Source: Arthrobacter sp. NEB 688 (GTDB taxonomy: Bacteria; Actinomycetota; Actinomycetes; Actinomycetales; Dermatophilaceae). From it: 64,000 nt of DNA. Below, in pieces: positions 1 through 64,000 of this stretch. Within the stretch, counting starts at the first letter, position 1. Each line of letters starts with the position of its first letter. The stretch spans positions 372,001 to 436,000 of the forward strand of contig NZ_CP053707.1 in NCBI RefSeq assembly GCF_013201035.1. Direction: 5' to 3'. Under the pieces are notes generated by a model. It was not told where the DNA came from and did not search any database. It saw only the letters and a list, made by a program, of their open reading frames with translations. The translations under genes and the position numbers were made by a program.

Positions 1-145
1 CGGACAGGAACGCGACGACGGTGCCGACCTCGGCGGCATCGGCCCGCGCGACGAGCGCCGCGATGGCCTCGGTCTTCGCGGTGCGCGAGCGCGTGGCCGC
101 GACCTCCTGCGAGGTGGTGACGAGCCCGGCCAGCGTGACGTCCAT
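1..145 (-). CDS. ATP-dependent DNA ligase, N-terminal fragment (cut by window edge)
   Basis: The first 48 codons of a leftward gene start at an ATG (complement of 143-145) and run off the left edge. The visible residues open MDVTLAGLVTTSQEVAATRS and end VGTVVAFLS. This pattern of an alpha-helical start, SR(T)AK, a run of small helical residues and VVAFLSG-like text matches the amino-terminal DNA-binding domain of actinobacterial LigB-type ATP-dependent ligases, which seal nicks in duplex DNA. The nucleotidyltransferase and OB domains would lie outside the window, so the catalytic lysine motif cannot be checked. The assignment rests on a short stretch. Confidence 0.6.
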   Translation of the reverse strand, partial: MDVTLAGLVTTSQEVAATRSRTAKTEAIAALVARADAAEVGTVVAFLS

Positions 146-182
146 CCGGCCATCCTGCCCGGCGGCACCGACACCGCGGCGG

Positions 183-617
183 TCAGCGGGCGAGGCGCAT
201 CGGCACGTGCGGGATGCCGTCCTCGACGAACTCGGCGCCGTCGCGCCCGAAGCCCAGCCCGGCGTACCAGTGCTCAAGGTGGCTCTGGGCGTCGAGGACC
301 ACCGGCCCGCGCGTGGCGGCGAGGACCGCGAGCACCAGCTCGCGCGCGACCCCGGCGCCCCGGGCCGACGCCGACGTCGCCACCCGGCCGACGCGCAGCA
401 CCCCGCCGCCGTCGTCGAGGACGCGCAGGGTCGCGACGACCCCGCCGGTCTCCGACTCGGCCCACCACTGGACGGCGCCGGGCTCGAGGTCGCGGCCGTC
501 GAGGTCGGGGTAGAGGCACTCCTGCTCGAGGACGAAGACGTCCTGGCGCAGCCGCATCAGCGCGTAGAGCACCTCGGCGGGCAGGTCACGGGTCGGGGCG
601 GAGCGGACGACGGGCAC
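183..617 (-). CDS. GNAT-family N-acetyltransferase, ElaA-like
   Basis: A 144-residue protein starting at GTG (617). Near the N-terminus it carries LYALMRLRQDVFVLEQ followed by YPDLDGRDLEPGAVQWW, the typical opening of ElaA-type GNAT acetyltransferases. The acetyl-CoA binding loop reads SARGAGVARELV (R-x-x-G-x-A type), and the C-terminus has the HLEHWYAGLGFGRDGAEFVEDGIPHVPM pattern seen in the family as a QxxxxxFYxxxGF-like segment. It would transfer an acetyl group from acetyl-CoA to an amine, substrate unknown. Longer upstream readings of this frame run into a palindrome and the BCCT gene, so the GTG start is preferred. It stands alone downstream of the BCCT transporter. Confidence 0.8.
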   Translation of the reverse strand: MPVVRSAPTRDLPAEVLYALMRLRQDVFVLEQECLYPDLDGRDLEPGAVQWWAESETGGVVATLRVLDDGGGVLRVGRVATSASARGAGVARELVLAVLAATRGPVVLDAQSHLEHWYAGLGFGRDGAEFVEDGIPHVPMRLAR

Positions 618-647
618 GCCGACCACCCTAGGCACCCCCACGACGCA

Positions 648-697
648 CGAACGTGTGTGAAGAACGTCTCCATGCCGACGTTCTTCACACACGTTCG
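648..697. repeat. Family A palindrome, copy 1
   Basis: A 21-bp perfect inverted repeat (left arm 648-668, right arm 677-697) closes over an 8-nt loop. The outer arm reads CGAACGTGTGTGAA. The same outer arm recurs at about 43.2 and 49.6 kb with other cores. This copy begins 28 bp past the stop codon of the BCCT gene and could end its transcription. There is no U-run on either side. Confidence 0.85.
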
Positions 698-724
698 CGG
701 TGAGGCGGGTGGGTGGGGGCGGGG

Positions 725-2518
725 TCAGCCGCGCGCGACCTCCGCGGCCTCGCTCGGGGTGCTGTCGGCCTCGCCGAGCACCGACCCGTCGGCGGCCTCG
801 ACGGTCAGCGCGAAGTCGTCGCCGTGGCGGGTGGCCCCGGTGACGACGGCCTTCTCGACCGCGGCCACGGCGTACCTGCGGCGCACGACGACGGGGTCCT
901 CGCGCAGGTCCTTGACGAGGGCCCACGCCAGCCCGACCATGACGAGCGCGAACGGCAGCGCCGCGACGATCGTCAGGTTCTGCAGCCCGGTCAGGGCCGA
1001 GTCACCGCCGACGAGCAGCATGACGGCCGCGACCGCTCCGGTGGCGACGCCCCAGAAGATGACGTTCCAGCGGCTGGGCTCCATCGTGCCGCGCTGCGAC
1101 AGCGTGCCCATGACGATGGACGCCGCGTCGGCGCCCGACACGAAGAAGATCGCGACGAGGACCATGACGACGACGGTCGTGATGCCGGCCAGCGGCATCG
1201 TGTCGAGGAGGCCGAACAGCTGTCCCTCGGACGTCGACTGCCCCGCGAGGTCGGTGCCGTTCTGCTGCGCGTGGATGCCGGCGCCACCGAAGATCGCGAA
1301 CCACACGAGGCTCACGAGGCTCGGGACGAGGAGCACGCCGGTGACGAACTGGCGGATGGTGCGGCCGCGCGAGATGCGCGCGATGAACATCCCGACGAAG
1401 GGCGTCCACGACATCCACCAGGCCCAGTAGAAGACGGTCCAGCCCGAGAGCCACGCGGCCATCCCGTCGCCGCCCGCGGCGTCGGTGCGCGCCGACATCA
1501 TCGCGAGGTCCTGGAAGTAGGAGCCGACCGCGGTGGGGATGAGGTCGAGCATGAAGACGGTCGGGCCGACGACGAACACGAACAGCGCCAACGCGATCGC
1601 GAGCACCATGTTGATGTTCGAGAGCCACTGGATGCCCTTCGCGACCCCCGAGACGGCCGAGAGGATGAACGCGACGGTGAGCAGCGCGATGACGCCGACG
1701 AGCACGCCGTTGCCGACCTCGCCGATGCCCGCGACGATCTCGAGGCCGCTGCCGATCTGCAGCGCGCCGAGGCCGAGCGAGGCGGCCGAGCCGAAGAGGG
1801 TCGCGAAGATCGCGAGCATGTCGATGACGCGTCCCGCGCCGCCGGACGCGCGGCGCTCGCCGATGAGCGGGATGAACGCCGAGGACACGAGCTGCGAGCG
1901 GCCCTTGCGGAAGACGCCGTACGCGATGGCGATGCCGACGACCGCGTAGATCGCCCACGGGTGCAGCGTCCAGTGGAAGAGCGTCGTGGCCATCGCGGTC
2001 TGCACGGCCTGCGGGTTGCCGGCCTCGCCGGTGCCGGGCGGCGGCGTGACGAAGTGCGACAGCGGCTCGCTGACCCCGTAGAACATCAGGCCGATGCCCA
2101 TGCCCGCCGAGAACATCATCGCGATCCACGAGACGGTGCGGAACTCGGGCTCCTCGTCGTCCGTGCCGAGCGGGATGTCACCGAAACGGCTGGCCGCCAA
2201 CCAGATCACGAAGGCGACGAACGCCGACGCGAGGACGACGAACATCCACCCCATGTTCGTCACGGACCACCCGAGGGCGGCGCCGGAGGCGGCGGACAGG
2301 GTGTCGGTGCTGAGGAAGCCCCAGGCGACGAAGGCGACGGCGATGGCCGCGACGACGCCGAAGACGACCTTGTCGACGGACGAGCCGCGGGCGGTCTGCT
2401 CGACGACGTCGATGCCGAGGACGGGGTGCGGCGCCTCGTCGGCGACCGTCGTGCGGGTGTCGTCGTCGACGGCGGGTGGCGGGGTGGACTCGGGTGTGGT
2501 GCGGGTGTCTGTGCTCAC
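725..2518 (-). CDS. BCCT-family glycine betaine/choline transporter
   Basis: A 597-residue membrane protein of the betaine/choline/carnitine family, which imports trimethylammonium osmolytes with sodium (or protons). After a 50-residue acidic cytoplasmic tail it shows about 12 hydrophobic spans. The glycine stretch of TM3 (GMGIGLMFYGVSEP, about 139-152), WTLHPWAIYAVVG, and the aromatic substrate box WAWWMSWTPFVGMFIARISR (about 360-380) identify the family. The C-terminus is also charged, as in osmosensing BetP-like proteins. The start is GTG at 2518. It is monocistronic, with a 292-bp upstream gap. Betaine is more likely than carnitine, but the exact substrate is not settled by sequence. Confidence 0.92.
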   Translation of the reverse strand: MSTDTRTTPESTPPPAVDDDTRTTVADEAPHPVLGIDVVEQTARGSSVDKVVFGVVAAIAVAFVAWGFLSTDTLSAASGAALGWSVTNMGWMFVVLASAFVAFVIWLAASRFGDIPLGTDDEEPEFRTVSWIAMMFSAGMGIGLMFYGVSEPLSHFVTPPPGTGEAGNPQAVQTAMATTLFHWTLHPWAIYAVVGIAIAYGVFRKGRSQLVSSAFIPLIGERRASGGAGRVIDMLAIFATLFGSAASLGLGALQIGSGLEIVAGIGEVGNGVLVGVIALLTVAFILSAVSGVAKGIQWLSNINMVLAIALALFVFVVGPTVFMLDLIPTAVGSYFQDLAMMSARTDAAGGDGMAAWLSGWTVFYWAWWMSWTPFVGMFIARISRGRTIRQFVTGVLLVPSLVSLVWFAIFGGAGIHAQQNGTDLAGQSTSEGQLFGLLDTMPLAGITTVVVMVLVAIFFVSGADAASIVMGTLSQRGTMEPSRWNVIFWGVATGAVAAVMLLVGGDSALTGLQNLTIVAALPFALVMVGLAWALVKDLREDPVVVRRRYAVAAVEKAVVTGATRHGDDFALTVEAADGSVLGEADSTPSEAAEVARG

Positions 2519-2810
2519 GCTCGTGGTGTGTGCCGCGGGGGTGCCCCGCGACCCTCCGTTCTCGCTGTGCTCGGGGGTACTCGGTCAGGTCAACCTTTCA
2601 ACCACACCACCGATGACGGTCTCGTTCAAGCTCGCACCCCGCCACGGAGGGGCCGCGGGACCCCCGCGCACCCCCGCTGACCTGCACGGACCACCCGAGT
2701 ATTCCGATCCGGTCACGAGAGCACCGTCACGCCCCGCGGCGGAACCCGACCGCCGTCGACGCCGTTCCCGCGCAGCCCCGCCCGACGGGCTCGGACGGGC
2801 TCGGACGGGC
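2519..2810. other. Intergenic region between BCCT gene and kdpE
   Basis: There is no convincing gene here. It holds the promoter region of the leftward BCCT gene. Leftward, a possible -35 TTGAAC with a weak TGTGGT 17 nt later (2607-2635) is the only candidate I see. At 2784-2813 lies a tandem run of three 10-bp units (GACGGGCTCG, GACGGGCTCG, GACGGGCTCA), the last of which supplies the kdpE stop codon. Confidence 0.4.
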
Positions 2811-2813
2811 TCA
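2784..2813. repeat. Three tandem 10-bp repeats at the kdpE 3' end
   Basis: Units at 2784-2793, 2794-2803 and 2804-2813 read GACGGGCTCG twice and GACGGGCTCA once. The final unit contains the kdpE stop (complement TGA at 2811-2813). Slippage is the simplest explanation. Confidence 0.7.
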
Positions 2814-3497
2814 GACGGCGAGCCGGTACCCGATGCCCGGCTCCGTGACGATGTACCGGGGCGCCGACGGGTCGGCCTCGAGCTTGCGTCGCAGCTGGTT
2901 GCCGTAGACGCGCAGGTAGTTCGACTCGCGCCCGTACCCCGGCCCCCACACCGCCCGCAGCAGGTCGGCCTGGGTGACGACGCGACCGCGGTGCCGGGCG
3001 AGCTCGGCGAGCAGCCGCCACTCGGTCGGGGTGAGGTGCACCGGCGCGCCGTCGCGCGTGGCCGACAGGGTCGCGAAGTCGAGGGTGAACGCGTCGGTGA
3101 CGACCGGCCCGACCGCGGCCAGTCCCTCGTCCTCGCCGCCGCGCCGCAGTGCCGAGCGCACCCGCGCCATCAGCTCGTCCATCCCGAACGGCTTGGTGAC
3201 GTAGTCGTCCGCGCCCTCGTCGAGGGCCTCGACCTTGTCGTCGGACTGGTGGCGGGCCGAGAGGACGACGACGGGGACGCGCGAGCGGGACCGGATGCGC
3301 CGCAGCACCTCCACGCCGTCGAGGTCCGGCAGCCCGAGGTCGAGCACGACGAGGTCCGGCGGGGCGTCGGCGAGCGTCGTCAGGGCGTCGTGGCCGGTGC
3401 CGACCTCCTCGACCTCGTAGCCGCGGGCCCGCAGGTTGATGCGCAGCGTCCGGCGCAGCGTCGGGTCGTCGTCGACGACGAGCACGCGCTGGCTCAT
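2811..3497 (-). CDS. kdpE: KdpE, OmpR-type response regulator of potassium uptake
   Basis: This 228-residue regulator has a receiver domain (1-120) and an OmpR-type winged-helix DNA-binding domain (about 130-226). The acidic pocket is D10/D11, the phospho-acceptor is D53 in VVLDLGLPDLDG, the switch residue is S80 and the conserved lysine is K102 in YVTKPF. It is phosphorylated by KdpD and activates the kdp structural genes when potassium is scarce or osmolarity is high. Its ATG overlaps the kdpD stop codon (ATGA at 3494-3497), so the two are translationally coupled. Three 11-bp-spaced TGAC repeats upstream of kdpF (10419-10451) are a plausible binding target. Confidence 0.95.
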   Translation of the reverse strand: MSQRVLVVDDDPTLRRTLRINLRARGYEVEEVGTGHDALTTLADAPPDLVVLDLGLPDLDGVEVLRRIRSRSRVPVVVLSARHQSDDKVEALDEGADDYVTKPFGMDELMARVRSALRRGGEDEGLAAVGPVVTDAFTLDFATLSATRDGAPVHLTPTEWRLLAELARHRGRVVTQADLLRAVWGPGYGRESNYLRVYGNQLRRKLEADPSAPRYIVTEPGIGYRLAV

Positions 3498-5995
3498 CCG
3501 GCCTCCTCCTCGCTCGGCAGGTCGACGACCATCGTCAGGCCGCCACCCGGGGTGTCCTCGGCGCTCACCCTGCCACCCATGGCCTCGGCGAGGCCGCGTG
3601 CGACCGCGAGGCCGAGGCCGACGCCGTCACCGCCGGGGGCGTCGCCGTGCCGCTGGAAGGGCAGGAAGATGCGGTCGCGGTCACCCTCCGGCACACCGGG
3701 ACCGGTGTCGACGACGCGGATGTGCACGCGCCCGCCGAGGCCGCTCGTCGTCACGCGCACGCGGCCCGGGGCGGGCTGGTGGCGCAGGGCGTTCTCGACG
3801 ACGTTGCCGAGCACCCGGTCGAGCAGGCCGGCGTCGGTGCGCACCACGCGCGCGGCGGGGTCGAGGTGCCACTCGACGCGCTCCGGCTCGGCGACCGACG
3901 CCACGACCCCGGGCACGACCTCGCCGAGGTCGACGGCCCGCGGGTGCGCGACGAGCGCGCCGGCCTGGAGCCGCGACATGTCGAGGAGGTTGCCGATGAG
4001 GGCGTCGAGCCGGTCGGCGGAGTCCTCGATGGCGGCCTCGAGCTCGGCCTCGTCCTCCGGGCTGAAGGTCACCTCGGTCGAGCGCAGGCTGCCGATCGCC
4101 GCCTTGATGCCGGCGAGCGGGGTGCGCAGGTCGTGGGAGACGGCCGAGAGCAGCGCGGTGCGGGCCGAGTTGTCGCGGGCCAGGGCCACCGCCTCGCCGG
4201 CCGACGCCTGGAGCGAACGCCGCTGGAGGATGGCCCCGGCGTGCGCGGCGAAGGCCGCGAGCAGGCGCTGGCGCCCGGCGGGCACGGCGGCCCCGACGAG
4301 GACGAGGTCGTGCTCGTCGTCGGCCTCGGCGCGCGGCAGCCCCTCGCGGCGCAGGTCGTCCGGCGTGAGCGAGGGGTCGGTGGCCGCGACGACCTCGGCG
4401 CCCGAGCGGCCGCGGCGGACGAGGGCGGCGGCCTCCGCCCCGAACATCTCGACCGCCCGGGCCAGCAGCAGCGCCATCTGGTCGGTCGACCCGAGGAGGG
4501 TGTGACTCAGCTCGGCCAGGGCCGACGCCTCGGCCTGGGCCCGCAGCGCCCGGTCGGCGCGGCGGGCGCTGCGGTGGACCACCCAGGCGACGGCCGCCGA
4601 CACGAGGACGAAGACGAGCAGCGCGACGGCGTTCTGCGGCTGCGAGATCGTCAGCCCGCCCGTCGGCGGCGTGAAGAACCAGTTGAGGAAGAGCGAGGAC
4701 GCGACCGCGCCGACGAGCGCCGGCCCCATCCCGCCGAGCAGGGCCGTGAGGACGCTGAGCAGGAGGAAGAGCGGGACGGTCAGGGGCAGGTCGGGGTCCT
4801 CCGGCAGGCCGACGAGCGCCTCGGTGAGGACGAACGGCCCGACGACCCCGAGCGCGTAGCCCAACCGGACGCGCCGCCTCGGCAGCGCCGCCCGCGAGAC
4901 GCGTCGACCCTTGCCGTGCGCGAACCGGTGCGTGACGACGTGGACGTCGATGTCGCCCGACCGGGTGATGACCTCCTCGGTCGTGCTGGGGGACACCAGC
5001 GTCCGCCAGCGCGCCCGCCGCGAGGACCCGATGACGACCTGGCTGGCGTTGACGCCGCGCGCGAAGTCGAGCACCGCCTCGGGCAGGTCGTCGCCGGTCA
5101 CGGTGTGGAAGCTGCCGCCGAGCTCGTCGGTCAGCCGGCGCTGCGTCACGAGGTCGGGCAGCGTGGGGCCGGCGAGCCCGTCGGAGCGCGCGACGTGCAC
5201 GGCCAGCAGCTCTCCCCCGGCGCCGCGGGCGGCGATGCGCGCCGCCCGGCGCAGCAGCACCTCGCCCTCGGGCCCGCCGGAGATCGCGACGACCACCCGC
5301 TCGCGCGTCGGCCACGTCGCGTCGATGCCGTGGTCGGCCCGGTACCGGCCGATGCCCTCGTCGACGCGGTCGGCGAGCCAGAGCAGCGCCAGCTCGCGCA
5401 GGGCCGAGAGGTTGCCGACCCGGAAGTAGTTCGCGAGGGCCGCGTCGACCTTCTCGGGTGCGTAGACGTTGCCGTGCGCCATCCGGCGGCGCAGCGCCTC
5501 GGGCGACATGTCGACGAGCTCGATCTGGTCCGCGGCGCGGACGACCGCGTCCGGCACCGTCTCGCGCTGCACGACGCCGGTGATCGCCGTGACGGCGTCG
5601 TTCAGCGACTCCAGGTGCTGGACGTTGACCGTCGAGACGACGTCGATGCCGGCCTCGAGCAGCTCCTCGATGTCCTGCCAGCGCTTCTCGTTGCGCGACC
5701 CGGGTGCGTTGGTGTGCGCGAGCTCGTCGACGAGCGCGACCTGGGGCCGGCGGGCCAGCAGCCGGTCGAGGTCCATCTCGTCGAGGGTCGCGCCCCGGTG
5801 GCCGACCCGGGCGCGGGGCACCAGCTCGAGCCCCTCGAGCAGCGCGCGGGTGTGCGCGCGCTCGTGGGTCTCGACGAGGCCGACGACGACGTCGGTGCCG
5901 CGGTCGAGCCGCCGGTGCCCCTCGTCGAGCATGGCGACGGTCTTGCCGACCCCCGGGGCCGCCCCGAGGTAGATGCGCAGCCGACCGCGTGCCAT
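3494..5995 (-). CDS. kdpD: KdpD, potassium/osmotic sensor histidine kinase
   Basis: This is an 833-residue sensor. The N-terminal KdpD domain carries a Walker A motif GAAPGVGKT at 11-19, and a UspA-like domain follows at about 230-370. Four transmembrane helices lie at about 395-490 (from YALGVVGPFVL to VFVLVSAAVAWVV), then a GAF-like linker, the dimerisation/phospho-acceptor helix with H621 in SAVSHDLRTPL, and an HATPase domain with N, G1 (DTGPGVP) and G2 (GVGLGLAV) boxes. The frame is open further upstream, but the ATG at 5995 gives the conserved start MARGRLRIYLG and leaves 10 bp after kdpC. It phosphorylates KdpE, encoded by the next gene. Confidence 0.95.
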   Translation of the reverse strand: MARGRLRIYLGAAPGVGKTVAMLDEGHRRLDRGTDVVVGLVETHERAHTRALLEGLELVPRARVGHRGATLDEMDLDRLLARRPQVALVDELAHTNAPGSRNEKRWQDIEELLEAGIDVVSTVNVQHLESLNDAVTAITGVVQRETVPDAVVRAADQIELVDMSPEALRRRMAHGNVYAPEKVDAALANYFRVGNLSALRELALLWLADRVDEGIGRYRADHGIDATWPTRERVVVAISGGPEGEVLLRRAARIAARGAGGELLAVHVARSDGLAGPTLPDLVTQRRLTDELGGSFHTVTGDDLPEAVLDFARGVNASQVVIGSSRRARWRTLVSPSTTEEVITRSGDIDVHVVTHRFAHGKGRRVSRAALPRRRVRLGYALGVVGPFVLTEALVGLPEDPDLPLTVPLFLLLSVLTALLGGMGPALVGAVASSLFLNWFFTPPTGGLTISQPQNAVALLVFVLVSAAVAWVVHRSARRADRALRAQAEASALAELSHTLLGSTDQMALLLARAVEMFGAEAAALVRRGRSGAEVVAATDPSLTPDDLRREGLPRAEADDEHDLVLVGAAVPAGRQRLLAAFAAHAGAILQRRSLQASAGEAVALARDNSARTALLSAVSHDLRTPLAGIKAAIGSLRSTEVTFSPEDEAELEAAIEDSADRLDALIGNLLDMSRLQAGALVAHPRAVDLGEVVPGVVASVAEPERVEWHLDPAARVVRTDAGLLDRVLGNVVENALRHQPAPGRVRVTTSGLGGRVHIRVVDTGPGVPEGDRDRIFLPFQRHGDAPGGDGVGLGLAVARGLAEAMGGRVSAEDTPGGGLTMVVDLPSEEEAG

Positions 5996-6005
5996 GACGC
6001 CATTC

Positions 6006-6575
6006 TCACCCGCGGCCGAGGGTGGAGAGCGCGACGTTGAGCTCGAGGACGTTGACGCGCTCCTGCCCGAGGACCCCGCCGAGGGGTGCCGGACGGACGT
6101 GCTCGCCGACGAGCCGCAGCACCGCGGCCGGGTCCAGCCCCCGGGCGGCGGCCACGCGCGGCGCCTGCCAGCGGGCGTAGGCCGGCGAGACGTCGGGGTC
6201 GAGCCCGCTGGCGGACGCGGTGAGGGCGTCGGCCGGGATGTCCTGCGGCGCATCCGGGTTGGCGGCGCGCAGGGCCTGCTCGCGCTCGGCGACGGCCGTC
6301 GCGAGGTCGGGGTTGGACGGGCCGAGGTTGGAGCCGCCGCTCGTCTCGCCGGAGGCGTCGGACTCCGACGGGCGGCCCTGGAACCACTCGGGGCCGCTCG
6401 GCGGCTGGCCGAGGAGGGCGGAGCCGACCTCCCGTCCGTCGACGCGCACCGGCTGGCCGGCGGCCCGGTCGGGGACCACGAGCCCCACGGCGAGGACCGC
6501 CGCCGGGTAGAGGACGCCGCAGAGGACGGTGAGGACGAGCAGCGCCTTGAGCGCAGCAGACAGCTGACGGGTCAT
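6006..6575 (-). CDS. kdpC: KdpC, potassium-transporting ATPase C subunit
   Basis: A 189-residue protein with one N-terminal transmembrane helix (ALLVLTVLCGVLYPAAVLAVG) and a periplasmic/extracellular-side domain. The family markers GSALLGQ, FQGRPS, SNLGPSNP and the C-terminal RVNVLELN segment are all present. KdpC associates with KdpA and KdpB and stabilises the ATP-driven K+ pump. The longer reading frame upstream overlaps kdpB, so the ATG at 6575 (10 bp after the kdpB stop) is chosen. The order kdpB-kdpC-kdpD with 10-bp gaps shows one transcription unit. Confidence 0.95.
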   Translation of the reverse strand: MTRQLSAALKALLVLTVLCGVLYPAAVLAVGLVVPDRAAGQPVRVDGREVGSALLGQPPSGPEWFQGRPSESDASGETSGGSNLGPSNPDLATAVAEREQALRAANPDAPQDIPADALTASASGLDPDVSPAYARWQAPRVAAARGLDPAAVLRLVGEHVRPAPLGGVLGQERVNVLELNVALSTLGRG

Positions 6576-6585
6576 GGTGGTCACC

Positions 6586-8622
6586 TCAGAGACCGGGGAC
6601 GAGCGAGACGACGAGGTCGATGAGCTTGATGCCGACGAACGGCACGACCACCCCACCGAGCCCGAACACGAGCAGGTTGCGCCGGAGCATCGCGTGCGCC
6701 GACAGGGCGCGGTAGCGGACTCCCTTGAGCGCCAGCGGGATCAGCGCGACGATGACGAGCGCGTTGAAGATGACCGCGCTGAGCATCGCCGACTCCGGGC
6801 TGGACAGGCCCATGACGTTGAGGGTCTGCAGACCGGGGAAGATGCCGACGAACATCGCCGGGATGATCGCGAAGTACTTGGCCACGTCGTTGGCGATCGA
6901 GAACGTCGTCAGGGCGCCGCGGGTGATGAGCAGCTGCTTGCCGATGGCGACGACGTCGATGAGCTTGGTCGGGTCGGAGTCGAGGTCGACCATGTTGCCG
7001 GCCTCCTTCGCCGCCGACGTCCCGGTGTTCATCGCGACGCCGACGTCGGCCTGGGCGAGCGCCGGCGCGTCGTTGGTGCCGTCGCCGGTCATCGCGACGA
7101 GCCGCCCGCCGGACTGCTCCTGCTTGATGAGCGCCATCTTGTCCTCGGGCGTGGCCTCGGCGAGGTAGTCGTCGACCCCGGCCTCCTCGGCGATCGCCTT
7201 GGCGGTCAGCGGGTTGTCGCCGGTGATCATCACCGTGCGGATGCCCATCGCCCGCAGCTGCTCGAAGCGCTCGCGCATCCCCGGCTTGACGACGTCCTTG
7301 AGGTGGACGACGCCGACGACGCTGGGGGCCTCCCCCGGGGCGGCCTCGGCGACGACGAGCGGCGTGCCGCCCGAGGCGCTGATGGCCTCGACGTGCATCT
7401 CCAGGTCGCCGCCGACCGTGCCGCCCTGCTCGCGCACCCACGCGGTGACGGCGCTGCCCGCACCCTTGCGGACCCGTCGGCCGTCGGGCAGGTCGACGCC
7501 CGACATCCGGGTCGTGGCGCTGAACTCGACGACCTCGGCCCCGGCCCGGCGCAGCGCCACGACGTCGCCGAGCGCGTCGGCGTCCACCCCGTCCTCGACG
7601 GTGTACTCGACGATCGAGCGGCCCTCGGGCGTCTCGTCGGCGAGGGACGACAGGTACGCGGAGCGCGCGAGGTCGGTGCGCGAGGCGCCCCCGACGGGGA
7701 CGAGCTCGCTCGCGCGCCGGTTGCCGAACGTGATGGTGCCGGTCTTGTCGAGCAGCAGCGTGCTGACGTCGCCGGCGGCCTCGACGGCGCGCCCCGACAT
7801 CGCGAGGACGTTGCGCTGCACGAGGCGGTCCATCCCGGCGATGCCGATGGCCGAGAGCAGCGCGCCGATCGTCGTCGGGATGAGGCAGACGAGCAGCGCC
7901 ACGAGGACGACGAGCGAGAGGCGCTGGCCGGAGTAGACCGCCATCGGCTGGATGGCCGCGACGGCGAGGACGAAGATGATCGTCAGCGTCGTCAGGAGGA
8001 TCGAGAGGGCGATCTCGTTGGGCGTCTTCTGTCGCGAGGCGCCCTCGACCAGGGCGATCATCCGGTCGATGAAGGTCTCGCCGGGCTTGCTCGTGATCCG
8101 CACCACCACGCGGTCCGAGAGGACGGTCGTGCCGCCGGTGACGGCGCAGCGGTCGCCGCCGGACTCGCGGATGACCGGTGCGGACTCGCCGGTGATCGCC
8201 GACTCGTCGACGGTCGCGACCCCCTCGACGACGTCGCCGTCGCCGGGGATGACCTGGCCGGCCTCGACGACGACGCGGTCACCGAGGAGCAGCGCCGTGC
8301 CGGCCACCTCCTCGACCGTGCCGTCCTCGCGCAGCCGGCGGGCGACGGTCTCGGTCCGGGTGCGGCGCAGGGTGTCGGCCTGCGCCTTGCCGCGGCCCTC
8401 GGCGACGGCCTCGGCGAGGTTGGCGAACAGCACGGTCGCCCACAGCCACACCGTGACCGCGATCGAGAAGACCGACGGGTCGAGGACGGAGAGCACGGTC
8501 GTGAGGACCGACCCGACCCAGACCACCATGATCACGGGGGTGCGCCAGAGGTGGCGCGGGTCGAGCTTGGCGAACGCCGCGGGCAGGTTCTGCCAGGCGG
8601 TGCGCGCGAGGGACGTGGTCAT
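6586..8622 (-). CDS. kdpB: KdpB, potassium-transporting P-type ATPase catalytic subunit
   Basis: A 678-residue P-type ATPase, the usual KdpB length. It shows the TGESAPV actuator motif, the phosphorylation motif DKTGTIT, the nucleotide-binding KGAGSAV region, the hinge [16 protein letters not shown], and the KdpB-typical C-terminal helices. ATP hydrolysis here drives K+ entry through KdpA. The ATG at 8622 overlaps the kdpA stop (ATGA at 8619-8622). The frame stays open through kdpA, but that upstream part is an out-of-frame shadow of kdpA. Confidence 0.97.
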
Positions 8623-10265
8623 GACAGGGCCTCCGCGATGGGTCCCAGGGCGAGGGACGGGAAGAACGTCAGGCCGGCGACGACGATGACCGTGCCGACG
8701 ACGAGCGTGGTGAACAGGGGGGTGTGCGTCGGCATGGTCCCGGCGGTGACCGGCCGGCGGCCCTGGGCCGCGAGCGAGCCGGCCAGGCGCAGGACGAGGA
8801 CGATCGGCACGAAGCGGCCGGCGAACATGCAGAACGCGAGGAGCAGGTTGAGGTAGGGCTGGTCGGCCGACAGGCCCGCGAACGCCGACCCGTTGTTGTT
8901 CGACGCGGACGCGACGGCGTACATCAGCTCCGAGAGGCCGTGCGGCCCGTCGTTGGCGCGGGCGTCGAGCGCGGTGGGCAGCACGACCGAGAGGCCGGTG
9001 CCGAGCAGGACGAGGGCGGGCATCGTCAGGGTGACGAGGGCGGCGCTCGTGATCTCGGCGCGGCCGACGGTCTTGCCGAGCAGCTCGGGCGTGCGCCCGA
9101 CCATGAGTCCGGCGATGAAGACCGCGAGCACGACGACGACGAGGTAGGAGTAGAGGCCGGTGCCGACGCCACCGGGCGAGAGCTCGCCGAGCAGCATGTT
9201 GACCAGCGGCACACCGCCGCCGAGCGCGCTGTAGCTGTCGTGCATCGAGTTGACGGCGCCCGTCGAGGTCCCGGTGGTCACGGACGCGAAGAGGCTGGAC
9301 CAGACGACCCCGAAGCGCTGCTCCTTGCCCTCCATCGAGCCGAGCGGGCCGGCCCCGGCGTGCGCCTCGGCCCAGGTCGCGAGCGCGATGCTGCCGACGA
9401 GCAGGGTGCCCATGACGCCGACCGCGACGGCGCCCTGGCGGCGGTCGCCGACCATGAGGCCGTAGGTGTAGGGCAGCGCGAACGGGATGAGGAGGATGAG
9501 GACGATCTCGAGGAGGTTCGTCCACGGGCCGGGGTTCTCGAACGGGTGCGCCGAGTTGGCGTTGAAGAACCCGCCGCCGTTGGTGCCGAGCTCCTTGATG
9601 GCCTCCTGCGAGGCGACCGGGCCGCCCTGGATCGTCTGCTGGACACCGGTCAGCGTCTCGACGGTGTGCGGCGAGGCGAGGTTCTGGATGACGCCGCCGA
9701 GCAGGAGGAGCACGGCCGCGACGGCGGCGATCGGCAGGAGGATGCGGACGGTCGCGCGGGTCAGGTCGACCCAGAAGTTGCCGAGCCGGTCGGAGTGCGT
9801 GCGGGCGAGGCCCCGCAGCAGGGCGATCGCGACCGCGATGCCGGTGGCGGCCGAGACGAAGTTCTGGACGGTGAGGCCGAGCATCTGCACGGCGTGCCCG
9901 GCGCCGGCCTCGCCGGAGTAGGACTGCCAGTTGGTGTTCGTCGTGAAGGAGACGGCCGTGTTGAGCGCGGTGTCCCAGTTCATCGAGCGGCCGAGGTCCC
10001 ACGGCAGCAGGCCCTGGCCGAGGATGAGCACGAAGAGGAGCGCGACCGAGGCGACCGCGAAGGCCAGCACCGAGCCGGCGTAGCCCTGCCAGCGCTGCTC
10101 GGTGCGGGGGTCGACCCCGACGAGCCGGTAGACGACGCGCTCGACGCGCCAGTCGCGCTCGTCGGTGAAGGCGCGGTGCATCCACGCGCCGAGGGGGACG
10201 TGGGTCGCGGCGAGGATCGCGGCGACGAGGAGGACGGCGGTGGCCGTCTGGAGGGCGATGGACAT
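8619..10265 (-). CDS. kdpA: KdpA, potassium-binding membrane subunit
   Basis: A 548-residue polytopic membrane protein of the superfamily of K+ transporters. It has four selectivity-filter-like segments, including [50 protein letters not shown] and [12 protein letters not shown]. It forms the K+-selective pathway of the Kdp pump. The start MSIALQ (ATG at 10265) gives the family length. An upstream extension of the frame covers kdpF and the repeat array and is not coding. It overlaps kdpB by four bases. Confidence 0.96.
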
Positions 10266-10278
10266 GGTGCGGCGCCCC

Positions 10279-10365
10279 TCAGTACCGGTCGGGGCGCACG
10301 AGCGCGTCGAGGAGGTAGCCGAGGAGGAGCAGGCCGATGACGCCTGCGAGGAGGTCTTCCCACAT
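10279..10365 (-). CDS. kdpF: KdpF, small membrane subunit of the Kdp pump
   Basis: A 28-residue hydrophobic peptide (MWEDLLAGVIGLLLLGYLLD, ending VRPDRY). It has one transmembrane helix and basic residues at the C-terminus, and it sits 13 bp before kdpA, exactly where kdpF lies in other kdp operons. KdpF stabilises the KdpABC complex. It is the first gene of the kdpFABCDE operon, so its upstream region should hold the operon promoter. Confidence 0.88.
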   Translation of the reverse strand: MWEDLLAGVIGLLLLGYLLDALVRPDRY

Positions 10366-10418
10366 GCCGCCCACGACACCAGCGGGGCGGCGCCGCGGGC
10401 CGCGTGGTGATGCGGCAC

Positions 10419-10451
10419 TGACGACGTCTTGACGCCATCCTGACGCCACCG
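10419..10451. promoter_or_regulatory. Candidate KdpE-binding direct repeats upstream of kdpF
   Basis: Three 11-bp direct repeats begin with TGAC at 10419, 10430 and 10441 (TGACGACGTCT, TGACGCCATCC, TGACGCCACCG). Response regulators of the OmpR family bind tandem direct repeats with 10-11-bp spacing. These lie 54-86 bp upstream of the kdpF start codon, a sensible activator position. The assignment to KdpE is inferred. Confidence 0.5.
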
Positions 10452-10454
10452 CCC

Positions 10455-10634
10455 GTGCACCAATCGACGAAAGCGACGATCGATGCACACCCCGCCCCGC
10501 CCGACCGTGCAGAGATCGACGAAAGCGACGATTGGTGCACGCCCGACCGTGCACCAATCGACGAAAGCGACGATTGCTGCACACTCCGCCCCGCCCGACC
10601 GTGCACAAATCGACGAAAGCGTCAGTTTCTGCAC
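10455..10634. repeat. Family B array: four copies of a 34-bp hairpin element
   Basis: Copies at 10455-10488, 10507-10540, 10549-10582 and 10601-10634. The best copies have 12-bp arms GTGCACCAATCG / CGATTGGTGCAC around a 10-nt ACGAAAGCGA loop. Start spacings are 52, 42 and 52 bp. Copy 4 has a damaged right arm. The array lies 34 bp past the stop of the leftward crotonase gene and upstream of kdpF. A diverged set of the same 34-mer occurs at 38843-38979. Confidence 0.9.
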
Positions 10635-10667
10635 ACCCCGGGGGCCGGGGGTCCGGGACGGCCGGCG

Positions 10668-11429
10668 TCAGCGGGCGCGGAACTCCGGTCGTCGCTTGCC
10701 GACGAACGCCGCGGCGCCCTCGAGGTGGTCGGCGGTGCTCGCGAGCGCCCGCTGGCCGGCGTCCTCGCGGGCCAGCGCCCCCTCGAGGTCGAGGGTCGCG
10801 GCGTTGACGGCGGCCTTGGTCTCGCCGAGCGCGAGGGTCGCCCCGGCGGCGAAGGCGGCGAGCAGCTCGTCCGCCCGGGCGGCGAACCCGTCGGCCGGCA
10901 CGGACTCCGCGACGAGGCCCCACTCGGCGGCGGTGCGGCCGGGCAGCGCCTCGCCGGTCAGCGCGAGCCGCATCGCCCGGGCCCGACCGACCGCGGCGGC
11001 CACGAGCGCCGTCGAACCGCCGTCCGGCATGAGCCCGATCCGGCTGAAGGCGAGGACGAACGGTGCCTCGTCGGCGGCGAGCACGTAGTCGCACGCCAGA
11101 GCCATCGGCACCCCGATGCCCGCCGCGACCCCGTGCACGAGCGCGACGACCGGCGTCCGCGACGCCACGAGGGCCCGCACGAGGTCGGCGCCGGCGTCGA
11201 GCACCCCCATCTGCGCGCCCTCGGCGGTCAGCGGTGCGCCGGAGCAGAACCCGCGCCCCTCACCCGTCAGCGCCACCACGCGGACGTCCGGGTCGGCGTC
11301 GAAGCGGAGCACGGCCTCGGTCACCGCCGCGCACATCTCCGGGTCGACGGCGTTGAGCCGCTCCGGGGCGTCGAGGGTGATCCGACCGATGGCCCCGTCC
11401 GCCTCCACGCGGACCCGTGCGCTGCTCAT
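10668..11429 (-). CDS. Enoyl-CoA hydratase/isomerase (crotonase) family protein
   Basis: A 253-residue crotonase-fold protein that would act on a 2,3-enoyl-CoA in fatty-acid or aromatic-acid degradation. The oxyanion-hole segments GRGFCSGAPL and HGVAAGIGV are clear. The second active-site region reads FSRIGLMPDGGST, with Asp in place of the hydratase Glu, as in PaaG-type isomerases. The start ATG at 11429 (MSSARVRVE) is chosen over one six codons upstream because it fits the family N-terminus. It is divergent from the SGNH esterase with 47 bp between starts. The substrate is not predictable. Confidence 0.85.
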   Translation of the reverse strand: MSSARVRVEADGAIGRITLDAPERLNAVDPEMCAAVTEAVLRFDADPDVRVVALTGEGRGFCSGAPLTAEGAQMGVLDAGADLVRALVASRTPVVALVHGVAAGIGVPMALACDYVLAADEAPFVLAFSRIGLMPDGGSTALVAAAVGRARAMRLALTGEALPGRTAAEWGLVAESVPADGFAARADELLAAFAAGATLALGETKAAVNAATLDLEGALAREDAGQRALASTADHLEGAAAFVGKRRPEFRAR

Positions 11430-11476
11430 CCCGCCATCCAACCGCACCCTGCGCGCCCCCGCAGCGGTGGTCGGTG

Positions 11477-12658
11477 ATGGACTTGTGCCCCGTGACCGGA
11501 CTCCAGCCCGTCCCCCTGACCCCCGACCTCGTGCACGGCGCCGTCGAGCTCGAGCCCACCGACGGCGGCTTGCGCCCGCACCGCCTGCCGGCGTGGGCCC
11601 GGGCGCAGAACGCCGACCCGATGCTCGGCATCAACGAGGGCCAGCCCGCCGGGGTGCGGGTGGTCCTGCACACGAGCGCCACGGCGGTCGAGCTCGACCT
11701 CGTCGTCACCCGCCGCGCGCTGACCGGCGCCCCGGCCCGGCCGCAGGGCCAGGTCGACCTCGTCGTCGACGACGAGGTGCTCGACGGCGCCGTCGTCCCG
11801 CACGGCGACCTGCTGACGACCGACATGATGACGGGCGAGACCACCCTGGAGCAGGGCGGCCCGGGCACGGTGCGCTTCCCGCTGCCCTCCGGCGAGAAGA
11901 CCGTCGAGCTGTGGCTGCCGCACCAGGAGGGCGTCGAGCTCGTCGCCCTGCGCGCGGACGCCCCCGCCACCGCCGTGCCGCGCGCCGACCGTCCCCGCTG
12001 GGTGCACCACGGCAGCTCGATCAGCCACGGCAGCAACGCCGTCCGCCCCACCGGCACCTGGCCCGTCGTCGCCGCGCGCACCGCCGGGCTCGACCTCGTC
12101 AACCTCGGCTTCGGCGGCTCGGCGGTCCTCGACCCCTTCGTCGCCCGCACGATGCGCGACCTCGACGCCGACCTGCTCAGCCTCAAGGTCGGCATCAACA
12201 TCGTCGGGGGCGACCTGATGCGCCGCCGCGTCCTCGGGCCGGCGCTGCACGGCTTCCTCGACACGATCCGCGAGGGCCACCCGACGACCCCGCTGCTCGT
12301 CGTGACGCCCGTCCTCTGCCCGATCCACGAGGAGACCCCCGGCCCCGGCTCGGTCGACGTCGAGGCCCTGCGCGAGGGCCGGCTGGTCTTCACGGCCACC
12401 GGCGACCCGGCCGAGGTCCCGGCGGGCCGTCTCACGCTGCGCACGGTCCGCGAGGAGCTCGCGCGCGTCGTCGAGCAGCGAAGGGCGGACGACCCGCACC
12501 TCCACCTCGTCGACGGCCTCGCGATGTACGGCCCCGACGACGTCGAGGCCCACCCGCTGCCGGACGCCCTGCACCCCGACGAGGAGACGCACGGGCTGAT
12601 GGGAACGCGGTTCGCCGCCATCGTCCCCGGCGCCGGCGGCCCCTTCCCGACCACCTGA
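11477..12658 (+). CDS. SGNH/GDSL-type esterase with N-terminal beta domain
   Basis: A 393-residue protein. Residues 1-165 form a beta-rich domain. The SGNH hydrolase domain follows, with GSSISHG (nucleophile about S181), NLGFGGSA (block II), VGINIVGG (block III, N241) and DALHPDEETHG (Asp/His block V) near the C-terminus. These cover the four conserved blocks, so an esterase acting on acyl or acetyl groups, perhaps of carbohydrates, is likely. No signal peptide is visible, so it is probably cytoplasmic. The ATG at 11477 is preferred over an earlier one that would overlap the divergent crotonase. Confidence 0.85.
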   Translation: MDLCPVTGLQPVPLTPDLVHGAVELEPTDGGLRPHRLPAWARAQNADPMLGINEGQPAGVRVVLHTSATAVELDLVVTRRALTGAPARPQGQVDLVVDDEVLDGAVVPHGDLLTTDMMTGETTLEQGGPGTVRFPLPSGEKTVELWLPHQEGVELVALRADAPATAVPRADRPRWVHHGSSISHGSNAVRPTGTWPVVAARTAGLDLVNLGFGGSAVLDPFVARTMRDLDADLLSLKVGINIVGGDLMRRRVLGPALHGFLDTIREGHPTTPLLVVTPVLCPIHEETPGPGSVDVEALREGRLVFTATGDPAEVPAGRLTLRTVREELARVVEQRRADDPHLHLVDGLAMYGPDDVEAHPLPDALHPDEETHGLMGTRFAAIVPGAGGPFPTT

Positions 12659-12712
12659 GCGCCCGGCCTCCTCCTGACCGCCCGACGCACCCGCTCCTTC
12701 TCCGGGCGAAAT

Positions 12713-12748
12713 GCGCGGGTCCGGGTGCGACCGCACACGGACCCGCGC
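12713..12748. terminator. Strong bidirectional terminator hairpin
   Basis: Arms GCGCGGGTCCG (12713-12723) and CGGACCCGCGC (12738-12748) enclose a second 5-bp stem (GTGCG/CGCAC) with a 2-nt loop and a single mismatch between the stems. It sits between the convergent ends of the SGNH esterase (12658) and the racemase-like gene (12814). Confidence 0.75.
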
Positions 12749-12813
12749 AGGTCGCGCAGAGAACGGACGGCGGGCCGGGGCCGGGCCTGGACCGCGAGAC
12801 GTCCGGGCGTCGG

Positions 12814-13971
12814 TCAGGCCTGGACGACCGCCCCGGACGCGATCAGCACCTCGACCTCGGCCGCCGCGAACCCGTGGGCCAGCAGCTGCTCGCGGGTGTG
12901 CTGCCCGGGCACCGGCTCGGGCCCCGGCTCCCCCAGCGGCGTCCCCGACAGACGCGGCGCCGGCCGGGGCACGGGCGCACCGTCGGGCCCGGGCACGAAC
13001 GACCCCCGGGCCGCGTGGTGCGGGTGCCGGTGGGCCTCCTCGAGCGAGAGCACCGGCGCCACGCACGCGTCCGAGCCCTCGAAGTGCGCGGCCCACTCGT
13101 CCCGGGTCCGCCCCGCGAAGGCCGCCTCGAGGGCCGCGCGCTGCGCCGGCCACGTCGCGGTGTCGTACTGCTCGCCGTCGACCGTGACCCCGAGCAGCCC
13201 CAGCAGCTCCCGCCAGAACTGCGGCTCCAGCGCCCCGACCGCGACGAACCGGCCGTCCGCGCACTCGTACACGTCGTAGAACGGGGCGCCGCCGTCGAGG
13301 ACGTTCGAGCGCCGGCGGTCCTCCCACGCGCCGGCCCCGAGCATCGTGTGGACGAGGGTCAGCAGGTGCGCGGCGCCGTCGACCATCGCGGCGTCGACGA
13401 CCTGCCCGCGCCCCGTCGTCCCCCGCGACACGAGAGCCGCGAGCACCCCGGAGACGAGGTACATCGCCCCGCCCGCGAAGTCGGCGAGCACCGGCACGGG
13501 CGCGACCGGCCGCTCGGCGCCGCCCATCGCGTGCAGGGTCCCGGACAGGGCGGCGTACGTGATGTCGTGCCCGGCCCGCGGCGCCCACGGGCCCTCCTGC
13601 CCCCAGCCGGTCATCCGGCCGACGACCAGCCGCGGGTTGCGCGCCAGCAGGTCGTCGGGCGCGAGCCCCAGGCGCTCCAGCACCCCCGGCCGGAACCCCT
13701 CGATCAGCACGTCGGCCCCGTCGGCCAGGCGCCGGACCGCGGCCACGCCGTCGGGGTGCTTGAGGTCGACGGCGATGCTCGGCCGCGAGCGCCGCAGCCC
13801 GCCGGAGGCGTCGACGTCGCTCACGGCGCCCGGCCGGTCGACGCGCACGACGTCGGCGCCCATCTCGGCGAGGACCATCGCCGCGAACGGCGCGGGCCCG
13901 ATGCCGCCGAGCTCGACGACGCGGACGCCGGCGAGCGGGCCGGACGGGGCGGGGGACGGACCCGCGCTCAC
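12814..13971 (-). CDS. Alpha-methylacyl-CoA racemase-like CoA-transferase family III protein
   Basis: A 385-residue CaiB/BaiF-family protein. The N-terminal [20 protein letters not shown] and the [18 protein letters not shown] segment are diagnostic. Residues matching the racemase catalytic pair are present: H135 in [12 protein letters not shown] and D164 in VLADFAGG. That favours epimerisation of 2-methyl-branched acyl-CoA (needed to beta-oxidise methyl-branched lipids) over CoA transfer. The GTG start at 13971 overlaps the fgd stop (GTGA at 13968-13971), so it is translated with fgd. The frame is open for kilobases upstream, but that is shadow. Confidence 0.85.
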
Positions 13972-15005
13972 CGGGCGGCGGGGACGAGCTCGCGCAGCCC
14001 GGGCAGGACCTGCTCGGTGAAGGTGCGCAGGAAGCGGTCCTGGTCGTGGCCGGGGCCGTGCACGACGAGGTGGTCGAACCCGAGGTCGGTGTAGAAGCGC
14101 ATCGTCTCGACGACCTCCTCGGGGCGCGAGGCGACGATCCAGCGCTTGGCGACCTGCTCGATCGGCAGCTCGTCGGCGGCGCGCTCCATCTCCTGCGGGG
14201 AGTGGATGGAGTGCTTCTGCTCGGCCGAGAGCGACAGCGGCGCCCAGAAGCGGCAGTTCTCCAGGGCCTTCTCCGGGTCGGGGTCGTAGGAGACCTTGAC
14301 CTCGATCATCCGGTCGATGTCGGCGTGGTCGCGCCCGGCCTTGTCCATCCCCTCGTCGACCGAGGGCACGAGCTGGTCGCGGTAGAGCTCCTCGCCCTTG
14401 CCGGAGGTGCAGATGAAGCCGTCGCCGTGGCGGCCGGCGTAGCGGGCGACCATCGGGCCGCCGGCGGCGATGTAGACGGGCACCGGGGTGTCGGGGCGGT
14501 CGTAGATCGCGGCGTCCTCGGTGCGGTAGTACTCGCCCTCGAAGGTGACGCGGGGCTCGGTCCACAGCTGGCGCATGAGGGTGACGGCCTCGCGCAGCCG
14601 CCCGAAGCGCTCCTTGAACTCGGGCCACTCGCCCTCGGCGACCGACCCGACGGCGATCTCGTTGAGCGCCTCGCCGGTGCCGACGCCGAGCATCACCCGG
14701 CCGGGGGCGAGGCAGGCCATCGTCGCGAAGGTCTGGGCGACCACCGGCGGGTTGTACCGGAACGTCGGGGTCATGACCGAGGTGCCGACCATGATCCGCT
14801 CGGTGCGCGCGAGCACCCACGACATCCAGGCGAGCGAGTTCGGCGCGTGCCCGCCCTCGAGGCGCCAGGGCTGGAAATGGTCGGAGATGGTCACCGAGTC
14901 CAGCCCCAGCTCCTCGGCCAGCACCGCGTAGCCCGCGAGCTCCCCCGGCGCGAACTGCTCCGCGGACGCCTTGTACCCGACCCTGATGCCCTGCGCTGCG
15001 CTCAT
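13968..15005 (-). CDS. fgd: F420-dependent glucose-6-phosphate dehydrogenase
   Basis: A 345-residue luciferase-fold enzyme that oxidises glucose-6-phosphate and reduces cofactor F420, supplying F420H2. Near the N-terminus it reads [15 protein letters not shown], then [15 protein letters not shown] with catalytic H43 and GTGEALNE with E112. Phosphate-binding K203 (TSGKGEEL), K264 (AEQKHSI) and R288 (IAKRWIVAS) match the known mycobacterial enzyme. The match is near full length and distinguishes Fgd from generic LLM oxidoreductases. It is followed with overlap by the racemase-like gene. The presence of fgd implies that the host makes F420. Confidence 0.95.
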
Positions 15006-15301
15006 GCCGCCATCCTGCTACACGGCGCGGGCGGGCGGCGCGGTCGGCGGCCCGCCGTCGACAGGACCCGACGACGGCGGCCGACGAAGCGGGCCGGGAC
15101 GCACGTCGGGTGCGGACCGACCCCCTCCGACCGGTCCGCACCCCCCCTGACGTTTCGTCCCGCGCCGCCACCCCTGCCGACGCGGGACCCAGCTGCACCG
15201 GTCCCCCCGGCGCCCGGTGCAGCGATGACACCAGCGTGACCGTCAACGCTACGAGGGCGCTGCGAATCCGCTGCGAGGCGACGTGCGGGGGTCCACGCGG
15301 C
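15006..15301. other. Intergenic region upstream of fgd
   Basis: No gene is visible. The stretch holds a 9-bp inverted repeat GTGCGGACC/GGTCCGCAC (15110-15118 and 15133-15141) and the hairpin at 15192-15223. The fgd promoter must lie here, but I do not see a clear -35/-10 pair. Confidence 0.4.
15192..15223 (-). terminator. Hairpin after the VOC gene
   Basis: Perfect 10-bp arms GCTGCACCGG (15192-15201) and CCGGTGCAGC (15214-15223) with a 12-nt loop lie about 80 nt past the stop of the leftward VOC gene. A terminator is plausible, though there is no U-run. Confidence 0.5.
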
Positions 15302-15700
15302 TCACTCCGGGCCGGTGAACAGCTCCAGGGCGATGTTGTCGGGGTCCCGGAACGAGAGGCCGACGCCGTAGCCGGCCCGCTTGACCCCGCCGTGCTCGAC
15401 GCCGAGCTCGTCCAGCCGCGCCTGCCACTGCTCGAGCTCGGCCACCGACCCGACGGCGAACCCGACGTGGTCCAGCCCGGTGCGCCGCTCGTCGAAGGCG
15501 TCCCCCGACTCACGCCCCTGATGGGTGTGCAGCCCGAAGAGCTGGCCGCCCTCGAGGACGAAGACGGTGTGGTGGAAGCGCCCGTCCTGCTCGTCCTCGT
15601 CGAGGACCGGCTCGGCACCGAAGAGGGCGGTGTACCACCGGGTGCTGCGCTCGAGGTCGGTGACGGTGATGGCGACGTGCTGCAGACCGGGGAAGGCCAT
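15302..15700 (-). CDS. VOC (glyoxalase/bleomycin-resistance) family protein
   Basis: A 132-residue protein with two beta-alpha-beta-beta-beta modules: [23 protein letters not shown] and [21 protein letters not shown], ending in [12 protein letters not shown]. Metal ligands would be H8 (QHVAI), an His around the middle (FGLHTH), H in LDHVGF and E in ALELF, so a metal-dependent enzyme such as a dioxygenase or lyase is possible. The reaction is unknown. It is divergent from vdh with a 161-bp shared upstream region. Confidence 0.8.
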
Positions 15701-15849
15701 CTCGGCTCCTGTGCCGTGGGGGTGCGGGTGCCCGCCGCGGGGCGCGGACGGGCCTGCTCCCGGTCTACCAGCGGCACCTCGGCCCGGGCCCCCTCCGGTC
15801 GGAGGGGTCGGGGCCGAGCGACCCCCGCCCCGGACGGCGTCGCCGGGGC

Positions 15850-15855
15850 TACCGT
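15850..15855 (+). promoter_or_regulatory. -10 element of vdh, probably leaderless
   Basis: TACCGT ends six bases before the vdh ATG at 15862. A transcription start about 6-7 nt downstream of this -10 would be at or next to the start codon. No good -35 hexamer is seen. Confidence 0.4.
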
Positions 15856-15861
15856 GGCCGC

Positions 15862-16953
15862 ATGCCCCCCACGGACCTCGTCGACCTCGCGGGCCACGAG
15901 CAGGTCGTCTTCTGCTCCGACCCCGCCACCGGCCTGCGCGCCGTCATCGCGCTGCACTCCACGGCCCTCGGCCCGGGGCTCGGCGGCACCCGCTTCCACC
16001 CCTACCCGTCGATGGACGCCGCCGTCGCCGACGTGCTGCGCCTCTCGCGGGCGATGTCGAGCAAGAACGCGCTCGCCGGCCTCGACCACGGGGGCGGCAA
16101 GGCGGTCATCATCGGCGACCCCCACCGCGACAAGACCCCCGAGCTGCTGCGCGCCTACGGCCGCTTCGTCGAGTCGCTCGACGGCCGCTACGTCACGGCC
16201 TGCGACGTCGGCACCTACGTCGCCGACATGGACGTCGTCGCCGAGGAGACCCGCTGGGCCACCGGCCGCTCCCCGGAGCGCGGCGGGGCCGGCGACTCCT
16301 CGCTGCTCACCGCCCTCGGGGTCTTCCAGGGGATGCGCGCCGCCGCCGAGCACGTCTGGGGCGAGCCGACGCTCGCCGGGCGGCGCGTGGGCATCGCCGG
16401 CATCGGCAAGGTCGGGGCGCGGCTGACCGAGCACCTGCTCGAGGACAACGCCAAGGTGGTCGTCACCGACGTCGACGCCGAGGCCGTCGCGCGGCTGCGG
16501 GGCCGGCACCCGGAGGTGACGGTCGTGGCCGACGCCGAGGAGCTGGCCCGCACCGACCTCGACGTCTTCAGCCCCAACGCGCTCGGGGAGGCCCTCGACG
16601 ACGTCACCGTCGAGGCGCTGCAGGCCCGGGTCGTGTGCGGCGGAGCGAACAACCAGCTCGCGACCCACGACACCGCCGACCGGCTCGCTGCCCGGGGCAT
16701 CACCTACGCGCCGGACTTCCTCGTCAACGCGGGCGGCGTCATCCAGGTGAGCGACGAGCTGCACGGCTTCGACATGGAGCGCGCCCGCTCGCGGACGCAG
16801 GCCATCTTCGAGGCCACCCGCGAGGTGCTGCGGACCGCCGACGCCGAGCACGTGACGCCCGCCGTGGCCGCGGACCGGCTCGCCGAGCGGCGCATCGCCG
16901 GCGGCGGCCGCACCCCGTGGCTGCGCGGCGGCGACAGCCCGCACGCCCACTGA
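15862..16953 (+). CDS. vdh: Valine (branched-chain) amino acid dehydrogenase
   Basis: A 363-residue member of the Glu/Leu/Phe/Val dehydrogenase family, catalysing NAD-dependent oxidative deamination of branched-chain amino acids to 2-oxo acids and ammonia. The catalytic lysine is K80 in [11 protein letters not shown], the catalytic aspartate is about D115 in TACDVGT, and the Rossmann motif GIAGIGKVG is at 177-185. The C-terminal domain carries VCGGANNQL and [13 protein letters not shown]. In other actinobacteria vdh neighbours DUF3073 and purM, as here. A short hairpin (16959-16973, ACCCCG/CGGGGT) follows the stop codon. Confidence 0.92.
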
Positions 16954-17137
16954 CCCGGACCCCGAACCGGGGTGTCGCGGCCGGTCGGTCCGGTCACCGA
17001 CGCAGGCCCGGGCCATGTATCGTTGGCGTCACGATATGCACACCATTCCCGGAGCCGCCCCGCGGAGCTGGATGACCCTCCTCGAGGGCCATCGGACCCG
17101 TTGTGCCGCCCCGGCAGATTCACGAGGGGGTCACGCC

Positions 17138-17320
17138 ATGGGGCGCGGCCGGGCCAAAGCCAAGCAGACCAAGGTTGCTCGCGAGCTGAAGTACTTCAGC
17201 CCCGACACCGACCTGTCGGCGCTTGAGCGTGAACTGCACACCCAGAGCCACACCGGCGACACCGCCGATGAGCGCGACTGGGACGACGACGACGGGCAGT
17301 GGGTCTCCGGGCGGCGTTGA
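17138..17320 (+). CDS. DUF3073 small basic/acidic protein
   Basis: A 60-residue protein whose first half, MGRGRAKAKQTKVARELKYF then SPDTDLSALEREL, is the hallmark of the actinobacterial DUF3073 family. The second half is acidic (ERDWDDDDGQWVSG). Its function is not known. The start ATG at 17138 has GAGGGGG upstream. An earlier in-frame ATG (17015) would add 41 residues not typical of the family. Known relatives sit convergent to purM. Here the orientation is kept but about 4 kb of other genes lies between them. Confidence 0.93.
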   Translation: MGRGRAKAKQTKVARELKYFSPDTDLSALERELHTQSHTGDTADERDWDDDDGQWVSGRR

Positions 17321-17421
17321 CGCCGCTCCTCCCGCTTCCTCCTCCCTCGGTGGAGTGAGGCGTCACTGACGCCGGTGTGCCGTGCGCCGACGGCGCCGGG
17401 ACGGTCTGCCATGCTCGCTCC

Positions 17422-18966
17422 ATGAGCGAGACCAGCGCAGCCGAGACCCGGCGCCTCGGCGTCGAGACGACCGGCATCGAGATCATCGACGAGGCCGAGC
17501 GCACCGCCTCCCCCCGCGACCTCTTCTGGCCGTGGTTCGCGGCCAACGTGTCGGTCTTCGGCATCTCCTACGCCGCGTTCGTCCTCGGCTTCGGGATCTC
17601 CGTCGGCCAGGGCGTCCTCGTCGCCGTCCTCGGCATCGTCGTGTCGTTCCTGCTCTGCGGGGTCGTCGCGATCGCCGGCAAGCGCGGCTCGGCGCCGACG
17701 ATGATCCTGTCGCGCGCGTCCTTCGGGGTCACCGGCCAGAAGGTGCCCGGCGTCATCTCGTGGCTGACCTCGATCGGCTGGGAGACCTTCCTGTCGATCA
17801 CCGCCGTCCTCGCGACCGCCACCGTCTTCCAGCGCCTCGGGCTGGGCGGCGGCACCGCGACGAAGATCGTCGCGGCGGTCGTCGTGGCCCTGCTCATCGT
17901 CGCCGCCTCGGTCGCCGGCTACCACGTCATCATGCGGCTGCAGTCGGTCCTCACGTGGGTGACCGGCGCCGTGACCGTGATGTTCGTCGTCATCGTGCTC
18001 GCGCAGGGCACGATCGACTGGAGCGCGGTCTCGGCCGTGCCGTCCGGGCCCCCCGGAGCGGTCGTGGGCGCGTTCGTCATGGTGATGACCGGCTTCGGCC
18101 TCGGCTGGATCAACATCGCCGCCGACTGGTCGCGCTACCAGCGGCGCGACGCCTCCGACCGCGCGGTCGTCCTCTGGAACACGATCGGCGGGTCCATCGC
18201 GCCGGTGCTCCTCGTCGGCTTCGGCCTGCTCGTCGCCGCGTCCGACCAGAAGGTCGCCGACGGCATCGGCAGCGACCCCATCGGCGCGCTCGCCGGCATC
18301 CTCCCGACGTGGTTCCTCGTGCCGTTCCTCGTCGCCGTCATCCTCTCGCTCGTCTCCGGCGCGGTGCTCGGCATCTACTCCTCGGGCCTGACCCTGCTCT
18401 CCCTCGGCGTCAAGATCCCGCGGCCGGCCGCCGCGCTCGTCGACGGCGTCATCCTCACCCTCGGCACCTTCTTCGTCGTCTTCGTCGCCCAGGACTTCCT
18501 CGGGCCGTTCCAGTCCTTCCTCATCACGCTCGGCGTCCCGCTCGCGGCGTGGGCCGGCATCTTCATCGCCGACCTCGTGATGCGCCGCCGCGACTACGAC
18601 TGGGGCCCGGACGGCGCCGACGCGCTCTTCGACGCGCGTGGCCGCTACGGCGCGTGGGACTGGGTGTCGGTCGGGACGATGGTGCTCGCCTCGGTGCTCG
18701 GCTGGGGCCTGGTCGTCAACAACTTCGCGCAGGACGCCGCCTGGAACAACTGGCAGGGCTACCTCCTCGAGCCGCTCGGCCTCGGCACGTACGTCACGCA
18801 GGGCGATGGCGCCCCGTACTGGGACGGCACCTGGCCCTACGCGAACATCGGCGTCATCCTCGCGTTCGTCATCGGCTTCGGGGTCACGTTCGTCGCCCGC
18901 CGCAGCGCCGTCCGTCGCCAGGAGCAGGGCGCCGCCGCCGAGGCCGCGTCCCCCGTCGCCCGATGA
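17422..18966 (+). CDS. NCS1-family nucleobase/purine-cytosine permease
   Basis: A 514-residue transporter with about 12 hydrophobic spans. The N-terminal RTASPRDLFWPWFAANVSVFG and the following GFGISVGQG, GKRGSAPTMILSRASFG and WINIAADWSRYQRR segments identify the cytosine/purine/allantoin permease (NCS1) family, which imports nucleobases or hydantoin-type compounds with H+ or Na+. The last codons overlap the cysteine hydrolase start (ATGA at 18963-18966), so the imported compound is probably the hydrolase substrate or its precursor. The ATG at 17422 is chosen because it begins the soluble N-tail. The precise substrate is unknown. Confidence 0.9.
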   Translation: MSETSAAETRRLGVETTGIEIIDEAERTASPRDLFWPWFAANVSVFGISYAAFVLGFGISVGQGVLVAVLGIVVSFLLCGVVAIAGKRGSAPTMILSRASFGVTGQKVPGVISWLTSIGWETFLSITAVLATATVFQRLGLGGGTATKIVAAVVVALLIVAASVAGYHVIMRLQSVLTWVTGAVTVMFVVIVLAQGTIDWSAVSAVPSGPPGAVVGAFVMVMTGFGLGWINIAADWSRYQRRDASDRAVVLWNTIGGSIAPVLLVGFGLLVAASDQKVADGIGSDPIGALAGILPTWFLVPFLVAVILSLVSGAVLGIYSSGLTLLSLGVKIPRPAAALVDGVILTLGTFFVVFVAQDFLGPFQSFLITLGVPLAAWAGIFIADLVMRRRDYDWGPDGADALFDARGRYGAWDWVSVGTMVLASVLGWGLVVNNFAQDAAWNNWQGYLLEPLGLGTYVTQGDGAPYWDGTWPYANIGVILAFVIGFGVTFVARRSAVRRQEQGAAAEAASPVAR

Positions 18967-19490
18967 CGGCCGACGGGCACTGGCTCGTCGTCGTCGACCC
19001 GCAGGTCGTCTTCGCCGCCCCGGGCACCTCGCCCTGGGGCTCGCCGATGTTCGCCGGCGCCGTCGACCGGATGCGCGCACTGGCCGAGCGCTTCGGCCCG
19101 GAGCGCACCATCGTCACCCGGTTCGTCGCCGACCCCTCGCTCGGCGGGTCGTGGGGCCCGTACTACGCGGAGTGGCCGTTCGCCCTCGTGCCCGACGCCG
19201 ACCCGCTCTACGCGGTGGTCCCTGAGCTCGAGGGTCTCGCCGGGAGCGTCGTCACCGCCGGGACCTTCGGCAAGTGGCCGGTGCTGCGCGAGCTCGTCGG
19301 CGCCGACGCGCGGGTCACGGTGGCCGGGGTGGCGACGGACTGCTGCGTCGTCTCGACGGTCCTGCCGATGGCCGACGCCGGCGTCACGGTCGAGGTCGTC
19401 GCGGACGCCTGCGCCGGCTCGACCCCCCAGAACCACGCCCAGGCCCTCGCGGCGATGGCCCTCTTCGGCCCGCAGGTCACCATCACCTGA
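18963..19490 (+). CDS. Isochorismatase-like cysteine hydrolase
   Basis: A 175-residue alpha/beta hydrolase. The triad typical of the family can be seen: Asp in LVVVDPQVVF, Lys in TAGTFGKWPVL, and Cys in VAGVATDCCVVSTV. Members hydrolyse amides such as nicotinamide, N-carbamoylsarcosine or ureidoacrylate, or the vinyl ether of isochorismate. With an NCS1 permease translated just upstream, hydrolysis of an imported nucleobase-derived or nicotinamide-like amide is the best guess. It ends 18 bp before the first family E inverted repeat. Confidence 0.85.
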   Translation: MTADGHWLVVVDPQVVFAAPGTSPWGSPMFAGAVDRMRALAERFGPERTIVTRFVADPSLGGSWGPYYAEWPFALVPDADPLYAVVPELEGLAGSVVTAGTFGKWPVLRELVGADARVTVAGVATDCCVVSTVLPMADAGVTVEVVADACAGSTPQNHAQALAAMALFGPQVTIT

Positions 19491-19508
19491 CCCCGCGCCC
19501 CCTTCCCC

Positions 19509-19577
19509 ACTGGTTGCGAGTTCCGCCGCCCGACGCGCCCCTCCGCGGGGTGTCGAGCGGCAGAACTCGCAACCAGT
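19509..19577. repeat. Family E long inverted repeat, copy 1
   Basis: Arms of 26 nt (19509-19534 and 19552-19577) begin ACTGGTTGCGAGTTC and close over a 17-nt loop. There are two C/A mismatches, which become G-U pairs if the leftward strand is transcribed. The arms are identical in sequence to copy 2 at 19764-19832. Confidence 0.88.
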
Positions 19578-19763
19578 CGGACGCCACTGGGCGCCGGGGA
19601 GCCTCAGCCCGGCTCCTGCGAGAGCAGGCAACACGCAGGCGCAGAGCCCACCACCTCGGCGGGTTGCCTCCCCTCGCACGCCACCTCGGCGCGTCGACCA
19701 CGTTCGTACGCGGCCCGCGGGCGCCAACGCCCGTCACACCGTCGTGCCCCCCCTTCCATCTCC
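19578..19763. other. Spacer between the two family E repeats
   Basis: This 186-bp stretch has no supported gene. It contains two partial copies of CCACCTCGGCG (about 19650 and 19681) and a C-rich run before copy 2. The neighbourhood 19491-19940 is 450 bp without a coding region. Confidence 0.4.
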
Positions 19764-19832
19764 ACTGGTTGCGAGTTCCGCCGCCCGACGCGCGCACCCA
19801 CGGGGTGTCGAGCGGCAGAACTCGCAACCAGT
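19764..19832. repeat. Family E long inverted repeat, copy 2
   Basis: Arms 19764-19789 and 19807-19832 are identical to those of copy 1. Only the 17-nt loop differs. It lies 109 bp upstream of the secreted nuclease start, and copy-to-copy distance is 255 bp. Confidence 0.88.
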
Positions 19833-19940
19833 CGGATGGTGGGGCACCGGTGCGGTTGACCCGCGCATGGGTGAGTCCTGACCGAATCCTTGACCCGGCC
19901 AGACCCGCGCCCGACTGGTCGACGGGCAGGGTCGTCCACC

Positions 19941-21131
19941 GTGACCCGACACCAGACCCGACGGCGCGCGGTGCCCACCGCCCTCGCGCTCGCCTCAGCC
20001 CTCGTCGTCCTCCTCGGCCTGACCGCCCCCGCGTCGCAGGCGGCCACCCCGCTGACCGTCGCCCAGGCCGTGGCGACCCAGGACGGCGCCTCCCACACGG
20101 TCCGCGGCTACGTCGTGGGCCAGCCGACCGCGACCTCCACCGTCGTGCGCTCGGCCTTCCCCAGCGACTACGCGCTCGCGCTCGCCGACACCGCCTCCGA
20201 GACCTCGACGGCGAAGATGCTCTACGTCCAGCTGCCGACCGCCCTGCGCTCACAGTGGGGCCTCAAGACCAACCCGGGCCTGATGGGCAAGCAGCTCGAC
20301 GTCACCGGCACCCTCGCGGCCTACTTCTCGCACCCCGGGATGACGAGCACGACCGCCGTCGCGTCCGCCGGCACCGGAGGCGGCGACACCGGCGGCGGGA
20401 CGGGCGGGGGCACCGGCGGAGGTACCGGCGGGACCGGCGCCTACGACAGCACCTACTACGCCCCGGCGGTCGGCAAGACCGGGTCGGCGCTCAAGACCGC
20501 GCTGCACGGCATCATCGACGACCAGACGAAGCTCACCTACGACCAGGTGTGGACGGCCCTCAAGGACACCGACGAGGACCCGAACAACACCAACAACGTC
20601 GTCGAGATCTACTCCGGGCGCTCGATCGCCAAGTCCGACAACGGTGGCGGCGTCGACCAGTGGAACCGCGAGCACGTCTGGGCGAAGTCCCACGGCGACT
20701 TCGGCACCGCGACCGGCCCCGGCACCGACGTGCACCACCTGCGCCCCGAGGACGTCACGGTCAACTCCACCCGCGGCAACCTCGACTTCGACAACGGCGG
20801 CGGCGCGGTCGCGCAGTGCACCGGCTGCCTCTCGGACAGCGACTCCTTCGAGCCGCGCAACGCGGTCAAGGGCGACGTCGCCCGGATGATCTTCTACATG
20901 GCCGTCCGCTACGAGGGCGACGACGGCTGGGCGAACCTCGAGATGAACAACTCCGTCGGCAACGGCGCGGCGCCGTCCATCGGCAGGCTCTCGGTGCTGC
21001 TCCAGTGGAACGCGCAGGACCCGGTCGACGCCTCCGAGATGCGCCGCAACGACCGCATCTACACGACGTGGCAGCACAACCGGAACCCGTTCATCGACCA
21101 CCCGGAGTGGGCCCCGGCGATCTGGGGCTGA
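19941..21131 (+). CDS. Secreted endonuclease I-family nuclease with OB-like domain
   Basis: A 396-residue exported protein. The signal peptide (RRRAVPTALALASALVVLLG, cleavage after SQA) is followed by a domain resembling DUF6359 (TVAQAVATQDGASHTVRGYVVG) at about 35-140 and a Gly/Thr-rich linker. The endonuclease I domain has WNREHVWAKSHG, TDVHHLRPEDVTVNSTRGNLDFD and YMAVRYEG, the bacterial EndA/NucM ββα-metal motif. It should cut DNA/RNA outside the cell, for nutrient scavenging or competition. The start is GTG at 19941, with an upstream frame extension rejected because the signal peptide starts here. It is convergent with purM. Confidence 0.88.
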   Translation: MTRHQTRRRAVPTALALASALVVLLGLTAPASQAATPLTVAQAVATQDGASHTVRGYVVGQPTATSTVVRSAFPSDYALALADTASETSTAKMLYVQLPTALRSQWGLKTNPGLMGKQLDVTGTLAAYFSHPGMTSTTAVASAGTGGGDTGGGTGGGTGGGTGGTGAYDSTYYAPAVGKTGSALKTALHGIIDDQTKLTYDQVWTALKDTDEDPNNTNNVVEIYSGRSIAKSDNGGGVDQWNREHVWAKSHGDFGTATGPGTDVHHLRPEDVTVNSTRGNLDFDNGGGAVAQCTGCLSDSDSFEPRNAVKGDVARMIFYMAVRYEGDDGWANLEMNNSVGNGAAPSIGRLSVLLQWNAQDPVDASEMRRNDRIYTTWQHNRNPFIDHPEWAPAIWG

Positions 21132-21233
21132 CCCCCGACCTCCCCCACCAGAACCGCCGGTCGTCCGTCGCGGACATCCTGTCCACTGTCCCGACGGGCG
21201 GCCGGCACCTGACCCTCAGCCCCACTGACTGCC

Positions 21234-21282
21234 CATCCGCCACCTCGAGGAGCCCTTGGCAGGCCCTCCGGGGTGGCGGATG
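21234..21282. terminator. Hairpin between nuclease and purM
   Basis: Eleven-bp arms CATCCGCCACC (21234-21244) and GGTGGCGGATG (21272-21282) with a partly self-complementary 27-nt interior lie between the convergent gene ends at 21131 and 21308. Confidence 0.6.
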
Positions 21283-21307
21283 CGCAAGAAGTCGGGCGGG
21301 CGGACCC

Positions 21308-22435
21308 TCAGGCGGCGGGGTGCTCGCCGACGAGCTCGACCGAGCCGCCGTCGACGCCCTTCGCCCCGCGCACGACCTCGCCGGTGGCGGCGTCCGCGGC
21401 CGACGCCTCGTGCACCTCGCCCATGACCCAGGTGTCGATGCCGCGAGCCGTCAGGTGCGCCGTCGCCTCGTCGACCGAGCCGGCCGGGAGCACCGCGACG
21501 AAGCCGACGCCCATGTTGAGGGTGCGCTCGAGGTCGGCCCGCGGGACGTTGCCGAGGGACCCGACGGTGGAGAACACGGCCGGCGGCGTCCACGAGGCAC
21601 GGTCGAGCCGGGCGTGCACGTCCTGCGGCAGCACACGCGCGAGGTTGGCCGCGAGCCCACCGCCGGTGACGTGCGAGAGCGCGTGGACGTCGACGCCGTC
21701 GAGCCGGACGAGGTCGAGCAGGTCGGCGGCGTAGACCCGGGTCGGGGTGAGCAGCTCCTCGCCGAGGGTGCGGCCGAACTCGTCGACGTGCCGGTCGAGA
21801 CCCCACCCGGCGTGCGCGACGACGCGACGGACGAGGGAGTAGCCGTTGGAGTGCAGGCCGCTGCTCGCGAGGCCGAGGACGACGTCGCCGCCCCGCACCC
21901 GCTGCGGCCCGAGGACGGCGTCGTGCTCGACGACGCCGGTGGCCGCGCCCGCGACGTCGTACTCGTCGGGGTCGAGCAGGCCGGGGTGCTCGGCGGTCTC
22001 GCCGCCGACGAGCGCGACGCGCGCCTGCTCGCAGGCGCGGGCGATGCCGGAGACGATGGCCGCGATGCGCTCGGGCACGACCTTGCCGCAGGCGATGTAG
22101 TCGGTCATGAACAGCGCCTCGGCGCCGCAGACGACGATGTCGTCGACGACCATCCCGACGAGGTCGAACCCGATGGTGTCGTGCCGATCGAGGGCCTGCG
22201 CGATGGCGACCTTCGTGCCGACGCCGTCGGTCGAGGTCGCGAGCACCGGCCGGCGGTAGGACGCGAGCGCGCTGGCGTCGAACATCCCGGCGAAGCCGCC
22301 GAGACCCCCGAGCACCTCGGGGCGGGTCGCCCGGCGCACGGACTCCTTCATCAGCTCGACGGCGCGGTCACCGGCCTCGACGTCGACCCCCGCCGCGGCG
22401 TAGGTGATGGCGGTGGGCTGCTCGGTGTCGCTCAC
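21308..22435 (-). CDS. purM: Phosphoribosylformylglycinamidine cyclo-ligase
   Basis: A 375-residue AIR synthetase, step five of de novo purine synthesis, converting FGAM to AIR with ATP. Motifs include ITYAAAGVDVEAGDRAVE, RPVLATSTDGVGTK, FDLVGMVVDDIVVCGAEALF, ALVGGETAEHPG, GLASSGLHSNGYSLVR and LSHVTGGGLAANL. Length and motif order are normal. The GTG start at 22435 (VSDTEQPTAITYAAAG) is preferred over upstream frame extension. purF, usually beside purM, is not in the window, and purM stands alone on its strand next to divergent padR. Confidence 0.96.
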   Translation of the reverse strand: MSDTEQPTAITYAAAGVDVEAGDRAVELMKESVRRATRPEVLGGLGGFAGMFDASALASYRRPVLATSTDGVGTKVAIAQALDRHDTIGFDLVGMVVDDIVVCGAEALFMTDYIACGKVVPERIAAIVSGIARACEQARVALVGGETAEHPGLLDPDEYDVAGAATGVVEHDAVLGPQRVRGGDVVLGLASSGLHSNGYSLVRRVVAHAGWGLDRHVDEFGRTLGEELLTPTRVYAADLLDLVRLDGVDVHALSHVTGGGLAANLARVLPQDVHARLDRASWTPPAVFSTVGSLGNVPRADLERTLNMGVGFVAVLPAGSVDEATAHLTARGIDTWVMGEVHEASAADAATGEVVRGAKGVDGGSVELVGEHPAA

Positions 22436-22525
22436 GCCGCGCAGCCTACCGAGGCCGGGCCGCCCGGCCCGTCCGTGCCCGCGCCCCCGGCCCCTCCCCG
22501 CGCCGGACGGAGGGCGACCGGATGC

Positions 22526-22555
22526 TTGCCGCGCCCCGACCCGGAGCGCTACCTT
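22526..22555 (+). promoter_or_regulatory. padR promoter, probably leaderless
   Basis: TTGCCG (22526-22531), an 18-nt spacer and TACCTT (22550-22555) form a reasonable -35/-10 pair. The ATG at 22563 lies only seven bases past the -10, so the transcript likely starts at or near the start codon. Confidence 0.5.
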
Positions 22556-22562
22556 GTGACGC

Positions 22563-22907
22563 ATGGAACCGGGTGACAGCGCCATCCTGACGCACCTGCG
22601 TCGCGGCGCGCTCGAGCACTGCGTCCTCGCGCTGCTCGACACCGAGCCGACCTACGGCCTCGACCTCGCCCGGCGCCTCGGCGACGACGGGGTGCTGCTC
22701 GCCGGCGAGGGCACGCTCTACCCGCTGCTCTCCCGGCTGCGCAAGCAGGGGCTCGTCGAGACCACGTGGGCCGAGTCGAGCGCCGGCCCGCCGCGGCGCT
22801 ACTACACGCTCACCGCGCAGGGGCGCATCGCCCTCGAGACCTTCCGGCGCACGTGGAAGTCCTTCCGCGACGCCGTCGACACCACCCTCCAGGGAGGACA
22901 CCCGTGA
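22563..22907 (+). CDS. PadR-family transcriptional regulator
   Basis: A 114-residue regulator with the PadR winged-helix core: LRRGALEHCVLALLDTEPTYG, EGTLYPLLSRLRKQGLV, and PPRRYYTLTAQGRIAL. PadR proteins usually repress their own operon and respond to small molecules or envelope stress. The stop codon overlaps the next gene's GTG (22904-22907). A PadR gene followed by a HAAS-domain membrane protein is a recurring pair, suggesting that the regulator controls its partner. Confidence 0.92.
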   Translation: MEPGDSAILTHLRRGALEHCVLALLDTEPTYGLDLARRLGDDGVLLAGEGTLYPLLSRLRKQGLVETTWAESSAGPPRRYYTLTAQGRIALETFRRTWKSFRDAVDTTLQGGHP

Positions 22908-23572
22908 ACGGCTCCGACACCCGCGTCACCACCTACCTCGACGACCTGGCCCGGATGCTCTCCGACCTCGACCCCGGCACGCGCGACGACGTGCTGGCCG
23001 GCGTGCGCGAGCACCTCGACGCCGTCGCCACCGAGCACCCCGACGACCCCGGCGCCCTCGAGGCCGCCCTGGTCCGGCTCGGCCCGCCCGAGCGCATCGC
23101 CGCCGAGGCCCGCGCCGACCAGCCCGCCACGCCCCCGCCGTCGTGGACCGTCGCCCCGCCCCGGCCGCTGCATCCGCTGCGGGTGCGGATCGCGGTGGTC
23201 GCGTCCCTCGCAACGGTGGCGCTCCCCGCGGCCCTCGTGTTCGTCGGCCGGATCGGTGAGGTCCTGTCCCAGGGACAGTGGGGGCTCGTGTTCCCCCACC
23301 CCCTCGAGATCGCGATGCTGACCCAGCCGCTCCTGCTGCCGATCTGGCTCGTCGCGACCACCGTGGCGGTCGTGGGCGCACAACCCGCCACGCGCACCAA
23401 GGTGGAGCTCGCGCTGCTGGGTCCGGCGATGACGGTGGCCGTCGTCGCCGGCGCCCTCTTCCTCGACCCGATGGTCATCAGCACCCCGCTCGTCCTCGTG
23501 CTCACGGGGGCGGTTCTCGTGGGCGCCGTCGTCACCGCTCGGCGCACGTGGCGCGAGGCGCCTCTCGTCTGA
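22904..23572 (+). CDS. HAAS-domain membrane protein, partner of PadR
   Basis: A 222-residue protein. Its first 80 residues (YLDDLARMLSDLDPGTRDDV, LAGVREHLDAVA and LVRLGPPERIAAEAR) match the helical HAAS signalling domain found next to PadR genes. Four hydrophobic spans follow (about 105-125, 145-165, 172-192 and 195-215). It probably sits in the cytoplasmic membrane with the HAAS region inside, but its molecular function is unknown. GTG start overlaps the padR stop, so the two are coupled. Confidence 0.78.
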   Translation: MNGSDTRVTTYLDDLARMLSDLDPGTRDDVLAGVREHLDAVATEHPDDPGALEAALVRLGPPERIAAEARADQPATPPPSWTVAPPRPLHPLRVRIAVVASLATVALPAALVFVGRIGEVLSQGQWGLVFPHPLEIAMLTQPLLLPIWLVATTVAVVGAQPATRTKVELALLGPAMTVAVVAGALFLDPMVISTPLVLVLTGAVLVGAVVTARRTWREAPLV

Positions 23573-23590
23573 CCCGCCGGCCCGACCGGG

Positions 23591-25027
23591 TCAGAGGGCG
23601 GCGATGATGTCCTCGACGCGGGCCTTGGCGTCGCCGAAGAGCATCTGCGTGTTCTCGCGGAAGAACAGCGGGTTCTGGACACCGGCGTACCCGGTGGCCA
23701 TCGAGCGCTTGAAGACGACGACGTCCTTGGCCTCCCACACCCGCAGCACCGGCATGCCGGCGATCGGCGAGGTGGGGTCCTCGGCGGCCGCGGGGTTGAC
23801 GGTGTCGTTGGCGCCGATGACGAGGACGACGTCGGTCTCGGCGAGGTCGTCGTTGACCTCGTCCATCTCGAGGACGATGTCGTAGGGCACCCGGGCCTCG
23901 GCGAGCAGGACGTTCATGTGCCCCGGCAGGCGCCCGGCGACCGGGTGGATGCCGAAGCGCACCTCGACGCCCTGGGCGCGCAGCCGCTTGGTCAGCTCGG
24001 CGACGGCGTGCTGCGCCTGGGCGGTGGCCATCCCGTAGCCCGGGGTGATGACGACCGAGCGCGCCGCGGTGAGCAGCGACGCCGCGCCCTCGGCCGTGAC
24101 CTCGCGGTGCTCGCCGTAGTCGACGTCGCCGGCCGCGGCGGTGCCCGCCTCGACCCCGAAGCCACCCGCGATGACCGAGATGAAGGACCGGTTCATCGCG
24201 CGGCACATGATGTACGACAGGTACGCACCCGAGGAGCCGACGAGCGCACCGGTGATGATGAGCAGGTCGTTGCCGAGGAGGAAGCCGGCCGCGGCCGCCG
24301 CCCAGCCCGAGTAGCTGTTGAGCATCGAGACGACGACCGGCATGTCGCCGCCGCCGATCGACGCGACGAGGTGCCAGCCGAGCCCGAGGGCCAGCAGCGT
24401 GACGAGCCCGAGCAGCAGGTGCCGCACGAACACGGCGTGGTCCGGCACCGCGACGTAGACGACGGTCAGCACGACGAACAGGCCCAGCGCGCCCACGTTG
24501 AGCAGGTTGCGGTGCGGCAGCATCAGCGGCTTGGAGGGGATGCGGGCCGACAGCTTGAGGTAGGCGACGATCGAGCCGGTGAACGTCACCGCGCCGATGA
24601 AGACGCCGACGAACACCTCGACGTCGTGGATCGTCGGGTAGGCCGTCAGCTCGTAGGAGGAGTTCCAGCCGACGAGCACGGCCGCGAGCCCGACGAAGCT
24701 GTGGAGCATCGCGATGAGCTCGGGCATCCCGGTCATCTCGACCTTGCGGGCCCGGTCCAGGCCGATGGCGGCGCCGATGCCCATCGCGACGACGATGAGC
24801 AGCAGGCCGACCCAGCCCGAGCCGCCTGTCTCGACGGTCAGGCCGCCGGAGGACTCGCGCAGCCCCATCGTCGCGGCGAGCACGGTGGCCACGAGCGCGA
24901 CGGCCATCCCGGCGATGCCGAAGCGGTTGCCGCGGCGGGCGGACTCGTGCCGCGAGAGCCCCGCGAGGGCGAGGATGAACAGCAGGCCCGCGACGATGTA
25001 GGCGCCCTGCGTGAGGGTCGAGCTCAT
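23591..25027 (-). CDS. pntB: NAD(P) transhydrogenase beta subunit
   Basis: A 478-residue membrane subunit with about eight or nine helices and a C-terminal NADP-binding domain III. Key text: [61 protein letters not shown], and [11 protein letters not shown]. The enzyme couples proton re-entry to hydride transfer from NADH to NADP+. Its ATG at 25027 overlaps the pntA stop (25024-25027). It ends 18 bp after the convergent HAAS gene. Confidence 0.96.
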
Positions 25028-26574
25028 CGGACGGGCTCCTCGCGCTTGAACATCTCGAGCATTCGGGCGGTCACCCGGAACCCGCCGAAGACGTTGATGC
25101 TCGCGACGAGGATGCCGACGAACGCGAGCACCGAGACGGCGACGCTCCCGCGCCCGACCTGGAGCAGCGCGCCGACGACGATGATCCCGCTGATCGCGTT
25201 GGTCACCGACATGAGCGGCGTGTGCAGCGCGTGGTGCACGTTGCCGATGACGTAGAAGCCGATGACGACCGCGAGCATGAAGACCATGAAGTGGCCGAGG
25301 AAGGGCGGCGGCGCGAAGGCCGACACGAGCAGGAAGAGCGCGGCCCCGGCGGCGCCGAGCGCGAGCTTGGTCGAGCCGCTCATCGGCTGCTTCGCGGGCT
25401 TGGCGCTCGTGTCGACGGTGACGACGTCGGTGCCCGGCGCCGGGGCGGCCGAGACCTGCACCGGCGGCGGCGGCCACATCACCTCGCCGTCCTTGGCGAC
25501 GGTCATGCCGCGCAGGACGACGTCGTCGAGGTCGAGGTGCACCTCGCCGTCCTTGCCCGGCGTCAGCAGCTTGACGAGGTTGACGAGGTTGGTGCCGAAG
25601 AGCTGGCTGGCCTGGGTCGGCAGTCGGCCCGGGAGGTCGGTGTAGCCGAGCAGCGTCACGCCGTTGTCGGTGACGACCTTCTCGCCCGCGACCGTGCCCG
25701 CGACGTTGCCGCCGTTGGCCGCGGCCATGTCGACGACGACCGAGCCCGGCTTCATCGCGGCGACCATCTCCTCGGTCAGCAGACGAGGCGCCGGACGACC
25801 CGGGATGAGCGCCGTCGTGATGACGATGTCGACGTCGCGGGCCTGCGCGGCGTAGAGCTCGGCGGCCTTGGCGTCGAAGTCGGCGCTCGTCTGCTTCGCG
25901 TACCCGTCGGCCGAGGGACCGTCGTCGTCGACGTCGATCCGCAGGAACTGCGCCCCCATCGACTCGACCTGCTCGGCGACCTCGGGGCGCGCGTCGAAGG
26001 CCCGCACGACCGCGCCGAGGCTGCTCGCCGTGCCGATGGCCGCCAGCCCCGCGACTCCGGCACCGACGACGAGCACCTTCGCCGGCGGGACCTTGCCCGC
26101 CGCGGTGACCTGGCCGGTGAAGAACGAGCCGAACTCGTGCGCGGCCTCGACGACGGCCCGGTAGCCGCCGATGTTGGCCATCGAGGACAGGACGTCGAGC
26201 GACTGCGCGCGGCTGATGCGCGGCACGGCGTCCATCGCGAGCGCCGTGACGCCGGCGTCGGCCAGGCGCTGCACGAGGTCGGGGTCGAGGGCCGGCGCGA
26301 GGAGGCACGCCAGCACCGTGCCCGGGCGCAGTCGCGCCACCTCGGCGTCGGTCGGCGCCGTCACCTTGAGGACGACGTCGGCGTTCCAGACGGCGCCCTC
26401 GATGACGTCGGCGCCGGCCTCGCGGTAGGCCTCGTCGGTGAAGCTCGCGCGCGCACCCGCGCCGGCCTCCACGAAGACGGTGTAGCCGAGGCCGACGAGC
26501 TGCTCGACGGTCTTGGGGGTCGCCGCGACACGGGTCTCCCCCGGTCGTGACTCCCTGGGGACTCCGATGCGCAC
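25024..26574 (-). CDS. pntA: NAD(P) transhydrogenase alpha subunit (fused form)
   Basis: This 516-residue protein is the single-chain alpha subunit: an NAD-binding domain I (1-380) and three or four C-terminal helices (about 415-510). Visible motifs are [19 protein letters not shown] at the N-terminus, [22 protein letters not shown] for NAD binding, and [21 protein letters not shown] plus [15 protein letters not shown] in the membrane part. GTG at 26574 is the family start. With pntB it forms a two-gene operon for NADPH supply. Confidence 0.96.
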
Positions 26575-26665
26575 GGGGCTTCCTCTCCGATGCCGGGGCG
26601 GACTCCGTCCGAACCTAGCGGGTCGGGCCCGGGGATTCGCGACGTGTGGCACGGGGCACACGCGC

Positions 26666-26697
26666 GGCGCGCCGGCCCCCGAGGGGACCGGCGCGCC
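26666..26697 (-). terminator. Terminator hairpin after the acidic membrane protein gene
   Basis: Fifteen-bp arms (26666-26680 and 26683-26697), beginning GGCGCGCCGG, with one mismatch and a 2-nt GA loop. It starts 15 bp past the stop of the leftward gene at 26712. Confidence 0.7.
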
Positions 26698-26711
26698 GGG
26701 GAGTGCGGGCC

Positions 26712-28616
26712 TCAGCCCTGCGAGCGGTGGAAGCCGCTGCGCTCGGCGGCGGCCGCGTCGTAGAACCAGACGTCGGCGACGGCGTCGGCGTAGCCCGGGT
26801 CGTCGGGGAGGCGGTAGGACATCGTGTCGCGGTAGGCCTGCACCGGGTGGTCGAGCGGCTGGGCGCCGTCGTCGAGGGCGGCCGCGGAGCCCATGCCGTA
26901 GCCGCCGTCGCGGACCTCGTGGAACTCCGAGACCCGGCGGGCGGTCGCCGGGGTGGCGTCGTCCTGGGGCTCGTCGGCCGGGGCGTCGTCGTGGGACCCC
27001 TCGGCCGCAACCGCGTCGGCGTCGTGGGTGGAGGTCACGTCGGCGGGCTCGCCGGCGACCGGCTCGTCCACCGGCGCGGGGGCCGGCTCGTCCACGGTCT
27101 CGTCGTGCGCGGTCTCGTCGTGCGCGGTCTCGTCGTGCGCGGTCTCGTCGTGCGCGGGGGTGTCGTCGGCGGACGCGGGGTCGACCGGGTCCATCCCGAC
27201 GGCGGCGGCGTCACGGTCCATCTCGGCGCGCTCCTGGGCGAGGCGGTCGCCCCGCTCGCGGTTCTCGTCGAGCAGCTCGGCCTCGTCGGCCGACCAGTCG
27301 CGCTCGGTCGACGGGTCGTGCACGTCGCCGGGCACCGGCTCCTCGGGCTCGGCGAAGGCGCCCGCGGCGGGGTCCTCGACGACCCGGGAGGCCTCGGGGC
27401 CGTCGGTGTCGGGCGTCGGGGAGACCGGGGCCGGCTCGTCGCCGGCGTCCTCGGTGGCGCCGACGGTGTCGGTCTCGTCCTCGGTGCCGGCCTCGCCCAC
27501 CGCGGGCTCGGAGACGGCGGGGGCGTCCCCGGCCGGGGCCGGGGTCGTGGTGGGCTCCTCGGCGGCCGCAGCCGTCTCGCCCTCGGGCTCGCGCGGGCCG
27601 CCCCACTCGCCGGACGGGGTCCGGGCGTCGTCGGCGGCGGACGTCTCGTCGTGGTCGCTGCTCACGGCGTCGTCAGTACCCACGACCGGCGCGGTCCACA
27701 CGTCGGTGCCGTCGGCCGTGTCGTCGCGGTAGTCGGCCGCGGTCGCGATGCGCGCGCTGGCGTGGTCGGCGGCGGACGGCTCGGAGGCGTCCTCGACCGG
27801 GGCCGTGACCGACTCGAGGGGCGCCGGGGCCGAGGCCGGGACGACGTCCTCCGGGGCCGAGGGGACCGGGTCGGCGTCCACCGGCTCGTCGACGACGTCG
27901 GCGTCGTGCACCTCGTCGGCGCGCACCTCGTCGGCGGGCAGGGTCTGCGTGGTGCTCGCGTCGACGGGGGCCGTGGCCTCCTCGGGGGTCGCGACCCGGG
28001 CGGGGGACCATCCGGCGTCGGGGGCCTCGTCCGACGTGGTCGGCTCTTCGCCGGCGGCGTGGTGGCCCTCGGCGGCGATCTCGGCCCCCATGACGGCGGC
28101 GCCGGCGGCGCCCGGCACGGGCGCGGCGGGGCTGCCGGCCCACGCGGAGCGCTCGGCCTCCTCACGCAGGCGGCGGGCCTCGGCGCGGGTCGTCGGCGCG
28201 GGGTCGGCGTCCTCGTCGGCCGCGGCGTCGACCGGGGCCGGCTCGGCGGCGGCCGCGACGGCCTCCTGCGCGTGCTCGGGCGTCTCGACGTCCGGGTCGA
28301 CGACGTCGGCGCGGGTGAGCAGCTCCTCGTAGTCCGTCCGGGTCGCCTCGGCGTCCGCGCGGCGGGCCTCGGCCTCGGCGGCGAGGCGCTCGGCCTCGGC
28401 GCGGGCCACGGCCGCGCGCTCTTCGGACTGGGCGGCGAACGCCTCCTGGCCGGCGACGGCGGGGGCGAGCCCCTCGGCCTGCGCGCGCAGGCCGGCGGCC
28501 TCGGCGCGCGCGGCGTCCTTGCGTGCCGACGAGCGGCGGACGAGCAGCCAGGCGACCAGGAGGCCGATGACGACGACCGCGACGACGGCGACGAGGAGGG
28601 GCGTGTCGATGGACAT
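26712..28616 (-). CDS. Acidic, low-complexity membrane-anchored protein with C-terminal sunset-like domain
   Basis: A 634-residue protein. An N-terminal membrane helix ([20 protein letters not shown], about 7-26) is followed by an Ala/Glu/Arg-rich coiled coil (about 30-110), then a very acidic Pro/Thr/Asp/Ala-rich stretch to about 570. The C-terminal 40 residues ([20 protein letters not shown] and [10 protein letters not shown]) resemble the small sunset-type domain at the end of some actinobacterial proteins. AHDET is repeated near residues 490-510, from four perfect 15-bp DNA repeats. The function is unknown. It probably acts at the inner membrane face or envelope. Confidence 0.72.
27096..27155. 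repeat. Four perfect 15-bp tandem repeats inside a gene
   Basis: GGTCTCGTCGTGCGC is repeated at 27096, 27111, 27126 and 27141. Leftward it encodes AHDET-type repeats in the acidic linker of the protein above. A number of copies that varies between strains would be expected. Confidence 0.9.
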
Positions 28617-28816
28617 GTGGGGTCTTCCTGTCGAGAGCACGCCGGGAGACGGCGTCGGACCAACCTACCGTCGGGCACGCGCCCGGCAGCACCGCCGGGC
28701 GTCGCCCGACCTTCCCCTGCGAGAGGAGAACCTAGGGGGTCCGCGCCCACGGCGGCAACCGGGCCCGCCGCGCCGCCCCCGCGGCGTCGCCGCAGGTCAG
28801 GCCGGGGTCGGCCGGG

Positions 28817-30445
28817 TCAGAGCCCGAGCTCCTCGACCGTCTTCTCGCGCATCTCGACCTTGCGCACCTTGCCGGTCACCGTCATCGGGAACTCCTCGAC
28901 GACCTTGACGTAGCGCGGCACCTTGTAGTGCGCGAGGCGGCCGGAGCAGAACTCGCGCAGCGCCTCGGCGGTCAGCGGCTCGGCGCCGTCGCGCATCCGG
29001 ACCCAGGCGCAGAGCTCCTCGCCGTACTTTTCGTCGGGGACGCCGATGACCTGGGCGTCGAGGACGTCCGGGTGCGTGTAGAGGAACTCCTCGATCTCGC
29101 GCGGGTAGACGTTCTCTCCGCCGCGGATGACCATGTCCTTGATCCGGCCGGTGATCTGGGCGTAGCCCCGCTCGTCCATGACGGCGATGTCGCCGGTGTG
29201 CATCCAGCCGTCGACGAGCACCTCGGCGGTCTTCTCCGGCTCCTCCCAGTAGCCGAGCATCACCGAGTAGCCCTTGGTGCAGAACTCGCCCGGCGTCCCG
29301 CGCGGCACGGTCTCGCCGGTCAGCGGGTCGACGACCTTGATCTCGAGGTGGGGGTGCACGGCGCCGACGGTGTTGACCTTCTGCTCGAAGGTGTCGTCGG
29401 TGCGGTTCTGGGTCGACACCGGCGAGGTCTCGGTCATGCCGTAGCAGATCGTCACCTCCTCGATCCCGGACTCGATGAGCTTCGTCATCATCGACGCGGG
29501 GCACGGCGAGCCGGCCATGATGCCGGTGCGCACCGACGTGAGGTCGTACGAGTCGAACTGCGGCAGAGCCCATTCCGCGATGAACATCGTGGGGACGCCG
29601 TAGAGCGACGTGCAGCGCTCCTCGGAGACGGCAGCCAGCGTGAGCGCAGGGTCGAAGCCGGGCGCGGGGATGACCATGCAGGCGCCGTGGGTCAGCGCCG
29701 CGAGGTTGCCCATGACCATCCCGAAGCAGTGGTAGAACGGCACGGGGATGCAGATGCGGTCGGCCTCGGTGTAGCGGCAGAGCTCGCCGACGAGGTAGCC
29801 GTTGTTGAGGATGTTGTGGTGCGAGAGGGTCGCGCCCTTGGGGAAGCCGGTCGTCCCCGACGTGTACTGGATGTTGATCGGCTCGTACGGGTCGAGGTCG
29901 CGCTGGGCCATCGTCAGCCGCTCGGGGCTGACGTCGTCGGCGCCGGCGAGCAGGGCGTCCCACGTCTCGCGGCCGATGACGACGACCTGCTCCAGGTCCG
30001 GGCACTCGGGCCGGGCGGTCTCGACCATCGCGACGTAGTCGGAGGTCTTGAAGGACGCGGCCGTCACGAGCACCCGGATGCCCGCCTGCCGCAGGACGTA
30101 GGTCAGCTCGTGGGTGCGGTAGGCCGGGTTGATGTTGACGAGGACGAGCCCGACCTTGGCCGTCGCGAGCTGCACGAGGGTCCACTCGGCGCAGTTCGGG
30201 GCCCAGATGCCCACGCGGTCGCCCTTGGCCAGGCCGGTCGCGAGCAGCCCGCGCGCGAGCCGGTCGACGGCCTCCCCCAGCTCGGACCACGTCATCCGCA
30301 GGTCCTGCGCCCGGTCGACGAGCGCGTCGCGGTCGCCGAAGCGCTCGACCGTGGCGTCGAGGGCGTCACCGATCGTCTGCTCCAGCAGGGGCGGGTCGAG
30401 CGGGCCGACCGTGTGCGAGAGAGCGGAGTCGGGCGTGACGGTCAT
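28817..30445 (-). CDS. Acyl-CoA synthetase (AMP-binding, FadD-like)
   Basis: A 542-residue ANL-superfamily enzyme that activates a carboxylic acid to acyl-AMP and then acyl-CoA. Motifs: [16 protein letters not shown] (P-loop), [37 protein letters not shown] and the hinge [19 protein letters not shown]. The catalytic lysine lies in [13 protein letters not shown]. The pattern is closest to medium-chain or short-chain fatty-acid synthetases, substrate not certain. ATG at 30445 starts [14 protein letters not shown]. The frame remains open through the upstream 51-bp repeats, but that part is not a conserved N-terminus. Confidence 0.92.
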
Positions 30446-30545
30446 CGGGGTCCCTTCGGCGGCGGTGCCAACGGGACCACCCAACACGTCCGCGGCCCGC
30501 CGGGCAACCGAGCGCCGCCTCGCCACGACCCGCCCCGGGACCGGA

Positions 30546-30835
30546 CCACGAAAAGCCCGCACGTGCCGGGTCATCGCGCCTGCTGGGTCACCCGGATCTC
30601 GAAAAGCCCGCACGTGCGGGGATATCGCGGGCAGCCAGGTAACCCGACCACGGAAAGCCCGCACGTGCGGGGTCGTTGCGCCTGCTGGGCCACCCGGACC
30701 ACGAAAAGCCCGCACGTGCCGGGTCATCGCGTCTGCTGGGTCACCCGGATCTCGAAAAGCCCGCACGTGCGGGGATATCGCGGGCGACCAGGCAACCGGA
30801 CCGCGATAAGCCCGCACCTGCCGGGTCATCGCGCG
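30546..30835. repeat. Family D array: six 51-bp tandem units
   Basis: The core AGCCCGCACGTG begins at 30554, 30605, 30656, 30707, 30758 and 30809 (last copy with CCTG for CGTG), an exact 51-bp period. Units 2, 3 and 5 have the perfect palindrome CCCGCACGTGCGGG. Units 1 and 4 are near identical and units 2 and 5 differ by only a few bases, suggesting that a three-unit block was duplicated. The array lies between the stop of the zinc-ribbon gene (30837) and the start of the acyl-CoA synthetase (30445), within a 391-bp gap without a gene. Confidence 0.95.
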
Positions 30836-30836
30836 G

Positions 30837-31055
30837 TCAGTCGCGGCCGAGCGCCCGGCGGATCCAGCGCCGCGCCCCGCGCACCGCGACGACGTCGCCG
30901 AACCCGCCGCCGCTCCACGACCCGAGGACGAGCGCGTCGTGGTCGTGCTGGCACGAGGTGCAGATGGTGCGGCCCAGCTGGGTCGTGTGCTTCGGTCCGT
31001 GCACGCTGCGGCCGCACTGCTGGCAGCGCCAGCTGCTCGAGAGGGTCGAGACCAC
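30837..31055 (-). CDS. Small zinc-ribbon-like protein
   Basis: A 72-residue protein with paired cysteines CQQC (C11, C14) and CTSC (C32, C35), which could bind one zinc, separated by a basic loop. The C-terminus is basic ([11 protein letters not shown]). I do not recognise a named family. Treating it as real rests on the four-cysteine pattern and its fit in the gap after the PLP-enzyme gene, 22 bp downstream. It could be a spurious reading frame. Confidence 0.5.
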
Positions 31056-31077
31056 GGGGTCCTCCGGTCGTCGGGGG

Positions 31078-32523
31078 TCAGGACGGGGTGGGGCGGGAGA
31101 GCCGGTCGAGGACGCCGACCAGCAGCGCCTCGCGCAGCGCCGGCGGGCTCGCGTCGAGGAGCGCGTTGACCGGGGCCATCCGGGACGGGAGGGCGATGCC
31201 GCCGCCCTCGCCGGCCAGCCCGGCCGCGGCGAGCAGCCGCGCGAAGCCCTCGTCGTCGAGGCCGGCGGGGTCGAGGTGGGCCAGCATCCCGGCGAGGGAT
31301 GGGTCGAGGCGCACCGGCCCGGCGGCCCGCGCGGCGGCCGCGGACTCCCGCAGGGCCTCGACCACCTCGGGCACCGCCGCGGCGGTCGCGGCCGAGAAGG
31401 TGAGGTGCAGGGTCGGCGGCAGGTCGCGGAAGGTCATCTGCGGCTGGACGAACCAGCCGCGGGCGAGCATCTCGTCGGCGACGGTGAAGACGTCGCAGGT
31501 GTCGTCGGCGGCGAGCGCGAGGAGGGTGGAGTCCGGCGGGGCGACGACGCGCAGGCCGTCGACGTCCTCGACGGCGCGCGCGACCTCGAGCGTCGCCCGG
31601 CGGGTCTCGCGGGCCAGGCGCGCGTAGCCCTCGTCGCCGACGAACCGGGTCACCGCCCAGGCGGCCGCCACGGGTCCGCCCGAGCGCGTCGACTGGGTCG
31701 TCGTGTTGAGCATCGTGTAGCCCGGCCAGTCGGCGGACGCGAACAGGTGGCCGCGCCGCAGGTCGGCGTCGCGGTGCAGCAGCACCGAGACCCCCTTGGG
31801 CGTGTAGGCGTACTTGTGCAGGTCGACGCTGATGCTCGTCACGCCGTCGACGGCGAGGTCCCACGGCGGCACGTCGTCGAGGTGGGGCAGCACCCACCCG
31901 CCGATGCACGCGTCGACGTGGCAGCGGGCGCCGAGGTCGAGCGCGAGCTCCGCGATGGTCGCCACGGGGTCGACGACGCCGTGGGCGTAGGACGGCGCGG
32001 AGGCCACGACGAGCACGGTCGAGCCGTCGGCGGCCTCGGCCATCGCGTCGGGGTCGGCGCGCAGCGTGACGGGGTCGACGTCGACGACGACCGCCCGCAC
32101 CCCGAGGTACTCGGCCGCCTTGCGGAACGCGGCGTGGGCCGAGGCCGGCAGCAGCATGCTCGGGGAGGCGACGTGCGGCGCGGCGTTGCGGGCGGCGAGG
32201 ACGGCCAGCAGGATCGACTCCGTCCCACCGGAGCTCACGACCCCGGTGAACCCCGGGGGCGCGTGCAGCAGCGCCCCGGCCCGGGCGACGAGGTCGTTCT
32301 CCATCCGCTGGATCGAGGGGAACGCGGTGGGGTCGAGGCCGTTGGCGGACGAGAACATCGCGAGCGCCTCGCGCCCGAGCGCGTCCGCCTCCGCGAGCCC
32401 GGAGTCGTAGACGTAGGCGAGGGTGCGGCCGCCGTGCGTCGGCAGGTCGGCGGAGCGCAGGGCCCGCAGCTCGTCGAGGACGTCCGCGGCGGCGGCGCCG
32501 GTCGGGATGCTGGGCCGGGTCAT
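31078..32523 (-). CDS. Sphingosine-1-phosphate lyase-like PLP-dependent decarboxylase/lyase
   Basis: A 481-residue fold-type I PLP enzyme of the group II decarboxylase superfamily. Sequence features: [17 protein letters not shown] for phosphate binding, H130 for ring stacking, D204 in HVDACIGGW, and the PLP lysine K237 in [18 protein letters not shown]. The lysine segment is closer to sphingosine-phosphate lyases and archaeal tyrosine decarboxylase-like proteins than to glutamate decarboxylases. The last 80 residues form a helical extension. It would cleave or decarboxylate an amine or amino-alcohol phosphate, substrate unknown. The ATG overlaps the MFS stop (32520-32523), so an import-and-cleave unit is likely. 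Confidence 0.82.
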
Positions 32524-33854
32524 CCGGTCTCCTTCGGGTCGAGGCGGTAGCGGCGCAGCACGAGGACGGACGCGGCGACGAGCACGGCCGGGACGACGGT
32601 GAAGCCCAGCGCGATGGCGGTCCGCGCCGAGTCCGGCTGCGCGGCAGCGGCATCGGTCGAGGACACGTACCCGCCCAGCGTCAGCACGAGGGCGTAGAGG
32701 AACGGCCCCACGGCCAGCCCCAGCGTCTCGCCCGCGGTCCAGACGCCGGTGTACGTGCCGGCACGGTCCTCGCCGGTGCGCGCGGTGTCGGCCGCCGCGA
32801 CGTCGGGCAGCATCGCGAGGGGGAACATCTGGCAGGCGGCGTACCCGACACCGACGACGCCGACGGTGACGGCGGTCGCGGCCGTGCCCAGCGGCAGGGC
32901 GACGAGGGTCGCGAGCGCCCCGACGCCGAGCAGCACCGACCCCCAGAGGTAGCCGGTGCGCTTCCCGTGCCGCTCGCCGACCCGCTGCCAGAGCGGGGTC
33001 ACGAGCAGTGCCGGCGCCACGAAGCAGACGAAGAGCACGGCCGAGGCTCCGGGGCGGCCGAGCTGCACGCGCGCCACGTAGTCGACGCCGGCCAGCATCG
33101 CGCCCGTGGCCAGGGCCTGGAGCACGAACACACCCAGCAGGGTGCGGAACTCGCGCGAGGAGCCGACGACGCGCAGCTGGTCGCGCAGGCTCCCCCCGGC
33201 GGTGGCGGCCCGGCGCACCGGCGCGGCGCGCGTCCCCCACCACGCCCCCACCGTGCCGACGAGGATGAGCGCGCCGACGAAGAGCCCGACCGCGCGGTAG
33301 CCCTGCTCGGGGCCGACGGCGTCGCGGACCACGGGAGCGAGGCCGCCGCTGACGAGGATGGCGAGCGCCAGCACCGCGACGCGCCACGTCATGAGCCGGG
33401 TCCGCTCGTCGTAGTCGTCGGTGAGCTCGGCCGGCATCGCGACGTACGGCACCTGGAAGAAGGCGTAGGCGCTGGCGCAGGCGAGGAAGAGGACGACGAC
33501 CCACGTCGTGGCGAGCGCGGTCGGGCTCGTCGGGCCGGCGAAGAGGAGGACGAAGGCCACGGCGAGGGTGAGCCCGGCGCGCAGGAGGAACGGCCGGCGG
33601 CGGCCGGCCGGATGCGTCGAGCGGTCGCTGATGCGCCCCGCGACCGGGTTGAGGAGCACGTCCCAGGCCTTGGGCAGGAGGACGACGAGCCCGGCGAGAC
33701 CGGCGGTGACGCCGAGCCGGTCGGTGAGGTAGGGCAGGAGCAGCAGCCCCGGCACCGTCCCGAAGGACCCGGTCGCGACCGACCCCAGCCCGTATCCGCG
33801 CCGCACGGACGCGGGCAGGGCGGACCGCTCCACCGCGACGCCGCGCTCGTCCAT
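32520..33854 (-). CDS. MFS transporter, GPH (MelB-like) cation symporter type
   Basis: A 444-residue 12-helix transporter. The loop [20 protein letters not shown] matches the DxxxGxRRP-type loop 2-3 of the glycoside-pentoside-hexuronide family, and [20 protein letters not shown] matches its loop 4-5 motif. Members carry sugars or sulfonates with Na+ or H+. Here it overlaps the S1P-lyase-like gene, so the cargo may be an amino-alcohol or amino-acid derivative. Start ATG at 33854, 82 bp from a divergent gene. Confidence 0.88.
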
Positions 33855-33935
33855 GGCCGGACCCTAGTGGCCCCGACGGCCGATCGGCAGGGACTCGGCG
33901 CGGGCCGCACGGGCACCGCCCGCGATGATGGGCCG

Positions 33936-34547
33936 ATGGGCACGCGGCGCAGGTTCCGGGGACGCATCGTCGGCGTGGGGTCGACCTCCGGGGTACGGGT
34001 CGTCGTCGGGTGGTGGCTCGAGTCGCCCTTCGGGTCGTTCGCCGACGCGATGGTCGAGACCGCCACCGGGCACCGGGTGCTGCTCGCGCCGACGCCGGAG
34101 GTCGTCGACCTCGTCTCGACGACGTACACGTTCGACGAGGTGCGCCTGCAGCCGGTGGAGGTGCACGCGGCCGCGACCCGGGGCCTGACGGTGTCCTCCC
34201 CCTCGCTGTCGCTGGCCGTCGACGTCGGCGGGCGCACCCCGCTCGGCGCCCTGCTGGGGCTCGTCCCCGCCCCGCTGGCCACGAGCCCCGCCTTCGCCAC
34301 GCTCGCCGACCCGGTCGCCCGCGTCGTGCTGAAGGGCGTGCGCACCCGCGGGGTGGCGCGCGCCGGGCGGCGGGAGTACTACGGCGCCAGCGACGTCCAC
34401 GCGGTGACCGGGATGTCCGGCCGCTTCGACGGGGCCGACCTCGGTGCGCTGGCGCCCGTCGACCCGCCGTGCCGCTTCGGGTTCTCGTCGACGCCACGAC
34501 GCCCGTCGGTCACCGAGGTGACGACGACCATCGTCGACGTCGCCTGA
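33936..34547 (+). CDS. Conserved protein of unknown function (203 aa)
   Basis: A soluble, beta-rich protein starting MGTRRRFRGRIVGVGSTSG. Notable segments are VVVGWWLESPFGSFADAMVE, YTFDEVRLQPVEVHAAATRG and a run of hydrophobic strands (VSSPSLSLAVDVGGRTPLG). It has no signal peptide or metal motif that I can identify. It starts at ATG 33936, divergent from the MFS gene, and ends three bases from the convergent membrane-protein gene. I do not recognise the family, and the reading frame looks real from its length and composition. Confidence 0.6.
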   Translation: MGTRRRFRGRIVGVGSTSGVRVVVGWWLESPFGSFADAMVETATGHRVLLAPTPEVVDLVSTTYTFDEVRLQPVEVHAAATRGLTVSSPSLSLAVDVGGRTPLGALLGLVPAPLATSPAFATLADPVARVVLKGVRTRGVARAGRREYYGASDVHAVTGMSGRFDGADLGALAPVDPPCRFGFSSTPRRPSVTEVTTTIVDVA

Positions 34548-34550
34548 CGC

Positions 34551-34994
34551 TCAGCGGCCCACGGTCGCGGCAGCGGCGGCAGCGGCAGCGGCAGCGGCGT
34601 CGACACGCCGGTCGTGCCGGGCGAGGGCCAAGAGCCCGAGCCCCAGCACGGCCGCCGCCCCGGGCAGACCCAGGTAGACGACGGCGGCGACGGCGCCGCG
34701 GGCCAGCGCGATACCGGTCACGACGAGCGCGAGCACGACGAGCGGGATGGCCAGGCGCGCCCACTCGCGCCGCCACGGCACGAGCGGGAGGACGAGGGCG
34801 AGCGCCCACGGCACACCGAGGACGAGCAGCCAGCCGAGCCGCTCGACGCCCGGGAACCCCGCGGCCGCGAGCGCGGCGAGGGCCGGCCCCGCCACGAGGA
34901 GCGCCGCCTGCCACCGGCGCGGCGGCCACAGCGCCGCGGCGGCGAGGCCGAGCAGCGGCACCATGACGACGAGGTACGCGACGAGGATCCGCAC
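34551..34994 (-). CDS. Small integral membrane protein of unknown function
   Basis: A 147-residue protein with about four or five membrane helices (VAYLVVMVPLLGLAAAALW, LLVAGPALAALAAAGF, GWLLVLGVPWALALVLPLV, LAIPLVVLALVVTGIALA, YLGLPGAAAVLGLGLLALA). The C-terminus is a poly-alanine tail produced by a GCC/GCT repeat tract (about 34569-34601), prone to slippage. Family unknown. It stands alone between two unrelated genes. Confidence 0.6.
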   Translation of the reverse strand: MRILVAYLVVMVPLLGLAAAALWPPRRWQAALLVAGPALAALAAAGFPGVERLGWLLVLGVPWALALVLPLVPWRREWARLAIPLVVLALVVTGIALARGAVAAVVYLGLPGAAAVLGLGLLALARHDRRVDAAAAAAAAAAATVGR

Positions 34995-35030
34995 AGCACC
35001 AGTCCTACCGCGTCCCGGCGTCGCCGGCGG

Positions 35031-36302
35031 TCAGGTGCGCGGCGTGATGCGCAGCAGCTTGTCGTCGTCGCCGTTCGTCGTCGTCACGTAGAGGGCGCCG
35101 TCGGGGCCGAGGCGCGCGGCCCGCAAGCGTCCGTAGGGGCCGTTCGTCGCCTCGGGGATGGCCACGTCGGTGACGGAGCCGTCGTCGTCGAGGCTGAGCA
35201 CCAGCAGCTTGGCCCCCTTGAGCGCGGTGATGACCAGCGCGCCGTCCCACGCCCCCCACTGCTCGCCCTCGAGGAACTCGGCGGCGCAGACCGCCTGGGT
35301 CGTCCGGCCGCTCTGCCACACCGCGGGGATCGCGTCGGGGTAGCGCCCGGTGTCGGTCATCGGGACGCCCTCGTCGTAGCCGCCGACGGTGCCGCCCTGC
35401 GCCGGGTCCCACCCGTAGTTCTTGCCCGGCTCGATGAGGTTGACCTCGTCGTTGTTCGACGGTCCGTGCTCGGCCGTGAAGATGCGCCCCGTGCCCGGCT
35501 GGAGCGCGACGCCCTGGATGTTGCGGTGGCCCCAGCTCGTGACGTAGCGCTGCGCGGGGTCCTCGGCGAAGGGGAAGGGGTTCTCGTCCACGGGCTTCCC
35601 CGTCTCGAGGTCGAGCCGGAGCGTCTTGCCACCGAGGCTCGTGAGGTCCTGCGGGATGCTGCCGACGGCCGTGTCGCCCGTCCCGACGACGAGCGCGCCG
35701 TCGGCGTCGAGCTCGGGGCGGCACCCCGAGTGCCGGCCGGTCGAGATCGGCAGACCGTCGAGGAGGGTCCTGACCCGCTCGGCGGAGCGACCGTCCGCCG
35801 ACAGGCGCCACGTCACGAGGCGGATGTCCGTCGGGGTCCCGCCCTCCTGGTGGGTCTGGCAGGTCGTGAAGCGCCGGGTCTGCGCGAAGTCGGGGTGCAC
35901 GACCATCCCGAGGAGGCCGCCCTCGCCGCTGACGTACACGTCGTCGAGGTCGGCGCGCACGCGGGTGACCGTCGCGCCCTCGCGCAGCCCCGAGACGAGC
36001 GAGAGGCGGGCGGGGCGCTCGGTGACGAGGGCCGAGCCGTCGGGGAGGAAGCCGATGTCCCAGCCGTGCTCGAGGCCGCCGGCGACCTCCTCGACGTCGA
36101 GCTCGGGCTCCTGCGTGCTGCGCGGGGCCGGGCTCGTCGACGCCGGGGCGCTCGTGCTGCCGCTCGGCGACGCGGTGGGGCGCGCCGGGACCTCCCCGTA
36201 GCCGTCGTCGTCGCCCGAGGAGCACCCGCCGACGAGCACGAGGCCGAGGCAGGCGGCGAGGGCCGCGGTGCGGCGGACGGCGGTCGAGCGACGCGTTCCC
36301 AT
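35031..36302 (-). CDS. Lipoprotein, PQQ-type sugar (sorbosone/glucose) dehydrogenase family
   Basis: A 423-residue predicted lipoprotein with lipobox LVLVGGC and a Ser/Pro/Thr-rich spacer to about 65. The six-bladed propeller has the family motifs GWDIGFLPDGSALVTER, GGLLGMVVHPDFAQT, YVTSWGHRNIQGVALQP, GRIFTAEHGPSNNDEVNLI, GKNYGWDP and the closing GPDGALYVTTTNGDDDKLLR. It is probably a membrane-tethered extracellular sugar oxidoreductase or a non-catalytic Hhip-like propeller. PQQ dependence cannot be shown from sequence alone. ATG start at 36302. Confidence 0.85.
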   Translation of the reverse strand: MGTRRSTAVRRTAALAACLGLVLVGGCSSGDDDGYGEVPARPTASPSGSTSAPASTSPAPRSTQEPELDVEEVAGGLEHGWDIGFLPDGSALVTERPARLSLVSGLREGATVTRVRADLDDVYVSGEGGLLGMVVHPDFAQTRRFTTCQTHQEGGTPTDIRLVTWRLSADGRSAERVRTLLDGLPISTGRHSGCRPELDADGALVVGTGDTAVGSIPQDLTSLGGKTLRLDLETGKPVDENPFPFAEDPAQRYVTSWGHRNIQGVALQPGTGRIFTAEHGPSNNDEVNLIEPGKNYGWDPAQGGTVGGYDEGVPMTDTGRYPDAIPAVWQSGRTTQAVCAAEFLEGEQWGAWDGALVITALKGAKLLVLSLDDDGSVTDVAIPEATNGPYGRLRAARLGPDGALYVTTTNGDDDKLLRITPRT

Positions 36303-36384
36303 GCCCCAGTCTCACATCCGCCACGGGCCGGGGCCACGCGCGTCGTCGGCGTTCGACAGCGCCCGCCCGGTCGGCCGGGGCAGG

Positions 36385-36720
36385 TCAGGGCAGGTCGGCG
36401 ACGGCCCGCTCGTAGGCGTCGGCGAGCGCGTCGAGGTCGGCGCGGTACTCGCGGATGGCGCACCCGAGACCGTTGCGCTTGAGGAGGATGCCCTCCTCGG
36501 CCCACGTCTCGCGGGCCCGCTCGAGCAGGGGCGCGGGCAGGTCGCCGTAGCTGTTGGTGACCCGCCACCACGACACGTTGCCGCCGTAGACCTTCATGAT
36601 CGAGCCCACCTGGCGCGGGCCGATGCCGACGAGCGCGGCGAGGTCGCCGTACGACACGACGCACCCGCGCGGCACCTGCTCCACCGCGCGCAGCACCCGC
36701 TCCACGAGCACGTCGTCCAC
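36385..36720 (-). CDS. Alkyltransferase-like (ATL) DNA repair protein
   Basis: A 111-residue protein with the MGMT DNA-binding fold (VEQVPRGCVVSYGDLAALVG, PRQVGSIMKVYGG). The active-site PCHRV of O6-alkylguanine transferases is replaced by SWWRV (W51-W52), so it cannot accept an alkyl group by the usual cysteine. ATL proteins bind O6-alkylguanine and hand it to nucleotide excision repair, which fits. Start is GTG at 36720, and the much longer upstream frame is shadow of the convergent/divergent aminotransferase. It lies divergent from that gene with a 102-bp gap. Confidence 0.85.
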   Translation of the reverse strand: MDDVLVERVLRAVEQVPRGCVVSYGDLAALVGIGPRQVGSIMKVYGGNVSWWRVTNSYGDLPAPLLERARETWAEEGILLKRNGLGCAIREYRADLDALADAYERAVADLP

Positions 36721-36822
36721 GGCGAGGAGTCTGCCCGACGGCGCCAGCGGCGGGCATCCGGTGGACGACACCCCGCGAAACACCCGGGCGTGGGACGGGT
36801 GTGGCCTGCGAGACTGTCGCGC

Positions 36823-38040
36823 ATGCGCCGGATCGTCCAGAGCCAGAAGCTCCAGCACGTGCGCTACGACGTGCGCGGCCCGATCCTCGTCGAGGCCCAG
36901 CGCCTCGAGGCCGAGGGCCACAAGATCCTCAAGCTGAACATCGGCAACACCGCGCCGTTCGGCTTCGAGGCACCCGAGGCCATCGTCGCCGACATGGTGC
37001 ACAACCTCCCCGAGAGCCAGGGCTACGCCGACTCCCGGGGCATCTACTCGGCACGCACCGCGGTCGCGCAGTACTACCAGTCGCGCGGGCTGCGCGACAC
37101 CGGCGTCGAGGACGTCTACATCGGCAACGGTGTCTCCGAGCTCATCACGATGGTCCTGCAGGCCTTCGTCGACGACGGCAACGAGGTCCTCGTGCCCGCC
37201 CCGGACTACCCGCTGTGGACCGGCGCGGTGTCCCTGTCCGGCGGCACCCCGGTGCACTACCGCTGCGACGAGTCGAACGGCTGGAACCCCGACCTCGAGG
37301 ACATCGAGGCCAAGATCACCCCGAACACGCACGCGATCGTCGTCATCAACCCGAACAACCCGACGGGGGCCGTGTACTCGGAGGAGACGGTCCGGGCGCT
37401 CGTCGACATCGCCCGGCGCCACGACCTCGTCGTCATGGCCGACGAGATCTACGAGAAGATCCTCTTCGACGACGCCGTGCACCACCACGCCGCGTCCTTC
37501 GCCGGCGAGGACGTCCTCTGCCTGACCTTCAGCGGTCTCTCCAAGGCCTACCGGGTCTGCGGCTACCGCGCCGGCTGGGTCATGGTCTCCGGCCCGAAGC
37601 ACCTCGCGTCCGACTTCCTCGAGGGGCTGACGCTGCTCGCGAACATGCGGATGTGCGCCAACGTGCCGGCGCAGCACGCCATCCAGACCGCGCTCGGCGG
37701 GTACCAGTCGGTCGAGGAGCTCATCGGGCCGGGCGGACGCTTCCGGGAGCAGTCGAAGCTCGCCTGGCGGCTGCTCAACGAGATCCCCGGGGTGTCGTGC
37801 GTCGAGCCGCAGGGCGCGCTCTACTGCTTCCCGCGGCTGGACCCCGAGGTCTACCCGATCGAGTCCGACGAGGCGTTCGTCATCGACCTGCTGCGCGCCA
37901 AGAAGATCCTCGTGACGCACGGCACCGGCTTCAACTGGTTCGAGCCCGACCACTTCCGGCTCGTGACCCTCCCCGACGAGGAAGTGCTCACCGAGGCGAT
38001 CGGCCGCATCGCCGAGCACCTCGCGGCGATGCGTGCCTGA
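36823..38040 (+). CDS. Pyridoxal-phosphate aminotransferase, AlaA-like
   Basis: A 405-residue class I aminotransferase. The PLP lysine is K241 in TFSGLSKAYRVCGYRAGW, the ring-contact aspartate is D207 in MADEIYE, and INPNNPTGAVYS and the N-terminal YDVRGPILVEAQRLEAEGHK segment match glutamate-pyruvate aminotransferases of the AlaA type. The probable reaction is pyruvate plus glutamate to alanine plus 2-oxoglutarate. Start ATG at 36823. It is followed within 5 bp by the first crcB gene. Confidence 0.92.
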   Translation: MRRIVQSQKLQHVRYDVRGPILVEAQRLEAEGHKILKLNIGNTAPFGFEAPEAIVADMVHNLPESQGYADSRGIYSARTAVAQYYQSRGLRDTGVEDVYIGNGVSELITMVLQAFVDDGNEVLVPAPDYPLWTGAVSLSGGTPVHYRCDESNGWNPDLEDIEAKITPNTHAIVVINPNNPTGAVYSEETVRALVDIARRHDLVVMADEIYEKILFDDAVHHHAASFAGEDVLCLTFSGLSKAYRVCGYRAGWVMVSGPKHLASDFLEGLTLLANMRMCANVPAQHAIQTALGGYQSVEELIGPGGRFREQSKLAWRLLNEIPGVSCVEPQGALYCFPRLDPEVYPIESDEAFVIDLLRAKKILVTHGTGFNWFEPDHFRLVTLPDEEVLTEAIGRIAEHLAAMRA

Positions 38041-38044
38041 CCGG

Positions 38045-38455
38045 ATGGCCTCTGCCGCAGCCCTTCCCGATGCAGCGATGCTCGGCGTCGTGGCGGCCGG
38101 CGGCGTCCTGGGGTCGCTCGGGCGCTGGGGGGTCGGCCTCGCGCTGCCGCACACGGTCGGCGCCTTCCCGTGGGCGACGTTCGTCGTCAACGTGACCGGT
38201 GCCTTCGCGATGGGGCTGCTCGTCGCGTTCCTCGTCGACCGGCCCGGGGTGCACCGGCTGGCCCGCCCGTTCGTGGGGGTCGGGGTGCTCGGCGGCTGGA
38301 CGACGTTCTCGGCGCTGGCCGTCGACGCGGTGCAGCTCGGGGCGACGCACCACGCGCAGCTCGCCCTGCTCTACGTCGTCGCGACGTTCCTCGTCGGCAC
38401 GCTCGCCGTCGGCGCCGGGATGCTCGGCGGCCGGCGCGTCTGGCCGGGCCCGTGA
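38045..38455 (+). CDS. crcB: Fluoride exporter CrcB/Fluc, subunit 1
   Basis: A 136-residue, four-helix channel protein. Markers are GGVLGSLGRWGVGLALP, WATFVVNVTGAFAMGLLVAF with the central asparagine, and GWTTFSALAVDAVQL with the phenylalanine box. CrcB dimers pass fluoride and protect against it. The stop overlaps the GTG of a second crcB (38452-38455), so the two products probably form a heterodimer. An earlier in-frame ATG (38033) is possible. No fluoride riboswitch is seen between the aminotransferase and this gene. Confidence 0.92.
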   Translation: MASAAALPDAAMLGVVAAGGVLGSLGRWGVGLALPHTVGAFPWATFVVNVTGAFAMGLLVAFLVDRPGVHRLARPFVGVGVLGGWTTFSALAVDAVQLGATHHAQLALLYVVATFLVGTLAVGAGMLGGRRVWPGP

Positions 38456-38811
38456 CCGCCGCCCACGCGCTGCTCGTCGCGCTCGGGGCCGCTGTCGGGG
38501 CGCCGCTGCGGCTCACCGTCGCGCACTACGCCCGCGAGCGCCTCGGCGCGGCACCCCCGGCCGGGACGCTGGCCGTCAACGTCGTCGGGTCGCTCGTGCT
38601 CGGGGTGCTCGTCGGCGACGCGGTGGGCGGGTCGACCCTGGCCCTGCTCGGCACCGGGTTCTGCGGTGCGCTGACGACCTTCTCGACGCTGGCCCTCGAG
38701 CTGTGGGAGGCGCTGGACGACCGGCGTCCCGTCGCCGCCGCGGCCAACCTCGGGCTCTCGCTCGTCCTCGGCCTCGGCGCCGCCGCGCTCGGCTACGCCC
38801 TCGCCGCCTGA
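38452..38811 (+). CDS. crcB: Fluoride exporter CrcB/Fluc, subunit 2
   Basis: A 119-residue, four-helix partner. It keeps the family segments GAAVGAPLRLTVAHYARE, PAGTLAVNVVGSLVLGVLVG with its asparagine, and GFCGALTTFSTLALEL with the TFS turn. GTG at 38452 overlaps the preceding stop. Paired, unequal CrcB genes are common in Gram-positive bacteria and form heteromeric channels. Confidence 0.92.
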   Translation: MTAAHALLVALGAAVGAPLRLTVAHYARERLGAAPPAGTLAVNVVGSLVLGVLVGDAVGGSTLALLGTGFCGALTTFSTLALELWEALDDRRPVAAAANLGLSLVLGLGAAALGYALAA

Positions 38812-38842
38812 CCCCTCCCAGCCCAGCCCCGGCACGGCCGGT

Positions 38843-38979
38843 GTACATCGATCGACACTTTCGACGATTGATGCACGCCGGCTCCCCGGCCGGTGTGCAC
38901 CGATCGACACATTCGACGATTGATGCACGCCAGCACCCCCGCCCCGTGCACCGATCGACACATTCGACGATTGAGGCAC
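38843..38979. repeat. Family C array: three copies of the 34-bp hairpin element
   Basis: Copies at 38843-38876, 38895-38928 and 38946-38979, starting 52 and 51 bp apart. The best copy has the halves GTGCACCGATCGACACA and TTCGACGATTGATGCAC. It matches the family B element at 28 of 34 positions, with differences mostly in the loop. The array lies between the convergent ends of crcB and the subtilase gene. Confidence 0.9.
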
Positions 38980-39011
38980 GGCGAGCCTGGGCCACGGTGG
39001 CGACGCACGAA

Positions 39012-39049
39012 CGCGCCGCCCGTCCCGCGAGAGCGGGGCGGGCGGCGCG
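39012..39049 (-). terminator. Subtilase terminator hairpin
   Basis: Seventeen-bp arms (39012-39028 and 39033-39049) with one mismatch around a GAGA loop, beginning CGCGCCGCCCG. It lies 20 bp beyond the stop codon of the leftward subtilase gene and next to the family C array. Confidence 0.75.
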
Positions 39050-39068
39050 TCCGGTGAGGCGGGGCCGG

Positions 39069-40841
39069 TCAGTGACCGTGCCCGTGGTGGCCCTTCGCCA
39101 CCACACCGGCGGCGTCGACGATGCCGGCGCCGTAGAACCCGTTGAACCCCTTCCCGCCGACGCAGGTGGCGGTGTAGAGGTCGGAGCGACCCACGTCGGT
39201 GTACGACTGCACGCCACCGGCCGGGCAGGCGTGGTCCTGCGCCGACCGCATGACGAGGGCGCGCACCGTGTCGGGCGCGAGGCCGAAGCCGCCGTGCCGC
39301 TGCGACTTCCCGTGCGCCGAGACCGCGAGCGCCGCGACACCCGCCGCGTGCGGCGAGGCCATCGAGGTGCCCTGGAGGTACTGGTAGTACCCGCACACCT
39401 GGCGGCCCCTGACGACGCGGCAGTCCTTCATCGTGCCCACGGCCTCGCCGGCCGGGGTGATGTCGCCGTTCTCGTCGACCTGGCCCTCGGCCTGCATGAC
39501 GTTGAGCGGAGCGGTCGAGAGGATGAGGTTGCCGTTGGTCCGGTAGGTGTCGGTGCCGAGGCCGTCACGGAACCATCCGCCCGGCGCCGAGACCTCGATC
39601 TCGCCCGAGCGCAGGTCGGTGGCCCAGTTGGAGTAGTCGGCCTTGCGCTGCGACGGGCCGACCGACGAGACGCCGAGGACGTGCGGGCCCTCGACGGGCA
39701 GGTCGAGGCAGGTCGCGTTGTCGATGGTCCGCGGGTGCTCCGTGCCGCCGGGGTAGTCGGGGCTCGAGGTGTCGGTGCGCGGGTTCGAGATGTCCTCGTT
39801 GTTGTTGCCGAGGGCCGCGACGAGCGTGACGCCCTTGCGGTGCGCGTAGTTCAGCGCCCGCGTCATCGAGCGGATGATGAGGTCCTGCTCGGCCGCCTCC
39901 TCCGGGCTGTCCTCCGGGGCGCCGCCGACGCAGTTGTAGGCCCACGGGTCGACGTAGAACGACATGTTGACGACGTCGAGGCCGGCGTCGCCCGCGTAGG
40001 TGAGCGCCTTGACGGTGGGAGTCAGGAAGAAGTAGCCGCTGTCCTGGCCGGCGCGCACGTTGACGAGGTCGACGTTCGGGGCGACGCCCGAGACGCCGAG
40101 GCCGTTCATCGCGGCGCCGATGGTGCCGGCGACGTGGGTGCCGTGGCCGTCGTCGTCGTGGTCGGCCGGGTCGACGCAGCCGGCGTACTCGCACGGGCCG
40201 TCGATGTCGGGCATGTCGGTCGTGAAGTTGCGCGAGAGGCGGCGGTCGAAGTTCGCGGCGAGGTCGGGGTGCGAGCCGTCGACACCGGTGTCCATCACGC
40301 CGACTCGGACGCGCTTGTCGCCCAGCTCGGTGCGGTGCGCCTGCGGGGCGTTGATGAGGTCCATGCCCCAGAGCAGGGAGTCGAGGGGGTCGGCCTTGGC
40401 GCCCTTCGGCGGCTTCGGCGGCTTGTGCTCGCCCCGGCCGTGGCGGGCGGCGGAGCTGCGCGCGGTGGTGTCCTGCTGCTCACGCGTCACGCGGTCCTTG
40501 GCCTGGCCCGCGTCCGGCGTGCGCCCGATGACCCCGTCCTTCGCGGCGGCCGAGACCCCGGGCATCGACCGGGCGGCGGCGGCGAACCCACCGCGGGTCG
40601 AGGTGACCGAGACCAGGCCGATGTCGGTGTTGACCGCGGTCACCGTGGCGCCGGCCTTCTCGAGGCGCTGGGCCAGCGCCCGCGCGTCGGTGCCCTCGTC
40701 GGCGAGCACGGCGTAGGCCGTGCGGGCCGTCGAGGCCGTGGCCGCGGTCGGCTGCGCGGATGCCGTCGCCGTCACCGCCCCCAGGGTCGCCGTGGCCAGC
40801 GCCACGACTCCCGTCATCGCAACCATGCGAGATCGTCGCAT
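39069..40841 (-). CDS. Secreted S8 subtilisin-like serine protease
   Basis: A 590-residue exported protease. After a signal peptide (GVVALATATLGAVTATASA), an inhibitor-like propeptide spans about 35-110. The catalytic domain holds the triad D184 (VGVMDTGVDGSHPD), H233 (DDGHGTHVAGT) and S493 (LQGTSMASPHAAGVAAL), with oxyanion Asn in AALGNNNED. Extra cysteines suggest disulfides. The C-terminus is His/Gly-rich (GHHGHGH), possibly metal-binding. It degrades extracellular protein. Transcribed alone, it is followed by the terminator hairpin at 39012-39049. Confidence 0.95.
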   Translation of the reverse strand: MRRSRMVAMTGVVALATATLGAVTATASAQPTAATASTARTAYAVLADEGTDARALAQRLEKAGATVTAVNTDIGLVSVTSTRGGFAAAARSMPGVSAAAKDGVIGRTPDAGQAKDRVTREQQDTTARSSAARHGRGEHKPPKPPKGAKADPLDSLLWGMDLINAPQAHRTELGDKRVRVGVMDTGVDGSHPDLAANFDRRLSRNFTTDMPDIDGPCEYAGCVDPADHDDDGHGTHVAGTIGAAMNGLGVSGVAPNVDLVNVRAGQDSGYFFLTPTVKALTYAGDAGLDVVNMSFYVDPWAYNCVGGAPEDSPEEAAEQDLIIRSMTRALNYAHRKGVTLVAALGNNNEDISNPRTDTSSPDYPGGTEHPRTIDNATCLDLPVEGPHVLGVSSVGPSQRKADYSNWATDLRSGEIEVSAPGGWFRDGLGTDTYRTNGNLILSTAPLNVMQAEGQVDENGDITPAGEAVGTMKDCRVVRGRQVCGYYQYLQGTSMASPHAAGVAALAVSAHGKSQRHGGFGLAPDTVRALVMRSAQDHACPAGGVQSYTDVGRSDLYTATCVGGKGFNGFYGAGIVDAAGVVAKGHHGHGH

Positions 40842-40940
40842 CGTGTGTCTCCTGCCGTCGGGATGGACGCGGCGGTGCGTCCGCGCGCCACCGTAGGGGC
40901 AGGGGGCACGGGTGGGGAACCCCCGAGGTCGAGGGATCGC

Positions 40941-41597
40941 TCAGCGGTCGCCCGCGGCCACCTCGACCTCGAGCCCGTACGACCAGCCCTCGGCCAGCGG
41001 CAGGGTGTCGCCGCTCCAGAACCGGCCCGGGTCGTACCAGTTGGTCGGCACGTCCGGCCGCAGGACGCCCATGTCCTCGAGGGTCGCCGCGACGACCTCG
41101 GCGCAGTACGCGTCCTCGGGGCGCAGGCCCTTGACGTCGCGCGCCCGTCGGGTCAGGTGCGCGTCACGGCCCTTCAGCCACCGCCAGCCGAGCCGCACGG
41201 TCGAGGGGAACGAGACGCCGTCGAGCCGGGCCACCGTCCGCAGCGCGGCGTCCTCCTCCGCCCGCCCGGCGCGGGGCTCGAGCTGGCGCAGCCACGCCCG
41301 CTGGCCGTACCGGACCTGCCAGGTCGTCACGGCCTCGGCGAGGTCGTGCAGCTGGACGCCGCGGTGGTGGTCGCCGGTCCAGTGGTCGCGCATCGAGCGG
41401 CCGAGCTCGGCGTGCCAGAGCAGCGGGGGGAGGTCGTCGAGGACGAGGGCCATCCCCACGAGGTTGACCGGCGCGTTGCTCGCGGCCTGGATGACGCGGT
41501 CGGCCACCGTGCCGCCGCGGAAGATCCACAGGTCCCCCGTGCGGGACGCCGCGACGGCCTCGTCGACGGGGACGGGGCGGGTTCCGGTGTGCGCCAT
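40941..41597 (-). CDS. Permuted papain-like (YiiX/YebB-type) protein
   Basis: A 218-residue cytoplasmic protein. The N-terminal GDLWIFRGG, ADRVIQAASNAPVNLVGMALVLDD resembles the opening of permuted NlpC/P60-like enzymes. The cysteine position is seen late, in EDAYCAEVVAATLEDMG. The usual HVGI histidine appears replaced by NLVGM, so the protein may be inactive or use another residue. In the rest it has unusual basic/aromatic segments (TTWQVRYGQRAWLRQLEP). The family assignment is tentative. Confidence 0.5.
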   Translation of the reverse strand: MAHTGTRPVPVDEAVAASRTGDLWIFRGGTVADRVIQAASNAPVNLVGMALVLDDLPPLLWHAELGRSMRDHWTGDHHRGVQLHDLAEAVTTWQVRYGQRAWLRQLEPRAGRAEEDAALRTVARLDGVSFPSTVRLGWRWLKGRDAHLTRRARDVKGLRPEDAYCAEVVAATLEDMGVLRPDVPTNWYDPGRFWSGDTLPLAEGWSYGLEVEVAAGDR

Positions 41598-41625
41598 GGC
41601 GCCCAGTCTGCCGGGCCGCGCTCGC

Positions 41626-41631
41626 TAGGGT
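41626..41631 (+). promoter_or_regulatory. -10 element of a probable leaderless gene
   Basis: TAGGGT ends six bases before the GTG at 41638. The same spacing is seen at vdh. No clear -35 hexamer is visible. Confidence 0.35.
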
Positions 41632-41637
41632 GGCGCC

Positions 41638-41859
41638 GTGGACCGCAACCGCGTGTGGAAGCTGCTGGGGGTCGCCGGAGCGGCCGGTGTCGTCGCGACC
41701 GGGGTGCTCGTCGCCCGGGACGAGCGGACCCGCCGCGCCTACGCGCCGGACGAGGTGCGCGACCGGCTGCGCACCCGCCTCGACGAGGCCGTGGCACCGG
41801 ATGCAGTCGCCCCGGACGGGTCGGACGCCCCGGACGACGGCGGGCGCACCGGTCGCTGA
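41638..41859 (+). CDS. Small single-span membrane protein of unknown function
   Basis: A 73-residue protein, start GTG at 41638. One N-terminal helix (LLGVAGAAGVVATGVLVA) is followed by a charged tail rich in Arg, Asp and Ala, including DEVRDRLRTRLDEAV. The gene has no obvious ribosome-binding site but has TAGGGT six bases before the start. The product could be an anchor or a small regulatory protein. Function unknown. It is convergent with the VOC gene. Confidence 0.55.
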   Translation: MDRNRVWKLLGVAGAAGVVATGVLVARDERTRRAYAPDEVRDRLRTRLDEAVAPDAVAPDGSDAPDDGGRTGR

Positions 41860-41868
41860 CCGCCGGGC

Positions 41869-42285
41869 TCAGGCGTCGTCGGCCCGCGGGATGAGCGGGC
41901 GCTGCGCCCGGGCCCGGATCTCCTGCACCGTCCAGGCGTTGCCGTCCGGGTCGCGGAACCCGAAGAGCGTCCCGCCGTCGCGCGCGTCGAGGACGACGAC
42001 GTCGTCGCACTCGACCCCGCGCCCGACGAGCTCGGCGTGGGCCGCCCGCGCGTCCGCGACGACGAGCTGCAGACCGTGCTGCGTGCCCGGCGGCATCGAC
42101 TGCAGGTTCGGCATGGTCCCCATGACGACCGAGCAGCCCGACCCGCGCGGGGTCAGCTGGGCGATCCGGCCGAAGCCGGCGTCGGTGTCGTGGTCGAGGT
42201 GGAAGCCGACGCGGTCGCGGTAGAAGGCGACCGACGCGTCGAGGTCCGACACGGGGACGACGACGACCTCGAGGGTCCAGTCCAT
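41869..42285 (-). CDS. VOC-family protein of the ArsR/SRPBCC operon
   Basis: A 138-residue protein with the glyoxalase-type fold: LEVVVVPVSDLDASVAFYRD, GLQLVVADARAAHAELVGRG and FGFRDPDGNAWTVQEI. Metal ligands are uncertain because the first module begins with EVVVVP rather than a conserved His. It may be a small-molecule-binding or resistance protein. It lies 17 bp behind the SRPBCC gene and is the last gene of the ArsR-led operon. Confidence 0.8.
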   Translation of the reverse strand: MDWTLEVVVVPVSDLDASVAFYRDRVGFHLDHDTDAGFGRIAQLTPRGSGCSVVMGTMPNLQSMPPGTQHGLQLVVADARAAHAELVGRGVECDDVVVLDARDGGTLFGFRDPDGNAWTVQEIRARAQRPLIPRADDA

Positions 42286-42302
42286 CGCGCGCTCCTCGTC
42301 GC

Positions 42303-42779
42303 TCAGGCCCGCGCCAGCAGGGCGTCGAGCTTGATGTAGCCGTCGGTCATCCCCGACTCCATGCCGGAGGCGACCATCGCGTCGCGCCCCTCGACGCTCG
42401 AGCCGATGCTGCGGCCGTGCAACCGCGAGCGCCCGCCGCCGAGGTCCTCGAACCGGAGGTGCTCCAGCGCGACCTCGTCGGGCATCCCCTCGAACTCGAA
42501 GGTCTGGACGACGAGCTCGTCGGGGCGCACCGTGTGGAAGCTGCCGCGGAAGCCGTACTCGCCGCCGCCCGGTGAGCGGTGGACGTAGCGGTAGCCACCG
42601 CCGTCGCGGAAGTCCCAGTGCGGGACGTCCATCGCGTAGCCGTGCGGCCCGAGCCACTGCCGGACCAGCTCCGGGTCGGCGTGAGCCGCGAAGAGCGCGG
42701 AGACGGGGGCGTCGAACGTGCGGGTGAAGTCGATCCACGGCACGCCGGCCGGGATGTCGAGGTCGAGGCTGTGGGCCAT
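42303..42779 (-). CDS. SRPBCC/AHSA1-type domain protein
   Basis: A 158-residue START-like protein. WIDFTRTFDAPVSALFAAHA, DPELVRQWLGPHGYAMD and YIKLDALLA match activator-of-Hsp90/CalC-like proteins common in ArsR operons. It has a large ligand-binding pocket, and the ligand is unknown. The start is ATG at 42779, 5 bp after the arsR stop. Confidence 0.88.
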   Translation of the reverse strand: MAHSLDLDIPAGVPWIDFTRTFDAPVSALFAAHADPELVRQWLGPHGYAMDVPHWDFRDGGGYRYVHRSPGGGEYGFRGSFHTVRPDELVVQTFEFEGMPDEVALEHLRFEDLGGGRSRLHGRSIGSSVEGRDAMVASGMESGMTDGYIKLDALLARA

Positions 42780-42784
42780 GCTGC

Positions 42785-43123
42785 TCACTCCTTCGTGAGG
42801 TCCTGCCACTGCTCCCCGAGCAGGGCGTCGAGGCGGCGGTAGCTGCGCTCGTGGGCGAGCCGGTAGCCGTCGAGCCACGCCGTGAGGCGCTCGAGGGCGG
42901 CCGGTTCGAGGTGGACCGGGCGCCGCTGGGCGTCCCGGCCCTTGGTGACCAGGCCGGCGTGCTCGAGGACCTGGATGTGCTTGGAGACCGCCTGCACGCT
43001 GATCCCGAAGGGCTCGGCGAGCTCGCCGACCGTGGCCGGCCCGCGGCTGAGCCGGGCGACGACCGCCCGCCGCACGGGGTCGGCGAGGGCCGCGAAGCCC
43101 CGGTCCACCAGCTCGTCGTCCAT
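42785..43123 (-). CDS. ArsR-family winged-helix repressor
   Basis: A 112-residue regulator. FAALADPVRRAVVARLSRG, GPATVGELAEPFGISVQAVSKHIQVLEHAGLV and the wing RRPVHLEPAALE match the SdpR-like ArsR type that pairs with SRPBCC genes. The metal-site cysteines of ArsR itself are absent, so a non-metal signal is likely. The upstream CAAC/GTTG repeats (43134-43167) are a likely operator for autoregulation of the arsR-SRPBCC-VOC operon. Confidence 0.9.
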   Translation of the reverse strand: MDDELVDRGFAALADPVRRAVVARLSRGPATVGELAEPFGISVQAVSKHIQVLEHAGLVTKGRDAQRRPVHLEPAALERLTAWLDGYRLAHERSYRRLDALLGEQWQDLTKE

Positions 43124-43133
43124 GAGACCTACT

Positions 43134-43167
43134 CAACCAGAGTGTTGATCAACCGTCAAGTTGATCA
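43134..43167. promoter_or_regulatory. Putative ArsR operator cluster
   Basis: Just upstream of the arsR start are CAAC-N6-GTTG (43134-43147), the perfect palindrome GTTGATCAAC (43144-43153) and a related TCAAGTTGATCA (43156-43167). Repeated GTTGATCA half-sites 11-44 bp before the start codon suggest a repressor site. Confidence 0.5.
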
Positions 43168-43180
43168 CGGCTCGGACCCT

Positions 43181-43238
43181 CCCGCGAACTTGTGTGAAGA
43201 GGGGCGGCATACCGACGTTCTTCACACACGTTCGCGGG
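43181..43238. repeat. Family A palindrome, copy 2
   Basis: Twenty-nt arms (43181-43200 and 43219-43238) with one mismatch contain CGCGAAC[T/G]TGTGTGAAGA. The 18-nt interior differs from the other copies, but its right part is like copy 1. It lies 12 bp past the stop of the leftward LacI gene. Confidence 0.85.
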
Positions 43239-43249
43239 TGCAGCAGGGG

Positions 43250-44257
43250 TCAGCGGCGGCGGCCGGAGCCACGGACGACGAGACGCGTCGGCAGGACGAT
43301 GGTCCGCGGCGGCGACTCGTCCCCCAGCAGCCGCGCGAAGAGCACCTGGGCCGCCTTCTCCCCCATCGCCGTGGGGTCCTGGTGCACCGCGGTGACCGGG
43401 GGGTCGACGAGCTCGGCCAGCTCGAAGTCGTCGTAGGCGACGAGCGAGAGGTCGAGCCCGAGGTCGCGCAGCGCGACGAGGGTCAGCACGGTGACGCGGT
43501 TGTTGCCGGTGATGACCGCGGTCACCGGCTCCGGGTCGCTCGCCCACTCCCCCAGCGCCGTTCGCACCGACTCCGCCGAGTGCGGACCCATCGCGACCGG
43601 GGGCGTGGTCGGCAGCCCGAGCGAGCCGTGGGTCGCGAGGAAGGACTCGCGACGCTGGCGGGCGGTCCAGAACTCCGGGTCGTCGCCGAGGAAGCCGATG
43701 CGCCGGTGGCCGTGCGCGACGAGGTGCTCGACGGCGCTGCGCATCCCGCCGACGTTGTCGCTGAGGACGGTGTCGCAGCTCGCGCCGCGGACCGGGCGGT
43801 CGAGGTGGACGATCGGCGCGCCGGCCCCCTCGGCCTCGGGGTCGGCCACCGGTGTCTCGCCGGCGGGCACGACGACGATGCCGTCGACGCGGCGGGCCAG
43901 CAGCGCCCGGATGACCGCCCGCTCGCGGTTCGGGGAGTTCTCGGCCGAGGCGGTGATCAGGTGGTACTGGTGCATCCGGGCCTCGCGCTCGACCCCGGCG
44001 GCGATCTGCGAGTAGAAGGGGTTCGCGAGCTCCTCGACCGCGAGACCGATCGTGAAGGTGCGCCCCTCGCGGACGGTCGTCAGCCCGCCCGCGCGACGGA
44101 ACCCGGTGCGGCGGATGACCTCCCGCACGCGCTCGGCGGTGTCCGGGCGCACGCCGGACTGGTGGTTGACGACCCGCGAGACCGTCTTGACCGACACGTG
44201 CGCCTCGGCGGCCACCTCGGCCATCGTGGGGCGCCCCGGTGTCCGGTTGGCCGACAT
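43250..44257 (-). CDS. LacI-family transcriptional regulator
   Basis: A 335-residue regulator with a LacI DNA-binding helix-turn-helix (TMAEVAAEAHVSVKTVSRVV, 11-30) and a hinge, then a periplasmic-binding-protein-like effector domain (GLAVEELANPFYSQIAAGVE, HGHRRIGFLGDD, VAYDDFELAELVDPPVTAV). It probably senses a sugar and controls the divergent GH92 mannosidase 256 bp away. A 10-bp inverted repeat in between (44336-44364) is a candidate target. ATG at 44257, possible internal start at residue 12. Confidence 0.92.
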   Translation of the reverse strand: MSANRTPGRPTMAEVAAEAHVSVKTVSRVVNHQSGVRPDTAERVREVIRRTGFRRAGGLTTVREGRTFTIGLAVEELANPFYSQIAAGVEREARMHQYHLITASAENSPNRERAVIRALLARRVDGIVVVPAGETPVADPEAEGAGAPIVHLDRPVRGASCDTVLSDNVGGMRSAVEHLVAHGHRRIGFLGDDPEFWTARQRRESFLATHGSLGLPTTPPVAMGPHSAESVRTALGEWASDPEPVTAVITGNNRVTVLTLVALRDLGLDLSLVAYDDFELAELVDPPVTAVHQDPTAMGEKAAQVLFARLLGDESPPRTIVLPTRLVVRGSGRRR

Positions 44258-44335
44258 CGCTGTCACCGCGTCATGACACCACACCCCGCCACGACCGGCG
44301 CGGCGAGCGGACGGGCCGCCCCACGCGCGCGTCCG

Positions 44336-44364
44336 TTGTCCGGTCCGATGTCCTGACCGGACAA
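44336..44364. promoter_or_regulatory. Inverted repeat between lacI-type gene and GH92 gene
   Basis: TTGTCCGGTC (44336-44345) and GACCGGACAA (44355-44364) are perfectly inverted with a 9-bp spacer in the divergent intergenic region 44258-44513. This is a plausible LacI-type operator. A second small dyad TGTCA/TGACA lies at about 44271-44286. Confidence 0.5.
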
Positions 44365-44513
44365 GCCCGCGGCCCGGGTTGCCGCCACCCCGGCGGCCAC
44401 GGAGGCTCGCCGCACCGGTGGGCAGCGACGCCCCCTCGACGGCCTCACCTGCCGCGTCGTCGCCGCCCGGGACAGCCGGCACGACGCCCGCCACGGGCGA
44501 GCACGGAGGACCC

Positions 44514-47500
44514 ATGGGTGTCATGACGAGGTTCCGCGCGGGGGCCACCGTCCTCGCGGTCGCGGCCGCCACGGTGTCGGGAGCGGTGGTGCCGAGCGCC
44601 GCCGCGCCGGCCCCGGGCGACTTCTCGACCTCCTTCGAGGAGGGCCAGCCGCAGCCGGCCGACTCCACCGTCGAGCAGGGGCCGAAGGGACCGCTCCAGC
44701 AGAACGTCACGGGGACGGCCTCGACCGACGGCAGCCTGCTCGGGCAGGTCGTCGACGTGACGGCCAGCGCCGAGAACACCCCGAACGAGGCGGCCGCCAG
44801 CTTGGCCGACGCCAACCCCGACACCAAGTGGCTGGCCTTCGAGCCCGCCGCGTGGGTCCGCTACGAGCTCGCGAGGCCGGCGACCGTCGTCAAGTGGTCG
44901 ATGACCTCGGCCAACGACTCCCCCGAGCGCGACCCGAAGGACGTCACCCTCCAGGGCTCGGCCGACGGGACGACCTGGACCGACCTCGACCGCGTCACCG
45001 GCCTCGACTTCCCGGAGCGCTTCGCCACCCTCGACTTCGAGGTCGACACCCCGGCGGAGTACCGCTTCTACCGGCTCGACGTGACGGCCAACCACTCCGG
45101 TGGCCTCGTCCAGCTCGCCGACTGGGACATCAGCGACGGCTCGACCGGCCCGGGCACCGTCTCGCCGATGGTGACGCGCACCGGCCCCGGCCCGATCTCC
45201 GGCTTCAACATCAAGCCGCTCGTCGGCTGGACCGGCGTCACGGCGATGCGCTACTCGGGCGGCCACACCGCGGCCGGCCGCGGCTACGCGTGGAACCGGC
45301 TGTTCGACGTCGACGTGCCGGTCGGCCACGCGAGCCGGCTCACGTACAAGATCTTCCCCGACATGGTGAGCGGGGACCTGACCTACCCCTCGACCTACAC
45401 GTCGGTCGACCTGCGGTTCACCGACGGCACCTTCCTCTCCGACCTGCGGGCCGCCGACACGCACGGCACCGAGGCGAGCCCGAGCGGCCAGGGCCGCGGC
45501 AAGATCCTCTACGCCAACCAGTGGAACGCCGTCACGGTCGAGCTCGGGCAGGTCGCCGCCGGGCGCACGGTCGACGCGATCCTCCTCGGCTACGACAACC
45601 CGACCGCGAGCGCGCAGACCCGGTTCGGCGGCTGGCTGGACGACGTCTCCATCGAGGGGCGCCCCGCCGTCGTCGACGGGCGCGACCTGACGAACTTCGT
45701 CGACGTGCGCCGCGGGACCAACGCCTCGAGCAGCTTCTCGCGGGGCAACAACCTGCCGATCAGCGCGCTGCCCAACGGGTTCACGTTCCTCACGCCGGTG
45801 ACCGACGCGACGTCGCAGTCGTGGCAGTACTACTACCAGTCGGCGAACGACGAGCGGAACCGCCCTGTCCTGCAGGGCCTGGCGGTCTCGCACGAGCCCA
45901 GCCCGTGGATGGGCGACCGCAACCAGCTGTCGGTCATGCCCTCGACCGCGGCCGGCATCCCCACCGGTGACGCCGACGCGCGCGGCCTCGCCTTCGACCA
46001 CGCGACGGAGGTCGCCCGCCCCGACTACTACCGAGCGGTCCTCGAGGACGGCACCGTCGCCGAGCAGACCCCCGCCGACCACGGTGGCGTCTTCCGCTTC
46101 ACCTTCCCCGAGGACGCCACGACCGGGCACCTCGTCCTCGACACGGTCGACGACGACGGCGAGTTCACCGTGAAGCCCGGGACGAACACCGTCACCGGCT
46201 GGGTCGACAACGGCAGCGGCCTCTCGGCCGGCCGGAGCCGGATGTTCGTCTACGGCACGTTCTCGCAGAAGCCGACCGAGGCGGGGACGGCCCCGGACGG
46301 GCACGCGGGGACCCGGTACGCGACCTTCGACACGAGCGCCGGCCGCGCCGTGACGCTGCGGCTCGCGACGTCGTTCATCTCGCTCGACCAGGCGCGGCGC
46401 AACCACGCGCTCGAGCTCGCGGGGCTCGGCTTCGACCGCGTCCGCCAGGCCGCCAACGCCGCGTGGAACGACCGCCTCGGCGTCGTCGAGGTCGAGGGCG
46501 CCAACGCCACCGACCGCTCGACCCTCTACTCGAACCTCTACCGGCTCAACCTCTACCCCAACAGCCAGTTCGAGAACACCGGGACGGCCCGCTCGCCGAA
46601 GTACATGTACGCGAGCCCGGTCTCCCCGCAGGACGGCGAGGCCACCGCGACCCGCACGAACGCGAAGGTCGTCAAGGGCAAGATCTACGTCAACAACGGC
46701 TTCTGGGACACCTACCGCACCGTGTGGCCCGCCTACAGCCTCCTCTACCCGGAGGTCGCCGCCGAGCTCGCCGACGGCTTCGTCCAGCAGTACCGCGACG
46801 GTGGATGGGTCGCGCGCTGGTCCTCGCCGGGCTACGCCGACCTCATGACCGGCACGAGCTCCGACGTGGCGTTCGCCGACGCCTACGTCAAGGGCGTGGA
46901 GCTGCCCGACCCGCTGGCCGCCTACGACGCGGCCGTGCGCAACGCCACGGTGCTGCCGACCTCGAGCGCGGTGGGCCGCAAGGGCATCGACACCTCGACG
47001 TTCAAGGGCTACACGAGCAACGCCACGCACGAGTCGGTGTCGTGGGGGCTCGAGGGCTTCGTCAACGACTACGGCATCGGGCAGATGGCGAAGAAGCTCG
47101 CCACCGACCGCGCGACGCCGAAGGCCCGACGGGCGCAGCTGCGCGAGGAGTCGGCGTACTTCCTCGAGCGGGCGACGCACTACGTCAACAGCTTCGACCG
47201 CGAGACCGGGTTCTTCCGCGGGCGCGCACCCGACGGGGACTTCCCGGACGCGGCGTCCTTCGACCCCGAGGACTGGGGCGGTGACTTCACCGAGACCAAC
47301 GGCTGGAACTTCGCCTTCCACGCCCCCCAGGACGGGGTCGGGCTGGCCAACCTCTACGGCGGCCGCGACGGTCTCGCGAAGAAGCTCGACGAGTTCTTCG
47401 CGACGCCCGAGACCGCGACCAAGCCCGGCGGCTACGGCGGGGTCATCCACGAGATGCTCGAGGCCCGCGACGTGCGGATGGGGATGCTCGGCCAGAGCAA

Positions 47501-49565
47501 CCAGGTCTCGCACCACATCCCGTACATGTACGACTGGACCGGCCAGCAGTGGAAGACGGCCGAGAAGGTCCGCGAGATCATGCGTCGGCTCTACGTCGGC
47601 GGCGAGATCGGCCAGGGCTACCCCGGTGACGAGGACAACGGCGAGATGTCGGCCTGGTACCTGCTGTCGTCCCTCGGCATCTACCCGCTGCAGGTCGGGT
47701 CGTCCCAGTGGGCCATCGGCTCACCGAAGTTCACGAAGACGACCGTCCACCGCACGCAGGGCGACCTCGTCGTCGAGGCTCCCGGCAACTCGGAGCGCGC
47801 CATCTACGTCCAGGGCGTGACCGTGGACGGGAAGCGCCAGTCGAGCGTGTCGGTCGACCAGGCCCAGCTGAAGGGCCCGACGACCGTCCGGTTCGCGATG
47901 GGCACCCGCCCCTCCTCGTTCGGCTCGCGGCCGCAGGACCTGCCGCCGGCGCTGACGAAGGGCACGGACGCGCCGAAGCCGCTGCGCGACGCCACCGGTT
48001 CCGGGCGGGGCTCCGCCTCGGCCACCGGGCTCGCCGAGGGCAGCACCGCCAAGGCCCTGTTCGACGACACGTCGCGGACGTCCTCGACGTTCACCACCCG
48101 TCGTCCGACGGTGTCGTACTCGCTCTCCGGCCTCGGCCAGCGGGCGACCTGGTACACGCTGACCTCCGGCCCCGAGAAGGGTGACCCGACGGCCTGGCGG
48201 CTCGAGGGCTCGACGGACGGCCGGCACTGGAAGACCCTCGACCGGCGCTCCGGCGAGACCTTCCCGTGGCGGGTGCAGACCCGGCCGTTCGAGGTCGACC
48301 ACCCCGGGACGTACTCGAGCTACCGGCTCGTCGTGACGGCGGCGAACGGTGCCGTCAACCTCTCGGAGGTCGAGCTCCTGACCGACGGGTCGAAGGCCGC
48401 CCGGGGTCCGCTGTCGGTCACCGCGGGCGACCCCGCCGAGACCTCCGTCGGCCGTGAGTGGTCCGGCACGGTGGCGACGTTCGCCGGCGGCCGTGGGCCG
48501 CAGGACGCGACGCCGACCGTGACGGTCGACTGGGGCGACGGCACGTCGTCCCCGGGGCGGGTCCGGGTCGGCGACCTGGGCACCTCGACGGTCACCGCGT
48601 CGCACACGTGGAGCGAGCCGGGGTTCTACCAGCCCCGGGTCACGGTGACCTCGGGCCGCGAGTCCGCGAGCGGGCTGGCCGCCGTCACCGTCCACCAGGC
48701 CGTCGTGCCCTCGTACGCGGCCGGGTTCGACCTGCGGTGCATCGGCGACGTCGGCACCGCCGTCCCGTGCGACGGCGGCCGCTCGGGCCTGGCCCGCCAG
48801 GCCCTCGCCGACGAGGGGGTCGTCCCCGGTCGCCTCCAGACCGTCCCGGGCACCGACCTGCGTTGGTCGCTGCCGGCCGTCCCGGCGGGTGAGCCCGACA
48901 GCGCGACGGGCGCCGGGCAGGTCCTCGACGTCACGCTGGCTCCCGGCGCGACGCGGATGTCGCTCATCGGCACCGCGACGCAGAAGGACCAGGACACGAC
49001 GGCGACGGTGACGTTCGACGACGGGTCGAGCGTCGAGTACCCGCTGCAGTACGGCGACTGGTGCGGCTCCGCGAAGTTCGGCAACACCGTGGCCGTCGAG
49101 CTCGCCTACCGGACGAACGGCACCGGGACGGACTCGTGCCGCCTGAAGCTGTTCGCCACGGCGCCGCTCGAGGTGCCGTCCGGTCGCACCGTGAAGTCGG
49201 TGACGATGCCCGAGCAGACCGGCGACCCGCAGACGGCCGGCCGGGTGCACGTGTTCGCTGTGGCCGACGACGGTGCGCCGGTGGCCCTCGACACCGCGGG
49301 GTCGGTCAGCGCCCGCCGCGGCAGCGCGACGACGGTGCAGCTCGGCACCGTGTCGGGCGGCGTGCCCGGCGAGGCCTACACGGCCCGCGTCCAGTGGGGC
49401 GACGGCAGCGCGACCGAGGACGCGACGCTCACGACGTCGTCGGACGGCGCGGTGGGCCTCACCGGGCGGCACGCGTGGGCGGCGGCCGGCCGGTACACGG
49501 TGACGGTCCTCGCCGGCGACACCCGCTCCGACGTCGTCGGGACGCTGGTGGTCACCGTCCGCTGA
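44514..49565 (+). CDS. Secreted GH92 alpha-mannosidase with discoidin and PKD-like domains
   Basis: A 1683-residue exported enzyme. After a signal peptide (FRAGATVLAVAAATVSGAVV) come two N-terminal beta-sandwich modules (about 75-200, discoidin/F5/8-like, and 205-380), then the GH92 catalytic region (about 395-1130). Catalytic residues: E927 in TETNGWNF and D1039/D1041 in GDEDNGEMSAWY, corresponding to the acid and base of characterised GH92 mannosidases. A second F5/8-like domain follows (about 1160-1300), then PKD-like and NPCBM-like domains at the C-terminus. It likely removes alpha-mannose from glycans such as yeast mannan or N-glycans with calcium. Start ATG at 44514 has GGAGGA upstream. 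It is probably controlled by the divergent LacI protein. Confidence 0.93.
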   Translation: MGVMTRFRAGATVLAVAAATVSGAVVPSAAAPAPGDFSTSFEEGQPQPADSTVEQGPKGPLQQNVTGTASTDGSLLGQVVDVTASAENTPNEAAASLADANPDTKWLAFEPAAWVRYELARPATVVKWSMTSANDSPERDPKDVTLQGSADGTTWTDLDRVTGLDFPERFATLDFEVDTPAEYRFYRLDVTANHSGGLVQLADWDISDGSTGPGTVSPMVTRTGPGPISGFNIKPLVGWTGVTAMRYSGGHTAAGRGYAWNRLFDVDVPVGHASRLTYKIFPDMVSGDLTYPSTYTSVDLRFTDGTFLSDLRAADTHGTEASPSGQGRGKILYANQWNAVTVELGQVAAGRTVDAILLGYDNPTASAQTRFGGWLDDVSIEGRPAVVDGRDLTNFVDVRRGTNASSSFSRGNNLPISALPNGFTFLTPVTDATSQSWQYYYQSANDERNRPVLQGLAVSHEPSPWMGDRNQLSVMPSTAAGIPTGDADARGLAFDHATEVARPDYYRAVLEDGTVAEQTPADHGGVFRFTFPEDATTGHLVLDTVDDDGEFTVKPGTNTVTGWVDNGSGLSAGRSRMFVYGTFSQKPTEAGTAPDGHAGTRYATFDTSAGRAVTLRLATSFISLDQARRNHALELAGLGFDRVRQAANAAWNDRLGVVEVEGANATDRSTLYSNLYRLNLYPNSQFENTGTARSPKYMYASPVSPQDGEATATRTNAKVVKGKIYVNNGFWDTYRTVWPAYSLLYPEVAAELADGFVQQYRDGGWVARWSSPGYADLMTGTSSDVAFADAYVKGVELPDPLAAYDAAVRNATVLPTSSAVGRKGIDTSTFKGYTSNATHESVSWGLEGFVNDYGIGQMAKKLATDRATPKARRAQLREESAYFLERATHYVNSFDRETGFFRGRAPDGDFPDAASFDPEDWGGDFTETNGWNFAFHAPQDGVGLANLYGGRDGLAKKLDEFFATPETATKPGGYGGVIHEMLEARDVRMGMLGQSNQVSHHIPYMYDWTGQQWKTAEKVREIMRRLYVGGEIGQGYPGDEDNGEMSAWYLLSSLGIYPLQVGSSQWAIGSPKFTKTTVHRTQGDLVVEAPGNSERAIYVQGVTVDGKRQSSVSVDQAQLKGPTTVRFAMGTRPSSFGSRPQDLPPALTKGTDAPKPLRDATGSGRGSASATGLAEGSTAKALFDDTSRTSSTFTTRRPTVSYSLSGLGQRATWYTLTSGPEKGDPTAWRLEGSTDGRHWKTLDRRSGETFPWRVQTRPFEVDHPGTYSSYRLVVTAANGAVNLSEVELLTDGSKAARGPLSVTAGDPAETSVGREWSGTVATFAGGRGPQDATPTVTVDWGDGTSSPGRVRVGDLGTSTVTASHTWSEPGFYQPRVTVTSGRESASGLAAVTVHQAVVPSYAAGFDLRCIGDVGTAVPCDGGRSGLARQALADEGVVPGRLQTVPGTDLRWSLPAVPAGEPDSATGAGQVLDVTLAPGATRMSLIGTATQKDQDTTATVTFDDGSSVEYPLQYGDWCGSAKFGNTVAVELAYRTNGTGTDSCRLKLFATAPLEVPSGRTVKSVTMPEQTGDPQTAGRVHVFAVADDGAPVALDTAGSVSARRGSATTVQLGTVSGGVPGEAYTARVQWGDGSATEDATLTTSSDGAVGLTGRHAWAAAGRYTVTVLAGDTRSDVVGTLVVTVR

Positions 49566-49576
49566 CCCTCACGAGC

Positions 49577-49630
49577 CGCGAACGTGTGTGAACCCGCCGG
49601 GGATCCCCGGCGGGTTCACACACGTTCGCG
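49577..49630. repeat. Family A palindrome, copy 3 (perfect 54-bp palindrome)
   Basis: Two 27-nt arms (49577-49603, 49604-49630) are perfect reverse complements with no loop. The outer arm reads CGCGAACGTGTGTGAA and the centre is GGGGATCCCC. It lies 12 bp past the GH92 stop and 23 bp from the convergent gene end at 49653. Confidence 0.95.
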
Positions 49631-49652
49631 CGCAGGAGGAGGGGTGGCAGGG

Positions 49653-50333
49653 CTACGGGAGGGTGAGGCGGGCGACGACGTGGAGGACGCCGGACGGGTC
49701 CTCCGTGTGCAGCGCCTCGCACCGCGCGGTCCCCGACCCCGTGGCCGGCGCCCCGCCGGAGCCCTCGTCACCCGCGGGTGCGGAGCCGTCGGCGGCCGGG
49801 CGGAGGAGGGTCGCCGCGACCTGGAGCGGCGCCCGGCCGTGGACGAGCAGGTCGGCGGCGAGGTCGGCGTCGAGGGCGAGCAGCGCCTCGCCGTCCGCTG
49901 CACGCAGCGCCCCGACGAGCGCCTCGTCCAGTGCGAAGGAGCGCTCGTCGAGGTGGCCGGGGGCCTTCTCGCCACGTCGCGCGCTGCCGTCCGCGACGAC
50001 GACGACGGAGGCGTCGGGATGCGTCGCCGCCAGGGACTCCCCTGCCGCGACGCAGTCGGCGACGGACGCGTCCCAGGGCACGACGACGACGTCGGCCACG
50101 TCGAGCCCGGCCAGCTCCACGAGGTGGCGCCCGACCCGCTCGCCGAGCGGCGCCCGGGTGCCGCGCTGCTCGCGGTCGGTCGCGACGACGAGGACGACGG
50201 AACCCCCACCCGGGACGGCCGAGCCGAGCGCCTCGACCGCGCAGGCGCGCAGGTCCGCAGCGGCGTCGGTGCGCCCGGTGTACTCGGGCAGCAGCATCGG
50301 TGCGCTGGGGACGACGACGAGCGCGCGGCTCAT
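49653..50333 (-). CDS. Class III extradiol-dioxygenase-like protein of the folP2 operon
   Basis: A 226-residue protein beginning MSRALVVVPSAPMLLPEYTG, resembling LigB-type extradiol dioxygenase-fold proteins found as conserved hypotheticals in actinobacteria. Other segments: VVLVVATDREQRGTRAPLGE, VVVVADGSARRGEKAPGHLD. Metal ligands of a working dioxygenase are not obvious, so it may be non-catalytic. Its ATG overlaps the DHPS-like stop (50330-50333), the last gene of the operon. Confidence 0.6.
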   Translation of the reverse strand: MSRALVVVPSAPMLLPEYTGRTDAAADLRACAVEALGSAVPGGGSVVLVVATDREQRGTRAPLGERVGRHLVELAGLDVADVVVVPWDASVADCVAAGESLAATHPDASVVVVADGSARRGEKAPGHLDERSFALDEALVGALRAADGEALLALDADLAADLLVHGRAPLQVAATLLRPAADGSAPAGDEGSGGAPATGSGTARCEALHTEDPSGVLHVVARLTLP

Positions 50334-51220
50334 GCGAGCCCCCTCACGGTGCGGGCCGGCCGCAGGTCGCCGGCGACGACGGACACCATGTCGAGCACCT
50401 GGCGGGTCTCGACGACCTCGTGGACGCGGTAGACCTGCGCCCCGAGCCAGGCGCAGAGCGCGGTCGCGGCCAGCGTGCCGGTCAGACGCTCGCCGACGGG
50501 CAGGTCGAGGGACTCACCGACGAAGTCCTTGTTGGACAACGAGACCAGCACCGGCCAGCCGAGCGACGTCAGCTCGTCGAGCCGCCGCGTCACCTCCAGC
50601 GAGTGCCACGTGTTCTTCCCGAAGTCGTGCGCCGGGTCGATGACCACCCGCTCGCGCTCGACGCCCATCGACACCGCGCGCTCGGCCTGCCGCAGCAGCG
50701 AGGACCGGGCGTCGGCCACGACGTCGTCGTACTCGATGCGGTGCGGGCGCGTGCGGGGCGTCACCCCGCCGGTGTGCGTGCACACCAGCGCGGCCCCGAA
50801 CTCGGCTGCGACGGTGGGCAGCTCGGGGTCCGCCCCACCCCAGGCGTCGTTGATGAGGTCCGCGCCGACCTCGCACACGGCCCGCGCGACCTCGCTGCGC
50901 CACGTGTCGACGCTGATGACGAGGTCGGGGTACTCGCCGCGCACACGCTCGACGAAGCCGACGACCCGGCGCTTCTCCTCGGCGGCGTCGATCTCGACCC
51001 CGGGAGCCGCCTTGATGCCCCCGATGTCGACGATGTCCGCGCCCTGGTCGGCGACCATCCGGACGCGGTCGAGGGCGGCGTCCTCGGCCCAGCTGACGCC
51101 CCTGTCGTAGAACGAGTCCGGCGTGCGGTTGACGATGGCCATGACGAGCCGGGCGGTCGCCGGGTACTCGTGCCGGCCCAGCCTCAGCACCGCTCCACGC
51201 CCCGTCTCGGGCCCGCTCAT
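50330..51220 (-). CDS. folP2: Dihydropteroate synthase-like protein, FolP2 type
   Basis: A 296-residue TIM barrel. VMAIVNRTPDSFYDRGVSWA, ADIVDIGGIKAAPGVEID, ISVDTWRSEVARAVCEVG, LINDAWGG and VVIDPAHDFGKNTWHSLE are in the right order for dihydropteroate synthase. The text matches the FolP2 paralogue, which in mycobacteria sits beside gpgS and was reported to lack DHPS activity. Which reaction it performs is open. It is coupled to gpgS by a four-base overlap (51217-51220). Confidence 0.85.
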   Translation of the reverse strand: MSGPETGRGAVLRLGRHEYPATARLVMAIVNRTPDSFYDRGVSWAEDAALDRVRMVADQGADIVDIGGIKAAPGVEIDAAEEKRRVVGFVERVRGEYPDLVISVDTWRSEVARAVCEVGADLINDAWGGADPELPTVAAEFGAALVCTHTGGVTPRTRPHRIEYDDVVADARSSLLRQAERAVSMGVERERVVIDPAHDFGKNTWHSLEVTRRLDELTSLGWPVLVSLSNKDFVGESLDLPVGERLTGTLAATALCAWLGAQVYRVHEVVETRQVLDMVSVVAGDLRPARTVRGLA

Positions 51221-52170
51221 CGCACCGTCTCCGTCCTCGTGGGGTAGCCCTCGACCGAGACGGCCGGCGGCCGCTCCGCGAGGTCGACCGCGCGCGGCCG
51301 GGGCGTGAAGCCCTCGGCCGTGCGCTCGTACTGGGTCAGCGTCGCGCGCCCGTCGGTGACGCCGGCGGCCGCCTCGACCCCGCGGCGCAGGCGTGACTCG
51401 ACGGCCGCGAGCACCTGGACGGCCATCGGCCCCAGGGTGTCGTGCCGGTGGTGCCGGTGGGTGCGTCGGCCGAGGTCGACCTGCGCCACGGCGTCGGCCC
51501 CGAGCAGGGCGGCGGTGTCGACGAGCGCGGCGATCTCGACCCCGTAGCCGACCGGCACCGAGAAGCGCTCGAACGCGCTGCGGCGCACGGCCCACTCGCC
51601 GGCGAGCGGCTGCACGAGGCCGGCGAGGTCGGGGTGGTGCAACGCCAGCAGCGGGCGGGCGACGAGCTCGGTGACCCGGCCGCCGGTCTCGGCCTCGTGG
51701 CCGTCGGCGTCGAGCAGCGGCCGGTCGTAGACCGCCTTGACCAGGGCCACACCGGGGTCGGTGAGCAGCGGCCCGAGCAGCCCGGTGACGAAGTGCGTCC
51801 CCCACTCGATGAGGTCGGCGTCGAGGAACACGAGCACGTCACCACCGGTGACGTGCAACGACTTCCACAGCGCCTCGCCCTTGCCGCGAGCGTGCCCCAG
51901 CTGCGGCAGCACGTCGGCCGCCGCGAACACCGTGGCCCCCGCGGCCCGAGCGACCTCGGCCGTGCGGTCGGTGGAGTCGGAGTCGATGACGACGAGCTCG
52001 TCGACGAGCGGGACGCCCTCGACCCACGCGCGGCGCACCCCCGCCACGACGTCACCGACGGTCGCCTCCTCGTTGCGCGCGGGGACGACGACCGTGACGG
52101 TCGTGCTCCCCTTCGCGGCGAGCAGGTCGGAGACGGACGGCCCGGGGCCGCTGACGGTGCGGACCGGCAT
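51217..52170 (-). CDS. gpgS: Glucosyl-3-phosphoglycerate synthase
   Basis: A 317-residue GT81-family glycosyltransferase. VVVPARNEEATVGDVVAGV and VIDSDSTDRTAEVA bind the nucleotide sugar, the metal-binding DAD is D117-D119 in LVFLDADLIEWG, and LGHARGKGEALW and PLAGEWAVRR match GpgS. It joins glucose from a nucleotide-glucose to 3-phosphoglycerate, the first step to glucosylglycerate (compatible solute) or methylglucose lipopolysaccharide. The neighbour folP2 supports the call. Start ATG at 52170 overlaps the DoxX stop. Confidence 0.9.
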   Translation of the reverse strand: MPVRTVSGPGPSVSDLLAAKGSTTVTVVVPARNEEATVGDVVAGVRRAWVEGVPLVDELVVIDSDSTDRTAEVARAAGATVFAAADVLPQLGHARGKGEALWKSLHVTGGDVLVFLDADLIEWGTHFVTGLLGPLLTDPGVALVKAVYDRPLLDADGHEAETGGRVTELVARPLLALHHPDLAGLVQPLAGEWAVRRSAFERFSVPVGYGVEIAALVDTAALLGADAVAQVDLGRRTHRHHRHDTLGPMAVQVLAAVESRLRRGVEAAAGVTDGRATLTQYERTAEGFTPRPRAVDLAERPPAVSVEGYPTRTETVR

Positions 52171-52667
52171 CAGGCCCCACCGGGGGTCGGGCGGCGGAAG
52201 ACGGCGAGCAACCCACCGGCAGCGAGGAGGCCCCCGGCTGCCGCGGCCAGCCCCCACCACGCACCGGCGAGGTCCAGCCCCGCCGCGGCGTCGACGGACC
52301 AGCCACCGGGACCGACGACCGCGAGCGCGACGGCAGCCATCGCGACGAGGAGCACGTACTCCCAGCCGCCCTTGAAGACGAAGTACCCCTTGCCCCGGTG
52401 GTCGGTCAGGGCGGCGACGGCCATCAGCCCGACGAACGCCATCGACGCGAGACCGGTCAGCAGGCCGAGGGTCACGAGGACGCCGGCGACGATCTCCGTG
52501 CCGGCGGCGAGGCGGGCGTGCAGCCATCCCGGCCGCAGGCCGAGCGACTCGAACCAGCCGGCCGTGCCCGACAGACCGCCACCGCCCCACACCTTGTTGG
52601 CACCGTGGAGGACGAGCATGGGCCCGAGGGCGAGCCGCAGCACGAGCATCCCGAGGTCGAGGTCCAT
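52170..52667 (-). CDS. DoxX-family membrane protein
   Basis: A 165-residue protein with four membrane helices, beginning MDLDLGMLVLRLALGPMLVL. LHGANKVWGGGG, LAAGTEIVAGVLVTLG, ALTDHRGKGYFVFKGGWEY match DoxX/SURF4-like proteins, whose role may be membrane redox or sulfur stress. It is the first gene of the operon DoxX-gpgS-folP2-extradiol-like and overlaps gpgS (TGATG). Confidence 0.85.
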   Translation of the reverse strand: MDLDLGMLVLRLALGPMLVLHGANKVWGGGGLSGTAGWFESLGLRPGWLHARLAAGTEIVAGVLVTLGLLTGLASMAFVGLMAVAALTDHRGKGYFVFKGGWEYVLLVAMAAVALAVVGPGGWSVDAAAGLDLAGAWWGLAAAAGGLLAAGGLLAVFRRPTPGGA

Positions 52668-52768
52668 CCGGCTCCCGTCAGTCGCCCCGCCGCGCGGCGG
52701 GGTGGCCCGGCGAGCCCGGGCCGCGGCCCGGTCGGGCCGTCATCACTCTAGGTCTCGGTCCGGGCCGC

Positions 52769-53050
52769 TCAGGCGGTGACCTCGACGCCCTTCCAGAAGG
52801 CGTAGCGGCCGGTGATCTCGCGGGCGGCGTCCTTCGGCTCGGGGTAGTACCAGGCGGCGTCGGCGTTGACCGTGCCGTCGACCTCGATGCTCCGGTAGCT
52901 CGCCGTGCCCTTCCACGGGCAGACCGTCGTCGTGGCGGAGGGGCGCAGCAGCTCCTCGCGCACGGACTCGGCGGGGAAGTAGTGGTTGCCCTCGACGACG
53001 ACGGTGTCGTCGCTCTCGGCGACGACGGTCCCGTTCCAGATGGCCTTCAT
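52769..53050 (-). CDS. DUF427 domain protein
   Basis: A 93-residue protein spanning the complete DUF427 domain: MKAIWNGTVVAESDDTVVVE, NHYFPAESV, TVCPWKGTASYRSIEVDG and NADAAWYYPEP. The fold is small and beta-rich. Its function is not known. It is divergent from the isocitrate-lyase-like gene with a 125-bp gap. Confidence 0.93.
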   Translation of the reverse strand: MKAIWNGTVVAESDDTVVVEGNHYFPAESVREELLRPSATTTVCPWKGTASYRSIEVDGTVNADAAWYYPEPKDAAREITGRYAFWKGVEVTA

Positions 53051-53140
53051 GTCCGCTCCTTCGCGTGGTCTGCTGCCCGGGTGCTCCCGGTCACCGGCGC
53101 AACACCCGCGGCGCGGACCCTCTTCCCGGGTCCCGACGGG

Positions 53141-53169
53141 TTGTCGAAGGCTGTGCGGCGGGTGAGGAT
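53141..53169 (+). promoter_or_regulatory. Promoter of the isocitrate-lyase-like gene, probably leaderless
   Basis: TTGTCG (53141-53146), a 17-nt spacer and GAGGAT (53164-53169) precede the GTG at 53176 by six bases. Confidence 0.45.
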
Positions 53170-53175
53170 GAGCCG

Positions 53176-53955
53176 GTGACCGACACCGCCGCCCGCGCCA
53201 CCCACCTGCTCGAGCTGCACCGCGCCCCGGAGCTGCTCACCGTCGTCAACGTCTGGGACGTCGTCTCGACCACCGTCGTCGCCGGTGTGCCGGGTACGCG
53301 GGCCGTCGCGACCGCCTCGCACTCGATCGCCGCGATGCTCGGCTACGAGGACGGCGAGAACATCCCGGTCGACGAGATGCTCGCCGCGGTCGAGCGCATC
53401 GTCCGCGCCACCGACCTGCCCGTCACGGCCGACCTGGAGTCCGGCTACGGCGACCCGGCCGGCACCGTCCGCCGGGCCGTCGACCTCGGCGTCGTCGGGG
53501 CCAACCTCGAGGACGGGATGCGCCCGCTCGCCGACTCCGTCCGGGCCGTCGAGGCCGCGATGGGGGCCGCCCGCGACGCCGGCGTCCCGGACTTCTGCCT
53601 CAACGCCCGCACCGACGCGTTCGTCAAGGCCGAGGGCCGCAGCCCGCAGGAGTGCCTCGACGTGGCCATCGAGCGCGGGCGGGCCTACCTCGAGGCCGGC
53701 GCCCCGCTGGTCTTCGTCCCCCGCGCCAGCGAGCGCGCGCACGTCGAGGCGCTCGTCGAGGCCTTCGGCCCGCAGCGCCTGACGCTCATCGGCATCCCCG
53801 GCACGTTGCCGCTGGCCGAGCTCGAGCAGCTCGGGGTCGCCCGCGTCTCGTACGGGCCGTGGTCGCAGCGGGTGGCGCTCACCGCGCTGCAGCAGCTCGT
53901 CGAGGGCGTCCACGACGGACGCGGGCTCCCCGAGGGCACCCGTCCCCTCAACTGA
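53176..53955 (+). CDS. Isocitrate lyase/PEP mutase family protein
   Basis: A 259-residue TIM-barrel protein. NVWDVVSTTVVAGVPGTRAV, VTADLESGYGDPAGTVRRA, GANLEDG, FCLNARTDAFV and LTLIGIPGTLPLAELEQLGV match the family that includes oxaloacetate decarboxylase/PEP mutase/methylisocitrate lyase. The isocitrate lyase KKCGH signature is absent. A C-C bond lyase on a 2-hydroxy or 2-oxo acid is likely; the exact substrate is unknown. GTG start at 53176. Confidence 0.88.
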   Translation: MTDTAARATHLLELHRAPELLTVVNVWDVVSTTVVAGVPGTRAVATASHSIAAMLGYEDGENIPVDEMLAAVERIVRATDLPVTADLESGYGDPAGTVRRAVDLGVVGANLEDGMRPLADSVRAVEAAMGAARDAGVPDFCLNARTDAFVKAEGRSPQECLDVAIERGRAYLEAGAPLVFVPRASERAHVEALVEAFGPQRLTLIGIPGTLPLAELEQLGVARVSYGPWSQRVALTALQQLVEGVHDGRGLPEGTRPLN

Positions 53956-53976
53956 GGGACGGGTGCGCGCCGGCGG

Positions 53977-54276
53977 TCAGCCGGCGTCGACCGGCACGAG
54001 CGGGTGGATGGCGATGTCGCCGGCCAGCGCCCCGTCGGCCGCGCCGAGCGCCGCCGCGATGTGCGGCGAGGCCATGTGCGCGTCGAGCGCCTCCTGGCCG
54101 GTCCAGCGCTCGACCGTGACGAAGACGCCCGGGGCGGCGGCCGACTCGTAGAGGTCGTAGGCGAGGCAGCCCTCCTCCTGACGGGTGGCCTCGACGAGCG
54201 TGCGCAGGGCCGCGCGCAGCGGCTCGACGTGCTCGGGCGCAACGGGGATGGTGGCGACGACGTGCAGCTCGGCCAT
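53977..54276 (-). CDS. ABM-family (YgiN-like) monooxygenase domain protein
   Basis: A 99-residue antibiotic-biosynthesis-monooxygenase-fold protein. HVVATIPVAPEHVEPLRAAL, EEGCLAYDLYESAAAPGVFV and ERWTGQEALDAHMASPHIA match small quinol monooxygenases that act as dimers. It is convergent with the isocitrate-lyase-like gene. Confidence 0.88.
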   Translation of the reverse strand: MAELHVVATIPVAPEHVEPLRAALRTLVEATRQEEGCLAYDLYESAAAPGVFVTVERWTGQEALDAHMASPHIAAALGAADGALAGDIAIHPLVPVDAG

Positions 54277-54443
54277 GGGGGACTCCGTCTCTCGGGGGGA
54301 GCCCAGCGTAGGGCGGCGGCGGGCGCCGGTGGCCCGCGCGCGCAGCCCTCCGTGCCGCCACGCCCACCGGGAACCTCCCGCGGCGCCGCGCAGCACGCGG
54401 GAGGCGTGGGAGCATCCCGGCGCCGGCCGCCGGGCCCCCCGGG

Positions 54444-54935
54444 TCAGGACTCGGCGAGGGCCTTCCAGGTGAGCAGCTGGCGGCGCGCCATCACGAGGTC
54501 GCCCACCGCGACGAGCGGCGCCACCGCCCGGCCGCGCGCCATGACGAGCTTGAGCAGGAGCCGGGTCGCGTCCTCGCCTCGCGGCTCGAGGCGGTAGCTC
54601 ATGACGGCCCCGAGGATGCGTCCGGTCAGCTCGCGCCCGGGGGCCACGGCCACGACGCGCCCGACCGGGCGGCCGGCGCTGCTCGTGAACGGGTCGCCGA
54701 CGGCGAGCGGCGGCAGGTCGAGCAGCTCGCGCGGCGAGGGGCGGCCGAGGTTGTCGACCCAGTCGTAGGAGTAGGGCGCGACCCGCAGCTGCGCCACCCA
54801 GGGCCACACCCGCTCGGGCGGCGCGTCCACCGTCACGCCCCGCCACGCCTGCAGCGCCGGCCGCGGCACGATCGCGTCGCACCCGTAGCGCAGCGCGACC
54901 TCGTCGTCCGTCACACCCCAGCGGTCACCGATCAC
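54444..54935 (-). CDS. SRPBCC-family protein
   Basis: A 163-residue START-like protein: WRGVTVDAPPERVWPWVAQL, APYSYDWVDNLGRPSPREL and a C-terminal helix. It should hold a lipid-like or aromatic ligand in a pocket. GTG at 54935. Function unknown. Confidence 0.78.
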   Translation of the reverse strand: MIGDRWGVTDDEVALRYGCDAIVPRPALQAWRGVTVDAPPERVWPWVAQLRVAPYSYDWVDNLGRPSPRELLDLPPLAVGDPFTSSAGRPVGRVVAVAPGRELTGRILGAVMSYRLEPRGEDATRLLLKLVMARGRAVAPLVAVGDLVMARRQLLTWKALAES

Positions 54936-55033
54936 GGGTCCATCCTCGCGGACGGAGCGGACCGGCGGACGACGAGGGCGCCGGCCTCCCGGAGGGGTGG
55001 GAGACCGGCGCCCGAGGTCGACGGGGCAGGGGG

Positions 55034-55363
55034 TCAGCCGCGGGGCTGGATCTCGCCCATCGGGCCGAAGCCGTCGACCTCCTCGGCGTCCACGTAGATG
55101 ATCTGCGGCTGCGCCGAGACGATGTCCGGCATCTCGGCCATGAAGCGCTCGACGTGCGGCTGGCGCATGTGCTCGCCACCCGCCTCGGCGTCGCGGAAGC
55201 CCTCGATGCAGACGAAGGTGCGGGGCTCGTGGACGCTCTCGGAGAACTCGAAGAACACGTTGCCCGGCTCGGCGGTCACGTGCTCGACGTAGTACTGCGA
55301 CAGCTCCTTCCACTCCTCGAGCCTGTCCTCGCGGATGGGGAACTTCACGGTGATGAGGATCAA
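55034..55363 (-). CDS. ABM-family putative quinol monooxygenase
   Basis: A 109-residue protein starting MILITVKFPIREDRLEEWKE, with VTAEPGNVFFEFSESVHEPR and GFRDAEAGGEHMRQPHVERF. It resembles the first ABM gene but shares little identity. The C-terminal tail EEVDGFGPMGEIQPRG is unusual for the family. It follows the DUF1097 gene by 105 bp at the end of the amidohydrolase/alcohol dehydrogenase set. Confidence 0.85.
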   Translation of the reverse strand: MILITVKFPIREDRLEEWKELSQYYVEHVTAEPGNVFFEFSESVHEPRTFVCIEGFRDAEAGGEHMRQPHVERFMAEMPDIVSAQPQIIYVDAEEVDGFGPMGEIQPRG

Positions 55364-55468
55364 GGGAGTCTCCTTCTGCCGGGGGTCGGTACCCGCCCCA
55401 CGGTAGGTGGGCGGTGGTGGTGGGCGCCCACCCGGCCCGCTCTGGCGCGGGCCGGGCGGGCGACCGGG

Positions 55469-55975
55469 TCAGGCCGCCGCGGGAGCGGCGGGCGGCTCGG
55501 CGGCCGGCGGCTGGGAGGCCGTCGGGCGTCCGTCGACGAGCGACTGGATGCGGGCTCCGGCGACCGCCGAGGCCCACCCGAGGACGGCCCCGACGACGAT
55601 GGCCACGACGGTCGACCAGAACGACGCGGCGTTGCCGAAGTACGACGCCGCCCCGAAGAACGCGCCGGGGATGAACGACAGGACGAACCATCCGGCCTGC
55701 AGGCACATCGCGGCGGCGATGACGGCGACCGCGACCGCGAGCGCGCCCGGGAAGGTGGCGACGCCGGCGAACCAGACGGCCAGCCAGCCGTACACGACGC
55801 CGGACAGCGCCGAGGCGAGGATGCGGACGAACCCGTCCCGGGTGCCGCCGGCGGCGTAGAAGCCGGCCCACACGATGAACGCGATCCAGGTGACCAGGCC
55901 CAGCTCGGTGCTGACCTGGGTCCACACGCCCGCGAGGACGCCGATCGAGACGGCGACTCCGATGTAGCTCTTCAC
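55469..55975 (-). CDS. DUF1097 membrane protein
   Basis: A 168-residue protein with about five helices (GVAVSIGVLAGVWTQVST, LVTWIAFIVWAGFYAAGG, ILASALSGVVYGWLAVWFAG, ALAVAVAVIAAAMCLQ, FWSTVVAIVVGAVLGWASA). FYAAGGTRDGF and the order of helices fit DUF1097. The C-terminus is Ala/Pro-rich. It lies between alcohol dehydrogenase and the ABM gene, and could move a substrate of this operon. Confidence 0.78.
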   Translation of the reverse strand: MKSYIGVAVSIGVLAGVWTQVSTELGLVTWIAFIVWAGFYAAGGTRDGFVRILASALSGVVYGWLAVWFAGVATFPGALAVAVAVIAAAMCLQAGWFVLSFIPGAFFGAASYFGNAASFWSTVVAIVVGAVLGWASAVAGARIQSLVDGRPTASQPPAAEPPAAPAAA

Positions 55976-56018
55976 GACGGACTCCTTCGTCCGAGAGGTG
56001 AGGTGGGGTCGCGCCCGG

Positions 56019-57053
56019 TCAGGGCACGAGGATGGCGCGCCCGCGGACGGCGCCGTTGTCGAGGTCGGTGACGGCCTGCTGGAAGTCGTCGAGGGCGTAC
56101 TTCTGGGTGTGCAGCGTGACGAGCCCCTTGGCCGCGAGCGCCATGAGGTCCTGCAGGTCGTTGTACGAGCCGACGAGGTTGCCGATGACGTTCTTCTCGC
56201 TCGAGACGAGGTCGATCGTCGGGACGTCGACGTTCTCGCCGTAGCCGACGACGTGGTAGTCGCCCGCCTGCCGGGTCATCGCGAGACCCTCGGCCGTCGA
56301 GCCGTTCTCGCCGACGAAGTCGACGACGACCTCGGCGCCGGCACCGCCGGTGAGGTCGAGCACCGCCCCGACGTGGTTCCCGTCGGCCGCGACGCCCTCG
56401 TCGGCGCCGATGGAGCGGGCGAGGTCGAGGGCCGCGGGGATGCGGTCGACGACGACGATGCGCGCCGGGGTCAGTGCCTTGAGGACCTGGATCCCGATGT
56501 GCCCCAGGCCCCCTGCGCCGATGACGACGCAGGTGTCGCGCGGCGTGAGCCGACGGGCCGCCTTGGCCGCCGCGTGGTACGCGGTGAGGCCGGCGTCGGC
56601 GAGGGCCGCGACGTCGGCCGGCTCGAGCGAGTCGTCGATGCGCACGCAGGAGCGCGCCGACGTCAGCAGGTACTCGGCGTACCCGCCGTTCGTGTCGATG
56701 CCGGGGAAGGCGCTGTTCTCGCAGTGCACGTCGTCGCCCGAGCGGCACGCACGGCACAGGCCGCAGGTGACGAGCGGGTGGAGGATGACCTTGTCGCCCT
56801 CCTTGACGTTGGTGACGGCCGAGCCGACGGCGTGCACCCACCCGGCGTTCTCGTGGCCGATGGTGTACGGCAGGGCGACCTGGGACTTCTCGGCCCACTG
56901 CCCCTCGAGGATGTGCAGGTCGGTGCGGCACACGCCGGCCCCACCGATCCGGACGACGACGTCCCACGGCCCGGAGGCCTCGGGGATCGCCTTCTCCGTC
57001 ATCTCGAGCTTCTCGTGGTAGCCGACCACCTGGACGGCGCGCATGGTGCTCAT
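56019..57053 (-). CDS. Zinc-dependent NAD(P) alcohol dehydrogenase
   Basis: A 344-residue MDR enzyme. Catalytic zinc ligands are C42 and H67-E68 (GHENAGWV), and structural zinc cysteines are C97, C100, C103 and C111. The dinucleotide motif GAGGLGHIG is at about 180. The sequence resembles the alcohol dehydrogenase of actinobacterial propane monooxygenase clusters, which oxidises a short-chain alcohol. Its start is 3 bp after the DUF59 stop, which supports that comparison, but the alcohol is not known. Confidence 0.92.
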   Translation of the reverse strand: MSTMRAVQVVGYHEKLEMTEKAIPEASGPWDVVVRIGGAGVCRTDLHILEGQWAEKSQVALPYTIGHENAGWVHAVGSAVTNVKEGDKVILHPLVTCGLCRACRSGDDVHCENSAFPGIDTNGGYAEYLLTSARSCVRIDDSLEPADVAALADAGLTAYHAAAKAARRLTPRDTCVVIGAGGLGHIGIQVLKALTPARIVVVDRIPAALDLARSIGADEGVAADGNHVGAVLDLTGGAGAEVVVDFVGENGSTAEGLAMTRQAGDYHVVGYGENVDVPTIDLVSSEKNVIGNLVGSYNDLQDLMALAAKGLVTLHTQKYALDDFQQAVTDLDNGAVRGRAILVP

Positions 57054-57056
57054 GGG

Positions 57057-57845
57057 TCAGGACTCCTTGGGGGTGACGGGGGTCAGGGTCAGCAGGTGGT
57101 GGTGGTCGGCGGGCTCGGCGCCCTCGGGCCGGGGCGCCTGGTCGGCGCCCGAGCCGTCGTAGCGCGTGCGCAGCAGGCCGCGGCAGAAGTGCGCGTTGCC
57201 GTCGATGCTGATGCGGGTCGAGCGCGCGCGGCGCAGGAACATCGCCGTGTCGTCGGCCGCGGGCGGCCGGCCCTCGTGGTCGACGAGCACCGGGGCGTCG
57301 CCGTCGCCAGGCAGGCCGAGCGCCGTCCGCCGGGAGAGCAGCGCGTCGCGCTCCCGTCCGGCCGGCAGGTCGCGCAGGCGCACCGAGCGCAGCCCGTCCT
57401 CCGCGAGGGAGGAGTCGGCCCGCAGCAGCGCGGTGAGGCAGCGCTCCATCGCGGCGGTGTGGGCCTTGCGGCGGAAGGTCGCCCGCAGCTCCTCGAGGTC
57501 CTTCTCGGCCTCGTGCCCGAACGTGCCCCGGTACCCCGCGTCGGCCGCGAGGCCACGGTTGATGAGGTCGGAGTCGTGGTGGTCGTCGAGCTCGACGACC
57601 ACCCGCCCGACCCCCTCGATGCCGGTCAGGGCTTCCTTGCTGTCCGAGGCCATGAGGTAGGCGAAGTTCGGCGAGCAGAACGACGTCGGCAGGCGCAGGT
57701 GCACCGTGACGTCGCCCCCGTCGACCTCGACGGAGCGGACGAACCCGAGGTCGGTGATGGGCTCGTCGAGCTCGGGGTCGAGGACGACCGAGAGCGCGTC
57801 ACGGACGTCGCCGTCCGTGAGCTCCCGGGTGGCGAGGGCGGTCAT
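57057..57845 (-). CDS. DUF59/MIP18-type iron-sulfur assembly protein with long C-terminal extension
   Basis: A 262-residue protein. Residues 1-95 hold the MIP18 domain: DALSVVLDPELDEPITDLGF, VHLRLPTSFCSPNFAYLMAS with a cysteine. The remaining 165 residues, ending HHHLLTLTPVTPKES, are not a named domain for me. Similar genes occur between the amidohydrolase and the alcohol dehydrogenase in propane monooxygenase operons. ATG at 57845 overlaps the preceding stop. It could help mature a metalloenzyme, perhaps one encoded elsewhere. Confidence 0.82.
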   Translation of the reverse strand: MTALATRELTDGDVRDALSVVLDPELDEPITDLGFVRSVEVDGGDVTVHLRLPTSFCSPNFAYLMASDSKEALTGIEGVGRVVVELDDHHDSDLINRGLAADAGYRGTFGHEAEKDLEELRATFRRKAHTAAMERCLTALLRADSSLAEDGLRSVRLRDLPAGRERDALLSRRTALGLPGDGDAPVLVDHEGRPPAADDTAMFLRRARSTRISIDGNAHFCRGLLRTRYDGSGADQAPRPEGAEPADHHHLLTLTPVTPKES

Positions 57846-58888
57846 CAGACGGTCGCCAGGTCGGCGGCCTCGGGGTCGCGCGGACCGGTCTCGGTCGCGT
57901 CGGCCTCGGGCAGGCGCAGCTCGGCCGGCACCTCGATGCCGTACATCGTGGCGGCGTTGAGGCCGAGGATCTTCTTCTTCTGCGCCGTCGTCACCGGGGC
58001 GTACTCGGTCATGTCCTCGGGGATCTGGAAGTCGACGAACTTCTCGACGAGCCAGCGCGGCGTCCAGATGGCGTAGTCGCTCGAGAAGAAGATCCGGTCC
58101 TCGCCGATCCAGTAGAGGAGCTCGCCGAGGATCTGCGCGAAGTAGCGGGGCCGGGTGTGCATGAAGGGCATCGCGACGGCGAGGCCGCCGTAGACGTTCG
58201 GCTCCTGGGTGGCGATCCAGCAGAAGTCCTCGAGCCGCGGCAGGCCGACGTGCTCGACGATGAAGTTGAGGTCGGTGAAGTCGGTCGCCACGTGGTCGAT
58301 GTCGGCCACGTCGAAGGCGTCGCGGTCCAGCGGCCGGATGGTCGGGCCCTTGTGGATGTGGATGTTCGTGACGCCGAGCTCGCGGCAGGCCTCGAGGTAG
58401 CGGTAGGCCCACGGGTCGGTGAGCTTCCAGCCGCGCGACTCGCCGTGCCACTCGGCCGTGTAGAGCTTGACGCCGGTGAACCCCATCTTCTCGTGGTCGG
58501 CGCGCAGCTGCTCGAGGCCCTGCTCGCCGTTGCGGGGGTCCCAGTTGTGGTTGTACGTCAGCCGGTCGGGGTTGGCCGCGGCGAGCTGGTACGCCTCCTC
58601 GGTCTGGCCGAAACCGTTGCGGTAGAACTCGGTCAGCGCCGCCGGCTGGAAGATGGCGTGGTCGACGTGCCCGTCCTCGAAGATGTCCTTCATGAGGCGC
58701 TGACCGCCCTGGTAGAGGTACTCGTCGTACGTCCACACCTCGCTCTCCGGCGAGAGGTTGCGGTGGTAGTCGTAGAAGCAGTCGATGAACTGCTTGCCGT
58801 GGAGGTTGCGCAGGTTCTCGGCCCGAGCGTCCCAGAGCGCGATGTGCGCGTCGACGATGAAGTAGCTCTCGCCGTCCTTGGTGTACAT
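57845..58888 (-). CDS. Amidohydrolase 2-type protein of propane-monooxygenase-associated family
   Basis: A 347-residue TIM-barrel protein starting MYTKDGESYFIVDAHIALWD. HGKQFIDCFYDYHRNLSPE, KLYTAEWHGESRGWK, HIHKGPTIRPLDRDAFDVAD and EDFCWIATQEPN are the text of the amidohydrolase family found behind actinobacterial propane monooxygenase subunits. The usual metal HxH reads HIA here, with H and D elsewhere (HIHKG, IVEHVG, SSDYAIW). It may assist the monooxygenase or cleave a metabolite. ATG at 58888; a longer frame to 58981 crosses the palindrome. Confidence 0.88.
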   Translation of the reverse strand: MYTKDGESYFIVDAHIALWDARAENLRNLHGKQFIDCFYDYHRNLSPESEVWTYDEYLYQGGQRLMKDIFEDGHVDHAIFQPAALTEFYRNGFGQTEEAYQLAAANPDRLTYNHNWDPRNGEQGLEQLRADHEKMGFTGVKLYTAEWHGESRGWKLTDPWAYRYLEACRELGVTNIHIHKGPTIRPLDRDAFDVADIDHVATDFTDLNFIVEHVGLPRLEDFCWIATQEPNVYGGLAVAMPFMHTRPRYFAQILGELLYWIGEDRIFFSSDYAIWTPRWLVEKFVDFQIPEDMTEYAPVTTAQKKKILGLNAATMYGIEVPAELRLPEADATETGPRDPEAADLATV

Positions 58889-58972
58889 CCCCGATGTCTC
58901 CGTTCCCCACGACCTCGTCGTCGTGGACAGCCCCGACGCTAGGTCGGCCCCGGAGGCGTTCCCAGACCCCTC

Positions 58973-58991
58973 GTGTCCCACTTTGGGACAC
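58973..58991. promoter_or_regulatory. Palindromic candidate operator between regulator and amidohydrolase operon
   Basis: GTGTCCCA (58973-58980), CTT, TGGGACAC (58984-58991) is a perfect 8-bp inverted repeat. It lies 60 bp upstream of the regulator ATG (59051) and 84 bp upstream of the divergent amidohydrolase ATG (58888), placed to serve both. Confidence 0.6.
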
Positions 58992-59050
58992 GGAGCACTG
59001 GCCGGGCGGCGCGCCCCGGGTTACCGTCGGCAGGTCGGAAGGAGTCGGCG

Positions 59051-60547
59051 ATGGGGCCGAGCGGCGGGGCACCACTCCCGGAGCGGGCCTCCGCGCCCTT
59101 CGGCGTCCGGGGCCCGGCCGTCGACCACCGGTTGATGGCCTCGTGGCGACGCAGCGAGGAGTACGGCGTCTCGCTCGAGTCGGTCGAGCCGGTGTGGGTC
59201 GGCCCGGTCGTCGACGGGTCCCTCTTCGCCGAGTGCGGCGGCGCCGTCCTCACCGACCTGCACCGCACGCTCGCCAACGAGCCCCTCTCGCTCATGCTGA
59301 CCGACCCCGACGGCCTGGTCCTCAACCGGTTCTCCGGCGACACCTCCCTGCTGCGGGCCCTCGACGCGGTGCACCTCGCGCCGGGGTTCGCCTTCTCCGA
59401 GCGCGAGGCCGGCACCAACGGCCTCGGCCTCGCGCTCGCCGACCGCACCGCCTCGCTCGTGCGGGCCGAGGAGCACTACAGCGCGAGCCTGTGCACCTAC
59501 ACGTGCGCCGCCGTGCCCGTGCTCGACCCGCTGACCGGCCGGCTCGAGGGCAGCGTCAACATCACGACCTGGGCGCGCTCGTCGGCCGACCTGCTGCTGG
59601 CGCTCGCGCAGTCGGCCGCGAGCACGACGAGCGCCATGATGCTCGCCCGCTCGCGGGGCCGCGCGCCGCGCACCCCACCGAAGGGCGGCGTCTTCCGGGT
59701 GCAGCGCGGCCGCCTCGAGCCGGGGGCCGGCACCCTGCGCAGCGTGTCCGGGCCGTGGGTGCGTGCCCTGGAGGAGGCGACCGCGGGGCTGGCCACCGGG
59801 CAGGTCGTGGCGGCGGTCGGCGAACCCGGATCGGGGCGCGCGACCCTCCTCGCCCAGGCCCTGCGGCGCGCCCACCCGCACCACCGCATCCTCAGCGCGG
59901 CCGCGCCGGCCCCGGACGACGTCGAGACCTGGCTCTCGCTGTGGACCCCGGAGCTGACCAAGCCCGACACCGCCGTCGTCGTCGAGAACGTCGACACGCT
60001 GCCGGCGTGGGCCGCCGCCGAGCTGCACCGTCGGGCCGTCGACGCCCTGCGCTCCTCCCCCTCCGGCGAACCCTCCGACCTCGCGTGGGGCGTCACGACC
60101 GAGTCGCTGGAGGCCGTGCCGGCGCCGCTGTCCGGGCTCGTCGCCTCCGTCGTCCGCGTCGCCCCGCTGCGCGAGCGGCCCGACGACGTCATGCCGCTCG
60201 CGCGCTACGTCGGCCACCAGACGCGGATGCGCGAGGTCGACTTCACGCCGGCCGCCGAGCGGGTGCTGACGACGTACGCCTGGCCGGGCAACGTCGACGA
60301 GCTCGTCCGGGTCGTGCACGCGGCCGCGACGCGCGCCGGGACCGTCGACGTGCGCCACCTCCCGGGCGAGCTGACGGCGACCCGCCGCCACCGGCTCTCG
60401 CGGCTGGAGTCGATCGAGCGCGACGAGATCGTCCGCACGCTCACCGCACCGGGGGTCACGGTCAAGCAGGCGGCGACGGAGCTCGGGATGAGCCGCTCGA
60501 CGCTCTACCGCAAGATCAGCCACTACGGCCTCGACGACCTGCGCTGA
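59051..60547 (+). CDS. GAF/AAA+/Fis regulator, MimR/AcoR-like, without sigma-54 loop
   Basis: A 498-residue regulator. An N-terminal sensor region (about 25-200) includes GAF-like SEREAGTNGLGLALADRTAS. A degraded AAA+ domain (about 235-410) has GEPGSGRATL at 257-265, where the Walker A lysine is R263, and no GAFTGA loop. The Fis-type HTH ends the protein (VKQAATELGMSRSTLYRKIS). Regulators of this shape control propane/acetone monooxygenase operons in Actinobacteria, which lack sigma-54. The ATG at 59051 follows GGAAGGAG. It most likely controls the divergent amidohydrolase operon. Confidence 0.9.
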   Translation: MGPSGGAPLPERASAPFGVRGPAVDHRLMASWRRSEEYGVSLESVEPVWVGPVVDGSLFAECGGAVLTDLHRTLANEPLSLMLTDPDGLVLNRFSGDTSLLRALDAVHLAPGFAFSEREAGTNGLGLALADRTASLVRAEEHYSASLCTYTCAAVPVLDPLTGRLEGSVNITTWARSSADLLLALAQSAASTTSAMMLARSRGRAPRTPPKGGVFRVQRGRLEPGAGTLRSVSGPWVRALEEATAGLATGQVVAAVGEPGSGRATLLAQALRRAHPHHRILSAAAPAPDDVETWLSLWTPELTKPDTAVVVENVDTLPAWAAAELHRRAVDALRSSPSGEPSDLAWGVTTESLEAVPAPLSGLVASVVRVAPLRERPDDVMPLARYVGHQTRMREVDFTPAAERVLTTYAWPGNVDELVRVVHAAATRAGTVDVRHLPGELTATRRHRLSRLESIERDEIVRTLTAPGVTVKQAATELGMSRSTLYRKISHYGLDDLR

Positions 60548-60649
60548 GACAACGCTGGGGACGTCATCCCTCGTTCCGTCGCCCCGCGGCCGCCGCCTTG
60601 TCATGATGACCCGGGACGCCGAGCAGGCGGTGGTCCCGGAAGGAGCATC

Positions 60650-61342
60650 GTGCCCAGGGTCGTGGCCATCACCGGAGCGTGTTCCGAGACAGCGGTGGAG
60701 GCGGCTGCGCGCTTCGCCGGGCGCGGCGACAAGGTCGCCCTCCTCTCCCGCACGCCGATCGCCGTCGACGAGCTGGTCACGGCGCTGCGCCGCAGCGGCG
60801 CCCACGCGATGGGCGTCGTCGTCGACACGTCCGACCCGGACGCCGTCGAGTCGGCCGTCGCGCGGGTCGAGGTCGAGCTCGGCCCGGTGGACGTCTGGGT
60901 CAACACCGCCGACGACCCACCGGAGCGCACCTTCCGCGACCACGAACCGCGCGAGTTCCGCGCGATCACCGAGCAGCTCTACCTCGGGCACGTCCACGCG
61001 ACGATGACCGTCCTCGAGCGGATGCGCGAGCGCGGCAGCGGCACCATCGTCCACGTCGCGACCGCCGCGGCCCGGCGCGGTCGCGCCGGCCAGTCGGCGC
61101 GCTCCGGGGCCGAGGCCGCGCTGCGCGGCTTCCACGAGTCGGTGTCGGCGGAGCTGCGCGTCGAGGGCAGCCCGGTCCGGCTGGCGCTCGTCGAGCGCGG
61201 CGAGCGCGAGACCACGGCCTCCGCCGCGGCCGCCGTCCTGCGGGCGGCCGGCCCCTCGCCGCGCGCCCGGACGACGCTCGCGGGAGCGCTCGCCGCGACG
61301 GCCACGGCGGCGTTGCTCGCCGTCCGCCGGCGCCGCCGCTGA
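60650..61342 (+). CDS. Degenerate short-chain dehydrogenase/reductase with C-terminal membrane helix
   Basis: A 230-residue SDR-fold protein. The glycine motif reads TGACSETA instead of TGxxxGxG, and the catalytic YxxxK reads SxxxE in AGQSARSGAEAALRGF, so ordinary SDR chemistry is unlikely. A C-terminal hydrophobic segment (LAGALAATATAALLAVRRRR) suggests membrane attachment. It may be a structural or non-catalytic protein. GTG start at 60650 with GGAAGGAG upstream. Confidence 0.72.
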   Translation: MPRVVAITGACSETAVEAAARFAGRGDKVALLSRTPIAVDELVTALRRSGAHAMGVVVDTSDPDAVESAVARVEVELGPVDVWVNTADDPPERTFRDHEPREFRAITEQLYLGHVHATMTVLERMRERGSGTIVHVATAAARRGRAGQSARSGAEAALRGFHESVSAELRVEGSPVRLALVERGERETTASAAAAVLRAAGPSPRARTTLAGALAATATAALLAVRRRRR

Positions 61343-61351
61343 CCCCACCGC

Positions 61352-62077
61352 TCAGGCGGGCTCGACGTCCGTCCCGGTCGTCGTGACGAGGGCGGCGAGG
61401 TGGGCCGCGAAGCCCCCCGGCGCACGGCCGACCAGCCGGGCGGAGGTGCGGACACGCGTGCGGTCGGTCGCGACCCACGGTCGACCGCTCGCCCGGACCC
61501 GCCGCACCAGCTCGACGTCCTCGTGGGTCCGCCAGGGCGGGAAGCCGCCCGCCTCCTCGTACGCGTCGGCCCGGACGCCGAGGTTGGCCCCGTGGACGTG
61601 CGGGTGCCCCTCGGCCAGCACGTGGCGGGCGCGCCAGGCGGCGACGAGGCCCGGCACCGGCGCGGGGCGCGGCTCGACCGTGCCGACGACGAGGTCGTGG
61701 CCGGCGTCGGCCAGGCGCAGCTGCTCGGTCAGCCAGTGCGCCGGCACCTCGGTGTCCGCGTCGGTGAGGGCCAGCCACGTGGCGGCGGGCCCCGCGCCCA
61801 CCGCGAGCGCGCCGCGGCGCCCCGCGACGATCGCCCGGTGCCTCGCGACGCCGACGGCCCCGGCGTCGAGCGCGACGACCCGGACGGGGTGCGCCGCCGC
61901 GACGAGCGCCGAGCCGTCCCGGCAGCGGTCGAGGGCGACGACGACCTCCACCGTCACCCCGGGGCGGCGCCGGCCCAGGTCGAGGACGGCTCGGCCGATG
62001 GCCCCGAGGCAGCGGTCGAGGACGAGCTCCTCGTCCCGCGCGGGGACGGCCACGACGACGTGCCGGACCGGCGTCAC
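61352..62077 (-). CDS. Family 2 glycosyltransferase
   Basis: A 241-residue GT-A enzyme: VVVAVPARDEELVLDRCLGA, WLALTDADTEVP with D106-D108 as the metal-binding motif, and GANLGVRADAYEEAGGFPP for the acceptor side. It transfers a sugar from a nucleotide-sugar to an unknown acceptor. GTG at 62077 overlaps the stop of the PIG-L/methyltransferase gene (62074-62077), so it is part of the same operon. Confidence 0.87.
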   Translation of the reverse strand: MTPVRHVVVAVPARDEELVLDRCLGAIGRAVLDLGRRRPGVTVEVVVALDRCRDGSALVAAAHPVRVVALDAGAVGVARHRAIVAGRRGALAVGAGPAATWLALTDADTEVPAHWLTEQLRLADAGHDLVVGTVEPRPAPVPGLVAAWRARHVLAEGHPHVHGANLGVRADAYEEAGGFPPWRTHEDVELVRRVRASGRPWVATDRTRVRTSARLVGRAPGGFAAHLAALVTTTGTDVEPA

Positions 62078-63468
62078 GCGCGGCCCTCTCGCTCGGCGAC
62101 CGACCCCGCCGGGCCGCCCCACAGGTCGACGAGCACGTCGTCGTCCTCGAGGTGCAGCCGGTGCGGCAGGTCGTCGAGGGCCGCCGCCGCGACGTCGTGG
62201 ACGAGCGGTCCGTCCAGGGGGACGTCCTGCGTGCCGTGGCGCCAGTGGACGAGGAGCACCTCGCCGTCGGGGGCGAGGGCGTCCCGCACGCGGCGCAGCG
62301 TCTCGAGCAGCTCGGTCGGGCGGAGGAAGTAGCCCACCTCCGACAGGACGGCGAGGTCGACGCGATCCTGCGGGCCGGGGTCGTCGGGCAGTACCTCGGG
62401 GACCCGCCCGAGCACCCACGAGACGTGCTCGGGGGCGTCGACCCGGGCGAGGTCCAGCGCTCGCACGCTGACGTCCGTGGCGGTCACCCGGTCCGCGCGC
62501 TCGGCGAGACGCCGCGTGAGGACCCCCGTGGCACAGCCGATCTCGAGCGCGTGGTCGTAACGCTCGCGCAGCAGGACGCCCGCCGTCAGGTCGCGCTTGC
62601 GGCGCTCGAAGAACGACCCGTGGAAGCCCCAGGGGTCGTCGCCCGCCTCGTACATCGCGTCGAACGCCTCGGCGCCCCCCGCGCTCGTCCGGCTCGCGGG
62701 CTGAGCGCCACCGTCCGCGACGAGCAGCTCGAGCGGTCGCGCGGCCCGGCGCAGCACCTCCGGCGGGAGGACCGGCCGGTCCCCCTCGGCCGGCCCGAGC
62801 GGCGAGGACTGCGACGGGTACTCGCGCAGCGCCGCCGCCTTGCGGTCGACGGCGTCCCGGTCGAGCTCGACCACGCATGCGCGCTCCCACGGCAGGTCAT
62901 CGGGAAGACCCCAGTGCCACAGCCAGATCGGGTACTGCAGCAACGTCGCCCCACGCTCCGCGGCGACCTCCGCCGCCACGGCGCCGAGGGTGTCGTGGTC
63001 GGGGTGGCGGTCGCCGCTCCACGGGGCGACGACGAGCGAGCCCGGCCGGACGACGCGCTGCACCGCCTCCCGCAGCGCACCACGCCGCACCGCGAGCGAG
63101 CCGTCGGGGAGGCCGAGGTGCGTCAGGCCCGCACGGGGCGACAGGGCCGAGACGGCCGCCGCCGCCTCCAGCCGTCGCACCCCACCCAGCCGGTCGGGAC
63201 CCCACGCCGAGGCGTCCGGGTGGGAGCCCTCCCCGTCGGTCGCGACGACGACGCTGACCGGCATCCCGGCCCGGTCGGCCAGCGCCACGAGGCCGCCGAC
63301 CCCGAGTGCCTCGTCGTCCGGGTGAGCGGCGAGGACGAGCAGCTCGTCGTGGCGGGCCGCGAGCGCGGGCACGTCGAGCACCGGGGCGAGCGCCCAGCGA
63401 GGGTCGCCGAGCCAGGTGCTCTCCGACGTGCCGGTGTCGGTGTGGCGGAACGCCGGTGCGCCAGTCAC
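62074..63468 (-). CDS. PIG-L deacetylase fused to SAM-dependent methyltransferase
   Basis: A 464-residue bifunctional protein. The N-terminal PIG-L domain (about 40-240) has LVLAAHPDDEALGVGG with H49 and D51/D52 as zinc ligands, and RHPDHDTLGAV as the second motif. The C-terminal methyltransferase domain (about 285-440) has the SAM loop ALEIGCATGVLTRRL and VTATDVSVRAL, like NodS. It could deacetylate an N-acetyl sugar or amine and then methylate the product. GTG at 63468 overlaps the acyl-CoA dehydrogenase stop (GTGA). The pathway is not known. Confidence 0.88.
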   Translation of the reverse strand: MTGAPAFRHTDTGTSESTWLGDPRWALAPVLDVPALAARHDELLVLAAHPDDEALGVGGLVALADRAGMPVSVVVATDGEGSHPDASAWGPDRLGGVRRLEAAAAVSALSPRAGLTHLGLPDGSLAVRRGALREAVQRVVRPGSLVVAPWSGDRHPDHDTLGAVAAEVAAERGATLLQYPIWLWHWGLPDDLPWERACVVELDRDAVDRKAAALREYPSQSSPLGPAEGDRPVLPPEVLRRAARPLELLVADGGAQPASRTSAGGAEAFDAMYEAGDDPWGFHGSFFERRKRDLTAGVLLRERYDHALEIGCATGVLTRRLAERADRVTATDVSVRALDLARVDAPEHVSWVLGRVPEVLPDDPGPQDRVDLAVLSEVGYFLRPTELLETLRRVRDALAPDGEVLLVHWRHGTQDVPLDGPLVHDVAAAALDDLPHRLHLEDDDVLVDLWGGPAGSVAEREGRA

Positions 63469-64000
63469 CGGGTCTCCTCCCCGTCGAGCACGAGGGCCCC
63501 CAGGGCGGCGAGGTCCCGCTCGGCGTGGTGCTGGCGCAGGTAGACCGTGAGGTCGGCGACCCGCCCGGCGTGCTCGTCGTCCGCGGTGAGCGGCGCCGGC
63601 CCGAGCCCGTGCCCGACGGCCCGCAGCACCTCCTCGGCGGCGTCGGCGACGACCGCCCGCACCCGCGCCGCGAGCAGCGCGCCCGCCCGCCCGTCGGCCG
63701 ACCCGTCCCCGATGGCCCGGGCCGCGTCCCGCAGCGACAGCAGGGCGCCGTGGAGCAGCCGGTCGACCGCCCCCAGGTGCAGGAGGGCGACCTGGTCCGG
63801 GGGCCGGCGCCGCGCCGCGTCGACGAGGCGCCCCGCGACGGCGGCCGCCGCCCCGAACCAGACCGCGGCCACGCCGATCCCACCCCAGGCGAAGCCCGGA
63901 CGCTCGAGGTACCAGTCCCCCTCGCCCACCGCGACGGTCGGGACGTCGGTGAGCGTCATCGACCCGGTGCGGACCGCGGCGAGACCGCGGGGCACCCACC
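63465..64000 (-). CDS. Acyl-CoA dehydrogenase-like protein (cut by window edge)
   Basis: The C-terminal 178 codons of a leftward gene that is open to the window edge, so its start is outside. ERPGFAWGGIGVAAVWFGAAA and LHLGAVDRLLHGALLSLRDA, then DLTVYLRQHHAERDLAALGA fit the C-terminal helical bundle of acyl-CoA dehydrogenases, which use FAD. The N-terminal catalytic part is missing, so substrate and activity cannot be judged. It is translationally coupled to the PIG-L/methyltransferase gene. Confidence 0.7.
   Translation of the reverse strand, partial: WVPRGLAAVRTGSMTLTDVPTVAVGEGDWYLERPGFAWGGIGVAAVWFGAAAAVAGRLVDAARRRPPDQVALLHLGAVDRLLHGALLSLRDAARAIGDGSADGRAGALLAARVRAVVADAAEEVLRAVGHGLGPAPLTADDEHAGRVADLTVYLRQHHAERDLAALGALVLDGEETR

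What the first reader, a model, noticed from the sequence alone, without database searches (positions are those of the whole stretch)
55034..58888. Amidohydrolase-DUF59-alcohol dehydrogenase set with no monooxygenase
Three genes appear in the order, with the 3-bp gap or overlap, seen behind actinobacterial propane monooxygenase (prm/mim) subunits, and a divergent GAF/AAA/Fis regulator of the MimR kind flanks them. The hydroxylase, reductase and coupling subunits and the GroEL gene are absent here, and DUF1097 and ABM proteins take their place. Either the monooxygenase is encoded elsewhere, or the three proteins have a stand-alone role with an alcohol. If they work without a monooxygenase, the role of the amidohydrolase and DUF59 proteins may differ from what is assumed for prm clusters.
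Basis: partly seen in the sequence, partly recalled or inferred. Interest (0 to 1): 0.7.

Follow-up and report, generated by a model that had tools for sequence, protein, structure and literature searches.

The report
Propane-cluster gene trio without its oxygenase
Three genes usually noticed only beside bacterial propane-oxidising enzymes also form, in many soil bacteria, their own separately controlled operon with no such enzyme, so they probably handle an alcohol by themselves rather than helping it.

Summary
On the minus strand lie a PF04909 amidohydrolase, a DUF59 protein and a zinc alcohol dehydrogenase (1-bp overlap, 3-bp gap), then DUF1097 and ABM genes; a divergent AAA-lid/Fis regulator flanks them. 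The complete 4.08-Mb genome has no PF02332 di-iron hydroxylase (the same search rings in 7 of 32 amidohydrolase-bearing genomes).

It is no local oddity. Of 71 amidohydrolase-bearing genomes 48 lack PF02332 above its cut-off, as do 30 of 42 named stand-alone relatives. The oxygenase-free type is one clade in the DUF59 tree (71 rows) and, but for one row, in the amidohydrolase tree. It has its own regulator clade and a conserved upstream palindrome (60 of 63 loci at 2 mismatches or fewer; 0 of 37 oxygenase-linked). All 74 clade rows have Ala for the second His of HxH.

Best reading: a locally regulated alcohol-catabolic operon, in which amidohydrolase and DUF59 are a pathway enzyme and its metal loader rather than oxygenase helpers. 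Substrate and chemistry are unproven.

The parts
57845..58888 (-). Amidohydrolase (PF04909), first gene of the operon; HxH motif reads H15-x-A17
   Evidence: model mean pLDDT 91.2
57057..57845 (-). DUF59 / FeS_assembly_P protein, 262 aa: MIP18-like N-terminal domain plus helical C-terminal domain; C57, H89, C221 invariant
   Evidence: model mean pLDDT 91.6; CIAO2/DUF59 matches
56019..57053 (-). Zinc-dependent MDR alcohol dehydrogenase
   Evidence: ligand positions C42, H67, E68, C97, C100, C103, C111 conserved in 114 rows
55469..55975 (-). DUF1097 membrane-type protein, optional member of the operon
   Evidence: PF06496; 11 of 71 stand-alone loci, 15 by tblastn
55034..55363 (-). ABM-family small protein, optional member, also in some oxygenase-linked loci
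   Evidence: PF03992; 24 of 71 stand-alone and 10 of 28 oxygenase-linked loci; 32% identical to the one in L031
59051..60547 (+). Divergent regulator with AAA lid and Fis-type HTH, no PF00158 match and no GAFTGA (GTG start at 58973 also possible)
58974..58990 (.). Palindrome TGTCCCAAAGTGGGACA, the likely operator
58936..58941 (-). TAGCGT, a possible -10 element (weak)
   Evidence: weakly conserved TANNNT 49-54 bases after the palindrome start in 61 aligned sequences; sequence

Best explanation
This is a stand-alone catabolic operon that descends from, or shares an ancestor with, the accessory part of propane-monooxygenase (prm/mim) clusters and works without a di-iron monooxygenase. The regulator from the divergent gene binds the palindrome 58974-58990 and, on sensing a small alcohol or ketone, activates the operon through a sigma-70-type promoter. 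The zinc dehydrogenase oxidises a short, probably secondary, alcohol. The amidohydrolase, a metal enzyme with a decarboxylase/hydratase-like fold, acts on the product or a compound derived from it, and the DUF59 protein keeps it supplied with metal or an Fe-S-derived metal. Shown: gene content and order, absence of PF02332, separate clade, separate regulator clade, conserved palindrome, purifying selection. Inferred: binding, activation, inducer, substrate, the amidohydrolase reaction and the DUF59 role. My probabilities: independent, selected operon without a di-iron oxygenase 0.92; role in alcohol or ketone metabolism 0.65; amidohydrolase plus DUF59 as pathway enzyme plus loader 0.5.
For: No PF02332 in the complete genome; search proven by 7 of 32 other or same-order genomes. 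48 of 71 amidohydrolase-bearing genomes lack it, 30 of 42 named ones. Stand-alone rows form one DUF59 clade (71 rows, 100% of 200 bootstrap trees) and one amidohydrolase fork with a single SDIMO-linked row in it. Regulators split into two groups on one branch (64 and 27 rows, support 100). Palindrome at 2 mismatches or fewer in 60 of 63 stand-alone, 0 of 37 SDIMO-linked upstream regions, 5 of 315 shuffles; one perfect copy in this genome. dN/dS 0.11-0.41 in 23 of 24 comparisons. The ADH is from other ADH lineages in 13 of 71 stand-alone rows, yet an ADH stays. In Mycobacterium AT1, a propane grower, the only amidohydrolase of this kind is the stand-alone one.
Against: No substrate, inducer or enzyme activity is known for any stand-alone copy. 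DUF59 proteins also accompany another di-iron oxygenase (PaaD; recalled, and weak NCBIfam likeness), which favours a maturation role. 12 of 42 named stand-alone genomes do have a di-iron oxygenase elsewhere. SDIMO-linked lineages lie around the stand-alone clade, so the original role may have been with the oxygenase. L107 is SDIMO-linked inside the clade. In A. chiangmaiensis the GroEL is as abundant as the amidohydrolase, so abundance does not tell enzyme from helper. The loss of the HxH histidine could mean loss of catalysis.
Confidence: 0.5

Rival explanations
1. Helper set for an oxygenase encoded elsewhere: amidohydrolase and DUF59 mature or repair a metal oxygenase in trans, and the ADH handles its alcohol product.
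For: Classical clusters keep the pair beside SDIMO subunits; 7 of 32, 16 of 39 and 12 of 42 genomes do hold a PF02332 protein; AT1 might use its stand-alone set for its propane monooxygenase.
Against: Most carriers, and this complete genome, have no PF02332; no oxygenase gene is conserved near the stand-alone loci.
Confidence: 0.25
2. Detoxification operon: the three enzymes remove a reactive carbonyl (for example methylglyoxal or a short aldehyde), the ADH working as a reductase.
For: Glyoxalase-like or DJ-1/PfpI genes lie beside or near some copies: Peribacillus, Rhizobium N324, Ponticoccus, and two deep actinobacterial loci (one of the latter confirmed as PF00903).
Against: No such gene is recurrent in the stand-alone actinobacterial loci (queries from 6 loci).
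Confidence: 0.15
3. A decaying remnant of a prm cluster without function.
For: Patchy presence: 7 of the 24 family members listed; SDIMO-linked lineages branch outside the clade.
Against: dN/dS 0.11-0.41, conserved palindrome and an own regulator clade across many families.
Confidence: 0.02

Closest known systems
prm/mim propane (acetone, phenol) monooxygenase clusters, group V SDIMO
   Same: Amidohydrolase, DUF59 and ADH homologues in the same order, and a homologous regulator; ABM in some
   Different: No hydroxylase, reductase, coupling protein or prm-type GroEL; separate DUF59 and regulator clades, own palindrome, Ala17
The displaced trio of Mycobacterium sp. AT1 (PMC6849523)
   Same: L098 has the same gene order, regulator type, palindrome (2 mismatches) and tree position as the window
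   Different: AT1 also has two SDIMOs (four PF02332 matches); the paper describes the trio as prm genes at another location, not as a separate operon (section 7)
ACMSD / gamma-resorcylate / 5-carboxyvanillate decarboxylases and LigJ/LigY of the amidohydrolase fold
   Same: Best Foldseek matches of known function
   Different: 11-18% identity in the listed matches; no convincing sequence relative of known function; rank 1, 3irs, is uncharacterised
PaaD and SufT, DUF59 proteins of Fe-S biogenesis
   Same: DUF59 domain; CIAO2B, Rv1466 and bacterial DUF59 structures match the N-terminal part
   Different: NCBIfam scores far below cut-off (29 against 180 bits for PaaD); extra helical C-terminal domain without a confident match

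Membership tests
prm/mim propane monooxygenase cluster | Di-iron hydroxylase subunits (PF02332) | tested here: not met
   0 matches in the complete genome; 7 of 32 in the comparison set as positive control
prm/mim propane monooxygenase cluster | Reductase and coupling protein beside the trio | tested here: not met
   tblastn of reference subunits finds none in the 19 kb of L057
prm/mim propane monooxygenase cluster | Dedicated MimG-type GroEL | tested here: not met
   two GroELs at 52-53% identity against 67-68% for prm-linked ones
prm/mim propane monooxygenase cluster | Amidohydrolase-DUF59-ADH in this order | tested here: met
prm/mim propane monooxygenase cluster | Regulator of the prm-linked clade | tested here: not met
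   homologous but on the other side of a branch with support 100
Amidohydro_2 (PF04909) | Score above the gathering cut-off | tested here: met
   166.8 against 26.4 bits
Amidohydro_2 (PF04909) | HxH metal motif of strand 1 (motif recalled) | tested here: not met
   A17 in 74 of 74 stand-alone rows; H15, H177, H213 and D271 kept in 125 of 125
PaaD (NF041868, TIGR02159) | NCBIfam equivalog cut-off | tested here: not met
   29 and 21.6 bits against 180 and 108
DhaR (NF008485) | NCBIfam equivalog cut-off | tested here: not met
   118.8 against 551 bits
Sigma-54-dependent activator | PF00158 domain with GAFTGA loop | tested here: not met
   no PF00158 match; GAFTGA in 0 of 98 regulators
Secondary alcohol dehydrogenase (Adh1 of prm clusters) | Groups with prm-linked ADHs | tested here: inconclusive
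   58 stand-alone rows lie next to a prm-linked group of 17 in a quick tree; careful search unfinished
Secondary alcohol dehydrogenase (Adh1 of prm clusters) | Activity on 2-propanol with NAD | not testable with these tools
   needs purified enzyme

The most novel reading that the evidence does not exclude
The amidohydrolase and DUF59 proteins are an undescribed two-part metalloenzyme system, a catalyst with its own metal or cluster loader, for small alcohol- or ketone-derived compounds. It is a unit in its own right, found from Actinomycetota to haloarchaea; prm/mim clusters are one of several settings that use it, and in the stand-alone actinobacterial lineage its metal site was rebuilt (HxH to HxA) under a new regulator and operator.
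Probability: 0.35. Interest if true: 0.72.

Novelty: new variant of a known kind. Interest (0 to 1): 0.5.

Why it matters
Two genes of unknown role are routinely drawn in propane monooxygenase clusters. If most copies live without a di-iron monooxygenase, their role cannot in general be to mature it, and SDIMO-free hosts with a single, locally regulated operon become clean places to find out what they do. It also warns annotators not to infer propane or acetone oxidation from this trio alone.

Tried and rejected
Considered and rejected: a monooxygenase just outside the window (L057; PF02332 in the whole genome); a decayed remnant; a wide regulon in this genome (one perfect palindrome; four further places at one mismatch, whose neighbours I did not examine, except that one lies just 3' of a groEL seen); a sigma-54-dependent regulator. 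PF02461 gave nothing but also rang in no control genome, so it is weak.

Results against the reading, and rows dropped or moved. L107 (titled Nocardia alni) is SDIMO-linked yet falls in the stand-alone amidohydrolase clade. Eight rows without the stand-alone regulator (seven Streptomyces, and one Blastococcus whose contig ends there) were moved into the stand-alone group because of the amidohydrolase tree; five of the Streptomyces have another regulator, two none found. In the ADH tree stand-alone rows need 4 changes. The 71 genomes were picked by the amidohydrolase alone at two thresholds (1e-40 and 1e-80); four are remote (33-43% identity: G040, G056, G337, G596), all without PF02332; without them it is 44 of 67. 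Many genomes are drafts. In one search I gave 42 of 48 named stand-alone loci; left out were L080 (same genome as L078), L114, L131 and L144 (tested as G032, G121 and G227) and L102 and L149, whose loci hold SDIMO genes; with these two it is 30 of 44. Amidohydrolase and DUF59 are not adjacent everywhere: no DUF59 was found by the truncated amidohydrolase of L142 or in the remote loci L055 and L056, and some contigs end too soon. In one search the regulator row against L061 (dN 2.5) is an alignment failure and was dropped. L044, L048 and L067 were dropped as copies of L114, L131 and L144. Duplicate or short upstream stretches were dropped. The palindrome pattern was shaped on these loci before it was scored. 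Regulator labels rest partly on which reference protein matched best. Deep actinobacterial loci (20 of the 39 genomes, fetched) show both states, so the ancestral state is unresolved. The second-look structure library was absent.

Literature: eight searches listed no paper that describes the stand-alone operon; the library does not hold the two papers tried by id (the Gordonia TY-5 paper, and a DOI recalled as that of the MimR paper). Seen: PMC6849523 passages and section 7; passages only of PMC7176365, PMC9213486, PMC9782250, PMC13188929, PMC12783916; the rest as search listings. MimR as acetone sensor, PaaD's role, and the ExH motif of some decarboxylases are recalled.
Full report
What is there. 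On the minus strand, between 58888 and 55034, lie five genes: a PF04909 amidohydrolase, a DUF59 protein, a zinc-type MDR alcohol dehydrogenase, a DUF1097 protein and a small ABM protein. The amidohydrolase stop and the DUF59 start overlap by one base and three bases separate DUF59 from ADH, so the first three look translationally coupled (inference). A divergent plus-strand gene codes for a regulator with an AAA lid and a Fis-type HTH, without PF00158 match or GAFTGA loop. Its start is probably the ATG at 59051, because the upstream GTG at 58973 would run over a perfect palindrome, TGTCCCAAAGTGGGACA, at 58974-58990 (inference).

No di-iron oxygenase. The window lies in a complete single-contig genome of 4,077,299 bases. 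PF02332 finds nothing there. As that search rang in none of 14 control genomes, I repeated it on the 32 genomes (of 297 of the order) that carry the amidohydrolase at E <= 1e-40: it rang in 7 of 32, again not in this genome. Reference subunits and GroEL find nothing in the 19 kb of L057; the genome's two GroELs are not of the prm-linked type. PF02461 was negative without a positive control; one P450 gene lies at 1.17 Mb. AlkB and flavin monooxygenases were not searched.

The amidohydrolase without a di-iron oxygenase is the common state. In a phylum-wide sample 41 of 396 genomes carry it at E <= 1e-80; two were already counted, and of the other 39, 17 have a PF02332 match at E <= 0.001, 16 of them over the cut-off. 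Together 48 of 71 genomes lack PF02332 over its cut-off (44 of 67 without four remote ones). Of 42 named genomes of the stand-alone clade, 30 lack it (30 of 44 if the two Prauserella are added). In the window's family, 7 of the 24 genomes listed carry the amidohydrolase: an accessory trait. Outside Actinomycetota, copies with no SDIMO gene annotated or found by tblastn in the fetched stretch sit on plasmids of Thermomicrobium, two haloarchaea, Peribacillus and Rhizobium N324; classical SDIMO clusters appear in Aminobacter, Paracoccus, Gemmobacter, Caballeronia, Bradyrhizobium and Ponticoccus.

Two kinds of locus. I mapped reference proteins on 12 plasmid loci, 34 loci of unnamed relatives and 79 named loci. 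One kind has SDIMO alpha, reductase, beta and MmoB genes, then amidohydrolase and DUF59, mostly ADH and GroEL. The other has the window's regulator type, usually divergent, then amidohydrolase, DUF59 and ADH (in some lineages the ADH lies beyond the regulator). Among 71 stand-alone loci ABM is in 24 and DUF1097 in 11; ABM is also in 10 of 28 SDIMO-linked loci, DUF1097 in none. Apart from shadows of these genes I saw no other family in more than about a dozen of the 71, with queries from 6 loci only. Two Prauserella species carry both kinds side by side (L102, L149).

A separate lineage. In the amidohydrolase tree (125 rows, quick method) one starred fork of 75 rows holds all 66 rows labelled stand-alone, 8 rows with neither SDIMO nor that regulator in view, and one SDIMO-linked row, L107. 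In the DUF59 tree (121 rows, careful method) the 71 stand-alone rows, which include rows from those 8, form one clade in 100% of 200 bootstrap trees. In the ADH tree (quick; careful search unfinished) 58 stand-alone rows stay together near prm-linked ones, and 13 others carry ADHs of two other lineages: the dehydrogenase was swapped while a dehydrogenase stayed, which points to alcohol oxidation (inference). The 64 stand-alone and 27 SDIMO-linked regulators fall on two sides of one branch with support 100. SDIMO-linked lineages lie outside the stand-alone clade, which suggests, but with a midpoint root does not prove, one escape from a prm cluster.

A conserved operator-like site. The palindrome was seen in the window, generalised and then scored. 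With TGTCYCRNNNYGRGACA, 60 of 63 stand-alone upstream regions match at 2 mismatches or fewer and 63 of 63 at 3 or fewer, all but two of them starting 86-125 bases before the amidohydrolase start; of 37 SDIMO-linked regions 0 and 2 do, of 22 others 3 and 4, of 315 dinucleotide shuffles 5 and 46. Aligned on the palindrome, 61 sequences show near-complete conservation over it and a weak TANNNT-like element 49-54 bases after its start. In this genome the perfect site occurs at one place only, so the regulon is probably this operon alone. Binding is inferred.

Selection. Against four relatives, dN/dS is 0.11-0.41 in 23 of 24 gene comparisons; the other is an alignment failure. The operon is not a remnant.

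What the proteins may do. The amidohydrolase model (mean pLDDT 91.2) matches best, among enzymes of known function, decarboxylases and hydratases of the amidohydrolase fold (rank 1, 3irs, is uncharacterised). D13, H15, K141, H177, H179, H213, E229 and D271 are invariant in 125 rows, but position 17, the second His of the usual HxH motif, is Ala in 74 of 74 stand-alone rows, and His in 23 of 30 SDIMO-linked actinobacterial rows (Ala in 7), 6 of 6 proteobacterial and 13 of 14 other rows. The DUF59 protein (mean pLDDT 91.6) has a CIAO2/DUF59 N-terminal domain, a helical C-terminal domain with no confident match, and invariant C57, H89 and C221. DUF59 lies next to the amidohydrolase in nearly all loci (121 of 125 rows had one within 3 kb), more constant than the ADH, so I read the two as one functional pair (inference). 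The ADH keeps its zinc-ligand positions.

Support from the literature. In Actinomycetospora chiangmaiensis the prm-linked amidohydrolase-like protein is given as 3.2% and Adh1 as 6.1% of the proteome, differing 1.6- and 1.3-fold between 2-HIBA and acetone (PMC7176365, passages): high for a helper, but the GroEL stands at 4.0%, so this does not decide. Mycobacterium sp. AT1 grows on propane and was reported to have the trio apart from the monooxygenase (PMC6849523, section 7). It shows one such amidohydrolase at E <= 1e-60, and its locus L098 has the stand-alone regulator, palindrome and tree position. So what looked like a displaced prm set is the separate operon; a propane grower apparently manages without a prm-type trio, or uses the stand-alone one instead.

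Verdict. The block is ordinary in that many oxygenase-free relatives have it, and more interesting in that it is a distinct, regulated lineage. Everything beyond 'locally regulated, alcohol-linked operon' is conjecture with the probabilities given.

Noticed in passing
L102:6400-16996 and L149:600-11236: Two Prauserella species carry a stand-alone operon and an oxygenase-linked cluster side by side, convergent, within about 10 kb.
   Followed up: partly
L031:6591-8934: On a Rhodococcus aetherivorans plasmid an SDIMO alpha gene (64% identical to the Aminobacter one, not listed in the PLSDB annotation) runs almost straight into a zinc-dehydrogenase gene; reductase, beta and coupling genes were not found, as if lost.
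   Followed up: no
L058, L059, L063 upstream of the amidohydrolase: A second, similar palindrome follows the first within about 25 bases in these three loci (printout).
   Followed up: no
L107:1700-12400: The locus titled Nocardia alni is SDIMO-linked but its amidohydrolase falls inside the stand-alone clade; treekit placed the organism in Frankiaceae.
   Followed up: no
L158, L160, L168: In deep actinobacterial lineages the trio lies near housekeeping genes (DNA polymerase III delta', PSP1, peptidase S58, in part) without SDIMO genes in the fetched stretch; L158 has a LuxR-type and L160 an IclR-type regulator gene nearby.
   Followed up: partly
L078 and L080: Arthrobacter liuii has two stand-alone operons on different contigs (amidohydrolases 85% and 83% identical to the window's).
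   Followed up: no
window 53998-54285, 60650-61342: A second ABM gene and an SDR gene flank the operon; both have counterparts at 64% and 67% identity beside the operon of Phycicoccus flavus (L077).
   Followed up: no
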